The translations under genes and the position numbers were made by a program. DNA of 62,086 nucleotides from Pseudomonadota bacterium (GTDB lineage Bacteria > Pseudomonadota > Alphaproteobacteria > SHVZ01). Within the stretch, counting starts at the first letter, position 1, and every line of letters starts with the position of its first letter. The notes under the pieces are model-generated. The model was given only the letters and a program-made list of their open reading frames with translations, did no database searches and had not been told where the DNA came from. Below are positions 1-62,086 of this stretch, in pieces. The stretch is taken from the NCBI GenBank assembly GCA_016195085.1, contig JACQAG010000013.1, positions 1 through 62,086 of the forward strand, given 5' to 3'.

Positions 1-1
1 A

Positions 2-58
2 CCGACCCAAACCCAGCGCCGCGCCTTCGATCTGCTCGCCCTCCAACCGACGCTGTAG
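2..58 (+). CDS. C-terminal tail of an unidentified gene, possibly an IS transposase
   Basis: The frame is open from the left edge and ends at a TAG at 56-58, reading PTQTQRRAFDLLALQPTL. Too little is present to assign a family. The short basic/leucine-rich tail and the sequence just downstream (about 100-129, containing GGGTAAAGTTCGGACTAGGC, which looks like a terminal inverted repeat) would fit the right end of an insertion sequence. This is a guess from appearance. The 130-235 stretch between here and the next gene holds nothing I recognise. Confidence 0.25.
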   Translation, partial: PTQTQRRAFDLLALQPTL

Positions 59-235
59 TCAGGACCCGCAACCAAATGCGAGTCACATCAGCGCCTTGCT
101 CGAAAAATGGGTAAAGTTCGGACTAGGCCATCGCCGAGCGGTCGCCGGAGGCGCACACGTAAAACTTAGAAACGCGGACAGGTTCTAGCAGGCTAGCAGG
201 GGCACGCTCGGCAATCGTGAACCATCGTCTGCTGC

Positions 236-1843
236 CTATTGCATCTTGAATCGGTTCTTCAACGCGAGAAGAAGCAGAAAAAGTAGAACCGATGAAAACA
301 ATGCATGTAAGGCGGCAACAGTTGGCATGATTGGTACGACTTTGACGGCTTCATCGATTGTCGTTTTCCACAATGCTTCCCATGAACCGGTGAATGGATA
401 CAGCACGGGTAGTGTCTGGCGCAGCGTATAGTGGATATGCGCTAACATGCGCGTCTCGGCCGTTGCAGATGCTACTGAATCGAATCCAATCCGATACACG
501 GTGGCACCAAGCAGTGCGCCGACTCCCGCGAGCCAAGCGATTGGCCGAGCTATACTCTGCCCATAAAGAGAAAAGAGTCCGTACGTCTGCGCAAAAATCC
601 TTACAATGCCGCGCTCCTTTACGCTACGGCAGCGCAGCTCCATGACAAAAAATAGCTGCTCGTCGCGATGGGCCTCGTGCTCCCTTCGGATCTTTTTTAG
701 CGTCTGATATGCGGCCTCAGCTCCATCGCTTTTGATGTCTTGGAACTGCCTCCAAAAGTGACGACCAACAGAAAATGACGTGCCGGGATGTAGTCTCGCG
801 CCGTGGAATTCAGGTGCTACGGCAAATTTGCAATCGCGGAAATCCGAAAACCCTTCAAGGAGCACACCTTGAAATATCGCGCGATCGTCGAATACAGCTC
901 GGTCAAACCTCACCTGCCCGCGAAATGCAGTGTCACGAACGAACGTAACGCTACGCGCGAAGTGAGCACGATTGAGTCTTACGTTATCTTGGAAGGCTCC
1001 CGAAACGGTAACTGGACCCTTAAATTGCGCTCGGTAAAATGAGCATATTTTCCTTGCTTCAATGCGCTCGAGATTAACGTCTTTTTCGAAGATTGAACGT
1101 ACCCCTCGAACAATACCTGACCAGGTTCCACTGAACTCAAGTTTTCCGTAGAACCTTGCATGGCTGATGTTGAGGGCCGGTCGTGGGCCTTCATTCACGA
1201 AATGAGCGACCAACTGGGCGCGCCCGCGTATGCATGTTCGAACCAAGCTCACTGGGCCGCGGCACGTCCCGCTGATTAAGAGGTCGCCTTGAACTTTGGC
1301 TCTATCAAGTAGGACATCTCCGTCGATATCGACTCCAGTTAGATAGAGGTTACCTTGGATCTCTCGTGATCGGAGATCGATACTAAATTTGGAATGCAAT
1401 TGACCTTGAAGCGTGACGCTCTCACCAACTAGTACAGGACGAAAGATGCCGCCATGCGTCGTAGTCGTTTCCAACAGTGTGATGTCCTTAGCGAATGTCG
1501 TAGCTTCGAAGAGAACGTCGCGCATAAATCGGCATTTCTTGAATGTGACCTTGCCTGCGAAGACCGTATTGGTCAGATCCAAGCCATTCTCAAATTGTAC
1601 GTTTTCGAAGTGAATATCTCCGGCGATTTCCGCACCGCAGATGAAGTCACGTGCGTCCAATAGAACGTCTCGTAGGATCAGTCGCCCCGGTATTCGCAGA
1701 CCTCTGATGTGACTGGTTAGCCTTCCGCCGTAGTGGACGATGTCCGATCGCTCGTTGATGTGAAGCTTGGATTGACTCTCATGCCATACCTTCAGTTGAT
1801 CTGGAGTCCACGTGAAGAGTGAGGCCAAATCGGTTTGCGGCAT
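236..1843 (-). CDS. Pentapeptide-repeat-like membrane protein
   Basis: About 535 aa. Residues ~55-370 form a long run of degenerate pentapeptide-like repeats in which an aromatic or aliphatic residue recurs every five positions (FENVQFENGLDLTNTVFAGKVTF and similar), predicting a right-handed quadrilateral beta-helix. After a charged linker (DGAEAAYQTLKKIRREHEAHRDEQ) there are two or three membrane segments at the C-terminus (about IAWLAGVGALLGATVY and ALFSSVLLFLLLLAL), so the helix is probably anchored to the inner membrane. No signal peptide is evident. I prefer the ATG at 1843 over an in-frame GTG at 1855; the choice is uncertain. Codon use is much richer in A/T than any neighbour, which suggests recent transfer. 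Function is unknown; membrane-attached pentapeptide proteins are often of unknown role. Confidence 0.7.
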   Translation of the reverse strand: MPQTDLASLFTWTPDQLKVWHESQSKLHINERSDIVHYGGRLTSHIRGLRIPGRLILRDVLLDARDFICGAEIAGDIHFENVQFENGLDLTNTVFAGKVTFKKCRFMRDVLFEATTFAKDITLLETTTTHGGIFRPVLVGESVTLQGQLHSKFSIDLRSREIQGNLYLTGVDIDGDVLLDRAKVQGDLLISGTCRGPVSLVRTCIRGRAQLVAHFVNEGPRPALNISHARFYGKLEFSGTWSGIVRGVRSIFEKDVNLERIEARKICSFYRAQFKGPVTVSGAFQDNVRLNRAHFARSVTFVRDTAFRGQVRFDRAVFDDRAIFQGVLLEGFSDFRDCKFAVAPEFHGARLHPGTSFSVGRHFWRQFQDIKSDGAEAAYQTLKKIRREHEAHRDEQLFFVMELRCRSVKERGIVRIFAQTYGLFSLYGQSIARPIAWLAGVGALLGATVYRIGFDSVASATAETRMLAHIHYTLRQTLPVLYPFTGSWEALWKTTIDEAVKVVPIMPTVAALHALFSSVLLFLLLLALKNRFKMQ

Positions 1844-1881
1844 TCCGCGTTCCACGCTTTAGTTGAATGGTCGTAAGGCAC

Positions 1882-3330
1882 TCAAACGAATTTCGGCGGC
1901 GCCTGGAATCCTTGATACTCCCGCTCGAGCGCCTGAGCGAAGGCGATCGTGACCCAGTCGCCGTATTGTGGGCCGACGATCTGCACGCCGACCGGCAAAC
2001 CCTGCGGCGAAAGCCCGATGGGGGCCACGGTCGAGGGCAGATAGGAGATCCCGGTCAGCCCCGCCCAGAAGAAGAGCGCATTCATCGGCCGCTTCTTGCC
2101 ATTGATGGCGACCTGCCGCTGGTTCATCGGCCCGTGATCATGGGGAAAGGCGACGGTCGGCGCGGTCGGGCAAAGCAAGACATCGTAGTCCTCGAAGAAG
2201 CGCGCCCAGCGGCGGCGCATCTGATGGCGCTGCTCGTTCAGCACCAGCCAATCCTTGTGATGCAGCACCTGGCCGCGGATGATCGCGGCCGTGAGGCTGT
2301 CGTCTTTTGGGTCGAGCTTTTGGGCCGCTTCGAGATTGCGCTTGAAATCCGCCGCCGGTTGGCGGGCGGAGAGTGCCGCGATCATCATCGTGACGAAGAC
2401 CGACAGGCATCGTCCCATGTCGATGTCGGGCCGCGCCTCTCTGACCTTGACCCGGCTCTTGGCGAGGAAGCCGAGGAGATCCTGCAGCCGATCGCCGACC
2501 GCGGCATCGACCTCGGCAACCGGGTCGCTCTCCATCACCGCCACGCGGAAGTCGCGAAGCCGGCGCTTCGCCGGGCGCGCCGGGACCAGGCGATAGCCGC
2601 CGCCGGCGAACTCCTCCGGACCGGCCATGATTTCGAGCGCGATCGCCAGATCCTCCGCACTCCGCGCCATGGGACCGATCACGGATATGTCGGCCGATGC
2701 CGCCCAGTCGCCGAGCGCGTGGCCGCGGTTGGGGCAGAGCCCGAAGGTCGGCTTGTGTCCGTAGACGCCGCAGAAATGCGCCGGCACGCGGATCGAGCCG
2801 CCGATGTCGCTGCCGATCTCGAGTCCGGTCAAGCCCGCCGCCAGCGCCGCCGCCGCCCCGCCCGAGGAGCCGCCCGGCGTGCACGCGAGATCCCAAGGAT
2901 TGCTCGTGGTGCCGTAGATCTCGTTGTAGCTCTGCCAATCGGCGAGCCAGATCGGCACGTTGGTCTTGCCGAAGACGACGGCACCCGCGGCGATGAAGCG
3001 GTCCACCGCCAGCGCGTTCCACGGGAGCCGATTGTCTTTGAACTCCGGCACGCCCCAGTTCGTCGGCATGCTGCCGGCGGCGAAGGAATCTTTCACCGTC
3101 ATCGGCACGCCGTGCAACGGCCCCCAGATTTCGCCCTTGGCCAGCGCCCGGTCGGCGGCCTTGGCCCGCTTGCGCGCGGCCCTGAGGTCGGTCGCGACCA
3201 CGGCATTGACCGCTTTGTTGTGGCGCTCCAGCCGCCGCCAATAATGCTCGAGCAGCTCGAGCGATCCGAGCTTGCGGCGGCGAATGGCGGCAGCGAGCTT
3301 TTTTGCCGACCAGAAAGCGATATCGCTCAT
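1882..3330 (-). CDS. Amidase (amidase signature family)
   Basis: 482 aa, the usual length for amidase-signature hydrolases, which cleave carboxamides with a Ser-cisSer-Lys triad. Visible elements are Lys80 in VPMTVKDSF, the glycine/serine signature TPGGSSGG (Ser155/156) and the nucleophile Ser179 in IGSDIGGSIR. It is closest in style to the AtzF/6-aminohexanoate/AmiD group rather than GatA, since no gatB or gatC is nearby. The ATG at 3330 is chosen over an in-frame codon 45 bases upstream because the amidase fold starts directly after it. There is no signal peptide, so it is cytoplasmic. The pentapeptide gene follows 38 bp downstream on the same strand but has foreign base composition, so a functional link is unlikely. 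The substrate cannot be told. Confidence 0.9.
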   Translation of the reverse strand: MSDIAFWSAKKLAAAIRRRKLGSLELLEHYWRRLERHNKAVNAVVATDLRAARKRAKAADRALAKGEIWGPLHGVPMTVKDSFAAGSMPTNWGVPEFKDNRLPWNALAVDRFIAAGAVVFGKTNVPIWLADWQSYNEIYGTTSNPWDLACTPGGSSGGAAAALAAGLTGLEIGSDIGGSIRVPAHFCGVYGHKPTFGLCPNRGHALGDWAASADISVIGPMARSAEDLAIALEIMAGPEEFAGGGYRLVPARPAKRRLRDFRVAVMESDPVAEVDAAVGDRLQDLLGFLAKSRVKVREARPDIDMGRCLSVFVTMMIAALSARQPAADFKRNLEAAQKLDPKDDSLTAAIIRGQVLHHKDWLVLNEQRHQMRRRWARFFEDYDVLLCPTAPTVAFPHDHGPMNQRQVAINGKKRPMNALFFWAGLTGISYLPSTVAPIGLSPQGLPVGVQIVGPQYGDWVTIAFAQALEREYQGFQAPPKFV

Positions 3331-3490
3331 GGAGTCTTCTCGTATCCGTGGGAACATGCGTGAGGCTGCGGACAATGCGTATAGGATCCCCGTGGACGAT
3401 GGCAGATCATTGAGATCCTTAGAGCGCGCCGGCCGCTCATGCTGAGACTGCTCGGGCGCAATCCGGGTTTTGCGATCTTCGTCGCGCCGC

Positions 3491-4819
3491 TCAGTAATGG
3501 AACTCGGCGATGGCGACCTGCCCCGCCGCCGGCGACTCGGCTCGGACGGTCATGTGCTCGCTGTTGAACACCACCGCCACCGGCTTGCCCGCCTGGGCGA
3601 AGCTCATGCTGGCGATCGAGGTTCCCGGCACGCCGGGATTGACCCCGTCGGGCACCTTGCCGTCGATGGTGAAGGTGTCGCGGCCCTCTCCGAAATAGCC
3701 CCTGGGACGACTGATGGTGACGGTGGCGGCGGCGTCCTTCAGCTTCGGGTCGATCGGCTTCAGGTGCAAATGCACAGTGCGGCTGGAGCGAGGGAAGGGT
3801 GTCCGATAGACGTGTTGGGTCGGGTAGCCCGGAGCGTCGACGACGAACTCGTAATAGGCATCGGGCTTGGCCGCAAACGGGCCCCAGCGTCCGTCGAATC
3901 CGGTGATGGCGCGATGCGCCGCCGCTCCCTCTCTGGCGCCGGTCGCGGGATCGACCGAGAAGACCTCGACGCTGGCGCCCGGCACCGGCAGGTTGGTGGA
4001 GGCGCCATTGGCAAAGCCGGCCACCATGCCGTCGAGGCTGGGTGCGGGCGAGGGTGCGATGTCGGTGGTCGCCGGCTTCCGGCCGAGGACCGCCTCGTAC
4101 ATGACCGCGAAGGCTCGGGCATGGAAGGCCACCTCGCGATGGTCGAGCCCGGGAAGCACGATGTTCTCCGCGCCGGCGAGCGCGGGCGCATCATAGTCGA
4201 CGCCGGTCGGCTGGCCCGGCCTGCCGATGAACTCGCCGGTCGGCTGGGCGTATTTGTCGGATTTGTCGCTGCGCATGGTGACGAAGCGCACACCTGGATA
4301 CACCTCGCCATCGGCGTTGAGCCTGGTCATGAAGGTGCCGCCGCCATTGAACTCGCTGTTCGGGCTGGTGGTCGCGACATAGACGCCGTGATTAACCCCG
4401 CCGCCCAGAATCACCAGCGCCACATGGGTGTGGCCGCCGCCGAACTTGACGTAGTTGCGGATGGTATTCGCACCCCGCGAGTTGCCGACGAGAACCACCT
4501 TGTCGCGGCCGGTTTGGATCAGCACCCGGGTGACGGCGGCGGCGAGCTGGGCTGCCTGATCGGCGCTGGTCGAGCGGTTCTCCTCGCTCTTGGTGTCGTC
4601 GCCGGGCGCCTGCGGTGCCGCCATGTCGACGGCGATCAGCAGGCTGGGATCGTAGCCGTTGGATTCGAAACGCCAGATCGTCGTATGCCACAGCCCGGCA
4701 TTGTCGCCATTGCCATGGACGAAGACGATCGGCAGCGCCGGAGAGCCGCTCTGAGCCAGCGCACCCGGCGCCAGGACGAGGCCGAGGCCGACGACGATGC
4801 GCCGCAAGATCGCGATCAT
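3491..4819 (-). CDS. Secreted alpha/beta hydrolase with C-terminal beta domain
   Basis: 442 aa. A signal peptide (RRIVVGLGLVLAPGALAQ, cleavage likely after ALA) precedes an alpha/beta hydrolase core: an oxyanion-hole HGNGDNAGLW segment near residue 37 and a nucleophile elbow GNSRG (Ser) near residue 107. The second half (about 240-442) has no hydrolase motifs. It contains stretches resembling carboxypeptidase-regulatory-like beta domains (SVEVFSVDPATGAREG; FDGRWGPF; YYEFVVDAPGYPTQH) as found in two-domain lipases/esterases of the Archaeoglobus type. A periplasmic or secreted esterase/lipase is the likely role; the substrate is not determined. It stands alone: the next upstream gene (gcvPB) is separated by a palindromic repeat. 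Confidence 0.8.
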   Translation of the reverse strand: MIAILRRIVVGLGLVLAPGALAQSGSPALPIVFVHGNGDNAGLWHTTIWRFESNGYDPSLLIAVDMAAPQAPGDDTKSEENRSTSADQAAQLAAAVTRVLIQTGRDKVVLVGNSRGANTIRNYVKFGGGHTHVALVILGGGVNHGVYVATTSPNSEFNGGGTFMTRLNADGEVYPGVRFVTMRSDKSDKYAQPTGEFIGRPGQPTGVDYDAPALAGAENIVLPGLDHREVAFHARAFAVMYEAVLGRKPATTDIAPSPAPSLDGMVAGFANGASTNLPVPGASVEVFSVDPATGAREGAAAHRAITGFDGRWGPFAAKPDAYYEFVVDAPGYPTQHVYRTPFPRSSRTVHLHLKPIDPKLKDAAATVTISRPRGYFGEGRDTFTIDGKVPDGVNPGVPGTSIASMSFAQAGKPVAVVFNSEHMTVRAESPAAGQVAIAEFHY

Positions 4820-4894
4820 TGGCGTTTTCCCTTTCTGTCAGCTCGTGTCCTGATCGAGACGTTCGTCAGATAAGGCGGCACCTGCACATCGATC

Positions 4895-4995
4895 GTGCGT
4901 CCTTCGACAAGCTCAGGATGAGCGGAATTGCGCGTTGCGGAAAGACCGGCGTGGCAGAAAGAACAACCTCATCCTGAGCTCGTCGAAGGACGCAC
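4895..4995. repeat. Paired inverted repeat, family F1 (CCTTCGACAAGCTCAGGATG type)
   Basis: A 28-nt left arm (4895-4922) and a 28-nt right arm (4968-4995) are reverse complements with one mismatch, separated by 45 nt. The core CCTTCGACAAGCTCAGGATG is a motif I know as a common dispersed intergenic repeat in proteobacterial genomes. It lies downstream of the glycine cleavage operon and upstream of the hydrolase, both on the minus strand, and could form a strong hairpin in read-through RNA. Confidence 0.85.
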
Positions 4996-5062
4996 GGCAG
5001 CGGTCCAAGACTCCATCGTGCACTGACGAACTTCTCGATCGGAACGCTTGTGGATTCACAGT

Positions 5063-6643
5063 CTATTCCGCCGCCTCGGCGGTGGCACTCTCCGGCCGCC
5101 AGATCAGGATCGGCTTGCGCGCCGCCGCGGTCTCGTCCAGGCGGCGACGCGGCGTCAGCCTGGGTGCTGCGTGGAAATACGCGGCGTCGCCCGCTTTGGC
5201 GCGGCGCGCCAGAGCCCGCATGGTCTCGATGAACTGGTCGATGGACTCTTTGCTCTCGGTCTCGGTCGGCTCGACCAGCATGGCGCCGTGCACGATCAGC
5301 GGGAAATAGACGGTCATCGGGTGATAGCCCTCGTCGATGAGGGCCTTGGCGAAGTCGAGGGTGCTGACGCCGGTATCCTTGAGGAAGCGATCGTCAAACA
5401 AGGCCTCGTGCATGCAGGTGCCGGGGAAGGCCGGCGTCATCTCGTCCTTGAGCCGGGACAGCACATAGTTGGCGTTCAGCACGGCATCGCCCGCGACCTG
5501 CGCCAAGCCGTCGGAGCCGTGGCTCATCATGTAGGTGAGCGCGCGTACGAACATGCCCATCTGCCCGTGGAAGGCCTTGAGCCGTCCCAGCGACTTCGCA
5601 CCCGCACCGCCTCTGGACGGGAATTCGATGAGCTCGAAGCCCTTGGGCCCATGCACCAGGAGCGGCAAGGGCGCGTAGGGGGCGAGGGCCTCGGAGAGCA
5701 CCACCGGCCCGCTGCCCGGCCCGCCGCCGCCATGGGGCGTGGAGAACGTCTTGTGCAGGTTGATGTGCATGGCATCGATGCCGAGATCGCCGGGCCTGAC
5801 CCGCCCGACGATGGCGTTGAAGTTGGCGCCGTCGCAGTAGAGATAGCCGCCGGCGGCATGCACGGAATCGGCGAGCTCGCCGATCTCGCCCTCGAAGAGA
5901 CCGCAGGTGTTGGGGTTGGTCACCATGACCGCGGCCACGTCGGGCCCGAGCCGGGAGCGGAAGGCGGCCAGATCGACACGCCCCCTCGCGTCCGCCGGCA
6001 CCGCCTCGACCGTATAGCCGGCCGCAGCCGCGGTGGCAGGGTTGGTGCCATGGGCCGATTCCGGCACCAGCACCCGGCCGCGCTTCTCCTTCCGCGCATC
6101 ATGGGCGGCGCGGATCGCCAGCATGCCGCAGAGCTCGCCATGGGCGCCCGCCGCCGGCGAGAGGGCGACGGCCGGCATGCCGGTCAAGGTCTTCAGCCAG
6201 TGGGCCAGCCGGTCGATGAGCTCGAAGGCACCCTGAACGGTGGAGATCGGCTGCATGGGATGGATGTCGCTGAAGCCCGGCAGCCGCACCATCTTCTCAT
6301 TCAGCCTGGGATTGTGCTTCATCGTGCAGGATCCCAAGGGATAAATCCCGGCATCGATGGCGTAGTTCTTCTGGCTGAGCCTGGTGAAGTGGCGGATCAC
6401 CTGCGGTTCGGAAAGGCCTGGAAGCCCGATCGGCTTCCGGCGCGCGAGTCCGCCCAGGCGATCGGCCAGATCCGGCGGCGGCGGCAGGTCAACCCCAGTG
6501 CGTCCCGCCTGGCCCTGCTCGAAGATGAGCGGCTCCTCATGGCTCAAGCCGCGATGGCCGGCACCGGGCGCTTGCGTGCCCGCCGCCTGGGCGAAGCCGC
6601 CCTGGGTGACGCTGGCGGTCACCGCCTTGTTCCAGTCGCTCAT
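5063..6643 (-). CDS. gcvPB: Glycine dehydrogenase (decarboxylating) subunit 2
   Basis: 526 aa. This is the PLP-binding half of the split P-protein of the glycine cleavage system, which decarboxylates glycine and passes the aminomethyl group to lipoylated GcvH. The PLP lysine is Lys298 in [16 protein letters not shown], followed by the glycine-rich loop typical of GcvP. An N-terminal extension includes ELLIFEQ-like text ([15 protein letters not shown]), usual for the PB subunit. The start overlaps the gcvPA stop by ATGA, so the two subunits are translationally coupled. It is the last gene of the riboswitch-controlled operon. Confidence 0.97.
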
Positions 6644-7986
6644 CTGACGGCCTCCGCGAAGGCACCGGAAAGTGCCTCCATGTCGCTCTCGGTGGTGGTC
6701 TCGGTCGCCGCCACGATCAGGAGATCGGCGAGGTCCTTCTGGCGCGGATAGAACCGGCTCACCGGCACGCCGGCGAGGATGCGCTTCTTCGCCAGGCGCT
6801 CGACCACGCGGGCGGCCGGCTTCGCCAGCTTCACCGTGAACTCGTTGAAGAAGGCCGGGTTCAAGACGCTCACGCCGGGAACGCGACCGAGCTTGTCGGC
6901 GAGCCGCATAGCGGCCGCGTGGTTGAGGGCTGCCAGCCGGGTGAATCCGGCATCGCCGAGGAGCGCCATATGGATGGTGAAGGCGAGCGCGCAGAGGCCG
7001 GAATTGGTGCAGATGTTGCTCGTCGCCTTCTCGCGGCGGATATGCTGCTCGCGCGTCGACAAGGTCAGCACCCAGCCGCGCCTGCCGTCGACGTCGTGGG
7101 TCTGGCCGACGAGACGCCCCGGCATCTGGCGCACGTATTTTTCGCGCGACGCGAACAGGCCGACATAGGGGCCGCCGAAGGTGAGGCCGTTGCCGATCGA
7201 CTGGCCCTCGCCGACGACGATGTCGGCACCCATGGCGCCCGGCGATTCCAAGGCGCCCAAGGCGACGATCTCGGTCACCACGACGATGAGCAAGGCGCCT
7301 TTGGCATGCGCCGCTTCGGCGATCGGCGTGAGGTCGCCGATGCGGCCGAAGACGCTGGGATACTGGACGACCACCGCGGAGACGTCATCGCCGAGCGAAT
7401 TTACGATGTCTTCCGTGCCGTGCGGGTCGGGGGCCAAGAGCTCGGCTTTGAAGCCGGCAAATTTCGCGTGGGTGGCGACGACCTGGCGATACATCGGATG
7501 GAGCCCGCCGGAGAGGACCGCGCGGCGGCGGCGGGTGATCCGGTTCGCCATCAGCACGGCTTCGGCGGTCGCGGTCGAGCCGTCATACATGGAGGCGTTC
7601 GCCACCTCCATGCCGGTGATCAGCGCCACTTGGGTCTGGAATTCGAAGAGATATTGCAAGGTGCCCTGGGCCACTTCGGGCTGATAGGGCGTGTAGGAGG
7701 TGAGGAACTCGCCCCGCTGGATCAGGTGGTCGACGGCGGCGGGCACGTGGTGGCGATAGGCGCCGGCGCCGATGAAGCTGGGGCAGGAGCCGGCGGCGAG
7801 GTTCTTGGCCGCGATGGCGGAGAGCAGGCGCTCGACCTCGATCTCGCCCAGATGCGCCGGCAGATCCACCGGGCCTTTGAGCCGGGCCTGCTCCGGCACG
7901 TCCTTGAAGAGCGTGTCGACCGATGGCACGCCGATGGCGGCCAGCATCTGGCGGCGGTCGTTCGGCGTCAGCGGCAGGTAGCGCAT
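6640..7986 (-). CDS. gcvPA: Glycine dehydrogenase (decarboxylating) subunit 1
   Basis: 448 aa, the N-terminal half of the glycine cleavage P-protein as a separate polypeptide. It begins [20 protein letters not shown], has the conserved [19 protein letters not shown] and [21 protein letters not shown] blocks, and ends before the PLP lysine, which lies in gcvPB. Its ATG overlaps the gcvH stop by one base (TGATG) and its stop overlaps gcvPB by four. The split PA/PB arrangement is frequent in Gram-positives, archaea and several alphaproteobacteria; most gammaproteobacteria have one fused gcvP. Confidence 0.97.
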
Positions 7987-8363
7987 CAGGGCTGCTCGCC
8001 GAGAAATTTCTGATAGGCCGCTTCATCCATGAGCTCATCGAGCTCGGCCGGCTTGGCGAGCTTGATCTTGCAGAACCAGCCGGTGCCGGTCGGGTCCTCG
8101 TTCACCGTGGCTGGTGTCTCGGCGAGCTTGGCGTTCACCTCCACCACCTCGCCGGTCACCGGCGCATAGACCTCGCTTGCCGCTTTGACCGACTCGACGG
8201 TGGCGCATTCGCCGCCCTTCGTCACCTTCTTGCCCTTGGCCGGCAGCTCCACATAGACCACGTCGCCCAGCTGCTCCTGGGCGTAGCTCGAGATCCCGAT
8301 GGTGCCGACACCGTTCTCGACCCGGACCCATTCATGGTCCCTGCTGTATTTGAGCTCGCTCAT
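7986..8363 (-). CDS. gcvH: Glycine cleavage system H protein
   Basis: 125 aa lipoyl carrier that shuttles the aminomethyl intermediate from P- to T-protein. The lipoylation site is Lys60 in [18 protein letters not shown]. The length and the sequence [11 protein letters not shown] at the N-terminus are canonical. It lies 22 bp after gcvT and overlaps gcvPA by one base. No lipoate ligase or octanoyltransferase is in the window, so lipoylation is supplied from elsewhere. Confidence 0.98.
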
Positions 8364-8385
8364 CAGTCCTTCTCCCTGTTCAGCA

Positions 8386-9492
8386 TCATCGGCCGCGCCG
8401 GTAGCGGTGCGGCACGAACGGCAGATCGGCCACCCGTGCCGGCCGCTTGGTGCCGCGCACCTCGGCGAAGATCTGGGTGCCGGTTTTCGCTTGGCTCATG
8501 GCGACATAGCCCATCGCGATGGGACCGCCGAGGCTGGGTCCGAACCCGCCCGAGGTGATTTCGCCGATGGTCTTCGCCTCGGCATCGGTCAGGCTGGTAT
8601 GGGCGCGGGCCGGGGCCTTGTCCTTCGGCCGGATGCCGACGCGCCGCCGCGCCGTACCTTCGGCAAGCTGCCGCTTGACGATCGCCGCTCCGGGAAAGCC
8701 GCCTTCCTCCCGCCGCCGCTTGCCGATGGCCCAGGCGAGATCGGCTTCGATCGGCGTGGTGGTGGGATCGATGTCTTGGCCGTGCAGGCAGAGCCCGGCC
8801 TCCAGACGCAGCGAATCCCGGGCGCCCAAGCCGACCGGCTTCACACTCGGATCCTCCAAGAGCTGACGCGCCAGCGCTTCCGCATGCCTGCCGGCAACCG
8901 AGATCTCGAAGCCGTCCTCGCCGGTGTAGCCGGAGCGGGTGACGAAGCAGGGAAAGCCGCCGACCGCGACCGCAGCGCCGGACAGGAAGACGAGCTTGAC
9001 CGCATCGGGCGACAGCTTCGCCATCGCCTTCTCCGCCCCCGGGCCTTGCAGGGCCAAGAGTGCCTGATCCTCCAGATAGTCGATGCCGACGCCCTTGAGA
9101 TGCCGGCGCATATGGGCGAGATCGGCATGCTTGTTGGCGGCATTGACGACCATGAAGAGATGGTCGCCGGCATTGGTCACCATCAAATCGTCGAGGATGC
9201 CGGCCTGCTCGTCGAGGAAGAAGCTGTAGCGCATGCGGCCCAAGGCCAGCGCCTTGAGCTCGCCCGGCACCAGCCGCTCCAAGGCCGGCACGCGCTCGGC
9301 GCCGGTCAATTTCACCTGGCCCATATGGGAGACGTCGAAAAGGCCGGCCGCTTCGCGGGTGTGCAGATGCTCGGCCAGGATCCCGGCGGGGTATTGCACC
9401 GGCATGTCGTAGCCGGCGAAGGGCACCATCTTGGCGCCGAGCTCGCGATGGAGCGCGTTCAACGGCGTCTTGGCGAGGGACTGATCGGCCAT
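8386..9492 (-). CDS. gcvT: Glycine cleavage system T protein (aminomethyltransferase)
   Basis: 368 aa. It transfers the methylene group from aminomethyl-GcvH to tetrahydrofolate and releases ammonia. Diagnostic text includes [26 protein letters not shown] near the N-terminus, [11 protein letters not shown], and [21 protein letters not shown] with the folate-site residues. I place the start at the ATG at 9492 ([15 protein letters not shown]). The in-frame extension to 9564 would run into the riboswitch and has no family support. It is the first gene of the operon and directly follows the tandem glycine riboswitch. Confidence 0.96.
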
Positions 9493-9547
9493 GGTCTTGA
9501 GCGAACTCCGGGCTCGGCGCGGCACCGGAGAAATTCCGGCGCCAACG

Positions 9548-9750
9548 CCCCCTCTGTCGCTCAAACCTGAAAGATTGGCCCCAAGGGCAGGGAATCGCCC
9601 TTCGGGTTTACCTCTTCGGTGAGGCGGGTGGTGCCCGCCTGCTTTCCAGAGTGTCCTCCCCCCACGGTCCTGGGACCTGAGAGTTTCCGGGGCGGTTGCT
9701 CCTTCGGCGCCGGCCTAAGCCAAGGGGCTCGGCCGATCTCTCCCGCGGGG
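9548..9750 (-). promoter_or_regulatory. Tandem glycine riboswitch
   Basis: Read on the minus strand, two glycine aptamers follow each other. Aptamer 1 (about 9750-9660) has GCGGGAGAGAUCGG, CGCCGAAGGAGCAA and GGAAACUCUCAGGUCCCAGG with a closing helix CCCCGCGG/CCGUGGGG. Aptamer 2 (about 9657-9548) has ACUCUGGAAAG, CACCGAAGAGGUAAACCCG and CAAUCUUUCAGGUUUGAGCG. These are the conserved glycine-aptamer blocks. About 55 nt separate aptamer 2 from the gcvT ATG. By family knowledge it is an ON switch that turns on gcvTHP expression when glycine is high. No clear terminator/antiterminator is seen, so control may be at translation initiation. Confidence 0.95.
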
Positions 9751-9845
9751 ATCAATGGACCGCGCCAAGGTGAGCGCCGGCCCGATAAAAGTCAACATGA
9801 GGCGACGGCGGAACAATGCTTCCGTTTGGTAACTGAGTAATATTC

Positions 9846-10242
9846 CGTCATGGCCGGGCTTGACCCGGCCATCCACGTCGTGTCTTGCGATCGCGATGTT
9901 GCTCGCCGAGACTTCGTCCGTGAAAGGCGGATGGGTCTACATCATCACCAACCGGCCAAACGGGACGCTCTCTGTGGGTGTCACCAGTGATTTGGCTCGC
10001 CGTGCCTGGGAACATCGGGAAGGCGTGGCAGACGGCTTCAGCAAGCGGTGTGGCCTCAAGCGACTCGTCTATGTCGAACGCCACGACGATATCGGGGTTG
10101 CCATCCAACGAGAGAAGACCATGAAACATTGGCCTCGCGCATGGAAGGTCCGGCTGATCCTGGCCGAAAATCCCCGATGGGACGACCTATACGATCGGCT
10201 TGCGTCATGACGTGGATGGCCGGGACAAGCCCGGCCATGACG
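9846..10242. mobile_element. Hairpin-bounded GIY-YIG nuclease element (family F2, putative autonomous copy)
   Basis: A 397-bp unit. The left end (9846-9879) and right end (10209-10242) are 34-nt inverted repeats with a single mismatch, and each end is itself a hairpin (arms ATGGCCGGG/CCCGGCCAT around a short centre). The only gene between them is the GIY-YIG nuclease, whose TGA overlaps the first bases of the right hairpin. The same paired-hairpin unit without a gene occurs at 31546-31636 and 37360-37493, where only about 20-25 nt separate the hairpins. No target-site duplication is obvious. That this is a mobile unit is inference. Confidence 0.6.
9920..10210 (+). CDS. Small GIY-YIG family nuclease inside palindromic repeats
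   Basis: 96 aa from the GTG at 9920 (MKGGWVYIITNRPNG); longer starts at 9860/9896 would run through the left hairpin and are not family-like. This is a stand-alone GIY-YIG domain of the YhbQ/UPF0213-like group. It contains GGWVYIITN (first motif, Tyr7), DLARRAWEHR with the catalytic Arg region, LKRLVYVERHDD, and QREKTMKHWPRAWK with the catalytic Glu. Oddity: the second motif reads GTLSVGVTSD, so the tyrosine of YIG is serine here; activity may be reduced or lost. It has no additional DNA-binding domain. The immediate context is only the flanking inverted repeats, not an operon. Confidence 0.85.
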   Translation: MKGGWVYIITNRPNGTLSVGVTSDLARRAWEHREGVADGFSKRCGLKRLVYVERHDDIGVAIQREKTMKHWPRAWKVRLILAENPRWDDLYDRLAS

Positions 10243-10304
10243 ATAAGAATGATATTTCAGCCTGCATCAAACTGCGGATCTCAGCCGTATCGGAGGATTG
10301 TCGA

Positions 10305-11612
10305 TCACAGATACCTCGCCCACAGATACACATGGGCGATGGCGACGCTGATCAGCATCAGCCAGAAGGCGTGCTTGGTGTAGGTCCAGAAGCCGAATTC
10401 GATGCCGTTGCGCTCGGCGATACCGGCGACGGTCAGATTGGCCGACGCGCCGATGAGGGTGCCGTTGCCGCCGAGGCAGGCGCCCAAGGAGAGCGCCCAC
10501 CACAACGGCTCGAGCTTGTCGGCGCCGCCGAAGCCGGGCCCTAGCGCCTTGATCAGCGGAATCATCGTCGCCACGAAGGGAATGTTGTCGACGATGGCGG
10601 AGAGGAAGGCCGACGCCCAGAGAATGATGTAGGCGGTGAGCGCGAAGCTGCCGCCGGTCGCCCGGACGAGCCGGTCGGCGAGCCAAGCCAAGACCCCCGT
10701 CACCTCGAGCCCGTGCACCACGATGAAGAGGCCGACGAAGAAGAAGATCGTGATCCAGTCGATCTCGTTGTAGGTCTCGGTCACCCGCCGGCTCTGCTTC
10801 TCCTTCTCGCCGTGGTGCTCGATGTTGTGGAGCACCATGAGGGCGGCTGCACCCAGGAGCGCGATGGTGCCCGGCTCGAGCGCGAGCTGGCGCGCCAGCA
10901 CGAAGGCGATCATCACCATGCCGATGACGATGAGCGATGCCCACAGCAGCGGCCAGTCGGTGATGGTGGCGCGCTCGTCCATGGCCATGACGCGGGCGCG
11001 CGCCTCGGCCGTCGCGTGCATGGATCGGCCCCAGACGAGGTGGGTCGCCAGCGCCTGGACCGCCATGACGACGAGGATGACCGGGGTCAAGTGCAGCACG
11101 AACTCGTTGAACGACAGGCCGGCGGCCGAGCCGATGATGATGTTGGGCGGGTCGCCGATGAGGGTGGCGGTGCCGCCGATGTTGGAGGCGAAGACCTCGG
11201 CGAAGAGGAAGGGATAGGGTGGGGCGCCCAGCTCGCGGGCGACCACGAGCGTGACGGGCGCGATCAGCAGCACGGTAGTCACATTGTCGAGGAAAGCCGA
11301 CAGCACCGCCGTCGTCACCGACAGCATCAGCAGCATGACCCAGGGCTCGGCCCGGCCCTTCTTCGCCGACCACACCGCCAGATACTCGAACATGCCCGAG
11401 CGGCGCGAGATCGAGACCAGGATCATCATGCCGGTCAACAGCGCGATGGTGTTGAAGTCGACGCCCTTGACCGCTTCCTTCTGATCCAAGACGCCGACGG
11501 CGATCATCAGCCCGGCGCCCAAGAGCGCCACGATCGAGCGGTTCATCCGCTCGGTCACGATGAGAACATAGGTCGCAACGAGAATGGCGGTCGCGATCCA
11601 CACCTGGCTCAC
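10305..11612 (-). CDS. ArsB/NhaD-type ion transporter
   Basis: 435 aa with about eleven to twelve hydrophobic segments. It belongs to the ion transporter superfamily that includes ArsB, NhaD and the mammalian P protein. The signature region is FLDNVTTVLLIAPVTL and ASNIGGTATLIGDPPNIIIGSAAG in the first half, with the partner ASAFLSAIVDNIPFVATMIPLI and CLGGNGTLIGASANLTVAGIAE in the second half, showing the typical internal duplication with two re-entrant NP/DN motifs. The substrate could be Na+/H+ exchange or an anion; no arsenic genes are nearby. It is followed 25 bp downstream... on the minus strand its upstream neighbour is the lipoprotein gene, so they may share a transcript. Confidence 0.85.
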   Translation of the reverse strand: MSQVWIATAILVATYVLIVTERMNRSIVALLGAGLMIAVGVLDQKEAVKGVDFNTIALLTGMMILVSISRRSGMFEYLAVWSAKKGRAEPWVMLLMLSVTTAVLSAFLDNVTTVLLIAPVTLVVARELGAPPYPFLFAEVFASNIGGTATLIGDPPNIIIGSAAGLSFNEFVLHLTPVILVVMAVQALATHLVWGRSMHATAEARARVMAMDERATITDWPLLWASLIVIGMVMIAFVLARQLALEPGTIALLGAAALMVLHNIEHHGEKEKQSRRVTETYNEIDWITIFFFVGLFIVVHGLEVTGVLAWLADRLVRATGGSFALTAYIILWASAFLSAIVDNIPFVATMIPLIKALGPGFGGADKLEPLWWALSLGACLGGNGTLIGASANLTVAGIAERNGIEFGFWTYTKHAFWLMLISVAIAHVYLWARYL

Positions 11613-11637
11613 AGGGCTGTCCCTTTCGGTATAATTC

Positions 11638-12162
11638 TCAGCGGCCCTGCGTGCGATGCTGGTATTGGAGCTGCGCCTCGGTCAGCTGGAAGCCGAACAG
11701 CACGGAGTAGCCCGGACCCTTGAGGCGCTCGGAGAGCGGGATGCGCTGGCGCAGATCCTCGCTCAACAGCACGCGGGCCTGCTTGCCCTTGAATTCCGCC
11801 TCGGTATCGAAGGCCTCTTTCTGCAGGACCTGTCCATCGGGATCGAGGACCGCGGCGAAGTATTGCACGCGCGCCTTGCCGTCGCGGTCGGCCAGGCCTT
11901 GGAACGCCTGAATCTGCACGGTGATCTCGATGGTGACGCCGGTCTTGTCATAGGTGCAGCTCGCCGCCAGGCCGGCAAAGGCGAACTCGTAGCGCCGGTC
12001 GGTCACGTCGCGGCCGGTACCCTCGCGGAACTCGGTCAGGCGCGACAGATCCTGTAGCACGGCCACCCGGGGACAGGCCGTCGGCGCTTCCTTCTTGCTG
12101 CTGCTGCTGCAGGCCGCAAGCAGGAGGACCAGAAGGACGAGCAGCGGGGAGAGATGCCGCAC
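11638..12162 (-). CDS. Hypothetical outer-membrane or periplasmic lipoprotein
   Basis: 174 aa from the GTG at 12162 (VRHLSPLLVLLVLLLAACSSSSKK). The lipobox LAAC gives a lipidated cysteine at about residue 18. The GTG is preferred over a longer in-frame start at 12252, which would overlap the CDGSH gene and add an arginine-rich leader with no family sense. With the GTG the two genes are 7 bp apart. The mature part (RVAVLQDLSRLTEF..., SCTYDKTGVTIEITVQIQA) is conserved in alphaproteobacterial lipoproteins without known function. It is probably cotranscribed with the CDGSH gene upstream and the transporter downstream. Confidence 0.8.
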   Translation of the reverse strand: MRHLSPLLVLLVLLLAACSSSSKKEAPTACPRVAVLQDLSRLTEFREGTGRDVTDRRYEFAFAGLAASCTYDKTGVTIEITVQIQAFQGLADRDGKARVQYFAAVLDPDGQVLQKEAFDTEAEFKGKQARVLLSEDLRQRIPLSERLKGPGYSVLFGFQLTEAQLQYQHRTQGR

Positions 12163-12169
12163 CGATGGC

Positions 12170-12409
12170 CTAAAGCGACTTGTGCGTGCCGTCGCAGAAA
12201 GGTTGCGTCTTCGTCGCCTTGCAACCGCAGAAGTAAAGGGTCTTTGCCGCATCCGCCGGGTACATCAATGGTTCCAGGCCGGTACCCTTGTGGCTGCCGT
12301 CGCAGAAGGGCTGTTTGGCCGAGCGACCGCAGCGGCACCACCAATACTGCTTTCCGGCGTCGACGTTGACTGCATAGGGCGCCTTCTGTGCCGGTATCGG
12401 ATCTGCCAT
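12170..12409 (-). CDS. CDGSH iron-sulfur domain protein with two zinc-finger motifs
   Basis: 79 aa. Two CDGSH-type [2Fe-2S] sites are visible: WCRCGRSAKQPFCDGSH and FCGCKATKTQPFCDGTH, each with three Cys and one His as expected. The ATG at 12409 is used; it is followed by MADPIPAQKAPYAVNVDAG. Tandem-CDGSH proteins of this size are widespread small redox or cluster-transfer proteins of uncertain role. It is the first gene of the minus-strand set with the lipoprotein and transporter genes, and is divergent from ispH. Confidence 0.92.
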   Translation of the reverse strand: MADPIPAQKAPYAVNVDAGKQYWWCRCGRSAKQPFCDGSHKGTGLEPLMYPADAAKTLYFCGCKATKTQPFCDGTHKSL

Positions 12410-12583
12410 ATCTCTCTTCCTTCGCACGTTTGGGTGTACTAGGGTCCCGGCGAATCCCGGGGCATTGCCACCATGCCCGCCAATCCCGCTCGGGGGTCGG
12501 TTCCCGAGAGCCGGCTCGAGGCTGGCGGGCGGCGGCGACTGTAGAGAACGGCCGCGGCGGAGACAAGGGCGCCCGCTTGGCCG

Positions 12584-12635
12584 CTAGTGTGATGATTCCG
12601 AAGTTCGTCGGCGAACTTCGGAATCATCACACTAG
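12584..12635. repeat. Perfect 24-bp palindrome (family F3) 5' of ispH
   Basis: Arms 12584-12607 and 12612-12635 are perfect reverse complements (starting CTAGTGTGATGATTCCGAAG) around a TCGG loop. The right arm ends 23 nt before the ispH ATG, and the motif ACACTAG is repeated directly at 12629-12635 and 12646-12652, just ahead of the ribosome-binding site. It is less G+C-rich than its surroundings. It may be a dispersed mobile palindrome, and it could also act on ispH expression, being in or next to its leader. Confidence 0.9.
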
Positions 12636-12658
12636 ATTCAACGGGACACTAGGGAGCA

Positions 12659-13615
12659 ATGAGCTTGAGCGAAGCCTCACCGTCGCTGACTGTGCTGTTG
12701 GCCGCGCCGCGCGGCTTTTGCGCCGGCGTCGATCGGGCGATCCAGATCGTGGAAGAGACCTTGAAGCGCTTCGGCTCGCCGGTCTATGTGCGCCACGAGA
12801 TCGTGCACAACCGGTTCGTGGTCGAGGGGCTGGAAGCCAAGGGTGCCGTCTTCGTCGAGGAGCTGGACCAGGTCCCGGACGGGGCGCCGGTGGTGTTCTC
12901 CGCCCATGGCGTGCCCAAGACCGTGCCGGAAGAGGCGCGTCGCCGCGGCCTGGTGCAGATGGATGCGACCTGTCCGCTGGTCAGCAAGGTGCACCACGAG
13001 GCCGAGCGGCAGCATGCCGAGGGAAGGCAGATCGTGCTCATCGGCCATGCCGGGCACCCGGAAGTCATCGGCACCATGGGGCAGCTGCCGCCGGGTGCGG
13101 TCCTGCTCGTGGAAAATCGCGAGCAGGCCGAGGCGCTCCAGCTCGAGCCGCCGTTCCGGCTCGCCTACATCACCCAGACGACGCTGTCGGTCGACGAGGC
13201 CGCCAGCATCGTCGCCATCTTGAAGCGCCGATTTCCCGCGATCGTCGGCCCGCGCAAGGAGGACATCTGCTACGCCACGACCAACCGGCAGCGTGCGGTC
13301 AAGGAGCTGGCGCCCAGGGTCGACGCGGTCCTGGTGATCGGCGCGCCGAACTCCTCCAATTCGCGCCGCCTGGTCGAGGTCGCCCGCAGCGCCGGCTGCC
13401 CCAAGGCGCAGCTTCTGCCGCGGGCGAGCGCGCTCGACTGGGCCTGGCTCGACGGCGTCACCCGCCTCGCCATCACCGCCGGCGCCTCGGCGCCTGAGGC
13501 CCTGGTGCAGGAGCTGGTGAGCCTGCTCCGCCAACGCTTCCAGGTGAGCATCGAGGAGGTGGCGGTGACCGCGGAAGACGTCTTCTTCAAGCTCCCCCGC
13601 GCGCTTGCCTCGTGA
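12659..13615 (+). CDS. ispH: 4-hydroxy-3-methylbut-2-enyl diphosphate reductase
   Basis: 318 aa. This is the last enzyme of the MEP isoprenoid pathway and makes IPP and DMAPP with a [4Fe-4S] cluster. The three cluster cysteines are in [12 protein letters not shown] (Cys21), [14 protein letters not shown] and [11 protein letters not shown]; substrate-binding HEIVHN, GHPEV and NSSNSRRL are present. The start at 12659 has an AGGGAG ribosome-binding site 3-8 nt upstream. It is followed by a palindromic repeat and then thrB and rnhA, an order conserved in alphaproteobacteria. Confidence 0.98.
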
Positions 13616-13645
13616 GACTCGACCTCGGACATCTATGAGACGCAA

Positions 13646-13780
13646 ACCCTCACCCGCCGCGCTGCGCTCGGCACCCTCTCCCGCGATGCGGGCGAGGGGC
13701 TACGAAAGCGCGGCGCAAGAACCCCTCTCCTGCATCGCGGGAGAGGGAGGGACCCACGCGCATGCGTGGGAGGGTGAGGG
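13646..13780. repeat. Nested palindromic repeat, family F4 copy a
   Basis: An outer inverted repeat (ACCCTCACCC near 13646 and GGGTGAGGG ending at 13780) encloses two smaller hairpins (CCCTCTCCCGC...GGGCGAGGGG and CCCCTCTCC...GGGAGAGGG). This is the most diverged copy of F4. It separates ispH from thrB, so it lies inside what is otherwise a conserved operon. Confidence 0.8.
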
Positions 13781-13816
13781 CACGCGCCCGCGGTTCCGCG
13801 TTCGCTAACCCCGACG

Positions 13817-14788
13817 ATGGCCGTCTATACCGCCGTCGCCGACGACGAGGTCGCCGAGTTCGTCGCTGCCTATGACATCGGCACGCCGGTCAGCTTCGCC
13901 GGCATCGCCGAGGGCGTGGAGAACTCCAATTTCCTGCTGCGCACGACGACCAGCAGCTACATCCTGACCCTCTACGAAAAGCGCGTCGCCCTCGGCGACC
14001 TGCCGTTCTTCCTCGGATTGATGGAGCATTTGGCCTCCCGCGGCGTCGCCTGTCCGACGCCGCTGCATGCCGGCGACGGCAAAGCCTTGCGCGAGCTGAA
14101 CGGCCGTCCAGCCGCGGTCGTGACCTTCCTCGAAGGGCTGTGGCCCCGCCGCATCCTGCCCGTCCACTCAACCGCGGTCGGAAAAGCGCTGGCGGAGCTG
14201 CATCGCGCCGGCGCCGATTTCTCCATGCGGCGCCCGAACGACCTATCGGTCGCCGGCTGGCGGCGCCTCTTTGCCGCCACGGCGGGGAGTGCCGACGCGG
14301 TCAAGCCTGGTCTCGGCCAATATCTCGCCCGCGAGCTGGCTCACCTCGAAGACGCCTGGCCGTCTTGTCTCCCGGAGGGCGTCATTCATGCCGATCTCTT
14401 CCCCGACAACGTGTTCTTTCTCGGCGAGCGGCTCTCCGGCCTCATCGATTTCTACTTTGCCTGCACCGACTTTCTCGCTTACGACCTCGCCGTCTGCCTG
14501 AATGCCTGGTGCTTCGAGCCGGACTGGAGCTTCAATGTGACCAAGGCCCGGCTGATGGTCGGCGCCTACCAGAAGGAGCGGCCGCTCGCCGCCGACGAGC
14601 TGGCCGCACTGCCGCTCTTGTGCCGCGGCTCGGCGCTGCGCTTCCTGTTGACCCGGCTCTACGACTGGCTCAATCACCCGGACGGCGCCTTGGTCAAGCC
14701 CAAGGACCCGCTCGAATACGTGGCCAAGCTCCGCTTCCATCAGGGTGTCTCGAGCCCCGCCGGCTACGGCCTCGACGGCCCGCCATGA
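13817..14788 (+). CDS. thrB: Homoserine kinase (aminoglycoside-phosphotransferase fold)
   Basis: 323 aa. It phosphorylates homoserine in threonine synthesis. This is the ThrB form with the choline/aminoglycoside kinase fold rather than the GHMP fold, standard in alphaproteobacteria. Visible are [22 protein letters not shown] (nucleotide loop), the catalytic [13 protein letters not shown] and the metal-binding [17 protein letters not shown]. The length is normal. It stands 28 bp before rnhA; the F4 palindrome lies immediately upstream. Confidence 0.95.
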
Positions 14789-14798
14789 GCGAGGCCCC

Positions 14799-15275
14799 AT
14801 GAGCGAGCTAGAGGGCGGCGGCGAGGACTTGGTGGAGATCTATGCCGACGGTGCCTGCAGCGGCAATCCCGGTCCCGGCGGCTGGGCGGCGATGCTGCGC
14901 TATCGCGGCGTGGAGAAGGAGCTCTCCGGCGGCGAGCCCATGACCACCAACAACCGTATGGAGCTGATGGCGGCGATCCGCGCCTTGGAGAGCTTGACCC
15001 GTCCGGTCCCGGCGCGCGTCCACACCGACTCGACCTACGTCAAGGACGGCATCACCCGCTGGATTCACGGCTGGAAGAAGAATGGCTGGCGCACAGCCGA
15101 CAAGCAGCCGGTGAAGAACGTCGATCTGTGGCAGCGCCTGGATCAGGCCTTGGCCGGGCACAGGGTGGAATGGGAGTGGGTCAAGGGCCATTCCGGCCAT
15201 CCCGAGAACGAGCGGGTCGACAAGCTGGCGCGGGCCGCGATTCCGAGGGCCGAGGCGGCTAACCCGGAAGGCTGA
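14799..15275 (+). CDS. rnhA: Ribonuclease HI
   Basis: 158 aa from the ATG at 14799. It degrades RNA in RNA-DNA hybrids. The catalytic acids are Asp17 ([15 protein letters not shown]), Glu55 ([10 protein letters not shown]), Asp77 ([12 protein letters not shown]) and Asp141 (ENERVDKLA), with His131 in KGHSGH. A longer in-frame start would overlap thrB by over 40 bases and is not needed. Its 3' end overlaps the converging GST gene by 17 bp. Confidence 0.98.
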
Positions 15276-15903
15276 GCGGAACCACCGTCGCGGCGCTGGT
15301 CTCCTGCATCTGCGGGAAATGCCCTTGCATGGCCTCGATGCGGGCGAGCCAGCGCCGCACCGCGTCGAAGCCGGTCAAGTCGAAGCCGCCTTCGTGGCAA
15401 TTATGCGTGTAGGCGTAGAGCGCGATGTCGGCGATCGAAATGCCGCCCTCGACGAACCAGTCCTGCCGAGCCAAGTGCTGGTTCATGACCGAGAGCGCGT
15501 GCATGCCTCTCGCGTGGTTCTCGGCCAAGCGCCGGGCCTCCGCCGGATCGGCCGCCATGAAGCGGCGGATGTAGCGATTGACCGCGATCGCCGGCTCGTG
15601 GCTGTACTGCTCGAAGAACATCCAGCGCAGCGTTTCGGTCTGCAGCCAGGGATCCTCCGGCCAGAAGCCGGTGCCGCGGGCGAAATAGAATAGGATGGCG
15701 CCGGACTCCGACAGCATGCGGCCATCGTCGAGCCTGACCGCCGGCACCTTGCCGATGGGATTGAGGCGCCGGAATTCCGGCGTGCGCGGCCCGCCGCTCA
15801 CCTGGTTGACCTCGACGCGGGCATGCTCGATGCCGAGATAGCCCCAAAGCAGCCGGACCTTGTAGACGTTGCCCGATTCCAGATTGCCGTAGAGCGTCAG
15901 CAT
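15259..15903 (-). CDS. Glutathione S-transferase family protein
   Basis: 214 aa from the ATG at 15903 ([24 protein letters not shown]). The N-terminal thioredoxin-like domain has [24 protein letters not shown], the glutathione gamma-glutamyl site. The helical C-terminal domain contains [17 protein letters not shown] with the conserved N-capping box. The start overlaps the ornithine-cyclodeaminase-like gene by 7 bp, so they are cotranscribed. The substrate is unknown; soil alphaproteobacteria encode many GSTs of this kind. Confidence 0.92.
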
Positions 15904-16928
15904 CCCGGACCTCCAATGCTGCCGGCGAAGTCGACGCGACAGGCTTGGCCTGAGGCCAACGCCGCCTCGAAGACGCATGCCGCCGCCGCGACATCCTGCA
16001 ACGCGGTCCCGGTCGAGTCGAATATGGCGATCTCTCCGGGCCGGCGGCGGCCGGGCTTGCGGCCGGCGACGATCGCCGCCAGCTCCCCATGCACGTCCGC
16101 CGCGCGCATGGCTCCGGCCTGGATCGCGTGCCTGAGATCGCCGCCCTCCATGCACTGCTCGAGGTGATCGACGACCACGGTCGAAGCCGCCATCAGGTCG
16201 GGCGCCAACTCCTGCTTTTCCGGGTTGTCGGCGCCGACCGCGGCGATGAATGCGCCAGGCCGAACATCGGCCAAGCCCAAGAGCGCCGCCCTGGCCGGCG
16301 TGCAGGTCACGCACACATCGGCGCATCTGGTCGCGCGGGCGATCGTGGCCTCGACGCGGATCTCGATTCCGAGCTCGGCTGCGAGCTCGTCCGCGAAGGC
16401 GGCGGCGACTTTGGGATCGCGGTCGACCACCAAGGCGAGCTCCAGCGGCAGTACCTCTTTCAGCGCCCGGAGCTGGTGGCGCCCCTGCACGCCGCAGCCG
16501 ATGATGGCGACGACCTCGGCGTCGGGCAGCGCCAGGTGCATCGCCGCCACTGCCGTCATCGCCGCGGTGCGCTTGGCGGTGATCTCGATCGAATCCAGCA
16601 CGGCCAGCAAGCGTCCGTTGCCGCCGTCGAAGAGGCCGATCATGCCCTGGATCGTCGGCAGGCCGAAACGGTCGGGATTGGTCGGGAAGTTGGCGTTGAT
16701 CTTGGCCGCGACATAGAGGCGGTGCAGCCTGAGCCCGCCGGCCTTCACATGGAAGCTGCCGGCATCGGCATGGAGGCCGAGCACGGCGGGGCCGATGGCA
16801 CGGCCCTTGTCTTGCTCGATCAATGACGCTTTGACGACCCGGATGCAGGAACCGATATCGAGAAGCCGCGCCACATCGGCCTGGCCGAAGATGAGCGTTC
16901 CCGTGTCACCCGAGGAGGGCGTCGTCAT
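15897..16928 (-). CDS. Ornithine cyclodeaminase / mu-crystallin family dehydrogenase
   Basis: 343 aa. The family covers ornithine cyclodeaminase, alanine dehydrogenase, ketimine reductase and similar NAD(P)-linked enzymes. Seen are KAGGLRLHRLYVAAKINANFP (substrate pocket with Lys), the Rossmann loop VVAIIGCGVQGRHQL, CADVCVTCTPAR and GAFIAAVGAD. The catalytic Asp of true ornithine cyclodeaminase lies in a segment corresponding to IFDSTGTALQDVAAA. Specificity cannot be decided. It sits between a ChrB-domain gene (ATGA overlap upstream) and the GST gene (7-bp overlap downstream). Confidence 0.9.
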   Translation of the reverse strand: MTTPSSGDTGTLIFGQADVARLLDIGSCIRVVKASLIEQDKGRAIGPAVLGLHADAGSFHVKAGGLRLHRLYVAAKINANFPTNPDRFGLPTIQGMIGLFDGGNGRLLAVLDSIEITAKRTAAMTAVAAMHLALPDAEVVAIIGCGVQGRHQLRALKEVLPLELALVVDRDPKVAAAFADELAAELGIEIRVEATIARATRCADVCVTCTPARAALLGLADVRPGAFIAAVGADNPEKQELAPDLMAASTVVVDHLEQCMEGGDLRHAIQAGAMRAADVHGELAAIVAGRKPGRRRPGEIAIFDSTGTALQDVAAAACVFEAALASGQACRVDFAGSIGGPGC

Positions 16929-17566
16929 ATCACCCGCCGTATCATCAGGTTCTGCCAGCGTCGGCGCTCCTCCCGTCCGGAAAGGTCATCATCGGCAATC
17001 CCGAGATCGCGGAGGAGATGGGGTCCCAGCGGCGGCAAAGGCTGGCGCGGGCCGAGCGTGCGTCCCGCCCGACAGCGCGCGGCGAGCCGGGCGGCGAAGC
17101 GCTGCAGCCTCGATGCCGGATCCCAGGGATGCCAATGCGGCTCCCACGAGGCCTCGCGGCACCACGCATAGAGGCAATCGACCAGCGGCAAGCCCAGGCG
17201 GAGCGCGTCCTGCTCTTCTCGCGATCGATCGAGGAGGCCGGCGAGGATGGCGCGCGCACCGGCGGCTTCCGGCACCACCGCGCCGGCGTCGTTGGCGGCG
17301 GCGCCGACCGCCCGCTCGAAGCGCCGAATGCCGGGCGCGTCCAGCCGGAACACATGCACGAAGTCGCCGAGCCTTTCCAGCTCGACGATGCCCCCCAGCC
17401 TGACGCCGGCGACGGCAAAGGGAATGGCGCCGGTGGCAGCGGCGAGCCGATCCACGTCCTCTACGGCGGCGAAGCGGAATTCGCTGGCGGTGTCGACGAA
17501 GCGCCGCACCAGCCAAGCGCAAGCGAGCGGCTCGAGAGCGAGCGGTCGCCGCGTGACCCAGATCAT
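16925..17566 (-). CDS. ChrB C-terminal domain protein with DUF1127-like tail
   Basis: 213 aa from the ATG at 17566. The first ~140 residues match the chromate-resistance ChrB C-terminal domain: MIWVTRRPLALEPLACAWLVRRF, VDTASEFRFAAVEDV, a middle GIVELERLGD, and LVDCLYAWCREAS. The last ~60 residues are arginine-rich and end in LPPLGPHLLRDLGIADDDLSG, which resembles the DUF1127 motif (LxxLxxxLLxDIGL). Such a fusion is not one I know. The ChrA transporter is absent. The gene overlaps the next one (ATGA), so it starts a three-gene operon with the cyclodeaminase-like and GST genes; oxidative or metal stress detoxification is a plausible theme. Confidence 0.75.
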   Translation of the reverse strand: MIWVTRRPLALEPLACAWLVRRFVDTASEFRFAAVEDVDRLAAATGAIPFAVAGVRLGGIVELERLGDFVHVFRLDAPGIRRFERAVGAAANDAGAVVPEAAGARAILAGLLDRSREEQDALRLGLPLVDCLYAWCREASWEPHWHPWDPASRLQRFAARLAARCRAGRTLGPRQPLPPLGPHLLRDLGIADDDLSGREERRRWQNLMIRRVI

Positions 17567-17867
17567 CGAAGCGGCTGCCCATGTAGGCGCGTCACCGCCG
17601 GCTCGGGCGCGGCGCGGCAATAGGGATTGCGATCGAGAGGTGAGGGGAGGGATTGTGCCAAGATCATACCGTTGCTCCCAGGCGAAGCGACGGCAGAACT
17701 TGGACGGTGATCGTCTTGGGATGCCGGGCGTCTGCGGGAGCCCGACTTGGGTCAGCCTACAACAGCTCGACGCCGGCAGACAACGGGATTGCCATTGGCG
17801 GGATTGCCATTTGCGCCGGTGAAAGGAGGCGGCAGCCGGCCGGAGCGAGCCGGCCGCCGCATCGAGA
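17567..17867. other. Intergenic stretch without a gene
   Basis: About 300 bp between two minus-strand genes. It contains a tandem pair of 15-nt units differing at one position, CGGGATTGCCATTGG at 17784-17798 and CGGGATTGCCATTTG at 17799-17813, and a G+C-rich hairpin at about 17828-17862 (GGCAGCCGGCCGG / CCGGCCGCC) directly after the peroxiredoxin stop, which may act as its terminator. The remainder should hold the promoter of the ChrB-domain operon. I see no coding sequence. Confidence 0.5.
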
Positions 17868-18350
17868 TCACAGCACCGACAGGATGTGCTCGGCGCTGGA
17901 GACCTTGAACTCGCCCGGATTCTCCACTTCGAGCTGCTTGACGACGCCGTTCTCGATGACCATGGCATAGCGCTTGGAGCGCTTGCCCATGCCGAAGCCG
18001 GTGCCGTCCATCTCCAGGCCGACGGCGCGGGTGAAATCGCCGTTGCCGTCGGCGAGCATCACCACCTTGTCGCCGACGTTCTGGCTCTTGCCCCAGGCGT
18101 CCATGACGAAGGCGTCGTTGACCGACAGGCAGGCGATCATGTCCACACCCTTGCCCTTGAGATCGGCGGCCTTGTCGCGGAAGCCCGGCAGATGCTTGGC
18201 CGAGCATGTCGGCGTGAAGGCGCCGGGAAGCGCGAACAGCACGACCTTCTTGTTGGCGAAGAGCTCGGTGGGAATCACGTCCTTCGCGCCGTCCGATGTC
18301 ATTTGTCTCAGCTTCGCCGCCGGAACCTTGTCGCCGACCTTGATCGTCAT
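17868..18350 (-). CDS. Peroxiredoxin (Prx5 type)
   Basis: 160 aa from the ATG at 18350, which has GAGGG six bases upstream; the 21-codon upstream extension lacks family support. Prx5-like thiol peroxidases reduce H2O2 and organic hydroperoxides. The peroxidatic Cys49 lies in LPGAFTPTCSAKHLPGF, and the conserved Arg-containing GKRSKRYAMVIENGVVKQ is present. A second cysteine occurs in MIACLSVND. The reductant is probably glutathione/glutaredoxin or thioredoxin. It is transcribed alone and is divergent from the Ehr-type operon. Confidence 0.95.
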   Translation of the reverse strand: MTIKVGDKVPAAKLRQMTSDGAKDVIPTELFANKKVVLFALPGAFTPTCSAKHLPGFRDKAADLKGKGVDMIACLSVNDAFVMDAWGKSQNVGDKVVMLADGNGDFTRAVGLEMDGTGFGMGKRSKRYAMVIENGVVKQLEVENPGEFKVSSAEHILSVL

Positions 18351-18651
18351 GGCACCCTCATCTTCATAATTCGTTGGGGAATGGATGACCGCGGGGGGGC
18401 GGTCCTGCGTCAAAGGGACGCGTCCCTAACATAAGCATGCGCTCCGCCGTGTCCAGCCGCTTCGGCTCGGCCGGGTTTCCCTATGCAAAACACCACGCGT
18501 CGCGGGCATCGAGGGGCCAAGATGACCTGCGGCTTCAGGCATGTAGCGTTTGCGCCGCGTTGGGCCGTTGGCGTAGGCTTTGCAAAGGGCTGTACGCAGA
18601 CCTTCGGCAGGAATTCGGGGTGGGGTTCTTACGCATCGCTGGAGGACGGGC
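18351..18651. other. Divergent intergenic region between peroxiredoxin and Ehr-type operon
   Basis: About 300 bp separating two divergent transcription units. It should hold both promoters. A perfect palindrome is described separately. A GGAGGAC ribosome-binding site precedes the hyfB start. I see no gene or known RNA motif. Confidence 0.45.
18415..18426. promoter_or_regulatory. Perfect 12-bp palindrome GGGACGCGTCCC in the peroxiredoxin leader
   Basis: A self-complementary GGGACGCGTCCC, 65 bp upstream of the peroxiredoxin start, followed on the plus strand by the A/T-rich CTAACATAAG. Position and symmetry fit an operator, but chance in G+C-rich DNA is possible. Confidence 0.3.
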
Positions 18652-20655
18652 ATGTTGAGCCTGGTCCTTCTCGGCGTGGCTTTGTTGCTGCTCTTGGGAG
18701 CGCTGGCGCCGTTCGTCGGTGGCGAGGCCGCTGCGCGCCGCATCGTCTACGGGGCAAGCCTCGCCATCTCGGCGGTTCTGGCAGTGCTGGCGATCGCAAG
18801 GTTGCTCGAGGGCGGACCGCCGGCGAGTGCCGTCTTGCCCATCGGCCTGCCCTGGCTCGATGCGCATTTTCGGCTGGACGAGCTGTCCGCCTATTTCCTG
18901 GTGGTGGTCAATCTGGTGGCCGCCATCGTCAGCATCTTCGCCTTCGGCTATGCCAGCCACGATGTCGAGCCGGCACGGGTCACCCCGCCCTATCCGGTGT
19001 TCCTCGCCGGCTGCAATCTCGTGCTCATCGCCGACGACGCCTTCATGTTCCTGTTGTCCTGGGAGTTCATGTCGCTGTCGTCGTGGCTCCTGGTCATGGC
19101 CAACCATCGCCAGCCGGAAACCCGCCGCGCCGCCTTCGTCTACCTGGTGATGGCGGCCTTCGGCACGCTCATGCTGCTGTTTGCCTTCGGCGTGCTCGCC
19201 GGACCGGCCGGCGACTACGATTTCGATTCCATGCGCGAGGCCAAAGTTAAGCCGCTGCTCGCCTCGGCCGCCTTCGTGCTGGTGCTGCTCGGCACCGGCT
19301 CCAAGGCCGGGCTGGTGCCGTTGCATGTCTGGCTGCCGCTGGCGCACCCGGCCGCACCCTCGCATGTCTCGGCCCTGATGAGCGGCGTCATGACCAAGGT
19401 GGCGCTCTACGGCATGATCCGCGTGCTCTTCGATCTCCTGGGTGAGCCGGCCTGGTGGTGGGGCGGGCTGGTGCTGCTGCTGGGTGCGGTCAGCGCCGTC
19501 ATCGGCGTGCTCTATGCGCTGCTGCAGCGCGACCTGAAGGTGATGCTCGCCTACAGCACGGTCGAGAATGTCGGCATCATCGTGCTCGGCATCGGGCTTG
19601 CGCTCGCCTTCAAGGCGAGCCGTCTGCCCGATCTGGCGGCGCTGGCGCTAGTGGCCGCACTCCTGCACGTGATGAACCACGCCCTCTTCAAAAGCCTGTT
19701 GTTTTGCGGCGCGGGCGCAGTGCTGGTCGCGACCGGCCAGCGCGATCTGGAGAAGCTCGGCGGCCTCATCCGCCGCATGCCGCTGACGGCGCTGTTCTTC
19801 CTCGTCGGCTGCCTGGCGCTCTCCGGCCTGCCGCCCTTGAACGGCTTCGTCTCGGAATGGCTGACCTTCCAGGCGATCTTCTCCTCGACCGCGTTCTCGA
19901 ACGAGCTCTTGCGCCTGGGCGTGCCGGTCGCCGGCGCGCTCTTGGCGCTCTCGGCCGCCTTGGCGGCGGCGTGCTTCATCAAGGCGTTCGGCATTGCCTT
20001 TCTCGGGCGGCCGCGGGGAGCGGCGGCGGCGGCCGCACTCGAGCCCGAGGGGGCGATGACGGCGGCCTTGGCGCTGTTCTCCTTCGCCTGCCTGGTCTTG
20101 GGTGCCTTTCCCGGCTTCGCCATCCTCATCGCCGACCCGGTGGCGCGCACGCTTTTGGGCGACGGTCTGCCGGTCAATGTCGGCGGCTTCCTCTGGCTCA
20201 CTCCCTTTCCCGATGGCGCCACTTCCTATAGCGGTCTCATCGTGCTGGTGCTGGTGCTGTCGGTGCCGCTGTCGATCGTATGGCTGGTGCAGCGCCTGGG
20301 GGTTCGCCAGCAGCGGCGCTCCCACTTGTGGGATTGCGGCTTTCCCGACCCGAGCCCGGCCACCCAATACACCGCATCCAGCTTCTCGCAGCCGATCCGC
20401 CGCGTCTTCGGCACGGTCCTGTTCCGTGCGCGGGAGAGCGTCGACATGCCGCCGCCCGGCGACATGCGCCCGGCTAGGTTCGCCGTCACGCTGGTGGATC
20501 CGGCCTGGGATTGGCTGTTCCAGCCGATCGGGCGCATCGTCGGCTACGTCACCCAGCGCATCAACATCCTGCAGTTCATGACCATCAGGCGCTATCTGTC
20601 GCTGATGTTCACCGCACTCGTCATCCTGCTCCTGGTCGTGGTGGTGAACCAGTGA
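18652..20655 (+). CDS. hyfB: Hydrogenase-4 component B-like / antiporter-type proton-pumping subunit
   Basis: 667 aa, multi-spanning. This is an Mrp/NuoL-family antiporter-like subunit of complex I-related membrane complexes. The conserved core is GTGSKAGLVPLHVWLPLAHPAAPSHVSALMSG (lysine and histidine of the proton path) followed by MTKVALYGMIRV, DLKVMLAYSTVENVGII and CLALSGLPPLNGFVSEWL. The C-terminal extension (CGFPDPSPATQYTASSFSQPIRRVFGTVLF) is typical of HyfB/HycC. The ATG at 18652 has a GGAGGAC site. Its stop overlaps the GTG of the next gene, so the operon is tightly coupled. Confidence 0.93.
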   Translation: MLSLVLLGVALLLLLGALAPFVGGEAAARRIVYGASLAISAVLAVLAIARLLEGGPPASAVLPIGLPWLDAHFRLDELSAYFLVVVNLVAAIVSIFAFGYASHDVEPARVTPPYPVFLAGCNLVLIADDAFMFLLSWEFMSLSSWLLVMANHRQPETRRAAFVYLVMAAFGTLMLLFAFGVLAGPAGDYDFDSMREAKVKPLLASAAFVLVLLGTGSKAGLVPLHVWLPLAHPAAPSHVSALMSGVMTKVALYGMIRVLFDLLGEPAWWWGGLVLLLGAVSAVIGVLYALLQRDLKVMLAYSTVENVGIIVLGIGLALAFKASRLPDLAALALVAALLHVMNHALFKSLLFCGAGAVLVATGQRDLEKLGGLIRRMPLTALFFLVGCLALSGLPPLNGFVSEWLTFQAIFSSTAFSNELLRLGVPVAGALLALSAALAAACFIKAFGIAFLGRPRGAAAAAALEPEGAMTAALALFSFACLVLGAFPGFAILIADPVARTLLGDGLPVNVGGFLWLTPFPDGATSYSGLIVLVLVLSVPLSIVWLVQRLGVRQQRRSHLWDCGFPDPSPATQYTASSFSQPIRRVFGTVLFRARESVDMPPPGDMRPARFAVTLVDPAWDWLFQPIGRIVGYVTQRINILQFMTIRRYLSLMFTALVILLLVVVVNQ

Positions 20656-21602
20656 CCGGCCTCATCTTGCAGATCGTGCAGAGCCTGTCGGTCCTGCTCG
20701 TAGCACCGCTCTTCACCGGGCTCGTGCGCAAGATCAAGGCCCGCCTCGTCGGGCGCGTCGGGCCGGCCTTGGTGCAGCCCTACCGCGACTTGGCGAGGCT
20801 CATGCGCAAGGAGGCGGTGGTGGCGGAGCATGCCTCCTGGCTGTTCCGCTCGACTCCCTATGTGGTCTTCGCGCTGGCTTGGCTGGTGGCCTCGGTGGTG
20901 CCGACGTTTGCCATCGGCCACGCGCTCGCCGGCGTCGGCGATCTCATCGCCATCGTTGCCTTGCTCGCCACCGCGCGGTTCTTCCTGGCGCTTGCCGGCA
21001 TGGACATCGGCACCAGCTTCGGCGGCATCGGCGCCAGCCGCGATTTGATGATCGCCTCCTTGGCCGAGCCGGCGATGCTCATGGTGGTGTTCTCGGTGGC
21101 GCTGGTCGCCGGCTCGACGGCGCTGCCGACGATCGCCTCTTTCGTCTTGACCGACGGCATCGGTCTCGAGGTGTCGCTGGCGCTGGCGCTCATCTCCGTC
21201 GTCATGGTGGCGATCGCCGAGAACGGCCGCATCCCCATCGACAATCCCGCCACCCATCTCGAGCTCACCATGGTGCACGAGGCGATGGTGCTGGAGTATT
21301 CCGGCCGGCACCTGGCGCTGATCGAGGCGGCCGGCATGCTGAGGCTGGTGATCTACGTGTCGCTCATTGCCTGCATCTTCGCGCCCTGGGGTCTGGCGCG
21401 CGCCGAGGGAGCGGGGCTCGCCGACTACGCCGTCGGCTACGCGGTCTTCGTCCTCCATCTCGGCTTCGCCGGCCTGGCGCTCGCCGTGTTCGAGACCTCG
21501 ATCGCCAAGATGCGGGTGTTCCGCGTCGGCGAATTCTTAGGTGCCGCCCTCATCCTGGCGCTGCTGGCGGTGATCTTCCGCTTCGTCTCCGACGTGTTCT
21601 GA
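20652..21602 (+). CDS. hyfC: Hydrogenase-4 component C-like / NuoH-family membrane subunit
   Basis: 316 aa from a GTG at 20652 that overlaps the hyfB stop (GTGA). It is the NuoH/HycD-type subunit connecting the hydrophilic arm to the membrane arm. Visible family text: RKIKARLVGRVGPALVQPYRDLARLMRKEAV near the N-terminus, and ENGRIPIDNPATHLELTMVHEAMVLEYSG, whose acidic residues correspond to the quinone-site loop of NuoH. About eight membrane helices. Its stop overlaps the hyfE start by one base. Confidence 0.93.
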   Translation: MTGLILQIVQSLSVLLVAPLFTGLVRKIKARLVGRVGPALVQPYRDLARLMRKEAVVAEHASWLFRSTPYVVFALAWLVASVVPTFAIGHALAGVGDLIAIVALLATARFFLALAGMDIGTSFGGIGASRDLMIASLAEPAMLMVVFSVALVAGSTALPTIASFVLTDGIGLEVSLALALISVVMVAIAENGRIPIDNPATHLELTMVHEAMVLEYSGRHLALIEAAGMLRLVIYVSLIACIFAPWGLARAEGAGLADYAVGYAVFVLHLGFAGLALAVFETSIAKMRVFRVGEFLGAALILALLAVIFRFVSDVF

Positions 21603-22276
21603 TGCCGGCAGCCGCCAATCACTTCTACTATGACGTGGCGCATCTGTTGGGCGCCTTGGTGCTGCTGTGCAGCTTCGTCCTCATCTACCAGCGCCGCCTG
21701 ACCGGAATCATCAATGCCTTCACCATGCAGTCCCTGGCGCTGGCGCTGGCGGCCGCCTGGCAAGCCTTCGTCCAGGACGCCCCGCATCTCTTCGTGACCG
21801 CCGGCATAGCGCTCCTGTTCAAGACCGTGACCGTGCCGGTCGCCCTCCACTGGATCGTTCGCCGCCTGGCGATCCACGAGACGGTGGAGAACGCGCTCGG
21901 CATCGGGCTGTCGCTGCTCTCCGGGGTCGGACTGGTGGCGCTCGCCGTGCTCCTGGTGCTGCCGGTCACCGGCTCGACCGCGGCCTTGACCCGCGAGACC
22001 TTGGCGATGGCGCTGTCGATCCTGCTCCTGGGCCTCCTCATCATGATCGCCCGGCGCAATGCGATCGCCCAGGTCGTCGGCTTCATGTCCTTGGAGAACG
22101 GGCTGGTCCTGGCGGCGGTCGGCGTGAAGGGCATGCCGCTGGTGGTCGAGATGAGCGTCGCCTTCTCGCTCCTGGTCGCCTTCATCCTTTTCGGCCTGTT
22201 CTTCTTCCGCATCCGCGAGCGCTTCGACACCCTCGACCTGCAGTTCGTCGAGAGCTTCCGAGGCGAGCGCCGGTGA
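21602..22276 (+). CDS. hyfE: Hydrogenase-4 component E-like membrane subunit
   Basis: 224 aa, about six to seven membrane segments. HyfE is the NuoK-plus extension type subunit of hydrogenase-4 complexes and is absent from formate hydrogenlyase-1. The NuoK-like part is RRNAIAQVVGFMSLENGLVLAAVGVKGMPLVVEMSVAFSLLV, with the conserved acidic residues in SLEN and VEMS. The ATG overlaps the hyfC stop (TGATG) and its stop overlaps hyfF. The presence of HyfE places the complex with Hyf/Ehr rather than Hyc. Confidence 0.9.
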   Translation: MPAAANHFYYDVAHLLGALVLLCSFVLIYQRRLTGIINAFTMQSLALALAAAWQAFVQDAPHLFVTAGIALLFKTVTVPVALHWIVRRLAIHETVENALGIGLSLLSGVGLVALAVLLVLPVTGSTAALTRETLAMALSILLLGLLIMIARRNAIAQVVGFMSLENGLVLAAVGVKGMPLVVEMSVAFSLLVAFILFGLFFFRIRERFDTLDLQFVESFRGERR

Positions 22277-23706
22277 TCTCGATCGCCCTCATCCTCGGGA
22301 TTCCGCTCGCCGCCGCCTCGATGCTGGCCTTCGTGCCGCAGCACAAGATCGGCGGCTGGCTCAATACCGGTGCCTCCTTCCTGACGCTGATCGCCGGCGC
22401 CAGCCTGTTGATCGGCCGGCCCGAGCCCTCGGCCTTGGCCTTCATCGACGACTTCAACATCTATCTCGTGGTGCTGACCTCCTTCGGCGCCTTCACCGCC
22501 GCCTGGTTCAGCGCCGGCTACATCGACCACGAGGTCAAGACCGGAAGGCTGTCGCCGGCCTATCTGCGCTTCTACCACGCCATGTATCAGATGCTGAGCT
22601 TCGGCATGCTGCTGGCGCTGGTCAGCAACAACATCGGGGTGATGTGGGCGGCGATCGAGCTCGCCACGCTCACCACCGTGGTCATGGTCAGCCTCTATCG
22701 AACCCGGCCGGCGCTGGAAGCCGCGTGGAAATACTTCATCCTGGGTTCGGTCGGCATCGCGCTCGCCTTGTTCGGCACCATCCTCGTCTACTTGGCGGCG
22801 CAGACGGCAATGGGCCCCGGGCTGCAGGCCTTGTCTTGGTCGTCCCTCTACAAGGAAGCGCCCAATTTCCAGCCCGAGCTCTTGAACCTCGCCTTCGTCT
22901 TTCTGCTGGTCGGCTTCGGCACCAAGGTCGGCCTGGTGCCGCTGCATGCCTGGCTGCCCGACGCCCATGCCGAAGGTCCGACGCCGATATCGGCGGTGCT
23001 GTCGGGCCTGCTCTTGAACGTCGCCCTCTATGCGGTGGTCCGCTACAAGATGCTGCTCGCCGCCAACGGCGATGCGCTGGCCCCGGGCCCGCTGTTGATT
23101 TCCATGGGCCTCTCCTCGCTCATCGTCGCCTCGCTGATGCTCTATCGCCGGCGCGACATCAAGCGGCTCTTCGCCTATTCCTCGATCGAGCATATGGGCA
23201 TCATCACCTTCGCCTTCGGCATGGGCGGCCATCTGGCGAATTTCGCCGGCCTTCTGCACATGGCGATGCACAGCCTGACCAAGTCGGCGATCTTCTATGC
23301 GGTCGGCCTCATCGCCCAAGCCAAGGGCTCGCAGCGCATCGAGGACATCAGGGGCTTGACCTCGAGCAATCCCGTCTTGGGATGGGGCTTCGTCGCCGCC
23401 GTGGCGGCGATCGCCGGCCTGCCGCCCTTCGGCCTGTTCATGAGCGAGTTCCTGCTGGTCTCCTCCACCTTCCCGCGCTCGCAATTGCTGGCGGTCGTGC
23501 TCGTCTTTGGCCTGGTGCTCGCCTTCGGCGGGCTCATGGTGCGCCTGCATCAGATCGCCTTCGGGCCCGCCGAGGGCGAGGCGAAGCCGATCACCGCCTC
23601 GCTGGTGCCGCTGTTCGCGCATCTCGTGCTGATTCTCCTGGCCGGGCTCTTTCTGCCGCGGCCGCTGGTCGCCTGGTTCCAATCGGTCGCGGACTTGCTA
23701 GGCTGA
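22273..23706 (+). CDS. hyfF: Hydrogenase-4 component F-like / NuoN-type antiporter-like subunit
   Basis: 477 aa from a GTG at 22273 overlapping the hyfE stop (GTGA). A second Mrp-antiporter-like subunit. Motifs: MWAAIELATLTTVVMVSLYRT (acidic TM5 residue), GFGTKVGLVPLHAWLPDAHAEGPTPISAVLSG (TM7-8 lysine and histidine) and DIKRLFAYSSIEHMGII. HyfB and HyfF together give two antiporter-like modules, so two proton or Na+ translocating units are expected. It is followed by the hydrophilic arm genes after 7 bp. Confidence 0.93.
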   Translation: MISIALILGIPLAAASMLAFVPQHKIGGWLNTGASFLTLIAGASLLIGRPEPSALAFIDDFNIYLVVLTSFGAFTAAWFSAGYIDHEVKTGRLSPAYLRFYHAMYQMLSFGMLLALVSNNIGVMWAAIELATLTTVVMVSLYRTRPALEAAWKYFILGSVGIALALFGTILVYLAAQTAMGPGLQALSWSSLYKEAPNFQPELLNLAFVFLLVGFGTKVGLVPLHAWLPDAHAEGPTPISAVLSGLLLNVALYAVVRYKMLLAANGDALAPGPLLISMGLSSLIVASLMLYRRRDIKRLFAYSSIEHMGIITFAFGMGGHLANFAGLLHMAMHSLTKSAIFYAVGLIAQAKGSQRIEDIRGLTSSNPVLGWGFVAAVAAIAGLPPFGLFMSEFLLVSSTFPRSQLLAVVLVFGLVLAFGGLMVRLHQIAFGPAEGEAKPITASLVPLFAHLVLILLAGLFLPRPLVAWFQSVADLLG

Positions 23707-23713
23707 ACCCAAG

Positions 23714-25225
23714 ATGAGCGACGCAGCCGGTCTCGCCAGCGTTCTCGCCACTCTCGGCCCCGAGGATGGAACTCTGCCGTGGCCGCGCTATCGCCTGGAC
23801 CGCGAGAGCTGGCGCGGCCTCATCGCTCGGCTGGCGACGGTCGACTGGTCCCTGGTGGCGCTCTGGGGCGAGGAGAAGACGGTGCAGCTGGCGCTCCGCG
23901 ACGAGGTCGCCGGAACCCAGGCCCTCGCCCGCCTCGACTGTCCCGAGGGGAGCTATCCCTCGCTCGCGGCGGTGAGGCCGGGGGCCATCCGGCTCGAGCG
24001 CGCGATCCGCGATTTGCATGGTCTCGACGCCGAAGGTGCCGCCGATACCCGTCCGTGGCTCGACCATGGCAGGTGGGGAGCGATCTCGCGGCTGATCGCC
24101 GCGGCACCTTATCCGTTCCTTCCCGTCGAGGGCGAAGGGGTGCACCAGATCCCGGTCGGCCCGGTGCATGCCGGCATCATCGAGCCGGGGCATTTCCGCT
24201 TCCACGCCAATGGCGAGACCGTCGTCAGGCTGGAGGAGCGGCTGGGCTATGTGCACAAGGGCACCGAGCGGCTGATGCAGGGAAAGACCGCGCTCGAAGC
24301 CGCGCGCCTGGCCGGGCGCCTCTCCGGCGATGCCACCGTCGCCTACGCCATCGCCTTTGCCCGCGCCGTCGAGGCCGCACTCGGCGTGGAGCCGCCGCCG
24401 CGCGCGGTCTATCTCCGCGCGCTGATGGCCGAGCTCGAGCGCATCGCCAACCATTTCGGCGATTTCGGCGCCATCTGCAACGACGCCGCCTTTGGCTTCA
24501 TCCAGGCGCATGCCACGGTCGCCCGCGAAGGCGTGCTGCGCGCGGCCGAGACCTGCTTCGGCCACCGCTTGATGATGGACCGGGTGGTCCCCGGCGGGGT
24601 CGCCGTCGACTTGGCGGAGGCCGCCGGCCCGCGCGTGGCGCTGCTGATGACCGAGCTCGCCGACAGCCTCGCCTATCTCATGCGCATCTACGACAACAAG
24701 CCCTCGCTGCAGGATCGCACCGTCTCGACCGGTGTGGCACTCTCGGAGCTGGTGCACCGCTTCGCCGCCGGCGGCTTCGTCGGCCGCGCCTCGGGCCGCG
24801 CCGTCGATGCCAGGAAGTCCCCGGGATACCCGCCCTACGACGATCTCGACTTCGATATTCCGACGCGCAGCGAAGGCGACGTGCACGCCCGGCTGATGAT
24901 CCGCATCGAGGAGCTGAAGCAGTCCTTCCGCCTGGTCGAGCAGCTCTTGGAGCGCATGCCCCAGGGCGAGATCCGCCGCGAGCTTCCGTCCGCGGTGGGT
25001 GGGGGCGGGAGCGGCGAAGGCATCGCCGAGGTCGAGAGCTTCCGCGGCGATGTGTTCGTCTACGTCAAGCTCGACGGCGAAGGCCGCGTCATCCGCTGCC
25101 ACCCCCGCGATCCCTCCTGGTTCCAATGGCCGCTCTTGGAGGCCTGCGTCGAGAACAACATCGTCGCCGACTTCCCGCTCTGCAACAAGTCGTTCAACTG
25201 CTCCTATTCCGGACACGATCTCTGA
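23714..25225 (+). CDS. hyfG: Large-subunit homologue of hydrogenase-4 (NuoCD-like) lacking [NiFe] ligands
   Basis: 503 aa. N-terminal ~160 residues correspond to the NuoC-like domain; the rest is NuoD/HycE-like (IPVGPVHAGIIEPGHFRFHANGE). In catalytic group 4 hydrogenases the first metal motif is RxCGxCxxxH. Here the aligned segment is R202-L-S-G-D-A-T-V-A-Y211: both cysteines (Ser204, Ala207) and the histidine (Tyr211) are replaced. At the C-terminus the expected DPCxxC is NCSYS (Cys496, Ser499), so at most one of four nickel ligands remains. No maturation protease or hyp genes are nearby. The protein therefore cannot hold a normal Ni-Fe centre and fits the Ehr-type complexes. The electron donor/acceptor is unknown; quinone or another redox carrier is possible. 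Confidence 0.9.
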   Translation: MSDAAGLASVLATLGPEDGTLPWPRYRLDRESWRGLIARLATVDWSLVALWGEEKTVQLALRDEVAGTQALARLDCPEGSYPSLAAVRPGAIRLERAIRDLHGLDAEGAADTRPWLDHGRWGAISRLIAAAPYPFLPVEGEGVHQIPVGPVHAGIIEPGHFRFHANGETVVRLEERLGYVHKGTERLMQGKTALEAARLAGRLSGDATVAYAIAFARAVEAALGVEPPPRAVYLRALMAELERIANHFGDFGAICNDAAFGFIQAHATVAREGVLRAAETCFGHRLMMDRVVPGGVAVDLAEAAGPRVALLMTELADSLAYLMRIYDNKPSLQDRTVSTGVALSELVHRFAAGGFVGRASGRAVDARKSPGYPPYDDLDFDIPTRSEGDVHARLMIRIEELKQSFRLVEQLLERMPQGEIRRELPSAVGGGGSGEGIAEVESFRGDVFVYVKLDGEGRVIRCHPRDPSWFQWPLLEACVENNIVADFPLCNKSFNCSYSGHDL

Positions 25226-25752
25226 TGTGGCGCCTGATTGCCAAGACGCTGGTCAAGGGTCCGTTCACCATCGCCGCGCCGCCGCCTTCCGGCGACGGCC
25301 TGGCGGAGCTGGCGAGCCGGGTCGATTCGGCGGCGCGCGCCCGCCTCGGCCGCAGCCTCGTTATCCGCGAGGTCGATGCCGGCTCCTGCAATGGCTGCGA
25401 GCTCGAGATCCATGCGCTCAATAATCCCGTCTACGATCTCGAGCGCTTCGGCATCCGCTTCGCCGCCAGCCCGCGCCATGCCGATGTGCTGATGGTGACC
25501 GGGCCGGTCACCAAGAACATGGCCGAGGCCCTGAAGCGCACCTATGACGCCACACCCAACCCGAAATGGGTGGTGGCGATCGGCGATTGCGCCTTCGATG
25601 GCGGGCTGTTCCAGGGCGGCTATGCGGTCGTCGGCGGGGTCAAGGAGGTGGTGCCGGTCGACCTCCACATCCGCGGCTGCCCGCCGACGCCGACCCAGAT
25701 GCTCACCGGCCTGTTGGCGCTCCTGGAGACCGTCGAGCGCCCGCAGCCCTGA
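25225..25752 (+). CDS. hyfI: Small-subunit homologue of hydrogenase-4 (NuoB-like, [4Fe-4S])
   Basis: 175 aa. NuoB/HycG/HyfI family. All four cluster ligands are present: Cys55 and Cys58 in DAGSCNGCELEIHAL, Cys122 in AIGDCAFDGG and Cys152 in IRGCPPTPTQML. So the proximal/N2-like cluster is kept even though the large-subunit nickel site is lost. It overlaps the large-subunit stop by one base. The ferredoxin-like HyfH and HyfA that usually feed electrons are absent from the operon. Confidence 0.93.
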   Translation: MWRLIAKTLVKGPFTIAAPPPSGDGLAELASRVDSAARARLGRSLVIREVDAGSCNGCELEIHALNNPVYDLERFGIRFAASPRHADVLMVTGPVTKNMAEALKRTYDATPNPKWVVAIGDCAFDGGLFQGGYAVVGGVKEVVPVDLHIRGCPPTPTQMLTGLLALLETVERPQP

Positions 25753-25824
25753 GGCAGGAGCGCCGCGTAGCCTCGGCACGGAGGCAGCCTCGTCAGCAAC
25801 CGGCGCTCGTGCCATGATGCCGCC

Positions 25825-26037
25825 ATGGGACCGCTCGCCATGCCTCGGATGCCGTCCTCCTATGCCTGGACCCTGTTGGCCGGGGCAGCACTCGGCTTCG
25901 CCTATGGCGACAAGGCCTTTCCGGACCTCGAAATGGTGATCCCGGATCCTTACTGCGACATGCTCCTGGGCGTGGGCGGCGCGCTCTTCGCCGGGCTCGC
26001 GCATGAGGTGGTGGTGCGCCTCCGCCAGCGGCTCTGA
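25825..26037 (+). CDS. Small membrane protein, hypothetical
   Basis: 70 aa with a hydrophobic N-terminal segment (YAWTLLAGAALGFAYG) and a second one (CDMLLGVGGALFAGLAHEVVVRL), so probably two short membrane helices. It lies 72 bp after the hydrogenase-like operon on the same strand. I do not recognise a family. Coding potential is suggested by the consistent reading frame with two hydrophobic segments; it could still be spurious. Confidence 0.4.
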   Translation: MGPLAMPRMPSSYAWTLLAGAALGFAYGDKAFPDLEMVIPDPYCDMLLGVGGALFAGLAHEVVVRLRQRL

Positions 26038-26106
26038 GGGGGCCTGCGAAGGCTCCTGCCGATCCCATCTCGCAGGTCCGGCCGCTCCGCGTCCGATGCC
26101 CCTTGC

Positions 26107-26129
26107 ATGTAGCACATTTTGTACTACAT
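26107..26129. promoter_or_regulatory. Likely autoregulatory operator of the toxin-antitoxin operon
   Basis: An inverted repeat ATGTAGCACA-TTT-TGTACTACAT (9 of 10 pairs match) 23 bp before the antitoxin ATG. PhdYefM-type antitoxins bind such TGTA/TACA palindromes, and the A/T-rich centre could overlap the -10 region. Confidence 0.65.
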
Positions 26130-26151
26130 TGTCGTGTCCGAGGACCATGCG

Positions 26152-26400
26152 ATGGCCAAACAGATCAGCCTCCGCGATGCGAACCAAGGCTTTGCACGCT
26201 GCGTGCGCGCGGTCGAAGCCGGCCAGGAATTCGTGATCACCCGCAACGGCAAGCCTGTCGCTCGTCTCGTGCCGATCGCCGGGCACCGTGTTCTGACCTC
26301 GCAGCAGCAGGCTGCGCGAGCCCGCGCTCTGGCCCGAATGCGGAAGGGCTGGCCAATCGGCGCCGGCAAGCTCAACCGGGCATCCTTGCATGAGCGCTGA
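26152..26400 (+). CDS. Antitoxin, Phd/YefM family
   Basis: 82 aa from the ATG at 26152 (MAKQISLRDANQGFARCVRAVEAGQEFVITRNGKPVARLVPI), the classic Phd/YefM fold with a flexible, basic C-terminus that should neutralise the toxin. An upstream in-frame ATG at 26119 lies in the operator and is rejected. It overlaps the PIN toxin by 11 bp. Such antitoxins repress their own promoter, here through the palindrome at 26107-26129. Confidence 0.93.
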   Translation: MAKQISLRDANQGFARCVRAVEAGQEFVITRNGKPVARLVPIAGHRVLTSQQQAARARALARMRKGWPIGAGKLNRASLHER

Positions 26401-26851
26401 GCGCTTCACGCTCGATACCAACATCCTTGTCTATAGCGTCGACTCCAAAGCCGGCACCCGCCACATGCTGGCGCTCGAAATCGTGAACCTGGCGGTCGAG
26501 CGCGATTGCTGTCTCACATTGCAAGCGCTCTCGGAGTTTTACGCGGCCGTCACCCGCAAAGGGATCGTGCCGCCCATGGAGGCGGCCGCTCAGGCGGAAG
26601 ACTGGCTGGAGATCTTTCCCGCCGCCGCCGCTTCGCAGACCTCGGTGAAAGCGGCCCTGGCAAGCGTCGCCTCCGGGCGGGCGTCCTACTGGGACGCACT
26701 CTTGCTGGCGACCGCCGCGGAGGCCGGCTGCACGACGATTCTGACGGAAGACCTCTCCGATGGAAGCACGTTCGACGGCGTGCGCATCCACAATCCGTTC
26801 GCGAGAAACGGCCTCTCCGGCCCTGCGCGCAGATTGCTAAGCGTCAAATAG
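26390..26851 (+). CDS. PIN-domain ribonuclease toxin (VapC-like)
   Basis: 153 aa. PIN-domain Mg-dependent RNases are toxins of VapBC-type systems. Acidic active-site residues are Asp9 (FTLDTNILVYS), a Glu in ALSEFYAA, Asp in SYWDALLLATA and Asp in ILTEDLSDG. The pairing of a PIN toxin with a Phd-type antitoxin is common in alphaproteobacteria. Frame and overlap with the antitoxin confirm a two-gene operon. Confidence 0.93.
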   Translation: MSAERFTLDTNILVYSVDSKAGTRHMLALEIVNLAVERDCCLTLQALSEFYAAVTRKGIVPPMEAAAQAEDWLEIFPAAAASQTSVKAALASVASGRASYWDALLLATAAEAGCTTILTEDLSDGSTFDGVRIHNPFARNGLSGPARRLLSVK

Positions 26852-26904
26852 ACGCCTGCACGCCGCGGCAGAGCCAACTTGCTCGCATTGAGAGCGGCCG
26901 CCGC

Positions 26905-27396
26905 TCACTTCAGCAGGTCGGCGACCTTGTCGATGCCGGCTTGCACGCAGGGCTCGTCCACGCCGGGCGAGCCGGAGACGCCGGCGCCGCCGATCACGTC
27001 CTCGCCGACCTTGATCGGCAGCCCGCCGCCGATGGCAATCACGTTGGGGAGCGTTACCTGCTGGCGCACGGTCGGGTCGTTGTCGGCGAAGCGCTTGGCG
27101 TAGGCCGTGGTCGGCTGCCGGAACGTCATCGCCGTGTAGGCCTTGCGCCGTGCATTCTCCATGGTGTGCGGGCCCGAGCCGTCGCCGCGGAACGCCACCA
27201 GAGTCTCGCCGCCGCGATTCACCACCACAGCCGAGACCCTGTAGCCCTTGGCCTGGCAGCTCTCGACGGCACCCTCGGCGATCGTCTTGGCGATGGCGTA
27301 AGACAGATCCTTGCGCTCGAGGAGCTGCGCATCGGCAGCCGAGCCCATGAGCAAGGCCAGCCCGGTACTGGCGACCAACGGACCGATGCGACGCAT
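26905..27396 (-). CDS. Secreted GlcG/HbpS-family heme-binding-like protein
   Basis: 163 aa. A signal peptide (RRIGPLVASTGLALLMGSAADAQ) precedes a GlcG/HbpS/CobO-like domain: AVVVNRGGETLVAFRGDGSGPHTMENARRKAYTAMTF and the terminal GGGLPIKVGEDVIGGAGVSGSPGVDEPCVQAG. Periplasmic members occur in many proteobacteria; HbpS binds heme but most homologues have no known ligand. It is monocistronic, convergent with the toxin gene. Confidence 0.88.
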   Translation of the reverse strand: MRRIGPLVASTGLALLMGSAADAQLLERKDLSYAIAKTIAEGAVESCQAKGYRVSAVVVNRGGETLVAFRGDGSGPHTMENARRKAYTAMTFRQPTTAYAKRFADNDPTVRQQVTLPNVIAIGGGLPIKVGEDVIGGAGVSGSPGVDEPCVQAGIDKVADLLK

Positions 27397-27473
27397 GCTG
27401 AAGCCTCCCCTTGTTGTATCGAGTGATAAACAGCGCCGGAGGGGACCTTAATCCATAGTCCGGTCCCAGGCGA

Positions 27474-28070
27474 TCACACCGGGCGTCGCGCCTTGAGGGC
27501 GGCGGTCAAGGTGCCGTTATCGAGATAGTCGAGCTCGCCGCCGACCGGCACGCCGTGGGCGAGGCGCGAGACGGTGAGGCCGATTCCGGCGAGCCGGTCG
27601 GCGATGTAGTGGGCGGTGGTCTGCCCCTCGACCGTGGCGTTGGTGGCGAGGATCACCTCGCGTCTGCCTGGGCCGCGGGCCCGCTCGATCAGGCGGGTGA
27701 TGCCGAGGTCGTCCGGCCCGATGCCCTCCAAGGCCGACAGGGTTCCGCCCAGCACGTGGTAGAGGCCGTTGAAGGCATGCGCGCGCTCGAGCGCCCAGAG
27801 ATCGGCCACGTCCTCGACTACGCAGATGATCGATTGGTCGCGCCTTCGGTCGGTGCAGATGGCGCAGGGATCGATGGTGTCGAGATTGCCGCAGGTGGAG
27901 CAGAGCTTCACCGTCTCCGCCGTCTCGGCCAGCGCTTGGGCGAGCGGCAGCATGAGCTGGTCGCGCTTGTTCAGCAGATGCAGGACCGCCCGCCGGCCGG
28001 AGCGGGGCCCGAGTCCGGGCAACTTCGCCAGAAGCTGGATCAGGCGCTCGATCGCGGTGGTGTTGGGCAT
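27474..28070 (-). CDS. recR: Recombination protein RecR
   Basis: 198 aa from the ATG at 28070. It loads RecA with RecFO at single-strand gaps. Features are the helix-hairpin-helix [17 protein letters not shown], the zinc finger [16 protein letters not shown], and the Toprim segment [15 protein letters not shown]. It follows ybaB with a family F4 palindrome in between, in the common dnaX-ybaB-recR order. Confidence 0.97.
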
Positions 28071-28125
28071 AGGCTCGCGGAGACTCGCTATTGGCCTAGC
28101 CTCGGCCCTTCGGCCGGCATTGCAT

Positions 28126-28225
28126 GCCCCCACCCCGACCCTCCCTCAGCAAGCTGGGGGAGGGAGCGGTCGGTGCGCCGTCGACTCCCTCCCCCGCGGA
28201 TGCGGGGGAGGGTTGGGGTGGGGGC
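28126..28225. repeat. Nested palindromic repeat, family F4 copy b
   Basis: Outer arms GCCCCCACCCCGACCCTCCC (from 28126) and the reverse complement-like GGGTTGGGGTGGGGGC (to 28225), with two inner hairpins (CTCCCTCAGCAAGCTGGGGGAG and CTCCCCCGCGGATGCGGGGGAG). It splits ybaB from recR and could terminate or process the operon transcript. Confidence 0.85.
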
Positions 28226-28261
28226 ACGCGCATGCGCACGCTTGCTACGGCCGGATTGCAA

Positions 28262-28585
28262 TCAAAACGGCAGCTTCATGCCCGGCGGCAGCTTGAGGCC
28301 GCCGGTGAGCTTGGCCATCTCTTCGGCGAGCTGTGCTTCGACCTTGGTGCGGGCGTCGTTGGCGGCGGCCACGATCAGATCCTCCAGGACCTCGGCTTCG
28401 CTCACCACCAGGAGCGAGGGGTCGATCTTGATGCGGCGCATCTCGCCCTTGCCGGTGACGGTCACCTCGACCATGCCGCCGCCGGCATTGCCGGTCACCT
28501 CGACCTGGTCGAGCTTGGCTTGCATCTCCGCCATGCGCGCCTGCATCTGCTGCGCCTGCTTCATCATCTGGCCGAGATTCTTCAT
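28262..28585 (-). CDS. ybaB: YbaB/EbfC family nucleoid-associated protein
   Basis: 107 aa from the ATG at 28585: MKNLGQMMKQAQQMQARMAEMQ followed by VEVTVTGKGEMRRIKIDPSLL. YbaB dimers bind DNA and are nearly always next to dnaX and recR. The ATG overlaps the dnaX stop by ATGA and is preceded by GGAGAC. A longer reading frame upstream is the shadow of dnaX. Confidence 0.97.
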   Translation of the reverse strand: MKNLGQMMKQAQQMQARMAEMQAKLDQVEVTGNAGGGMVEVTVTGKGEMRRIKIDPSLLVVSEAEVLEDLIVAAANDARTKVEAQLAEEMAKLTGGLKLPPGMKLPF

Positions 28586-30375
28586 CGCTCGCTGTCTCCT
28601 TCGGGCTCCCCGCCATCCGGCGGGGTATCGGTTGCAGCACCGGGTTTCGGCAACAGGTCGCGCACGGACTCGATGCGGGCGCCGGGAAAAATCTCGAGCG
28701 CCGCCTTGACCAGCGGGTGGTCGGCGGCGGCGGCAAAGCGGCTGTTCTCGGCGGCCTGGCGTTGCGCTTCCAAGGTCGGCTCGCCCTCCTCGCTGGACAC
28801 GCTGACGACCCAGCGCCGGCCCGTCCATTCCGAGAGGAGCCGTCCCACCTGGCCGATGAGGTCCGCTTCCGCCTGCTCGGTCACCCTGAGCTCGATCCGG
28901 CCTTGGGCGGCATCGAAGCGCACCAGATGCACATCGCCCACCAGCTGGGCAAACAAGATCGCCTCGCGGCGCTCGGCGAAGAGCCGGGCCACTTCCGCAT
29001 AGCTCTCCGGCGCCGGGCTCGCCTTCGGCTTGTCCGCCACCGGCACTGGCACCGATGCCGCGCGGGGTGCCGGCGCGCCGCCGCCGACCGCTTCCAGGCG
29101 CGAGGCGGTGCCGCCGGACCCGCCGCGCGGCGTGCCGCCGCCCCCAGCTCCACGGCCGCCAACTCCACCGCCATCGCCGCCGCCGGCCTGGATCTGACGC
29201 ACAAGCTCGGCCGGCGAAGGAAGGTCGGCCGCATGCGCGAGCCTGACCAGCAGCATCTCCAGGGCCTGCAACGGCAATGGGGCGGCCTGCACCTCGGCCA
29301 AGCCCTTAAGCAGGATCTGCCAGGCCCGGGCCAAGGCCGAGATCGCCAGCGCCTGGGCGAGACGCCCGCCATGGCCCCGCTCCACCTCGGTCAGCATCAT
29401 CGCCGCCTCGGCCTTGGCGGCGAGCTTCAGCCTTGTCACCAGATGCACCAGCTCCAAAAGATCCTGGGTCAGCGCCACCGGATCGGCGCCGCCGCGATAG
29501 AGCGGGTCGAGGCGCTTCAGGGCTTCGTCGACCTTGCCGCTCATGACCGACTCGAAGAGGAGGAAGATCTCGCTGCGATCGACCAGGCCCAGCATGCCGG
29601 CGACCTCGGCCTCGAGGATCGTGCCCGACCCGATGGCAATGGCCTGATCCATGAGCGACAAGGCGTCGCGGGCCGATCCGTCGGCCGCTCGTGCGATCAG
29701 CCCGAGTGCCGCCGCCGCCGCCGTCACGTTCTCGCGGAGGGCAAGGGTGCCGAGATATTGCGCCAGCGTGGCGGCGTCGATCCGCCTGAGGTCGAAGCGT
29801 TGGCAGCGGGAGAGCACGGTCACCGGAACCTTGCGGATCTCGGTGGTGGCGAACACGAACTTCACATCGGAGGGCGGCTCCTCCAGCGTCTTCAGCAAGG
29901 CGTTGAAGGCCTGGGTCGAGAGCATGTGCACCTCGTCCAGGATGTAGATCTTGAAGCGGGCGCTCACCGGCTTGTAGCGCACCCCGTCCAGGAGCTCGCG
30001 GATGTCGTTGACGCCGGTGCGGCTGGCGGCGTCCATCTCCAAGACGTCGACATGGCGATCCTCGGAGATCGCCTGGCAGTGCACGCACACCCCGCAGGGC
30101 TGGATCGTGGGGCCGCCCTTGCCGTCGCTGCCGATGCAATTCAGCGCGCGCGCGATGATGCGCGCGGTGGTGGTCTTGCCGACCCCGCGCACGCCCGTCA
30201 GGATGAAGGCATGCGCGATGCGCCCGGTGGCGAACGCATTCGACAGCGTGCGCACCATCGCCTCCTGGCCGATGAGCTCGGCGAAGGTGGTCGGCCGGTA
30301 TTTGCGGGCGAGCACACGGTAGGGCGCTTCGGCTGCGCCCGCCGGAGCGGCTGCGGGGAGGAGTGAGTCGGTCAT
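28582..30375 (-). CDS. dnaX: DNA polymerase III subunits gamma/tau
   Basis: 597 aa clamp-loader ATPase. N-terminal AAA+ domain: Walker A GVRGVGKT at 61-68, zinc module with C-x8-CGVCVHC, Walker B ILDEVHML, and sensor KVPVTVLSRCQRFDLRR. A glycine-rich linker (GGGDGGGVGGRGAGGG near 400-415) leads to the tau-like C-terminal domain. I see no A-rich slippery site, so the frameshift that yields gamma in E. coli is not evident. It starts 28 bp downstream of the SRP RNA gene on the same strand. Confidence 0.97.
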   Translation of the reverse strand: MTDSLLPAAAPAGAAEAPYRVLARKYRPTTFAELIGQEAMVRTLSNAFATGRIAHAFILTGVRGVGKTTTARIIARALNCIGSDGKGGPTIQPCGVCVHCQAISEDRHVDVLEMDAASRTGVNDIRELLDGVRYKPVSARFKIYILDEVHMLSTQAFNALLKTLEEPPSDVKFVFATTEIRKVPVTVLSRCQRFDLRRIDAATLAQYLGTLALRENVTAAAAALGLIARAADGSARDALSLMDQAIAIGSGTILEAEVAGMLGLVDRSEIFLLFESVMSGKVDEALKRLDPLYRGGADPVALTQDLLELVHLVTRLKLAAKAEAAMMLTEVERGHGGRLAQALAISALARAWQILLKGLAEVQAAPLPLQALEMLLVRLAHAADLPSPAELVRQIQAGGGDGGGVGGRGAGGGGTPRGGSGGTASRLEAVGGGAPAPRAASVPVPVADKPKASPAPESYAEVARLFAERREAILFAQLVGDVHLVRFDAAQGRIELRVTEQAEADLIGQVGRLLSEWTGRRWVVSVSSEEGEPTLEAQRQAAENSRFAAAADHPLVKAALEIFPGARIESVRDLLPKPGAATDTPPDGGEPEGDSER

Positions 30376-30402
30376 GCCGCCGGCGGAACCATCTATGAAG
30401 GT

Positions 30403-30498
30403 GGGAGACTGGACGGCGACCCGGGCCGGAACTCGTTACGGCTGCTTCCTTCCGGACCTGGCCGGGTTGGCGAGGAGCCCGTCCGTCGCCAGCCTCCC
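30403..30498 (-). ncRNA. ffs: Signal recognition particle RNA (4.5S-type)
   Basis: On the minus strand the conserved apical sequence CCAGGUCCGGAAGGAAGCAG is present, with the GGAAGGAAGCAGC Ffh-binding site. The ends pair: 5' GGGAGGCUGGCGACGG with 3' CCGUCCAGUCUCCC. About 96 nt, the bacterial small form without Alu domain. It precedes dnaX, a typical place in alphaproteobacteria. Confidence 0.95.
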
Positions 30499-30613
30499 GA
30501 TGGCACTATATCAGGCTCGGACGGCCCCTGGGCAAGGGATGGGACCCATGGCAATGGCATGGGACTTGGGGTGATAATCGGCCAACCGAATTCACCGAAA
30601 CACATGCAGGGCC

Positions 30614-31528
30614 ATGGCTGTCATCAACTTCTATGCCCATGGGGGTCTGGATCGCGCCGCGCATCTGCGCGAGGCGGCGAATTGGCTGGAGGCGGCCCTG
30701 GCGCGGCAAGGCACCAGGCTGGTGCCGGTGTGGCAAAGCCGGAACCTGATCCAGGCCGCGGCGGAGATTCCCCAAGCGGCTCTGCTGCCGGCCGCCGAGG
30801 CCGCCGATCTCTTGTCCGAGGCGGGTGCCGTCGCCCTGCTCGGCAATCTGGACGAGGTGGCGCATCTGGCCGTCGATCTTTCGCATCTGGCCGAGGCCGA
30901 GGCGCAGCGCCGCGCGGAGCGATGGGGCGAGTGGCTCGATCTCCGCCGCGTGGGTCCGGTCATCGACCGCCGCCATGGTTCGCTCCTGGCTTATGCGCGG
31001 GGGCTCATGCATTGGCATGCGCGCCACGGGTTCTGCGGGGTGTGCGGCAGCCCGACGGAAAGCGCCAGCGCCGGCCATGTCCGCAAATGCCGGAACCCGG
31101 CTTGCGGGGCCAGCCACTTCCCGCGCACCGACCCCGCGGTCATCATGCTGGTGCACGACGGCGAACGGGCGCTCTTAGGCCGGCAGAAGATCTGGCCCAA
31201 GGGCATGTATTCGACCCTGGCCGGCTTCGTCGAGCCGGGCGAAAGCCTGGAGGAAACCGTGGCCCGCGAGGTGTTCGAGGAGAGCGGCATCCGCGTCAAG
31301 GATGTCGTCTACCACTCCTCGCAGCCCTGGCCGTTCCCGGCTTCGCTGATGGTCGGCTTTCATGCGACCGCCGCCAGCCGCGCCATCGATCTCAATGTGA
31401 GCGAGCTCGAGGACGCGGCCTGGTTCACCCGCGCCGAGATGCGGGCCTTCGCCGATCAGGGCAAGAGCCTGCCGCGCCTCGACTCGATCGCCCGCCAGCT
31501 GGTCGAGGACTGGCTCGCCCGGGGTTGA
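30614..31528 (+). CDS. nudC: NAD(+) diphosphatase NudC
   Basis: 304 aa. NudC hydrolyses NADH/NAD and removes NAD caps from RNA. Visible are the zinc ribbon CGVCGSPTESASAGHVRKCRNPAC, the Nudix box GFVEPGESLEETVAREVFEESG and the NudC-specific SSQPWPFPASLM. The N-terminal ~110 residues are the family-specific domain. It is divergent from ffs-dnaX with about 115 bp between. Confidence 0.96.
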   Translation: MAVINFYAHGGLDRAAHLREAANWLEAALARQGTRLVPVWQSRNLIQAAAEIPQAALLPAAEAADLLSEAGAVALLGNLDEVAHLAVDLSHLAEAEAQRRAERWGEWLDLRRVGPVIDRRHGSLLAYARGLMHWHARHGFCGVCGSPTESASAGHVRKCRNPACGASHFPRTDPAVIMLVHDGERALLGRQKIWPKGMYSTLAGFVEPGESLEETVAREVFEESGIRVKDVVYHSSQPWPFPASLMVGFHATAASRAIDLNVSELEDAAWFTRAEMRAFADQGKSLPRLDSIARQLVEDWLARG

Positions 31529-31545
31529 GTTCTCTACACCATTAC

Positions 31546-31636
31546 ATCGTCATACGCGGGCTTGACCCGCGTATCCATCCTCGAGCGGCAAATCCGAAGT
31601 ACGATGGACCCGCGGATCAAGTCCGCGGGTGACGAT
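31546..31636. repeat. Paired-hairpin repeat, family F2 (short, gene-less copy)
   Basis: Two hairpins in opposite orientation: left arms ACGCGGG/CCCGCGT around CTTGA, right arms CCCGCGGA/TCCGCGGG around TCAAG, with 23 nt between. The outer ends match (ATCGTCA ... TGACGAT). Stem bases differ from the GIY-YIG copy but changes are compensated on both sides, so the fold is conserved. It lies in the 3' gap of the converging nudC and pheA genes. Confidence 0.88.
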
Positions 31637-31678
31637 ACAAAAGGAGTGCCCTCCGCGACGTTGCGAGCAATCCTCTCC

Positions 31679-32566
31679 TCAATCATCCGCCGGCTGGTTC
31701 TGCATGCGGAAGGGATGGGCGGGATAGACGCCGAGGATCTTGAAGGTGCCGCGGCGGCTGAAGAACTTCAGCTCATCGAGGGCGTGCTGCATGCCGCGCT
31801 CGTCCGGATGGCCCTCGGAGTCCACGTAGAACTGCGCTGCCTCGAAGCTGCCGCCGACCATGTAGCTCTCGAGCTTGGTCAAATTGACGCCGTTGGTGGC
31901 GAAGCCGCCCAGGGCCTTGTAGAGGGCGGCCGGCACGCTGCGCACGCGGAAGACGAAGCTGGTGATGAACTTGCGGCCGTCATTGCGGGGCACGCCGGGA
32001 TCGCGGCTCATGATGAGGAAGCGCGTGGTGTTGTGCTCGGCGTCCTCCATGTTCTCGACCAGGGTGTCCAGCCCATAGATCTCGCCGGCCAGCCGGCTGG
32101 CGATCGCCGCCACGCTCTTGTCGCCCCTCGCCGCCACTTCCTTCGCCGCCCCGGCGGTATCCACGGCGACCACGGGCTTGAGGCCCAGCTTGCGCATGGT
32201 GGCTCGGCATTGGGACAGCGCGTGGATGTGGCTCCTCGCCGTCTTCACGGTCTCCAAGGTGGCGCCTTTCGGCGCCAGGAGCTGGTGCTCGACGCGCTGG
32301 AAATGCTCGCCCACGATATGCAAGCCCGAGGCCGGCATCAGATGGTGCACGTCGGCGACGCGGCCGGCGACCGAGTTCTCGATCGGGATCATGCCGAGAT
32401 CGGCGCGGCCTTCGGTGACCGCGGCGAAGGCGTCCTCGAACGACACGCAAGGGAGCGACGTCAGGTCCGGCCTCACCGTGCGGCAGGCCAGATCGGAATA
32501 GGCGCCGGGCTCGCCCTGGAAAGCAATGGTGCCGCGCGGCGCGGCTTCGGCAGCTTGTCGCATCAT
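31679..32566 (-). CDS. pheA: Prephenate dehydratase
   Basis: 295 aa, monofunctional: no chorismate mutase domain. It converts prephenate to phenylpyruvate. Motifs: [32 protein letters not shown], and [10 protein letters not shown] followed by the ACT domain with [18 protein letters not shown], the phenylalanine-binding ESRP-like site (here LESY). The start overlaps the kdsB stop by ATGA. Phenylalanine feedback is expected from the ACT domain. Confidence 0.96.
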
Positions 32567-33342
32567 CGGCTCTGGCGTGGGGAGGACGAAGCGAGCAGCT
32601 GACGTGCCCGCTCAAGGTCGGCCGGAGTATCGACGCCGAGCGGAACCGTGTCAACGAGCGCGACCGCGATCTGCATGCCGGCCTCGAGCGCCCGCAATTG
32701 CTCCAGCCGCTCGCGCTTCTCCAGCGCACCCGGAGGCAGCCTGACGAAGCGTTCCAGGGCCGCTCGGCGATAGGCGTAGAGCCCGATATGGTGATAGACC
32801 GGCCCCGGCCCGGTCGGCACCGTCGCCCGGCTGAAATAGAGCGCACGGCCGATGCGAAGGCCGCCGCTCGCGGTCCGCGGCGGGAAGGACACCACCGGCT
32901 TCACCACCGCCGGATCGCCGAGCTCCTCCTCGCGGGTGATCGGCGCCGCCACGGTGCCGATATCGACGTTGGCCTCGGCCAGGCCGGCGAAGGCGGCGCG
33001 CACCGTGGCCGGGTCCACCGTCGGCAGATCGCCCTGGACGTTGATCACCGCGTCGTGGCGGCGCCCCGGATCCAGACGCTCGAGCACCTCGAAGATGCGG
33101 TCGCTGCCCGAGGGGTGCTCCGGGCGGGTCAGCATCGCCTGGCCGCCGGCAGCGATGATGGCATCCGCGATCGACTGCTCGCCGCAGGCGACTACCACCG
33201 GTCCCAGGCCCGCCTCCACCGCGCGGCGCCAGACATGCACGATCATCGGTGCCCCGTGGATATCCGCCAGCGGTTTGCCGGGAAGTCTGGTCGCGTGCAA
33301 GCGCGAGGGGATGAGCACGATCGGATTGGCGGGCAGCGTCAT
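32563..33342 (-). CDS. kdsB: 3-deoxy-manno-octulosonate cytidylyltransferase
   Basis: 259 aa from the ATG at 33342 ([37 protein letters not shown]). It activates KDO with CTP for lipopolysaccharide. Motifs: the nucleotide-binding [22 protein letters not shown] and [11 protein letters not shown]; the usual GDEP is GDLP here. It is coupled to pheA in an arrangement common to alphaproteobacteria. It is divergent from the cytochrome c gene. Confidence 0.96.
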
Positions 33343-33371
33343 GGGCCGGGCGGGGTAGGAGTTCTCCGAGT

Positions 33372-33386
33372 GCGGCATTATGCCGC
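33372..33386. promoter_or_regulatory. Palindrome GCGGCATTATGCCGC between kdsB and cytochrome c genes
   Basis: Perfect 7-bp arms around one base, 30 bp upstream of the kdsB start. An operator or a small hairpin in the kdsB leader. A TTATATCCT sequence about 75 bp before the cytochrome ATG may be its -10 box. Confidence 0.3.
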
Positions 33387-33504
33387 GTGATTTGGCGCGG
33401 CAAGGGCGAGCCTTGTCCGCGGAGGCCCGTTATATCCTCAACCGGCTCCGGGCGAAGGGTTTTTCGCCGGCCGCGGTCTTGAGGCTTCTGGCAGAGGAAG
33501 AGGC

Positions 33505-34053
33505 ATGTCGAGCTACGAATGGAACAAGGTCGCCGGCGCCATCCTGCTCGCAGGCTTGATCGCGATGATGTCGGGCTTTCTGGCACGCCAGCTGGTGAGC
33601 CCGCACCATGTCGAGCGCCTCGCCTATGCCTTGGTCCAGCCCGGCGAGAAGGCCGCCATCCCCGGCGGCAAGGAGGCTCCGGCGCCGGCCGAGATCCCGC
33701 CGGTGGCCCCGCTCTTGGCCAAGGCCGATGTCGCCGCCGGCGAGCAGGTCGCCAAGAAGTGCACCCAGTGCCATACCTTCCAGAAGGGCGGCAAGAACGG
33801 CGTCGGCCCGAATCTCTGGGGTGTGGTCGGCAATCGCCGCGCGCATCTCGACAACTTCGCCTTCTCCAAGGGCATGACCGACAGCAAGGACCAGCTCTGG
33901 GATTACGAAGCCCTGAACAAGTTCGTCACCAGTCCCAAATCCGTCGTGCCGGGCACCAAGATGGCCTTCCCGGGCCTGCCCAAGGCCGAGGATCGGGCCA
34001 ATGTCATCGCCTGGCTCAGGACCCAGTCCGACAACCCGCCGCCCTTGCCCTGA
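33505..34053 (+). CDS. cycM: Membrane-anchored class I cytochrome c (CycM type)
   Basis: 182 aa. An uncleaved N-terminal anchor (WNKVAGAILLAGLIAMMSGFLA) is followed by a proline/alanine linker (about 45-72) and a cytochrome domain with heme site C86-T-Q-C89-H90 and methionine ligand near TKMAFPG. This matches alphaproteobacterial CycM, which carries electrons from bc1 to cytochrome oxidase. ATG at 33505 preceded by GAGGAAGAGG. Followed by the HisN-type gene. Confidence 0.95.
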   Translation: MSSYEWNKVAGAILLAGLIAMMSGFLARQLVSPHHVERLAYALVQPGEKAAIPGGKEAPAPAEIPPVAPLLAKADVAAGEQVAKKCTQCHTFQKGGKNGVGPNLWGVVGNRRAHLDNFAFSKGMTDSKDQLWDYEALNKFVTSPKSVVPGTKMAFPGLPKAEDRANVIAWLRTQSDNPPPLP

Positions 34054-34095
34054 GCCGCCGCCCCGCCCACCCTGCCAGAAGCCGCTGAGACGTCC

Positions 34096-34878
34096 TTGTC
34101 GACGGCCTGTCCGGCTGACCTCGTCCATTTTGCCGAAGAGCTCGCCGAGGCCAGCGGCGCGGTCATTCGCCCCTATTTTCGCAGCCACCCGCCGGCCGAG
34201 GACAAGGCCGATCTGTCGCCGGTGACGGTGGCCGACCGCGAGGCCGAGCTGGCGCTCCGCGCGCTGATCGAAAAGCGCCACCCGAGCCACGGCATCATCG
34301 GCGAGGAATACGGCAGCGTGCGCGAGAGCGCCTCCCATATCTGGGTCCTGGATCCGATCGACGGCACCCGGGCGTTCACCACCGGCAAGCCGATGTTCGG
34401 CACCTTGATCGCGCTCCTCCGGGACGGTCAGCCGCTCTTGGGCGTGATCGACCAGCCGGTCTTGCGCGAGCGCTGGCTCGGCGCCGCCGGCCGGCCCAGC
34501 ACCTTCAAAGGCGCGCCGGCGCGGGTCAGAAGCTGTCCCGGGGTCGGCCGCGCCATCCTCAATGCCACCAACCCGATGATGTTCAAAGGGGTGGATGCCG
34601 CCGCCTTCGCCCGGGTGCAGGCGGCGGCCAAGCAGACGAATTTCGGCGGCGATTGCTACGCCTACGGCCTCTTGGCCAGCGGCCATATCGACCTCGTCAT
34701 CGAATCCGGCCTCAACCTCTATGATTTCGCCGCGCTCGCCCCGGTGATCGAAGGGGCCGGCGGCCTCTTCACCGACTGGCAGGGCAAGCGCATCGAACGC
34801 GGCTCCGACGGCCACGTGCTGGCGGCCGGGGATGCCGGCGTTCACCGCGAGGCGCTCGGGCTCCTCGCGGCGCGTTAG
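34096..34878 (+). CDS. hisN: Inositol monophosphatase family: histidinol-phosphatase
   Basis: 260 aa from a TTG at 34096 (MSTACPADLVHFAEELAEAS); no ATG is available upstream in frame. The Mg-binding motifs are GEEYGS, WVLDPIDGTRAFTTGKPMFG and a later LYDFAALAPVIEGAGG. The DPIDGTRAFTTG variant and gene length fit alphaproteobacterial histidinol-phosphatases. Inositol or fructose-1,6-bisphosphate activity cannot be excluded. The stop overlaps the converging lactonase gene by 4 bp. Confidence 0.9.
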   Translation: MSTACPADLVHFAEELAEASGAVIRPYFRSHPPAEDKADLSPVTVADREAELALRALIEKRHPSHGIIGEEYGSVRESASHIWVLDPIDGTRAFTTGKPMFGTLIALLRDGQPLLGVIDQPVLRERWLGAAGRPSTFKGAPARVRSCPGVGRAILNATNPMMFKGVDAAAFARVQAAAKQTNFGGDCYAYGLLASGHIDLVIESGLNLYDFAALAPVIEGAGGLFTDWQGKRIERGSDGHVLAAGDAGVHREALGLLAAR

Positions 34879-35981
34879 CGCAGGCAGGCGGCCGGCTGGT
34901 TGAGAAAGCGGACGCAGGTGGGCGAGGCGATCGGAACGCGAATGCCGGTTTGCCGCAGGCAAGGAACCCCCGCCCCGACCTCGATCGCGTGGAGCACCAC
35001 GCTGTCGCTGTCTTGGTTGGACGCGATGAGCCAGCGTCCGCAGGGAGAAAAGTCGAAGTCTCGCGGCTTCACTCCACCGGACGGCACCGAGGCGAGGTGC
35101 GTGATCGCGCCGCTCTGGGACTCGAAGCGAAACAACGCGATCGTATCGGCCCCGCGGTTGGAGACGCCGAAAATCTCCCCCGAAGGGTGCCAGCGCAAGC
35201 CGGCGGCGGTGTTGGGGCGCACATCGGTCGTGGCTGAGGAAGACACCGGCTCGAGCGCGCCGTTGCGCCAGCGGAGCGATGCGACCGTGCTCGCGAGCTC
35301 TTCTACCAGGATGACGTGGTCTCCCCCGCGGCTGAACAGGACGAGCCGTGGCCCGCTCCCGGCCGGGGCTTTGAAGCGGTAGGGCTGCGCAAGCTGACCG
35401 CGCGCCGCATCGAACGGGTAACAGACGACCTCGTCGGTGCCGAGGTCGGGAACGACGAGCCAATGCCCCTCCGGCGAGAAGCGTGTGGCATGGGGATGGG
35501 GTCCCGTCTGGCGTTCGGGGTGAATGCTCCCGCCGCGGTGGCGGATGGTCACGGCGGCGGTTCCGGGCCGATCCTCCGCGAGGCCATGAACGCTGATGTG
35601 GCCGCTGCCATAGCAGGCAGCGGCAAGCCATCGTCCCGTCGGATCGACATCGAGATGGCAGGGAATTGTCCCCTCGAGCGGCAGGCGATGGAGAAGCCGG
35701 AGCCTGGGCGCGTGCGGATCCACCCCTAAGGTGACGATGCCGGCCCGCGCATCGTTGGCCTCGAGGACGGCATGGATGACGTCAGCGGAGCGCCAGCGCA
35801 GATAGGCCGGGTTGGGTCCGAGGGCGAGCCGGTCCAGCACCTCGATTCTGCCGCTGTCCGCATCGATCGCCAGCAGCGTCACGCCTTCGCCCTTGGCCCG
35901 GAAAGACCCATAGGCCTCGGTATAGCTGCCGACAGCGAGGAGCGCCGGAGACCGGTGCGATGTTGATGAGGTGCTCGCCAT
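34875..35981 (-). CDS. Lactonase-family seven-bladed beta-propeller protein
   Basis: 368 aa with repeated beta-propeller blades (PAYLRWRS, CHLDVDPTGRWLAAACYGSGHISVH, HPHATRFSPEGHWLVVPDLGTDEVVCYPFD, RHPSGEIFGVSNRGADTIALF). This is the 6-phosphogluconolactonase (YbhE/Pgl) family. No signal peptide. It is divergent from a sugar ABC operon and near two sugar dehydrogenases, so hydrolysis of a sugar lactone in that pathway is likely. Confidence 0.9.
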   Translation of the reverse strand: MASTSSTSHRSPALLAVGSYTEAYGSFRAKGEGVTLLAIDADSGRIEVLDRLALGPNPAYLRWRSADVIHAVLEANDARAGIVTLGVDPHAPRLRLLHRLPLEGTIPCHLDVDPTGRWLAAACYGSGHISVHGLAEDRPGTAAVTIRHRGGSIHPERQTGPHPHATRFSPEGHWLVVPDLGTDEVVCYPFDAARGQLAQPYRFKAPAGSGPRLVLFSRGGDHVILVEELASTVASLRWRNGALEPVSSSATTDVRPNTAAGLRWHPSGEIFGVSNRGADTIALFRFESQSGAITHLASVPSGGVKPRDFDFSPCGRWLIASNQDSDSVVLHAIEVGAGVPCLRQTGIRVPIASPTCVRFLNQPAACLR

Positions 35982-36009
35982 GGAAGGCCGGGCTGGAAGG
36001 TGACGGATT

Positions 36010-36026
36010 GGTATCGTACCGGTATC
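36010..36026. promoter_or_regulatory. Candidate operator between lactonase and sugar ABC genes
   Basis: GGTATCGTACCGGTATC: the hexamer GGTATC is repeated directly with a 5-nt gap, and TACCGGTA in the middle is a perfect palindrome. It is 29 bp upstream of the lactonase start and 59 bp from the binding-protein start, a position suitable for one regulator acting on both. Confidence 0.4.
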
Positions 36027-36084
36027 TTAGGGCCCTTCAATGCTGCACGGGACGATGCGGCACCACAAAACGAGGGAGGTCGCC

Positions 36085-37332
36085 ATGCGCACATTGCTCG
36101 TCGCCTTGCTCGCGATCGCCTGGAGCCTCTCTGCTCCGGCTTTTGCGCAGTCGAGCTACACCTTCAAACATCCGAGCTGGATGTGGGAGGAGGGTGCCGT
36201 CGGCGTCTGGCACAAGGCCCGCATGGCGGAGTTCCAGGCCAAATACCCGACCATCAAGATCGAGGGGACCGTTCTCCCGAGCTCGAACTTCGAGCAGACC
36301 ATCAACACCCAGGTCGCCGCCGGGGACGTGCCGGATCTCCTGCCCGTCTTCACGAACATGCTGCCGCCGCTCATGGATGCCGGCGCGCTGGCGCCTCTCG
36401 ACGATTGCATCGCCGCCTCATCCTACAAGGACCGGCTGCTGGCCTCCGTCCGCTTCGCGCAGAAGGACGGCAAGACCTACGGCGTTCCGCTGACCATGAG
36501 CCCGCAGTCGCTCCTCTACAATAAGAAGCTCCTCGACGCCGCCGGCGTCTCGGTGCCGATGACGGTCGAGGAGCTCTACAAGGCGGCGAAGGCGATCAAG
36601 GAGAAGACCGGCGAGTGGGGCTATGCCTTCAACAACAACACCTCGAACGTGCTCCAAACCTACATCAACGGCATGCAATGGGTGATCGGGCTCGGCGGCG
36701 ACTGGTCGAAGGCGGACCGCACCATCACCGCCGACGCGCCGAATACGATCGAAGCGGTCGCCTGGATCAAGCGCTTCCTCGATGAGGGGCTGAGCCCGCG
36801 CGGCCTCGATGTGGCGCTGGTGCGCACCATGTTCGCCCAGGGCAAGGTCGGCTTCCTCTTCGATGGCCCCTGGGTCATGACCCAGGTGAAGACCGACAAC
36901 CCGGGTCTCTATCCTTCCATCGGCTATGGCATCATGCCGACGCCGACCCATGCGGCGATCACGGGCGGTGCCTTCTACACCATTCCGGCGAAGTCCCCGC
37001 ACAAGGCGGATGCCTGCAAGTATCTCGACGTCATCAACGCCGAGGCGGCGCAGCGCGAATGGCTGGAAAAGCTCGTGCAGATTCCCGGAACCACGGTCCA
37101 GCCGAGCGAGGCCTTCCTTGGCGCCAACCCTTGGGTCCGGACCATGGTGGAGGTCGCGGCGAAATACCCCGGCGGCCTCGGCTACGCGCCGCCGAGCTAC
37201 AACGTCAACGCCGCCGAATTCCGCCAGATCGTCGTCGACCACCTCGCTCAGATCTATGCCGGCCAGAAAGATGTAAAGACGGCGCTCGGCGACGCCCAGA
37301 AGCGGCTCGAAGCCTGGGCGAAGAAGCTCTGA
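36085..37332 (+). CDS. Carbohydrate ABC transporter, substrate-binding protein
   Basis: 415 aa from the ATG at 36085, with a GGGAGGT site. Signal peptide MRTLLVALLAIAWSLSAPAFAQ. The mature part is a SBP_bac_1 type protein (YPTIKIEGTVLPSSNFEQTINTQVAAGDVPDLL; DGKTYGVPLTMSPQSLLYNKKLLDAAGV). CUT1-family binding proteins look like this. The sugar is unknown. A family F2 repeat lies between this gene and its permeases. Confidence 0.93.
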   Translation: MRTLLVALLAIAWSLSAPAFAQSSYTFKHPSWMWEEGAVGVWHKARMAEFQAKYPTIKIEGTVLPSSNFEQTINTQVAAGDVPDLLPVFTNMLPPLMDAGALAPLDDCIAASSYKDRLLASVRFAQKDGKTYGVPLTMSPQSLLYNKKLLDAAGVSVPMTVEELYKAAKAIKEKTGEWGYAFNNNTSNVLQTYINGMQWVIGLGGDWSKADRTITADAPNTIEAVAWIKRFLDEGLSPRGLDVALVRTMFAQGKVGFLFDGPWVMTQVKTDNPGLYPSIGYGIMPTPTHAAITGGAFYTIPAKSPHKADACKYLDVINAEAAQREWLEKLVQIPGTTVQPSEAFLGANPWVRTMVEVAAKYPGGLGYAPPSYNVNAAEFRQIVVDHLAQIYAGQKDVKTALGDAQKRLEAWAKKL

Positions 37333-37359
37333 GCCGAAGGTGAAGCGCCATATTTGAAT

Positions 37360-37493
37360 CGTCATGGCCGGGCTTGACGGGGGTGGACTTTGGGAGGGGT
37401 GAGGATCACCCCTCCCCGACCCTCCCCGGCCATCCACGTGGCGCCGCCGCACGATGGAAGACGTGGATGCGCGGGTCAAGCCCGCGCATGACG
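37360..37493. repeat. Paired-hairpin repeat, family F2, with a nested insertion
   Basis: Left hairpin starts CGTCATGGCCGGGCTTGAC at 37360, but its right arm (CCGGCCATCCACGT) resumes only at about 37427 because a ~50-bp palindrome is inserted at the centre. The right hairpin (37461-37493) has arms ATGCGCGGG/CCCGCGCAT. Spacer of ~20 nt. It lies inside the sugar-ABC operon between the binding protein and first permease. Confidence 0.85.
37378..37426. mobile_element. Miniature nested palindrome, family F6 copy 1
   Basis: A ~50-bp insert with core arms GGGAGGGGTGA (37392-37402) and TCACCCCTCCC (37406-37416) around GGA, flanked by GGGTGGACTTT and CGACCCTCCCC. It interrupts the centre of the F2 hairpin. 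Exact ends are ambiguous because of G/C runs. A near-identical copy is at about 57420-57470. Confidence 0.7.
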
Positions 37494-37596
37494 CGGTGAT
37501 AGGGAGTTTCGCCTGTCGTGACCTCAGCGCGCCGCTCGTACAACGCGCTCACCAGGACACCAGCGGCGCTCGTGCCGACGCCCCGACCGGAACACG

Positions 37597-38505
37597 ATGA
37601 TCGCCTCTGACCGCTTGCCCGTCCCGGTTCGCCGACGGCTCGACTGGCTGCCCGTGTGGCTGATCGCGCCGGCGGCGGTGCTGATGTCCGTTCTCATGTT
37701 CTATCCGATCCTGCGCGGCGTGGTTCTGAGCTTCTTCAACACGCGCCTTCTCCGCTACGACGAGGGTCGCTTCATCGGGGTCGGCAACTATGTCGACCTC
37801 GCCGACGATCCCTATTTCTGGAACTCGCTCACCGTCACCATCCTCTATGCCGCGGGCTCGGTCGTCTTCACCTACGCCGTCGGCCTTCTCTTCGCGCTCT
37901 TGCTCGACAGGAAAATGCCGGGTCGCGGCCTCTTGCGCATGGTCGTCATCATGCCCTGGGCGATCCCCGAGGTCGTGGCCGTTCTCATCTTCGTGTGGAT
38001 GCTCGACGCCCAATACGGGATCATCAACTACGCCCTCGTCGAAGCCAGGATCGTCGATCGGCCGCTCGCCTGGCTCTCGCAGTCGGGGCTGGCGCTCCCG
38101 GCCGTCATTCTCGTGACCGTGTGGCAGCAGTTTCCGCTGGCCATGCTCATCCTGCTCGCCGGCCTGCAGACGATCCCGGCCGAACAGCACGAGGCGGCGA
38201 TGGTGGACGGGGCCGGCGCCGTCAAGCGCTTCCGCTACGTCACCCTGCCGGGCTTGCGGCCGGTGAACGTGATCCTCGTTCTCATCCTCATCCTGAATTC
38301 CTTCCGCCGCGTCACCATCCTCTACACCATGACCGCCGGAGGGCCGGCCCGCGCCACCGAGACGCTGTCGATTCTCACCTACAACACCGCCTTCGAATAT
38401 CAGAAGATCGGCTATGCCGCCGCGGTGGGGACGGCGCTCTTGGCCATCCTCCTCGTCTTCAGCATCGTCTACTTCCACGTCCTCAACCGCAGGCAAGCAC
38501 CATGA
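37597..38505 (+). CDS. Carbohydrate ABC transporter permease (MalF/UgpA type)
   Basis: 302 aa, six membrane helices. The inner-membrane EAA loop is EQHEAAMVDGAGAVKRFRYVTLPGLRPV. First of two CUT1 permeases; its stop overlaps the second permease start (ATGA). The ATG at 37597 (MIASDRLPVPVRRRLDWLPVW) is used. Confidence 0.95.
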   Translation: MIASDRLPVPVRRRLDWLPVWLIAPAAVLMSVLMFYPILRGVVLSFFNTRLLRYDEGRFIGVGNYVDLADDPYFWNSLTVTILYAAGSVVFTYAVGLLFALLLDRKMPGRGLLRMVVIMPWAIPEVVAVLIFVWMLDAQYGIINYALVEARIVDRPLAWLSQSGLALPAVILVTVWQQFPLAMLILLAGLQTIPAEQHEAAMVDGAGAVKRFRYVTLPGLRPVNVILVLILILNSFRRVTILYTMTAGGPARATETLSILTYNTAFEYQKIGYAAAVGTALLAILLVFSIVYFHVLNRRQAP

Positions 38506-39341
38506 TCGGGCTCGCCCTCAAGACCCGCCTCGCGGCGGCCTTCATCTTCGTCCTGGCGGTCGTGGGTGCGGCAATCGTGATCTTTCCCTACTACTGGATG
38601 ATCGTCTCTTCGCTTGCCCAGAAGAGCATGTTCGAATGGCCGCCCAAGCTCCTGCCGGAGAGCATCGCATTCGGCGCCTATCTCCGGGTGTTCGCCGAGC
38701 GTCCGATCGGCCGGTGGTTCGCCAACACGGCACTGGTTGCGGCCACGACCTCGATCTTCTGCACCGTCGTGGCGGTCAACGCCGGCTATGCGCTGTCGCG
38801 CTTCCGGAGCCGCCTGACCAGCGTCTTCGGCATCTTCATCCTGGTCTCGCAGATGCTGCCGGCGGCGCTCATCGCGGTCCCGCTCTATGTCGTCTACCGG
38901 CAGCTCGGGCTCTACAACAGCCTCCTCGGGCTCGCCGTCGGCGACACCGCCTTCGTGCTGCCGCTTGCCACCTGGCTGATGAAGGGCTTCTTCGACGGCA
39001 TCCCGGCCGATCTCGAAGAGCAGGCCGAGGTCGACGGCTGCAGCCGGCTCGGCGCTTTCTACCGCATCACGTTGCCGCTGGCGCTGCCCGGACTCATCGT
39101 CGTGATGGTGTTCTCGTTCATGGCCGGCTGGGACGAGTTTTTCCTCGCCCGGACGCTCATCTCCTCGCAGAGCAACTGGGTGCTGTCGGTCGGGCTCACC
39201 TCTTTCATCAGCCAGTACACGATCGCCTGGGACGAGATGATGGCCGCCTCCGTCATCTTCGCGCTGCCGGCTGCCATCTTTTTCCTCATCGTGCAGCGCT
39301 ATCTCGTGCACGGGCTGACGGGTGGGGCGGTCAAGGGGTGA
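38502..39341 (+). CDS. Carbohydrate ABC transporter permease (MalG/UgpE type)
   Basis: 279 aa, six helices. EAA loop: LEEQAEVDGCSRLGAFYRITLPLALPG. The second CUT1 permease pairs with the previous gene. No ATP-binding protein gene follows; the next gene is a dehydrogenase. A shared MsmK/UgpC-like ATPase elsewhere in the genome would be needed. Confidence 0.95.
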   Translation: MIGLALKTRLAAAFIFVLAVVGAAIVIFPYYWMIVSSLAQKSMFEWPPKLLPESIAFGAYLRVFAERPIGRWFANTALVAATTSIFCTVVAVNAGYALSRFRSRLTSVFGIFILVSQMLPAALIAVPLYVVYRQLGLYNSLLGLAVGDTAFVLPLATWLMKGFFDGIPADLEEQAEVDGCSRLGAFYRITLPLALPGLIVVMVFSFMAGWDEFFLARTLISSQSNWVLSVGLTSFISQYTIAWDEMMAASVIFALPAAIFFLIVQRYLVHGLTGGAVKG

Positions 39342-39375
39342 CCCGCAGGGCTTCGGATCGGAAGGGAGAGTAGGG

Positions 39376-40401
39376 ATGGCGCGGATCAAGGTCGCCGTCG
39401 TCGGCGCCGGTATTCTGGGCTCGCGCCACGCGCGGGTGTTTCACGAGCACGCGGAGGCCGAAATGGTCGCGGTCGTGGACATCGACGAAACGCGGGCCCG
39501 GCGCGTGGCCGAGCGCTCCGGGGCGCGGGTCTACACGAATCTGGGAGAGCTCTTGGCCGGCGATGCGTTCGACGCGCTTGCCGTGGCCACACCGGACCAT
39601 CTCCATCGGGAGCCCGCCGTCGCGGCGCTGGCGCGGGGCAAGCACGTGTTCCTGGAAAAGCCTCTGGCAACCACCCGCGCCGACGTCGATGCCATCACCG
39701 CAGCGTCCGGCCGCTCGGGTGCCGTCGCCATGGTCAACTACAGCCAGCGCTTCGTGCCGGAATATGCGGCCATCAAGCGTATCGTCGAAGACGGCACGAT
39801 CGGCCGGCCGGCGATGGTGACCTCGCACAAGTTCGACACCATTCACGTGCCGACGGCAATGATCGGCTGGGCAGCCCAGACATCGCCCTTCTTCTTCATG
39901 TCGAGCCACGACCTCGATCTCGTCCGCTGGTATGTCGGGCGCGATCCCGTCGAGGTCGTCGCGCGCGAACGGCGCGGCGTGCTCGAGGCGGCCGGCGTTC
40001 CGGTGCATGACGGTCTCAACGTCCTCATCTCCTTCGGCGCCGAGGTGATGGCGAATTTCCATGCCTCCTGGATCCATCCGACCAGCTACCCGGTGGTCGC
40101 CGACGGCTTTCTGCAGATCATCGGCTCGTCGGGCACCTTGATGCTCGACAACCGGGCGCGGCGCCTGGTGGTCTATGGGCCGAAAGGCTGCGTGGAGCAG
40201 GTCTTCTCCGGGCCCCACACGGCGAACGAGGTCGACGGCAAGATCGTTGGCGCCTTCACCGATTCGGTCACGGCGTTCCTGACTGCGATCCGCAACGGAA
40301 GTGAGCCAGAACTCTCCGTGCGCCGCACGCTTCCCATTGCCGAAGCCCAGCTCGCCGCCGTGGAGGCCCTCAAGACCGGTGCTGCGGTGCGGATTGTCTG
40401 A
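39376..40401 (+). CDS. Gfo/Idh/MocA family oxidoreductase
   Basis: 341 aa from the ATG at 39376 with GGGAG upstream. NAD(P) Rossmann loop VAVVGAGILGSRHARVF, then FLEKPLATT (the conserved EKP lysine) and the C-terminal alpha/beta domain with HDLDLVRWYVG. Such enzymes oxidise sugars or inositols. 34 bp after the permease, so part of the transport operon and likely acting on the imported sugar or its derivative. Confidence 0.94.
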   Translation: MARIKVAVVGAGILGSRHARVFHEHAEAEMVAVVDIDETRARRVAERSGARVYTNLGELLAGDAFDALAVATPDHLHREPAVAALARGKHVFLEKPLATTRADVDAITAASGRSGAVAMVNYSQRFVPEYAAIKRIVEDGTIGRPAMVTSHKFDTIHVPTAMIGWAAQTSPFFFMSSHDLDLVRWYVGRDPVEVVARERRGVLEAAGVPVHDGLNVLISFGAEVMANFHASWIHPTSYPVVADGFLQIIGSSGTLMLDNRARRLVVYGPKGCVEQVFSGPHTANEVDGKIVGAFTDSVTAFLTAIRNGSEPELSVRRTLPIAEAQLAAVEALKTGAAVRIV

Positions 40402-40437
40402 GCGGCGCTCGAGCGAGTCGCGTTCCGACCAAGGGTA

Positions 40438-40543
40438 GCCCCCACCCTCACCCTCCCCCACAGTCGTGGGGGAGGGAATAGAAGGGCGCTTCTCTTACTC
40501 CCTCCCTCCCTCGCCGAAGGCGGGGGAGGGGCGGGGTGGGGGC
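40438..40543. repeat. Nested palindromic repeat, family F4 copy c
   Basis: Outer arms GCCCCCACCCTCACCC (40438-) and GGGGCGGGGTGGGGGC (-40543), with inner hairpins CCTCCCCCACAGTCGTGGGGGAGG and CTCCCTC...CGGGGGAG. It lies between the converging 3' ends of the two dehydrogenase genes and may serve both as a bidirectional terminator. Confidence 0.87.
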
Positions 40544-40575
40544 GATCCGAGTTGCACGGCACGCGCACTAAAAGT

Positions 40576-41613
40576 CTAAACCACGACCGTTCGCCCCTCC
40601 GCCAGAGACCGCTCCAAGGCCGCGGCCACTTTCACCGCCTGGAGGGCATCGGCGACCGCAACGCCGGGCGTGATCCCCTCGACCAGGCAGCGCACGAAAT
40701 GGGCGATTTCGGCCACGAGAATGCCGCCGGCGCTGCCGTCGTCATAGTCCACCCAACGGGTCGTATCGGGGAACTCGAGGCTGGTGCGATCAGCCACGCG
40801 CAGGCCCTGGTCGAGACCGTGGACCTCGATCCGCCCCTCGGTCCCGACGACTTCGAGGCGGGCGTCGAGGCCGCTGCCGAAATGCTCGGGCATGATCCAG
40901 GAAAACTCCATCGCGACCGGTGTGTCGTCGCCAAGCGTTGCCAGCGCCAGCACCGAGTCGAGGTGCTGCAGCGGGGCGAGGCGGCGCGACACGCCCTTGG
41001 CGGTGACCTCGACGATAGGGCGGCCGGTAATCCACTGAACGAGGTCGATGTCGTGCACCGCCACATGCCAGAGGAGGCTCGTCCTCTTGCCGTAGCGGCT
41101 GGCGGCGCCGATGGCGCTGTTGCGCCTGGTGGTGAGGTGGACGAGATCGCCGATGCGACCGGCCGCGAGCAGGCGCCTTGCCTGCTGATAGCGCGCATCG
41201 AAGCGCAGCATGTGGCCGACCAGGAGAAGCCGGTCCTGGCTCGCCGCCACGATGCGCTCGGCCTCCCTGACGTCGGTGGCGAGCGGCTTTTCCAGGAGCA
41301 CGGCCAGACCACGCTCGAGTGCGGCCAGGCTCGCCGGCAGATGCTGGTCGTCCGGCAGGCAGATGCTGACCGCATCGAGGCCGTCCGCGGCGAAGAGCTC
41401 GTCCCAGTGAGAGTGGCAGGGAAGGCCGAAGATCTGGCGCACCTCAGCCTGCGCGGCCGGGTCATGGTCGACGAAGCCGATGAGCTCGACCCCGGGAATG
41501 CTGCGGTAGGCGTGCCCGTGGCGGCGGCCCATCAGGCCGGCGCCGATCACCGCGATGCGCGGCCACCTATGCGATATCGGCCAGCGCCTTGCCTCGACCT
41601 CGCGCTCGGTCAT
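40576..41613 (-). CDS. Gfo/Idh/MocA family oxidoreductase
   Basis: 345 aa from the ATG at 41613 (GGGAGA upstream). Rossmann loop RIAVIGAGLMGRRHGHAY, LLEKPLATDVREAERI, and HDIDLVQWITGRP. It is a second dehydrogenase of the same superfamily, converging with the first but only moderately similar. The longer in-frame start to 41700 adds a non-family leader. Substrate unknown; the location next to the sugar importer suggests a linked pathway. Confidence 0.92.
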   Translation of the reverse strand: MTEREVEARRWPISHRWPRIAVIGAGLMGRRHGHAYRSIPGVELIGFVDHDPAAQAEVRQIFGLPCHSHWDELFAADGLDAVSICLPDDQHLPASLAALERGLAVLLEKPLATDVREAERIVAASQDRLLLVGHMLRFDARYQQARRLLAAGRIGDLVHLTTRRNSAIGAASRYGKRTSLLWHVAVHDIDLVQWITGRPIVEVTAKGVSRRLAPLQHLDSVLALATLGDDTPVAMEFSWIMPEHFGSGLDARLEVVGTEGRIEVHGLDQGLRVADRTSLEFPDTTRWVDYDDGSAGGILVAEIAHFVRCLVEGITPGVAVADALQAVKVAAALERSLAEGRTVVV

Positions 41614-41806
41614 TCTCCCGTCGACCTCATCCTCTGTCCCTGCAGGCCCGGAGTCCTTAGCTATGGTCGCATATTCTCTTGAGGTTTCGCCAACGACCAA
41701 GGGTACACAGGGGCCGGGTGCAATTTCCTGACGACTGCATTGGGCGCTGGAAATCGCCTAGTATCGCTGGCGAGATCGAAGGTGCGTTGCCTGAAGGGGA
41801 GCACTC

Positions 41807-43651
41807 ATGCTGAAGCAGAGTCTGGCGCTGGTGCTAGGGGCGTTGCTCGTTCTCGCCCAGCCCGGCACCGGCCTGGCCCAGGCGCCGACGCGCACGCTGC
41901 ATGCCTTCGCTACCCATGGCGAGCCGCTCTACGGGCCGGAGTTCAAGCATCTCAACTACGTCAATCCGCAGGCGCCGCGCGGCGGCGAGGTCACGCTCGG
42001 CGCCCCGCCGACCTTCGACAATCTCAATCCATTCATCTTGAAGGGCGTGTCCGCACCGGGGCTCGGCCTCATCAACGACACGCTCCTGGCCGGTACCGCC
42101 GACGATCCCGAGGGTCTCTATGGGCTCGTGGCGGAGAGCCTGGAGGTGCCCGACGATCGCTCTTGGGTCATCTTCACCTTGCGGCAAGAGGCGCGCTTTC
42201 ATGACGGCCGGCCGATGACGCCGGCCGACGTCGTCTGGTCGTTCGACACGCTGATGACCAAGGGCCATCCGCAATATCGCACGCTCTACGCCGACGTCGC
42301 CAATGCCGCAGCACTCGACGGTCGCCGGGTAAAGTTCACCTTCAAGGTCGCCAACAATCGCGAGCTGCCGGGATTGGTCGGCGGCGTTCCGGTGCTGTCG
42401 AAGCATTACTGGGACGGTCGCGATTTCGAGAAGACGACGCTCGATCCGCCGCTCGGCAGCGGACCCTATCGGATCGAAGCGGTCGATCCCGGTCGTTCGA
42501 TCCGCTATCGCCGGGTCGAGGACTATTGGGGCGATCGCCTGCCAATCAATGCCGGCCGCCATAATTTCGGCGCCATCAGCTTCGAGTCCTATCGGGAGCT
42601 CTCGATCGAGTTCGAGGCGTTCAAGGCGGGTGCCATCGACTATCGCCGCGAATACCAGTCGAAGGATTGGGCCACGGGATACGACGTGCCGGCGGTCAAG
42701 GCTGGGATCATCAAGCGCGACGAGGTCATGAACCAGAATCCCCTGCCCACCCAGGCATTCACCTACAACGCCCGGCGCGCGCTCTTCCAGGATCGGCGCG
42801 TCCGCCAGGCGCTGGGATACGCCTACGATTTCGAATGGATGAACAAGACGCTGTTCTACGGCCTCTACATCAGGATCAGCAGCTACTGGACGAATTCCGA
42901 GCTCGCCGCCACGGGCCTGCCCGCAGGCGAGGAGCGGGAGATCCTCGAGCGCTATCGCGGCCGCGTGCCCGAGGAGGTGTTCACCCGGGAATACAAGCCG
43001 CCGGCGACGGACGGCAGCGGCAATATCCGCGACAATCTGCGCGAAGCCCTCAAGCTCCTGCACGAGGCGGGCTGGGACATCAAGGCGAACAAGCTCGTCA
43101 ACGCCAAGGGCGATCCGTTTCGCTTCGAGATCCTCTATGCGCAGGCCGGGCTCGAACGGGTGATCTTGCCCTTCACCAAGAACCTGGAGCGATTGGGCAT
43201 CACCGCGACCGCCCGCTTCGTCGACTCGGCGCAATACCAGAATCGTGCCGACGCCTTCGATTACGACATGATCATCGGCGGCTATGCCCAGAGCCTGGCG
43301 CCCGGCAATGAGCAGCGGGACTTCTGGACTTCGGCCTCGGCCGACATCCGCGGCAGCGCCAATGAAAGCGGCGTCAAGGATCCCGTGGTGGACGAGCTGG
43401 TCCAGCTGGTCATCAGCGCCCCCGATCGCAAATCCCTGATCCAACGCGCACGGGCCTTGGACCGGGTGCTGCTCTGGGGCTTCTACATGACGCCGCTCTA
43501 CTATGGACCGTCGTTCCTAATCGCCTATTGGGACAAATTCGGCCGCCCGCCGACGCCGCCGAAATACACCGACGGCTTCATCGATACCTGGTGGATCGAC
43601 CAAACCAAGGCCTCGAGCCTGGCCGAACGCAAGGCAGCGATGAAGAATTGA
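41807..43651 (+). CDS. yejA: Peptide ABC transporter substrate-binding protein, YejA paralogue 1
   Basis: 614 aa with signal peptide (LKQSLALVLGALLVLAQPGTGLAQ). SBP_bac_5 family, cluster C; typical YejA text is ATHGEPLYGPEFKHLNYVNPQAPRGGEV and [27 protein letters not shown]. YejA binds oligopeptides, and in E. coli the Yej system imports microcin C. AGGGGAG ribosome-binding site. It is the first of four tandem copies and has the most distinct sequence at QNPLPTQAFTYNAR. About 190 bp of upstream non-coding DNA should hold the promoter. Confidence 0.95.
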   Translation: MLKQSLALVLGALLVLAQPGTGLAQAPTRTLHAFATHGEPLYGPEFKHLNYVNPQAPRGGEVTLGAPPTFDNLNPFILKGVSAPGLGLINDTLLAGTADDPEGLYGLVAESLEVPDDRSWVIFTLRQEARFHDGRPMTPADVVWSFDTLMTKGHPQYRTLYADVANAAALDGRRVKFTFKVANNRELPGLVGGVPVLSKHYWDGRDFEKTTLDPPLGSGPYRIEAVDPGRSIRYRRVEDYWGDRLPINAGRHNFGAISFESYRELSIEFEAFKAGAIDYRREYQSKDWATGYDVPAVKAGIIKRDEVMNQNPLPTQAFTYNARRALFQDRRVRQALGYAYDFEWMNKTLFYGLYIRISSYWTNSELAATGLPAGEEREILERYRGRVPEEVFTREYKPPATDGSGNIRDNLREALKLLHEAGWDIKANKLVNAKGDPFRFEILYAQAGLERVILPFTKNLERLGITATARFVDSAQYQNRADAFDYDMIIGGYAQSLAPGNEQRDFWTSASADIRGSANESGVKDPVVDELVQLVISAPDRKSLIQRARALDRVLLWGFYMTPLYYGPSFLIAYWDKFGRPPTPPKYTDGFIDTWWIDQTKASSLAERKAAMKN

Positions 43652-43741
43652 GCCTCGGGAGCCGGGCCGCCCTCGATCTTGCCGGGCTGTGTCCGCGGCC
43701 GGGATCACGTAGGATAATCCGGCCGCACGAAAGGAGCGGGC

Positions 43742-45589
43742 ATGGTGAAACTGGCTTTTGGTGTTCTCCTTTCGGTGCTTGCCTGCCTGATGGCGCATTG
43801 CCAGGCCCGCGCGCAGGCGCCGGGGCTGCATGCCATCGCCATCCATGGCGAGCCGAAATACGGCCCCGACTTCAAGCATCTCGACTATGTGAATCCGGAG
43901 GCACCCCGCGGCGGCGAGGTGGTCTTGGGCTCGCCCGGCCAGTTCCGCACCTACGATACCCTCAACGGCTTCACCTTGAAGGGCGTGCCCGCCGCCGGGC
44001 TGGGTCTGATCTACACCACGCTCTTGACCGGGACCGGGGATGATCCGGAGGGTCGCTACGGCCTGGCGGCCGAGAGCCTCGAGGTGCCGGAAGACCGCTC
44101 CTGGGTCGTCTTCACGCTCAGGCCCGAGGCGCGGTTCCACGACGGCAAGCCGATCACCGCCGGCGACGTGGCCTGGACCTTCGATGCGCTGATGACCAAG
44201 GGCAACCCGCAATATCGGCTGATGCTGGCCGATGTGGAGAAGGCCGAGGCGCTGGACGACCGGCACGTGAAATTCACCTTCAAGGTCGCGGGCAACCGCG
44301 AGCTGCCGAGCCTCGTCGGCGGTCTGTCGATCCTGCCGAAGCACTATTGGGAGGCTCGGGACTTCGAGAAGACCACGCTCGAGCCGCCGCTCGGCAGCGG
44401 TCCCTACCGCATCGAGGCGCTCGACCGCGGCCGCTCCATCAGCTACCGCAGGGTCGAGGACTACTGGGCCAACACGCTGCCGATCATGATCGGCCGCTAT
44501 AATTTCGGCCTCATCCGCTACGACTATTATCGCGATCTGCAGATCGACTTCGAGGCGTTCAAAGGCGGCTCGATCGATTTCCGCGAGGAGAACACGGCGA
44601 AGGATTGGGCCACGGCCTACGACACGCCGGCGCTCCGCGCCGGCCTCATCAAGCGCGACGAGGTCCGCAACCAGAATCCGGGGCGAGCCCAGGGATTCGT
44701 CTACAACCTCCGCCGGCCCTTGTTTCAAGACCGCCGGGTCCGCCAGGCGCTGGGCTATGCCTTCGACTTCGAGTGGATGAACAAGACGCTGTTCTACGAC
44801 GCCTATGTTCGGGTCGACAGCTATTGGTCGAATTCCGAGCTGGCGTCGACCGGGCTGCCCGAAGGCGAGGAGCGCGCCATCCTCGAGCGCTATCGCGGCC
44901 GGATCCCCGAGGAGGTGTTCACCCGGGAGTACAAGCCGCCGGTGACCGATGGCTCCGGCAACATCCGCGACAATGTGCGCGAAGCCTTGAAGCTGCTGGG
45001 CGAGGCCGGCTGGCAGATCAAATCCGGCAAGCTGGTGAATGCCAAGGGCGATCCTTTCCAGTTCGAGATCTTCTATCTGCAGGCCGGCCTCGAGCGCATC
45101 ATTCTGCCCTTTGCCAAGAATCTCGAGCGCCTCGGCATCGCCGCCAGCGTCCGCTTGGTCGATTCCGCGCAATACGAAAAGCGCCTGCAGGACTTCGACT
45201 TCGACATGATGATCGGCGGCGCCGGCATGCCGCTCTCGCCTGGTGTCGAGCAGCGGGCGTTGTGGAGCGCGGAGTCGGCCGACACCCGCGGCAGCGCCAA
45301 TCTGGGCGGCGTCCACGACCCGGCGATCGACGATCTCGTGCAGCTGGTGATCGACGCGCCGGATCGAAAGACGCTGATCCAGCGCACCCGCGCCTTGGAC
45401 CGGGTGCTGCTCTGGGGCTTCTACATGATCCCGCAATACACGGTCCGGACCTTCCGCATCGCCTATTGGGACAAGTTCGAGCGGCCGGCGATGCCGCCGA
45501 AATATGGCGTGGGCTTCCTCGATACCTGGTGGGTCGATGCCGCCAAGACCGCCAGCCTGGAGCAGCGCAAATCTGCCATGAAGAACTAG
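43742..45589 (+). CDS. yejA: Peptide ABC transporter substrate-binding protein, YejA paralogue 2
   Basis: 615 aa with signal peptide (VKLAFGVLLSVLACLMAHCQARAQ). Same fold and nearly collinear with paralogue 1: [51 protein letters not shown]. Variable segments cluster around SFRE/IDFREENTAKDWATAYDTPALRAG and MMIGGAGMPLSPGVEQ, regions that in this family line the ligand cavity. A 90-bp gap separates it from paralogue 1, more than between later copies. Confidence 0.95.
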   Translation: MVKLAFGVLLSVLACLMAHCQARAQAPGLHAIAIHGEPKYGPDFKHLDYVNPEAPRGGEVVLGSPGQFRTYDTLNGFTLKGVPAAGLGLIYTTLLTGTGDDPEGRYGLAAESLEVPEDRSWVVFTLRPEARFHDGKPITAGDVAWTFDALMTKGNPQYRLMLADVEKAEALDDRHVKFTFKVAGNRELPSLVGGLSILPKHYWEARDFEKTTLEPPLGSGPYRIEALDRGRSISYRRVEDYWANTLPIMIGRYNFGLIRYDYYRDLQIDFEAFKGGSIDFREENTAKDWATAYDTPALRAGLIKRDEVRNQNPGRAQGFVYNLRRPLFQDRRVRQALGYAFDFEWMNKTLFYDAYVRVDSYWSNSELASTGLPEGEERAILERYRGRIPEEVFTREYKPPVTDGSGNIRDNVREALKLLGEAGWQIKSGKLVNAKGDPFQFEIFYLQAGLERIILPFAKNLERLGIAASVRLVDSAQYEKRLQDFDFDMMIGGAGMPLSPGVEQRALWSAESADTRGSANLGGVHDPAIDDLVQLVIDAPDRKTLIQRTRALDRVLLWGFYMIPQYTVRTFRIAYWDKFERPAMPPKYGVGFLDTWWVDAAKTASLEQRKSAMKN

Positions 45590-45595
45590 ACGGAC

Positions 45596-47437
45596 ATGCT
45601 GAAGCCGCTCGGAGCTCTCGCCTTCGCCGCGCTCGCGCTCTGTCTCGCCGGCGAAGCCCATGCGCAAGCGCCGACGCAGACGCTGCATGCGATCTCGATC
45701 CACGGCACGCCCAAATACGGTTCCGACTTCAAGCAGCTCGACTATGTGAACCCCGACGCGCCCAGGGGTGGCGAGGTGATCTTGGGCGCACCCGGCACCT
45801 ATGACAGCCTCAACCCGTTCATCCTGAAGGGCGTGCCCGCGGCCGGGGCCGGCTCGATCTACGATTCATTGATGACCCGATCCGGGGATGATCCGGAGAG
45901 CGACTACGGGCTGGTGGCCGAGAGCATCGAGGTGCCTGACGACCGCTCCTGGGCGCTGTTCACTCTCAGACCCGAGGCGCGCTTCCATGACGGAACGCCG
46001 ATCACCGCGGCCGACGTCGTCTGGACCTTGGAGACGCTGAAGAGCAAGGGCTCCCCGCACTACCGCTCCTATTATGCCGATGTGGACAAGGCCGAAGCGC
46101 TCGACGATCGCCGCGTCAAATACACCTTCAATGTCGCTAACAACCGCGAGCTGCCGGGGATCGTCGGCGAGCTGCCGATCCTGCCTCGCCACTATTGGCA
46201 GAGCCGCGATTTCGAGAAGACCACCTTGGAGCCGCCGCTGGGCAGCGGCCCGTATCGGATCGAGGCGGTCGATCCCGGCCGCTCCATCCGCCTGCGCCGG
46301 GTCGAGGATTATTGGGGCAACCGTCTGCCGATCAATGTCGGCCGCTACAATTTCGGCTTGCTTCGCTATGAGTACTATCGCGATCCCTCGATCGCCTTCG
46401 AGGCATTCAAGGCCGGCGCCATCGACTTCCGACGCGAGGTCTCATCCAAGGATTGGGCGACCGGCTACGATCTGCCGGCCGCCAGGGCCGGGCTGATCCT
46501 TCGCGACCACGTTCGCACCTTGAATCCGAACCGGCCCCAGGTCCTCGTCTTCAACACGCGCCGGCCGCTCTTTCAGGATCGCCGGGTTCGCCAGGCGCTG
46601 GGATACGCCTTCGACTTCGAGTGGATGAACAAGAACTTGTTCTACGGAATCTACGGCCGGCCCGCGAGCTACTGGCCGAACTCCGGGCTGGCTGCCACCG
46701 GGCTGCCGCAAGATGAGGAGCTGGCCATCCTCGAGCGCTATCGCGGCCGGGTGCCCGAGGAGGTGTTCACCCGGGAGTTCAAGCTGCCGACGACCGACGG
46801 GTCGGGCAATCTCCGCGACAATGTCCGCGAGGCCTTGAAGCTGCTCGGCGAAGCCGGCTGGCTGATCAAGAACGGCAAGCTCACCAATACCAAAGGCGAA
46901 GCCTTTCAGTTCGAGATCCTCTACGCGCAACCCGGGCTCGATCGGATCATCTTGCCCTTCGCCAAGAATTTGGAGCGCTTGGGCGTCACCGCCAGCGTGC
47001 GGCTGGTCGATGTGGCGCAGTTCGAAAACCGCACCGACGCCTTCGACTACGACATGATCATCGGCGGTCCGGCGCAATCGGCCTCGCCGGGCAACGAGCA
47101 GCGCGATTTCTGGAGCTCGACGGCGGCCGATACCCGCGGCAGCCGCAACGAAAGCGGCGTCAAGGATCCCGTGGTCGACGAGCTCATCGATCTCGTCATC
47201 GCCGCCGGGGACCGGAAGTCCCTGGTCCAGCGCACCCATGCGCTCGACCGGGTGCTGCTCTGGGGCTTCTACATGATCCCGCAGCTCTACGATCCGACCA
47301 CCCGCATCGCCTATTGGGACAAGTTCGGCCGGCCGCCGACCGCGCCCGCCTACGGCATCGGCTTCGCCGATACCTGGTGGGTCGATGCCGCCAAGGCGGC
47401 GAGCCTGGCCGAGCGCAAAGCCGCGGTGAAGAACTGA
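45596..47437 (+). CDS. yejA: Peptide ABC transporter substrate-binding protein, YejA paralogue 3
   Basis: 613 aa with signal peptide (LKPLGALAFAALALCLAGEAHAQ). It starts 6 bp after paralogue 2. Retains [25 protein letters not shown] and [25 protein letters not shown], and differs in the pocket-facing segment RDHVRTLNPNRPQVLVFNTRR and MIIGGPAQSASPGNEQRD. Close spacing implies cotranscription with paralogue 2. Confidence 0.95.
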   Translation: MLKPLGALAFAALALCLAGEAHAQAPTQTLHAISIHGTPKYGSDFKQLDYVNPDAPRGGEVILGAPGTYDSLNPFILKGVPAAGAGSIYDSLMTRSGDDPESDYGLVAESIEVPDDRSWALFTLRPEARFHDGTPITAADVVWTLETLKSKGSPHYRSYYADVDKAEALDDRRVKYTFNVANNRELPGIVGELPILPRHYWQSRDFEKTTLEPPLGSGPYRIEAVDPGRSIRLRRVEDYWGNRLPINVGRYNFGLLRYEYYRDPSIAFEAFKAGAIDFRREVSSKDWATGYDLPAARAGLILRDHVRTLNPNRPQVLVFNTRRPLFQDRRVRQALGYAFDFEWMNKNLFYGIYGRPASYWPNSGLAATGLPQDEELAILERYRGRVPEEVFTREFKLPTTDGSGNLRDNVREALKLLGEAGWLIKNGKLTNTKGEAFQFEILYAQPGLDRIILPFAKNLERLGVTASVRLVDVAQFENRTDAFDYDMIIGGPAQSASPGNEQRDFWSSTAADTRGSRNESGVKDPVVDELIDLVIAAGDRKSLVQRTHALDRVLLWGFYMIPQLYDPTTRIAYWDKFGRPPTAPAYGIGFADTWWVDAAKAASLAERKAAVKN

Positions 47438-47481
47438 GCGATGCCGGCCGCAGGACTGCAGCGGACGTGAAGGGAGAGCGG

Positions 47482-49353
47482 ATGCGGAGGTGGATCGGAG
47501 CATTGATGCTGGCGGCGCAGGCCTGGCTGGCACCCTACGATCCGGCCGAGGCGCAACCGGCGACGCACACGGCCCATGCCATCGCCATCCATGGCGAGCC
47601 CAAATACGGCCCCGACTTCAGGCATCTCGACTACGTCAACCCGGATGCTCCCAAGGGCGGCGAGGTGATCCTGGGGGCTCCCGGCGCCTTCCGCACCTTC
47701 GACAGCCTCAACCCGTTCATCCTTCGCGGCGTCTCGGCCGGCGGATTGCTGCATCTCGACGACACCCTCTCCTGGACCTACGACACCTTGACCGTCCCCA
47801 CCTGGGACGATCCGGAGGGACAATACGGCCTGGTGGCGGCGAGCATCGAGGTGCCGGAGGATCGCTCCTGGGTCGTCTTCACCTTGCGCCCAGAGGCCCG
47901 CTTCCACGACGGCAGGCCGATCACGGCGGCCGATGTCGCGTGGACCTTCGAGACCTTGATCAGCAAAGGCCATCCCCAGTACCGGCTGCTGCTGGCCGAT
48001 GTGGATAAGGCCGAGGCGATCGACGATCGCCACGTCAAGTTCACCTTCAAGGTCGCCAACAATCGCGAGCTGCCGATCCGGGTCGGCGGCCTGGCGGTGC
48101 TGCCGAAGCACTATTGGCAGGGGCGCGATTTCGAGAAGACCACGCTCGAGCCGCCGCTCGGCAGCGGGCCCTATCGCATCGAGGCGGTCGAGCCGGGTCG
48201 CTCCATCCGCTACCGCCGCGTGGAGGATTACTGGGGCCGGAACCTTCCCATCAATGTCGGCCGCTTCAATTTCGGCGTCATTCGCTACGACTACTACCGG
48301 GACCCGTCGATCGAGTTCGAGGCGTTCAAGACGGGTGCCCTCGACTATCGCCGGGAATACACTTCCAAGGACTGGGCGACGGGCTACGAGGTGCCGGCAC
48401 TCCGCGCCGGGTTGCTGAAGCGCGACGAGATCAAGAACCAGAATCCGGGACGCGCCCAGGGTTTCCTCTTCAACACGCGCCGGCCGGTGTTCCAGGACCG
48501 CCGCGTGCGGCAGGCCTTGGGCTATGCCTTCGACTTCGAGTGGATGAACAAGACGCTGTTCTACGGAATCTACGCCCGGGTCACCAGCTATTGGTCGAAT
48601 TCCGAGCTGGCCGCCGCCGGGCTGCCCAAGGGCGCGGAGCTGGCCCTGCTCGAGCGCTATCGCGGCCGGATCGCCGACGAGGTCTTCGCCAGGGAATACA
48701 AGCCGCCGCAGACCGACGGCTCCGGCAATATGCGGGAGAACGTTCGTGAAGCCCTCAAGCTCCTCAGCGACGCCGGCTGGCTGATCAAAGGCGGCAAGCT
48801 CGTCAATGCCAAGGGTGAGCCCTTTCAATTCGAAATTCTCTACGTGCAGTCAGGCCTCGAACGGCTGATCCTGCCTTTTGTCAAGAATCTGGAGCGCCTC
48901 GGGATCCAAGCCAATGCGCGCCTGGTCGACAGCGCCCAATACCAGAAGCGAGTCGAAGACTTCGACTTCGACATGGTGGTCTTGGGGCCCACCCCCACCT
49001 TGTCGCCGGGCAACGACCAGCGCGACTTGTGGAGCTCAGCTGCTGCCGATACGCCGGGGAGCGCCAACTACGGCGGGGTCAAGGATCCCGTCATCGACGA
49101 GCTCGTCGAGCTGGTGATCGCCGCCCCCGACCGCGATGCGCTCATCCAGCGCACCAGAGCCTTGGATCGCGTGCTCCTGTGGAGCTTCTACATGGTCCCG
49201 CAATATTACGGACCCTCCTATCTCATCGCCTATTGGGACAAGTTCGGACGGCCACCGATCCCGCCGAAATACGGCGTCGGCTTCGAGACCTGGTGGGTCG
49301 ATGCCGCCAAGGCGGCGAACCTGGAGCAGCGCAAGGCTGCCATGAAGAACTGA
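47482..49353 (+). CDS. yejA: Peptide ABC transporter substrate-binding protein, YejA paralogue 4
   Basis: 623 aa from the ATG at 47482 (GGGAGAG upstream; [15 protein letters not shown]); a longer in-frame start would overlap paralogue 3. It has an additional small insert around [27 protein letters not shown] relative to its siblings, and [24 protein letters not shown]. It ends 11 bp before the permease yejB. Together with the other copies it forms the binding-protein set for one permease pair. Confidence 0.95.
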
Positions 49354-49364
49354 GCGCCGCCCCG

Positions 49365-50480
49365 ATGCTGGCCTATATCATCCGCCGCGTGCTCTTGATG
49401 CTTCCGACTCTCTTCGGGATCATGCTCGTCAACTTCCTCATCATCCAGGCCGCACCCGGCGGGCCGATCGACCAGATCATCGCCCAGATCAAGGGCAACG
49501 CCATCTCCGCCACCAGCCGCATCGGCGGCGGCGGCGGCGAGCTCTCCCAGAGCGGCGCCGGGCCGCCATCGCAGACCAGCGGCGGCGGCGAGACCAGCCA
49601 CTACCGCGGCGCCCGTGGGCTCGACCCCGACCTCATCAAGCAGCTTGAGCGGCAATTCGGCTTCGACAAGCCCATGCACGAGCGCTTCGTCCAGATGATG
49701 CGCCAATACGTGGTCTTCGATTTCGGCAACAGCTTCTTCCGCGACCGGCGCGTGGTCGACCTCGTCCTTGAGAAGATGCCGGTGTCGATCTCCCTCGGTC
49801 TATGGACCACGCTCCTCATCTACCTCATCTCGATCCCGCTGGGCGTGGCCAAGGCGGTGCGCGACGGTTCCAGCTTCGATGTCTGGACTTCGGCTGCGGT
49901 CATTATCGGCTACGCCATCCCCGGCTTTCTCTTCGCCATCCTGCTCGTGGTGCTGTTCGCCGGCGGCAGCTTCTTCTCCTGGTTCCCCTTGCGCGGTCTG
50001 GTCTCCGACAATTGGCAGCTGCTCTCCTGGCCGGCGCGCCTCGCCGATTATTTCTGGCACATGGCCTTGCCGATCACCGCCATGGTGGTCGGCGGCTTCG
50101 CCAGCTTGACCATGCTCACCAAGAACTCCTTCCTCGAGGAGATCAACAAGCAATATGTCGTGACCGCCCGCGCCAAGGGCCTCTCCGAGCCCCGCGTGCT
50201 CTATGGGCATGTGTTTCGCAACGCCATGCTAATCGTGGTGGCGGGATTTCCCTCCGCCTTCGTCAGCATCCTCTTCACCAGCGCGCTCCTGATCGAGGTC
50301 ATCTTCTCTTTGGACGGGCTCGGCCTCCTGGGCTTCGAGGCGGCGATCAACCGCGACTATCCCATCATGTTCGGCACGCTCTATTTCTTCACGCTTCTGG
50401 GCCTGCTCATGAACCTCATCGGCGATCTCACCTACGTCGCCGTCGACCCCCGCATCGATTTCGCCACGCGGGAGGGTTGA
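49365..50480 (+). CDS. yejB: Peptide ABC transporter permease YejB
   Basis: 371 aa. DppB-family permease with the YejB-specific insertion of glycine/serine-rich residues (about 45-85: [17 protein letters not shown]...) after the first helix and the following [27 protein letters not shown] loop: [29 protein letters not shown]. Next gene is yejE, separated by a family F4 palindrome. Confidence 0.96.
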
Positions 50481-50494
50481 GGATGCCCTCGAGA

Positions 50495-50596
50495 GCCCCC
50501 ACCCCAACCCTCCCCCACATTCGTGGGGGAGGGTGTCATGCGCGAATTCAATGCTCCCTCCCCCGCGGCATAGCGGGGGAGGGTCGGGGTGTGGGC
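50495..50596. repeat. Nested palindromic repeat, family F4 copy d
   Basis: Outer arms GCCCCCACCCCAACCCTCCC (50495-) and GGGTCGGGGTGTGGGC (-50596) with inner hairpins CCTCCCCCACATTCGTGGGGGAGG and CTCCCCCGCGGCATAGCGGGGGAG. It is inside the yej operon, between the two permease genes, and its end carries an in-frame GTG upstream of yejE. Confidence 0.88.
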
Positions 50597-50630
50597 ATTC
50601 ATCCGCGACCTGGGCGTGGGTGCTGAGCCG

Positions 50631-51680
50631 ATGCCCGCGGGTCGCATCCTCGGCTTCAAGATCACGCCCTTGGGCATGCGGCGGCTGCAGAATTTCCGCG
50701 CGAACCGCCGCGGCTTCTGGTCCTTGTGGATCTTCCTGTTCTTCTTCGCCTTGAGCCTGTTCGCCGAGTTCATCGCCAACGACCGGCCGATCCTCGTTGG
50801 CTACGACGGCGGCTTCTATGTGCCGGTCCTGGCGACATACCCCGAGACCACCTTCGGCGGCGACTTTCCGACCGAGGCGGACTACCACGACCCGGAGGTC
50901 GCCTCCCTCATCCAGGCCAAGGGCTGGATGCTGTGGCCGGTCATTCCCTACCGCTTCGACTCGGTGGTGCGCGATCTGGAGGTGCCGGCGCCGTCGCGGC
51001 CCTCGGCCACCCACTGGCTCGGCACCGACGATCAGGCCCGCGACGTGATGGCGCGGCTCATCTACGGCTTCCGCATCTCGGTCTTGTTCGGATTGACCTT
51101 GACCCTGCTGAGCTCGGCGATCGGCGTCGCCGCCGGGGCGGTGCAGGGCTATTTCGGCGGGTTGACCGACCTCCTCTTCCAACGCTTCATCGAGATCTGG
51201 TCCGGGCTGCCGATCCTCTATCTCCTGATCATTCTGGCGAGCGTGGTCGAGCCGAATTTCTGGTGGCTGCTCGGGCTCATGCTGCTGTTCAGCTGGATGT
51301 CGCTGGTGGGCGTGGTCAGGGCCGAGTTCCTGCGCGCCCGCAACTTCGACTATGTGCGTGCCGCCCGCGCCTTGGGCGTCGGCTCGATCACCATCATGCG
51401 CCGCCATGTGCTGCCCAACGCCATGGTCGCCAGCCTCACCTTCATGCCCTTCATCCTCAATGGCTCGATCACCACGCTCACCTCGCTGGATTTCCTCGGC
51501 TTCGGCCTGCCGCCGGGCTCGGCCTCGCTGGGTGAGCTCCTGGCCCAGGGCAAGAACAATCTGCAGGCGCCGTGGCTCGGCATCACCGGCTTCACCGTGC
51601 TGGCATTCACCTTGAGCCTGCTCGTCTTCGTCGGCGAGGCCGTGCGCGATGCCTTCGATCCCAGGAAGACCGTCGGATGA
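50631..51680 (+). CDS. yejE: Peptide ABC transporter permease YejE
   Basis: 349 aa from the ATG at 50631. DppC/YejE permease: FKITPLGMRRLQNFRANRRGFWSLWIF, the long periplasmic loop (TYPETTFGGDFPTEADYHDPEV) typical of YejE, and EAA loop RNFDYVRAARALGVGSITIMRRHVLPNAM. An upstream in-frame GTG at 50589 lies within the F4 repeat and is disfavoured. Overlaps yejF (ATGA). Confidence 0.94.
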   Translation: MPAGRILGFKITPLGMRRLQNFRANRRGFWSLWIFLFFFALSLFAEFIANDRPILVGYDGGFYVPVLATYPETTFGGDFPTEADYHDPEVASLIQAKGWMLWPVIPYRFDSVVRDLEVPAPSRPSATHWLGTDDQARDVMARLIYGFRISVLFGLTLTLLSSAIGVAAGAVQGYFGGLTDLLFQRFIEIWSGLPILYLLIILASVVEPNFWWLLGLMLLFSWMSLVGVVRAEFLRARNFDYVRAARALGVGSITIMRRHVLPNAMVASLTFMPFILNGSITTLTSLDFLGFGLPPGSASLGELLAQGKNNLQAPWLGITGFTVLAFTLSLLVFVGEAVRDAFDPRKTVG

Positions 51681-53305
51681 CCGAGCCGCTCCTCGTCGTC
51701 TCCGATCTCAAGGTCACCTTCAAATCGGGGGAGAGCGAGGTCGAAGCCGTCCGCGGCATCTCCTTCACCCTGGAGAAGGGCGAGACCTTGGCGATCGTGG
51801 GCGAAAGCGGCTCGGGCAAGTCGGTGACCGCGCTCTCGATCCTCCAGCTTCTGCCCTACCCCCAGGCGCGCCATCCCGGCGGCAGCATTCGCTTTGCCGG
51901 CGAGGAGCTCATCGGCGCACCCCGGGAAATTCTCACGCGCATTCGCGGCGATGCGATCTCGATCATCTTCCAGGAGCCGATGACCTCCTTGAATCCCCTG
52001 CACACGGTCGAGCGGCAGATCGGCGAGACCTTGCTCCTGCACAAGGAGATGAGCCCGGCGGCGGCCCGCGCCCGCATCCTCGAGCTCCTCGATCTCGTCC
52101 AGCTCGACCGCATTGAGGAGCGCCTCGGCCAATATCCGCACCAGCTTTCAGGCGGTCAGCGCCAGCGGGTGATGATCGCCATGGCGCTCGCCAACGATCC
52201 CGATCTGCTCATCGCCGATGAGCCGACGACCGCGCTCGACGTCACCATCCAGGCGCAGATCTTGAAGCTCTTGATGGAGCTGCAGGAGCGGCTCGGCATG
52301 GCGATGCTGCTCATCACCCATGACCTCCGCCTGGTGCGCAAGGTGGCGAGAAGGGTGGCGGTGATGACCCATGGCGAGATCGTCGAGCAAGGCCCGGTCG
52401 CTCCGATCTTCGCCCACCCGCAGCATGCCTATACGCGCCGGCTGATCGACGCCGAGCCCAAGGGAGCGCCGCCCGCGGTCGACCCAGACGCCGCGGTGCT
52501 CTTGGAAGCCGATGGGCTCAAGGTGTGGTTTCCGATCAAGCGCGGGCTCATGCGGCGCACGGTCAGCCACATCAAGGCGGTGGATGGCGTCTCCCTTGCG
52601 GTCCGCCACGGCGAGACTCTGGGCGTCGTCGGCGAGAGCGGGTCGGGCAAGACCACCTTGGGTTTGGCCCTGTTGCGGCTCACCCACAGCGAGGGGCCGG
52701 TCGTCTTCTTGGGCCAGAGCCTGCAGGGCCTCGGGCCCCGTCGCCTGAAGCCGCTCCGCCGTCAGATGCAGATCGTCTTTCAGGACCCGTTCGGCTCCTT
52801 GAGCCCGCGCATGTCGTTGGCCGAGATCGTCGGCGAGGGCCTGGCCGTGCATGGCCTCCAGCATGACGCGGCGGAACGGCAGCGGATGATCGATGCCGCC
52901 CTGGTCGAGGTCGGGCTCGACCCCACCACCCGCGACCGCTACCCCCATGAGTTCTCCGGCGGGCAGCGCCAACGCATCGCCATTGCCCGCGCCATCGTGC
53001 TGAAGCCGAGCCTGGTCGTGCTCGATGAACCGACCTCGGCCCTCGACCGGTCGGTGCAGACCCAGATCGTCGATCTCCTGCGCGGGCTGCAGGAGAAGCA
53101 TGGCTTGGCCTATCTCTTCATCAGCCACGATCTCAAGGTCGTCCGCGCCATGAGCCACCGCATCATGGTCATGCGCAACGGCAAGGTGGTCGAGGATGGC
53201 GAGGCCGAGCAGGTGTTCATGGCCCCGCAGCACCCCTACACCCGCGCGTTGCTCGCCGCCGCCTTGGATTTGGAGGCGGTGGAGACGCACGCGGTGAAGA
53301 GCTAG
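51677..53305 (+). CDS. yejF: Peptide ABC transporter ATPase YejF, two ABC domains
   Basis: 542 aa. A single protein with two ABC modules: Walker A GESGSGKS then ABC signature LSGGQRQR and [12 protein letters not shown]; second Walker A GESGSGKT, signature FSGGQRQR and [12 protein letters not shown]. This DppD-DppF fusion is typical for YejF. It energises the YejBE permeases for all four binding proteins, since no other ATPase is present. Confidence 0.97.
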
Positions 53306-53492
53306 CCCGGAACCGCATCGCCGGTCACATTGCCGTTAGGAGCGCTTGCCGCCTGCCCTCGCTTGCGTCCAATCTGACGGCCAAGAGAGGCACACCCTCC
53401 GTCCGAGGAACGTCCGATGCAGCGCCGCCCCGCACGCCTTCGCGCCACGCGCCGATGAAGCGGCTCCGGCGTTGACCTCCTTCGGAGCCCCC

Positions 53493-55201
53493 ATGCAGGC
53501 CGGGAGGCGCTACCCCATTGCGCGGCCGGGGCGCCTCCGCCTCGAGCATTGGGTGATGGCGGCGACCATGCTGGCGCTGGTCATCCTCATTGTGCTGCCG
53601 CTCGTCTGGCTGTTCTGGGGCAGCCTCACCGGCGAGCGCGGGGTGACGCTCGCTTATTTCGAGCGGGCACTCTTGAGCCGGCTCTACTATCAGGCGCTGA
53701 TCAACTCCCTGGTGCTGGGCGCCTGGACGGGGCTGCTCAGCATCCTCATCGGCGTGCCGCTCGCCTGGGCGGTCTCGCGCAGCAATGTGCCGGGCAAGCC
53801 CTTCATGCGGCTGACGGCGAGCATCGCCTATCTGTCGCCGCCCTTCCTCATCGCCATCGCCTACGTCAATCTCTTTAGCCCGAATGCGGGGATCGCCAAT
53901 CAGCTCCTGCGCGACGTCATGGGCCTGCCGAACCTCACCTTCAACATCTATTCGATGGCGGGGCTGGTGCTGGTGACGGTGCCGCACACCTTCCCCTTCG
54001 TCTATCTCTTGGCGGCGAGCGCGCTCGAATCGGTCGATGCGTCCTACGAAGAATCGGCGCAGATCCTGGGCGCCGGCAAACTCCGCACCGCCTTGTCGAT
54101 CACCTTCCCCCTGGTGGCGCCGGCGATCCTTTCCGGGGCCCTCATCGGCTTCGTCAACGCCATCGCCCTTTTCGGCTCCCAGGCCATCGTCGGCTTGCCC
54201 GGCCGCATCTTCACGCTGCCGACGCGGATCTACGCCTTGTTCAGCTACCCGCCGCAATACGGGCTCGCCTCGGCCTTGTCGCTGATCCTGGTGGCCATCA
54301 CCATTCTCGCCCTCTATCTGCAGAGGGCCTATCTCGCGCGCCGCTCCTACGCGACGCTTGCCGGCAAGGGTGTCAGGACCGAGCTCGTCGATCTCGGATC
54401 CTGGCGCTGGCTCGTCTTCGGTTTCTCGGTTCTCATATTCATCGTCGCCATTCTGCTGCCCTATGCGGCGCTCGTCGCCGTGTCCTTCAGCAAGTCCTGG
54501 GGCCTCGCCTTCTGGCAGAACCTCACCTTGGCCAATTATCGTTTCGTGCTGTTCGAGTATGACGTGACCCAGCGCGCCATCCTGAACAGCCTGGTGCTGG
54601 CAACGCTCGCCGCCAGCATCGCCGCCATGCTGGGTGTGGTCATCGGCTGGATCGATCTCCGCACCACCGTGATCGGCCGGCGTCTCATCGACTATGTCTC
54701 GCTCATTCCCCTCGGTCTGCCCGGCATCGTCATGGCGGTAGCGCTCATCCAGTTCTGGCTGAGCCTGCCGCTGCCGCTCTACGGCACGCTCATGATCCTG
54801 CTCCTCGCCTATGTCGCACGCTACATCCCGATCGGCGTGCGCGCCGCCAATGCGGCACTCCGCCAGGTCGATCCTTCGCTGGAGGAGAGTGCCCGCATCC
54901 TCGGCGCCTCCTGGGCCTTCACCCTGAAGGAGATCACCTTGCCCTTGATCCGTCCTGCGCTCTTCGCCGGCTGGATTCTCATCTTCGTGCCGGCGATCCA
55001 GGAGCTGAGCGCTTCCATCCTCCTCTTCAGCTCGAGCTCGATCACGCTCGCGGTTGCCGTCTACAACCTCTATGAGACCGGCCATCTCGAGCCGGTGGCG
55101 GCGCTCGCCATCCTCAACATGGCGATCATCGGGGCGGCCATCGCCGTCGCCAATCGTTTTGGCGGCGAGCGCCGCGGCGTCGGTATGACCCAGAGCGCGC
55201 A

Positions 55202-55205
<4 letters not shown>
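53493..55205 (+). CDS. Iron-type ABC transporter permease, fused double module
   Basis: 570 aa from the ATG at 53493 (TTCGGAGC upstream). Two permease modules of six helices each in one chain, with two EAA loops: ASYEESAQILGAGKLRTALSITFPLVAP and PSLEESARILGASWAFTLKEITLPLIRP. The FbpB/AfuB family. Overlaps the ATPase gene by ATGA. The preceding ~185 bp have an in-frame extension that is not family-like. Confidence 0.93.
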
Positions 55206-56307
<1,102 letters not shown>

Positions 56308-56311
<4 letters not shown>

Positions 56312-57390
56312 ACGGGCAAAGGGAGGCGATGATGCAAGGCTGGGCAAGGCTCCGCGGAAAGTGCGCCGGAGCGGCGCTGCTGCTCGGCGCCCTCTTGCTG
56401 GGCCCCCTTTTGCTGGGCCGGGGTGCGGGTGCGGCGGAATTCACCCCCGACCCCGTCGACATGGCAGCGGCCAAGCGCGAAGCCGCGGTCAATTGGTACA
56501 CCTCCACGCCGATCGCGGCCGCACAGAAGATTGCGCTCCTGTTCGAGCAGGCCAGCGCCATCAAGGTGCAGCTCTTCCGCTCCGGCGGTTCGGCGGTGAT
56601 GAGCCGCTTCATGCAGGAGCTCGATGCCAAGCGCATCGCCGCCGACGTGCTCACCACCTCCGATCCGGCGGCCTCGGCGATCCTGGCGCGGCGCGGCGTC
56701 TTCGTCGCCTTCAAGCCGAAATTCTTCGATGCGGTGCCGGACGAGGCCAAGGACAAGGACGGCTTCTACGTCGCCCAGCGCCTCAACATGCTGGGCATGT
56801 TCGTGCGCGCCGACAAGGTGCCGGCGGCGGATCGGCCGAAGACCTGGACCGACCTCGCCAATGCCAAATACAAAGGCAAGCTGGTGATGGCGGACCCGTC
56901 ATTCACCGCCCTCCAGCTCATTGCTGTCGCCACGCTCGCCGAGAAGCTGGGCTGGGGCTTCTATGAAAAGCTGCGCGCCAACGACATCATGATCGTGCAG
57001 GGCCACGAGCAGGTCGAGGATGCCTTGAAGCGCGGCGAGCGCCTGATCGCCGCCGAAGGGCTCGACAGCTACGCCGTCGACGACCGCAAGGCCGGGCACG
57101 ACATCCTGACTATCTATCCGAGCGAAGGTGCGTTTGCCATCGCGTCCCCCACCGCGATCATCAAGGGCTCGCCCCACCCCAATGCGGCGAAGGCCTTCGC
57201 TGAGTTCATGCTGAGCGACGCGGTGCAGATGATGTTCCCCGCCGACGGCCACTACGCCTCGCGCAAGGACGTGCCCCCGCCGGCGGGAAGCCCCAAGCTG
57301 GGCGACCTGGCGCTGCTGCCGGTCGACTACGCCTATGTCGAGCGCGCCACGCCCGAGATCAAAGCCCGCTTCAACGAAATCTTCCAGTAG
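56308..57390 (+). CDS. Iron-type ABC transporter substrate-binding protein
   Basis: 360 aa. Signal peptide around MQGWARLRGKCAGAALLLGALLLGPLL; AAEF begins the mature chain. SBP_bac_6/8-like (FbpA-class): AAVNWYTSTPIAAAQKIALLFEQASAIKVQLFRSGGSAVMSRFMQE, and LKRGERLIAAEG. The initial ATG overlaps the ATPase stop; an internal ATG at 56329 is an alternative that gives a shorter leader. Fe(III) is the usual ligand but not proven. Confidence 0.88.
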
Positions 57391-57395
57391 AGAAG

Positions 57396-57566
57396 ACCCT
57401 CACCCTAACCCTCTCCCGGGGGGTGGGCTTTGGGAGGGGGTGAGGATCACCCCCTCCCCAACCCTCCCCGGGCGGGAGAGGGGACAGGAGAAGGCTCGCG
57501 ATTTTGCCCCCTCTCCCGCACCGCGGGGTCGGGGCCGCAAAGCGGACCGACGATGGGGTGAGGGTC
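57396..57566. repeat. Nested palindromic repeat, family F4 copy e, carrying an F6 insert
   Basis: Outer arms ACCCTCACCCTAACCC (57396-) and GGGGTGAGGGT (-57566). The first inner hairpin (CCCTCTCCCG / CGGGAGAGGGG) is split by the F6 insert, which again lies close to its centre. The second inner hairpin is CCCTCTCCCGCACCGCGGGGTC-like. It follows the iron-type binding protein and lies before the converging Rieske gene. Confidence 0.82.
57420..57470. mobile_element. Miniature nested palindrome, family F6 copy 2
   Basis: Core arms GGGAGGGGGTGA (57432-57443) and TCACCCCCTCCC (57447-57458) around GGA, preceded by GGGTGGGCTTT and followed by CAACCCTCCCC. Compared with copy 1 both arms are one G:C pair longer, so the change is compensated. 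It sits in a different host palindrome. Confidence 0.7.
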
Positions 57567-57591
57567 CGTTGCGCCGACCGAGCGCGGTCCC

Positions 57592-59229
57592 TCAATCCTC
57601 GAGCTGGACGAAGCTCAAGGCCTGGTGTGCGGTCCGGCGCACGTGCTTGCGCTTGAGGGAGGCATTGAGGAAGCGGTTGAGTGCCGCCAGCACCACTCCC
57701 TCGATCTCCGGCGCCAATCCTCTCTCCACCTCCTCGCTCGCGGCGAGGAAGGTCTTCAGGAGATGTGCTGAGAGAATGTAGCGGTCCTCGCCGTGATCGG
57801 TGATGCGGCGGATGCTGTCGGCATGGAAGGCTTGGCGATCGCCGACCCGCCACCGCGCGAGGTGATCGCCTTCTTGGGTGAAGCCGGTGTTGCGGGCGAC
57901 GAAGCAGGCCATCTGCAGGAGGGCTGCCGGCCACAGCTCGGGAAAGCGGCTGCATTGCGCTCTCGCCGCATTGGCGAAGGTGATTCCGTGGGTGAAGTCG
58001 AGCCAGTTGACGTTCTGAGCGACGGTGCTGTCGGTCTTGGCATCCCAGCCGGTGTCGAATTCGAGGAGATTGGCGGCGGCAGCCGCCAACAGCCCGTCAT
58101 AGAGCCTGGCCGGCGCCACGGTCTCTGCCGAATCGACCAGCGCCTTCAGCGCCTCTTCGACCGATCGCCCGCGGATGTTGGGCGGCATCGCCGCGGCATC
58201 GCCGCTCCCGTTCGCCGGTCGCGGCCAGGAGCGGAACGCTTCGCCATAGGCGCGGAACTCGGGGATGCGATCCTCGCGCGGGGCATAGACGAAGGCGCGC
58301 ACCAAGGCCAAGAGCAGCGGCGCCTCGACGCTTCGCCCCAGCCTTTGGATGAGCCGGCCTGAGTGGCGGAGATAGATGAGGGAGTGGCCGAAGCCGGCGT
58401 AATGCGCCAATGCCGCCCGGGTCAGCGCCCCCTCGATGTCGGCGAAGTGCAGGCCCTGGGATAGGGCGCCGCGGAGAGTGGCGATCGCCCGGGTCTCGTC
58501 CTCGGCCTCGAACGCGGCCAGAAATTCCGCCTCGTCCCAAGGCGTCTCGGCCTCCGCATAGGGGAAATGCTCCTCGCCCGCGACCTCGAAAGCCATGTAG
58601 CCGATCGCCTCCAGGATGGCGACGAGGCGGGTCTCCGCATCGTTGCTGCCGTCATGGAGTCGGAGCCAGGCTTCGGCCGCGGCGAAGGCGTGGGTGGTGC
58701 CGTATTGGAGGCGGTCGTGCGACCATCCGATCGCGGCGGCGACCGCGGTCACCGGATCCGCCTCGGCCTTCGCCAGCCGCGCGATCTCGCGGGCGATCCG
58801 GTCATATTCCTCGTCCTCGAAGGCGGATTTGAGGTTGGCGAGCGCCCGCTCCCTCAGCTCCGCCTTCGGCGGATCGGCGATGTCGACCCAGACCGCGCCG
58901 TCGACGGTCCGGGTCGGATAGGTCCTGAGCCGGTCCCCGCCATAGAGATTGGCGCCGGTCTTGAGATCGAATTTCCAATTGTGCCAGTTGCAGGTGAGCA
59001 CGCAGGCGCCGTCGAGCGTGCCCTCCCGCAACGGATAGCCCTCATGCGGGCAGCGGTTGTTGCAGGCGAAGACGCCGTCTGCCGTCTGAAACAGCGCGAT
59101 CTGCTTGCCCTCGACCTTGGCGACTGCCTTGCCGGCGCCACCGAGCTTCGCGGCTTCGATGGCCTTGCGCCAGGTCCCGCCAAGCGTCTCGCCGCTTGCC
59201 CTTCCAGCCTCGATCTCGGTCCTACCCAT
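57592..59229 (-). CDS. Rieske [2Fe-2S] protein with large uncharacterised C-terminal region
   Basis: 545 aa from the ATG at 59229 (GGGAGGAAG upstream). Residues ~20-125 are a Rieske ferredoxin domain with ligands Cys60-x-His62 (CPHEG) and Cys80-x2-His83 (CNWHNWKFD). Residues ~140-545 contain no catalytic motif I recognise; two segments are rich in His (HEIYAD/...GYEHFP-like, AALAHYAGFGHSLIYL, TVAQNVNWLDFTHGITF). The start lies divergent from a cysteine-containing regulator. No mononuclear-iron dioxygenase domain is seen. Function unknown; possible electron transfer or oxygenase partner. Confidence 0.85.
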   Translation of the reverse strand: MGRTEIEAGRASGETLGGTWRKAIEAAKLGGAGKAVAKVEGKQIALFQTADGVFACNNRCPHEGYPLREGTLDGACVLTCNWHNWKFDLKTGANLYGGDRLRTYPTRTVDGAVWVDIADPPKAELRERALANLKSAFEDEEYDRIAREIARLAKAEADPVTAVAAAIGWSHDRLQYGTTHAFAAAEAWLRLHDGSNDAETRLVAILEAIGYMAFEVAGEEHFPYAEAETPWDEAEFLAAFEAEDETRAIATLRGALSQGLHFADIEGALTRAALAHYAGFGHSLIYLRHSGRLIQRLGRSVEAPLLLALVRAFVYAPREDRIPEFRAYGEAFRSWPRPANGSGDAAAMPPNIRGRSVEEALKALVDSAETVAPARLYDGLLAAAAANLLEFDTGWDAKTDSTVAQNVNWLDFTHGITFANAARAQCSRFPELWPAALLQMACFVARNTGFTQEGDHLARWRVGDRQAFHADSIRRITDHGEDRYILSAHLLKTFLAASEEVERGLAPEIEGVVLAALNRFLNASLKRKHVRRTAHQALSFVQLED

Positions 59230-59260
59230 GATCTTCCTCCCGGCGGGCCGTCTGATTTGC

Positions 59261-59274
59261 AAAGCAATTGCTTT
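59261..59274. promoter_or_regulatory. Perfect 14-bp palindrome AAAGCAATTGCTTT between divergent genes
   Basis: Lies in the 134-bp gap between the Rieske gene and the SufR-like regulator, 32 bp from the Rieske start. The A/T-rich symmetric site in a G+C-rich genome is the natural binding site for the adjacent HTH regulator. Overlap with the Rieske promoter would give repression. Confidence 0.6.
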
Positions 59275-59363
59275 TCTTATTTGGATCCGGGCCGCCGCAT
59301 TAGTCAAGCCATTCCTTGTCAAATTCCGTTGAGGGCCGGCGCTCGCGATGTTAGGAAGAAGCC

Positions 59364-60002
59364 ATGAGCGAGCCCACCGCCGAGCGCATCCTGTTTCATC
59401 TTAAGACGAAAGCGCCGCTGACGGCAGCCGATCTGGCACGCCTGCTGGCGATCACCCCCATGGGGGTGCGCCAGCATCTGACCCGTCTGGCGGAGGACGG
59501 ACTGGTGATGCACACCGATGAGCGGCATTCCGTCGGCCGTCCGAAGCGCCAGTGGCGCTTGAGCGCCAAGGCCGAGGGGCGCTTCCCCGACAGCCATGCG
59601 CAGGTGACGGTAGAGCTGATCGGTGCGGTCGCGAAGCTCTTTGGTCCCGACGGTCTGGAGCGGCTCATTGCCGAGCGCGAGCGCGACACGCTCAGCCGCT
59701 ATCGCCAGGGCCTGGAAGGTGCGAAGACCTTGAAGGCCCGCCTCCAGCGCCTGGCCAGGCTGCGCTGCGAGGAAGGCTACATGGCCGAAGTCCTGGCCGC
59801 ACCCGGTGGCGGCGCGCTCTTCGTCGAGAACCATTGCCCGGTCTGCGCGGCAGCCCGCGCCTGCCAGGGGTTCTGCCGCTCCGAGCTCGAAATCTTCAAG
59901 GCTCTCCTGCCGGACCATAGCGTCGAGCGCGTCGACCACATCTTGGCCGGCGCTCGGCGCTGCGCCTACCTCGTGCAGCCTCGGCGCACACCCCGTCACT
60001 GA
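59364..60002 (+). CDS. Winged-HTH regulator of the SufR type
   Basis: 212 aa. N-terminal helix-turn-helix (RILFHLKTKAPLTAADLARLLAITPMGVRQHLTRLAEDGLV), with winged region VGRPKRQWRLSAKAEGRFPD. C-terminal cysteines: Cys135, and Cys158, Cys161, Cys167, Cys171 in HCPVCAAARACQGFC. SufR-family proteins bind an Fe-S cluster and repress Fe-S assembly genes, but no suf genes are nearby here. It probably controls the divergent Rieske gene through 59261-59274. ghrA-like gene follows after 19 bp. Confidence 0.85.
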   Translation: MSEPTAERILFHLKTKAPLTAADLARLLAITPMGVRQHLTRLAEDGLVMHTDERHSVGRPKRQWRLSAKAEGRFPDSHAQVTVELIGAVAKLFGPDGLERLIAERERDTLSRYRQGLEGAKTLKARLQRLARLRCEEGYMAEVLAAPGGGALFVENHCPVCAAARACQGFCRSELEIFKALLPDHSVERVDHILAGARRCAYLVQPRRTPRH

Positions 60003-60021
60003 AGCCAAGCGAGCCCCGATC

Positions 60022-60954
60022 ATGGCGATGCTGTTCAAATCCGGGGCCGGCCGCACCGAGTGGTGGCGGAACGAGCTGACCCGGCTCGAGCCCGGCCTCG
60101 ACTTCCGCGTCTGGCCCGAGATCGGCGATCCAACGGAGATCGAATTCGCGCTCGGCTGGGAATTCCCGCCGGGCTCGCTCCATCGCTTTTCGAACTTGAA
60201 ATGCCTCTGCTCGATCGGCGCCGGCGTCGATCACGTCTTCCGCGATCCCAACCTGCCGCCGAACCTGCCGATCGTCCGCATCGTCGATCCGTGGATGACC
60301 AACGCGATGAGCGAGTTCGTGGCGCTCAACGTGCTGAGATTCCACCGCTACGATCCGGAGTATCGCCGCCTGCAGACCGACGGCATCTGGGGCGAGGAGG
60401 TGCCGTCGCCGGATTCGACGACAAGGCGGGTCGGCATCATGGGCTTGGGCGTGCTGGGCCAGGATGCGGCGGCCAAGCTCATTCCCTTCGGCTTTCCCAT
60501 CGCCGGCTGGAGCCGGCGGCCGAAAACGGTTCCGGGTGTGGAGAGCTTCTCCGGGGCGGCCGGGCTCGACGCCTTACTCGCCCGCACCGACATTCTGGTG
60601 ATGCTGCTGCCGCTGACGCCGGAGACCACGGGCCTCCTCGACCGGCGCCGCCTCGCCCTCATGCCGAAGGGGGCCGCCATCGTCAACGCCGCCCGTGGCG
60701 CCATGATCGTCGAAGCCGATCTCTTGGCGGCCCTCGAGTCCGGCCACATCGCCGGTGCCGCCCTCGATGTCTTCGCCCAGGAGCCGCCGCCCAAGGATCA
60801 CGCCTTCTGGCGCCATCCCAAAGTCGTGCTGACCCCGCACATCGCCGCCATCACCAATCCCAGCACGGCATCGCCGCAGATCATCGACAATTACCGCCGC
60901 GCCCGCGCCGGCCAGCCCCTCCTCAACCGCGTCGACCCTTCCGTCGGATACTGA
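60022..60954 (+). CDS. ghrA: D-2-hydroxyacid dehydrogenase, glyoxylate/hydroxypyruvate reductase A-like
   Basis: 310 aa from the ATG at 60022. NAD(P) loop VGIMGLGVLGQDAAAKL, catalytic Arg in NAARGAMIVE, Glu in ALDVFAQEPPPKDHAFW and His in LTPHIAAITNP. The N-terminal text (KSGAGRTEWWRNELTRLEPGLDFRVWPEIG) is characteristic of GhrA-type enzymes. Reduction of glyoxylate or hydroxypyruvate is expected. Probably cotranscribed with the regulator upstream. Confidence 0.9.
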   Translation: MAMLFKSGAGRTEWWRNELTRLEPGLDFRVWPEIGDPTEIEFALGWEFPPGSLHRFSNLKCLCSIGAGVDHVFRDPNLPPNLPIVRIVDPWMTNAMSEFVALNVLRFHRYDPEYRRLQTDGIWGEEVPSPDSTTRRVGIMGLGVLGQDAAAKLIPFGFPIAGWSRRPKTVPGVESFSGAAGLDALLARTDILVMLLPLTPETTGLLDRRRLALMPKGAAIVNAARGAMIVEADLLAALESGHIAGAALDVFAQEPPPKDHAFWRHPKVVLTPHIAAITNPSTASPQIIDNYRRARAGQPLLNRVDPSVGY

Positions 60955-60964
60955 AGATTGGAAT

Positions 60965-61070
60965 ATTCACCACGGAGGCACGGAGAACACGGAGTTAGGA
61001 TCTGAATGCATGCGCGCTTTGCGCGAGAAATTCTTCTTGTCTCCGTGATCTCCGTGCCTCCGTGGTGAAT
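60965..61070. repeat. Paired inverted repeat, family F5 (CACCACGGAGGCACGGAG type)
   Basis: Arms 60965-60985 and 61050-61070 are perfect 21-nt reverse complements; an outer extension (AACACGGAG / CTCCGTGAT) adds further pairing. I recognise this core as a repeat that occurs in many unrelated bacterial phyla, so it may be a mobile palindrome of wide range. It lies between the converging ghrA-like and SDR genes. Confidence 0.88.
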
Positions 61071-61084
61071 CCTTTCGGAGGCGC

Positions 61085-61849
61085 TCACCGCCGTTCCAGA
61101 TCCTTGCCGCCCAAGAAGCCGCGGTTCCAGGTGGGCGCCATCAGGATCTCATTGATGCAGACATGGGCCGGCATCTCGGCGACGAAGCGGATGGTGCGGC
61201 CGAGATCGTCCGGCTGCAGCATGCGAGCTAGCTCGTCGGGCCCGGGCGGCACCGGACGATCGAGGAGAATGGGTGTCGCCACCTCGCCCGGGCAGATCGC
61301 GGTGGCGCGGATGCCGTTCACGCATTCCTCGCGGTTGAGCGACATGGTCATCACCACCACGCCGTGCTTGGCCGCTGAGTAGCCGCCGCCGGCCATCGCC
61401 GATTCGAAGCGGCCGGCCCAGGAGGCGATGTTGATGATCTGCCCGGCCTTGCGCCGACGCATCGCCGGGAGCACGGCCTGAATGCAATAGAAGGTGCTGT
61501 TGAGGTTGGTGCTGACCAGATTGTCCCAGTGTTCCGGCGTCAGGTTTTTCCAATAGCGCTCCTTGACGTTGCCGCCGGCGCTGTTGACGAGGATGTCGAG
61601 AGGCCCGTGCTCCTGGGCGATCTTGGCGGCGGCCTCGGCGACCGCCTTGGCCTTGGTCACGTCCACCGCCAACGCGGTCGCCTTGCCCCCCTGCTTGGCG
61701 ATGACGTCGACCGCCTCGTCCAGCTTCGCCTGGCGGCGCCCGGAGAGGATCACCCGCGCGCCTGCCTCTGCCAGCTCCTTGGCACCGGCGAGTCCGATCC
61801 CGGTGCCGGCACCGGTGATCCAGACGAGCTTGTCGTCGAGCGTACCCAT
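61085..61849 (-). CDS. Short-chain dehydrogenase/reductase
   Basis: 254 aa. Classical SDR: cofactor loop TGAGTGIG (here VWITGAGTGIGLAGAKEL), NNAG-like NSAGGN, catalytic Ser in INIASWAG and YSAAK (Tyr/Lys), ending in the MAPTWNRG tail. It carries the ICPGEVATP motif after the active site. The substrate cannot be assigned. The neighbours are a F5 palindrome on its 3' side and the interrupted F2 hairpin upstream. Confidence 0.93.
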   Translation of the reverse strand: MGTLDDKLVWITGAGTGIGLAGAKELAEAGARVILSGRRQAKLDEAVDVIAKQGGKATALAVDVTKAKAVAEAAAKIAQEHGPLDILVNSAGGNVKERYWKNLTPEHWDNLVSTNLNSTFYCIQAVLPAMRRRKAGQIINIASWAGRFESAMAGGGYSAAKHGVVVMTMSLNREECVNGIRATAICPGEVATPILLDRPVPPGPDELARMLQPDDLGRTIRFVAEMPAHVCINEILMAPTWNRGFLGGKDLERR

Positions 61850-61901
61850 GTTGGATCTCTCCCTAACGTCCTAGTTCGCTGTCTTCTGATTCGAATTATT
61901 T

Positions 61902-61923
61902 CGTCATGGCCGGGCTCGTCCCA
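61902..61923. repeat. Half of a family F2 hairpin, interrupted
   Basis: CGTCATGGCCGGGCTCGTCC fits the start of the F2 hairpin but the complementary arm (GGCCATCCACG) is missing; the sequence departs right after the centre. The following DNA has different composition and looks like an IS end. Confidence 0.65.
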
Positions 61924-62086
61924 CGGCTGTCCGGTTTAGTTTTTGTGGCTCATCAGGGAATCGAGTGGGCGAATTGAGGGGTTGAAGGCGACCCGAAGCC
62001 ACGTGGATATTGGGTTTTTGGGGTGTCGCCAGGTGCTGGGGTTTGGCATGCTGGCGGCATGGGCAGATCAGCGAAGCCGGCGCGGC
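61924..62086 (+). mobile_element. Probable left end of an insertion sequence, truncated by the window
   Basis: After the broken F2 hairpin the sequence becomes T-rich (GGTTTAGTTTTTGTGGC) and contains a possible transposase start at 62059 (ATG GGC AGA TCA..., MGRSAKPAR) before the edge. No family could be assigned. Supporting points are the break in a known repeat and the composition shift; only 163 bp are visible. Confidence 0.4.

Follow-up and report, generated by a model that had tools for sequence, protein, structure and literature searches.

The small GIY-YIG nucleases described here are very likely the missing partner of the CGTC REPs, a family for which the question of what moves it had been left open, and the nuclease and its cognate palindrome probably travel as one selfish, REPtron-like unit in which the enzyme cuts its own REP as single-stranded DNA. 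The reading of gene and palindrome as one unit is based on their association across genomes, on the matching of REPs between flanks and along nuclease lineages, on purifying selection on the gene, on the gain and loss of gene and REPs as a block, and on homology between units that in several lineages ends at the REP edge. The CGTC-tagged REPs were reported as a super-family without a dedicated transposase; they are described as having a CGTC head, an AT-starting stem of 8-9 bp, a loop of 4-5 nt and a CCA tail, as occurring mostly in dimers with short spacers, and as being found mainly in alphaproteobacteria, with dRS3 included among them (Di Nocera, De Gregorio and Rocco 2013, PMC3733652). What makes these REPs, a question left unanswered by the 2013 survey, becomes directly testable through a cognate nuclease partner, and each enzyme gene carries its predicted target on both sides.

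The nuclease gene and its flanking hairpins

The window, which is the whole stretch of 62,086 nucleotides that was analysed, contains a GIY-YIG nuclease gene on the + strand between a left CGTC-tagged REP hairpin, CGTCATGGCCGGGCTTGACCCGGCCATCCA (9846-9875, + strand; 9-bp stem, 5-nt loop), and a right one, CGTCATGGCCGGGCTTGTCCCGGCCATCCA (10213-10242, - strand), both of one family and with their heads outward. An earlier note on this DNA had placed a GIY-YIG gene between paired hairpins whose ends form a near-perfect inverted repeat of 34 bp, and both descriptions hold: the gene product matches PF01541 with 35.6 bits (cut-off 22.6; E = 1.2e-8), an assignment that the alignment and an AlphaFold model share, and the arms at 9846-9879 and 10209-10242 are identical at 33 of 34 positions, with one mismatch. 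The overlap of the stop codon (TGA, 10208-10210) with the right arm is likewise as it had been described. The gene extends over 9920-10210 if it begins at the GTG codon at 9920, which aligns with the start methionine in 68 of 83 homologues, or over 9896-10210 if it begins at the ATG codon at 9896, which is also possible. No target duplication is evident at the window unit, and the permease gene next to the unit was not found in the six genomes of the family. By analogy, we assign the element to the Ssn type of system, discussed below, in which a nuclease is combined with its cognate REP.

The strict hairpin scan finds four matches in the window, where shuffled windows give none, and the source genome holds 76 REP units at two or fewer mismatches, compared to none for a reversed control pattern. 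These hairpins show the CGTC head, the AT-starting stem (here of 9 bp), the 5-nt loop and the CCA tail of the CGTC REPs, they are present in many copies, and many of them form head-outward dimers with short spacers of 16 or 26-27 nt (16-27 nt overall). One dimer, which lacks a nuclease, consists of a left REP at 31548-31577 (+ strand) and a right REP with a different stem, CGTCACCCGCGGACTTGATCCGCGGGTCCA, at 31605-31634 (- strand), while a second consists of a left REP at 37360-37436 (+ strand), into which 47 bp (37379-37425) are inserted, and a right REP at 37464-37493 (- strand). The insert is itself partly palindromic. The existence of such short copies had been claimed correctly, but their hairpins are separated by 27 nt (31578-31604 and 37437-37463) rather than by the roughly 20 nt that had been given. 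The further claim that the gene stands in place of the dimer spacer is borne out, with the gene occupying the position of the 27-nt spacer in the longer dimer class. This arrangement differs from that in the 2013 survey, which reports no associated enzyme, whereas here a GIY-YIG gene replaces the spacer and the pairing recurs with several types of CGTC REP.

The protein is small, with a single GIY-YIG domain of about 96 amino acids, and its AlphaFold model is a confident GIY-YIG fold (pLDDT 91.9). The nearest solved structure, both by sequence profile (E = 6e-10) and by fold, is 1zg2 of the UPF0213 family, and Slx1 is the other near neighbour. Identity to these UPF0213/YhbQ-like proteins is about 25%, and we know of no link between them and palindromes. 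All 57 aligned homologues match PF01541, and four residues of the family active site (Y7, R28, E65 and N84) are invariant while a fifth, Y18, is conserved in more than 90%. The window copy retains the four invariant residues, but the codon for the YIG tyrosine (9971-9973, + strand), which specifies Tyr in 81 of 83 homologues, is here TCT and specifies Ser, a substitution explicable by a single base change within the codon, so that the active-site set is incomplete. Judged from its sequence, the window protein belongs to the GIY-YIG family by descent and its activity is doubtful; by comparison with other GIY-YIG enzymes, Y18S has probably impaired it, although the serine is possibly an assembly error or a strain variant. 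Given this substitution, the copy is probably not the working autonomous form that the earlier note had taken it to be. Other origins and roles were considered for the gene and rejected: no homologue occurs among 50,697 phage records, PADLOC returns no match to a defence system, and matches to homing endonucleases are all below threshold.

Pairing and cognate matching across genomes

Since homologues of the nuclease were retrieved by protein similarity alone, their flanks were not selected, and the frequency of REPs beside them may be compared directly with that beside control ORFs taken from the same loci. The proposal that small GIY-YIG genes would be enriched beside such hairpins in other genomes is confirmed by this comparison: 45 of the 78 testable nuclease genes (those with enough flanking sequence) have a REP no more than 100 bp away on each side, compared to only 1 of 359 control ORFs (Fisher p = 9e-39). 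At least one side is flanked within this distance in 66 of the 78, and REP density is 3.22 per kb near the nuclease gene and 0.093 per kb elsewhere. The gene occurs in two recurrent layouts. In one, exemplified by the window, it has a single REP on each side with its head facing outward, and in the other it has a dimer on each side (dimer-gene-dimer). In one locus (L010, 6001-6297 and 6632-6919) the whole REP-nuclease unit is tandemly duplicated.

Distant homologues in alphaproteobacterial genomes (44-60% identity) are often REP-flanked as well, with other stem and loop sequences, and pairing with other stems extends to Sinorhizobium, Sphingobium and many alphaproteobacterial families. Beyond the alphaproteobacteria, a homologue in Neisseria gonorrhoeae with 46% identity to the window protein is flanked by dRS3 arrays, one in Aeromonas has one REP per side, and in Photobacterium a REP array starts about 180 bp downstream. 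Related-looking flanks in Planktothrix and Spirosoma, which the scanner does not call, were left out of the count, and 34 of 169 homologues have no detectable flanking REP.

The dRS3-flanked Neisseria homologue fits the description of the Ssn nucleases. The Ssn proteins (Chenal et al. 2025, Nature Communications) reportedly belong to the GIY-YIG enzymes and cleave single-stranded DNA at a many-copy Neisseria repeat (NTS), and many Ssn homologues reportedly have sequences of their own. This work probably makes outdated the statement in the earlier note that no GIY-YIG palindrome family had been described. The window element resembles Ssn in combining a small single-domain GIY-YIG protein with a many-copy cognate repeat in the same genome; it differs in that the window copy lacks the YIG tyrosine and in that cognate cutting and its position are here predictions from sequence.

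Each nuclease appears to be matched to its own REP type. A tagged hairpin is present on each flank at 87 loci, and in 51% of these the two flanks have an identical 9-nt stem arm, compared to 8% when partners are shuffled. Nuclease identity is correlated with REP similarity (Mantel r = 0.56, uncorrected for host taxonomy; the maximum of 1000 permutations is 0.25), and shared host ancestry contributes to this correlation. It is probably not the whole cause, because among the ten nuclease paralogues of genome G110, whose stems are mostly different where tagged hairpins were found, several have clearly different hairpins. Values of dN/dS among nuclease copies, including copies at different sites, are 0.02-0.19, which indicates that the gene is under strong purifying selection.

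Movement of the unit

In genome G121, which has three copies, the units are absent from comparable orthologous sites in sister species. At one of these sites (L167), the flanks abut in G203, and the missing 424 bp correspond to the gene and both REPs. At another (L168), neither dimer nor nuclease gene is present in G272, and a toxin-antitoxin-like pair takes the place of the unit in G203 and G293. As these sequence comparisons indicate, nuclease and REPs are gained or lost as one block in sister genomes, and the earlier note's suggestion that empty sites be compared is answered in favour of joint gain or loss. Because three relatives lack the L168 unit, its presence is explained more simply by a gain in G121. 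The empty sites in G203 and G272, compared with G121, show no clear target duplication. This single intergenic site thus holds a REP dimer with nuclease, a toxin-antitoxin-like pair or nothing, depending on which of the four genomes is considered.

Where similar nuclease genes occupy unrelated sites outside Magnetospirillum, homology stops at the REP edge, and similarity just beyond the REP is 0.33-0.65 compared to the 0.49 expected, which is about background. Outer inverted repeats beyond the REPs exceed the 99% null in just 2 of 54 loci; outer terminal repeats are thereby ruled out as a general feature, and the terminal inverted repeats (TIRs) found in Magnetospirillum are to be regarded as lineage-specific.

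REP number also varies with the presence of the nuclease, as the earlier note had anticipated. Across 289 alphaproteobacterial genomes, a nuclease at E of 1e-12 or below occurs in 30 of the 46 with the strict REP pattern and in 62 of the 243 without it (p = 3.6e-7), and the mean REP count is 12.7 with close nuclease homologues and 1.5 without. In six REP-rich genomes (G083, G203, G229, G235, G247 and G272, with 17-62 REPs) not even a profile search finds a homologue, so the enzyme is unnecessary for REP persistence; draft assemblies could hide a REP-flanked nuclease gene in these six.

If the GIY-YIG enzyme were the transposase of the CGTC REPs, excising and inserting REP dimers by the logic of the RAYTs with another nuclease, as in the model of the earlier note, then unit ends that coincide with REP heads, the gain and loss of units in sister species, and the higher REP counts that accompany close homologues would all be expected. 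GIY-YIG enzymes, however, are hydrolytic nucleases for which, to our knowledge, no strand-transfer step is known, and REPs are abundant in genomes without the nuclease, neither excision of a REP nor a new insertion is seen, and clear target duplications are lacking at the window and G121 sites, all of which make a transposase unlikely.

In Magnetospirillum the unit lies within a larger element. The TIR elements there (L008, L011, L012, L014 and L270) are 400-500 bp long, and in the first four the unit lies inside an element of about 500 bp that is bounded by 25-bp terminal repeats, AGAGCCGTTGGGACTAAGTGTGTTT, and by direct duplications of 10-11 bp (CCCTGCCAYCG, CTCGCGGGAA, CCCTTTGGGG and GGGTGACCTG) which adjoin the outer TIRs and not the REPs. 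Each of these four insertions lies in the apparent loop of an intrinsic-terminator-like hairpin. L270, likewise in a terminator-like hairpin, is a version of this TIR element that has only one REP and lacks the nuclease, and no target duplication is seen there. The REP-nuclease-REP block may have entered a TIR element that already carried a REP. In L014 and L269 the block faces the opposite way with respect to the terminal repeats, an orientation that might instead be due to inversion between the REPs. No known transposase is found inside the Magnetospirillum TIR elements, and a transposase acting in trans may be what moves them. The claim that the nuclease drives palindrome movement is not supported in view of the REP-rich genomes that lack a homologue and of this unit that moves inside another element; movement of REPs by the nuclease itself is hypothetical.

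That the REP-nuclease-REP unit is everywhere the passive cargo of TIR elements or of terminator-targeting insertions, with the enzyme serving an unrelated role, is what these copies, with their 10-11-bp direct repeats and terminator-like hairpins, would suggest; the near-absence of outer inverted repeats elsewhere and the cognate matching of stem and nuclease, which is unexpected for mere cargo, make it quite improbable. It is very improbable that the flanking hairpins are regulatory parts only (a terminator, an mRNA stabiliser or an autoregulatory site) under nuclease control: the stop codon does overlap the right hairpin, and REPs sit mostly downstream of genes (PMC3733652), but the genome has 76 of these hairpins, almost all of them away from the nuclease gene, and 45 of the 78 loci have them on each side of the gene. 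Chance juxtaposition, for which the commonness of REPs in the source genome might speak, has a negligible probability, being refuted by the comparison with control ORFs and by the recurrence of the pairing in many lineages.

A probable selfish nuclease unit and its dispersed target

The favoured reading is thus that nuclease and cognate REP form one selfish unit. By analogy, recognition and cutting of the enzyme's own REP probably take place in single-stranded DNA. Most likely it would bind the REP as a hairpin in DNA exposed as a single strand at a replication fork or in incoming or repair DNA, and its cut would fall at the unpaired CGTC tag or close to it. If the break were then repaired from a REP-bearing copy, the pair could persist and spread; alternatively, REP-nuclease-REP units might spread by inserting where a REP dimer already exists. 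The many short dimers would be dispersed cognate sites of the nuclease. We infer the binding of single-stranded DNA, the cut, its position and the spread driven by cutting, the single-strand step by analogy with Ssn.

The unit resembles the RAYT/REP and REPIN systems (REPtrons), in which the gene is also flanked by its presumed target palindrome, dimers are also dispersed and paralogues each have their own REP type. The RAYTs, however, are HUH tyrosine transposases that act on GTAG REPs, while the enzyme here has the unrelated, metal-dependent GIY-YIG nuclease fold. A broader reading, in which the entire CGTC REP super-family has GIY-YIG nucleases as its dedicated enzymes and owes its spread to copying or insertion that their cuts provoke at REP sites, is offered tentatively, as an extension towards which we do not lean; if true, it would describe a REPtron in which a hydrolytic nuclease takes the place of the HUH transposase. 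The pairing would join the CGTC REPs, the Neisseria dRS3 repeats and the GIY-YIG single-strand nucleases, between which no connection was found in the accessible literature, and what is possibly new is the link to the CGTC REPs as a super-family, the behaviour as a unit and the TIR-borne copies.

REPs also serve as sites for other elements in the window's genome. A REP fragment at 61902-61921 (+ strand) is disrupted by the end of an insertion element, for which no plasmid match was found. This element, with the end CCCACGGCTGTCCGGTTTAG, is inserted into REP hairpins at their loop side (GGTCAAG^), in the window at 61902-62086 and also at the contig ends L205-L207 and L242-L245, and the window contig itself terminates within a copy of it. 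In L240 and L241 this spot in the REP (GGTCAAG^) is occupied by a second element end, ATCCTATGAGGGTG.
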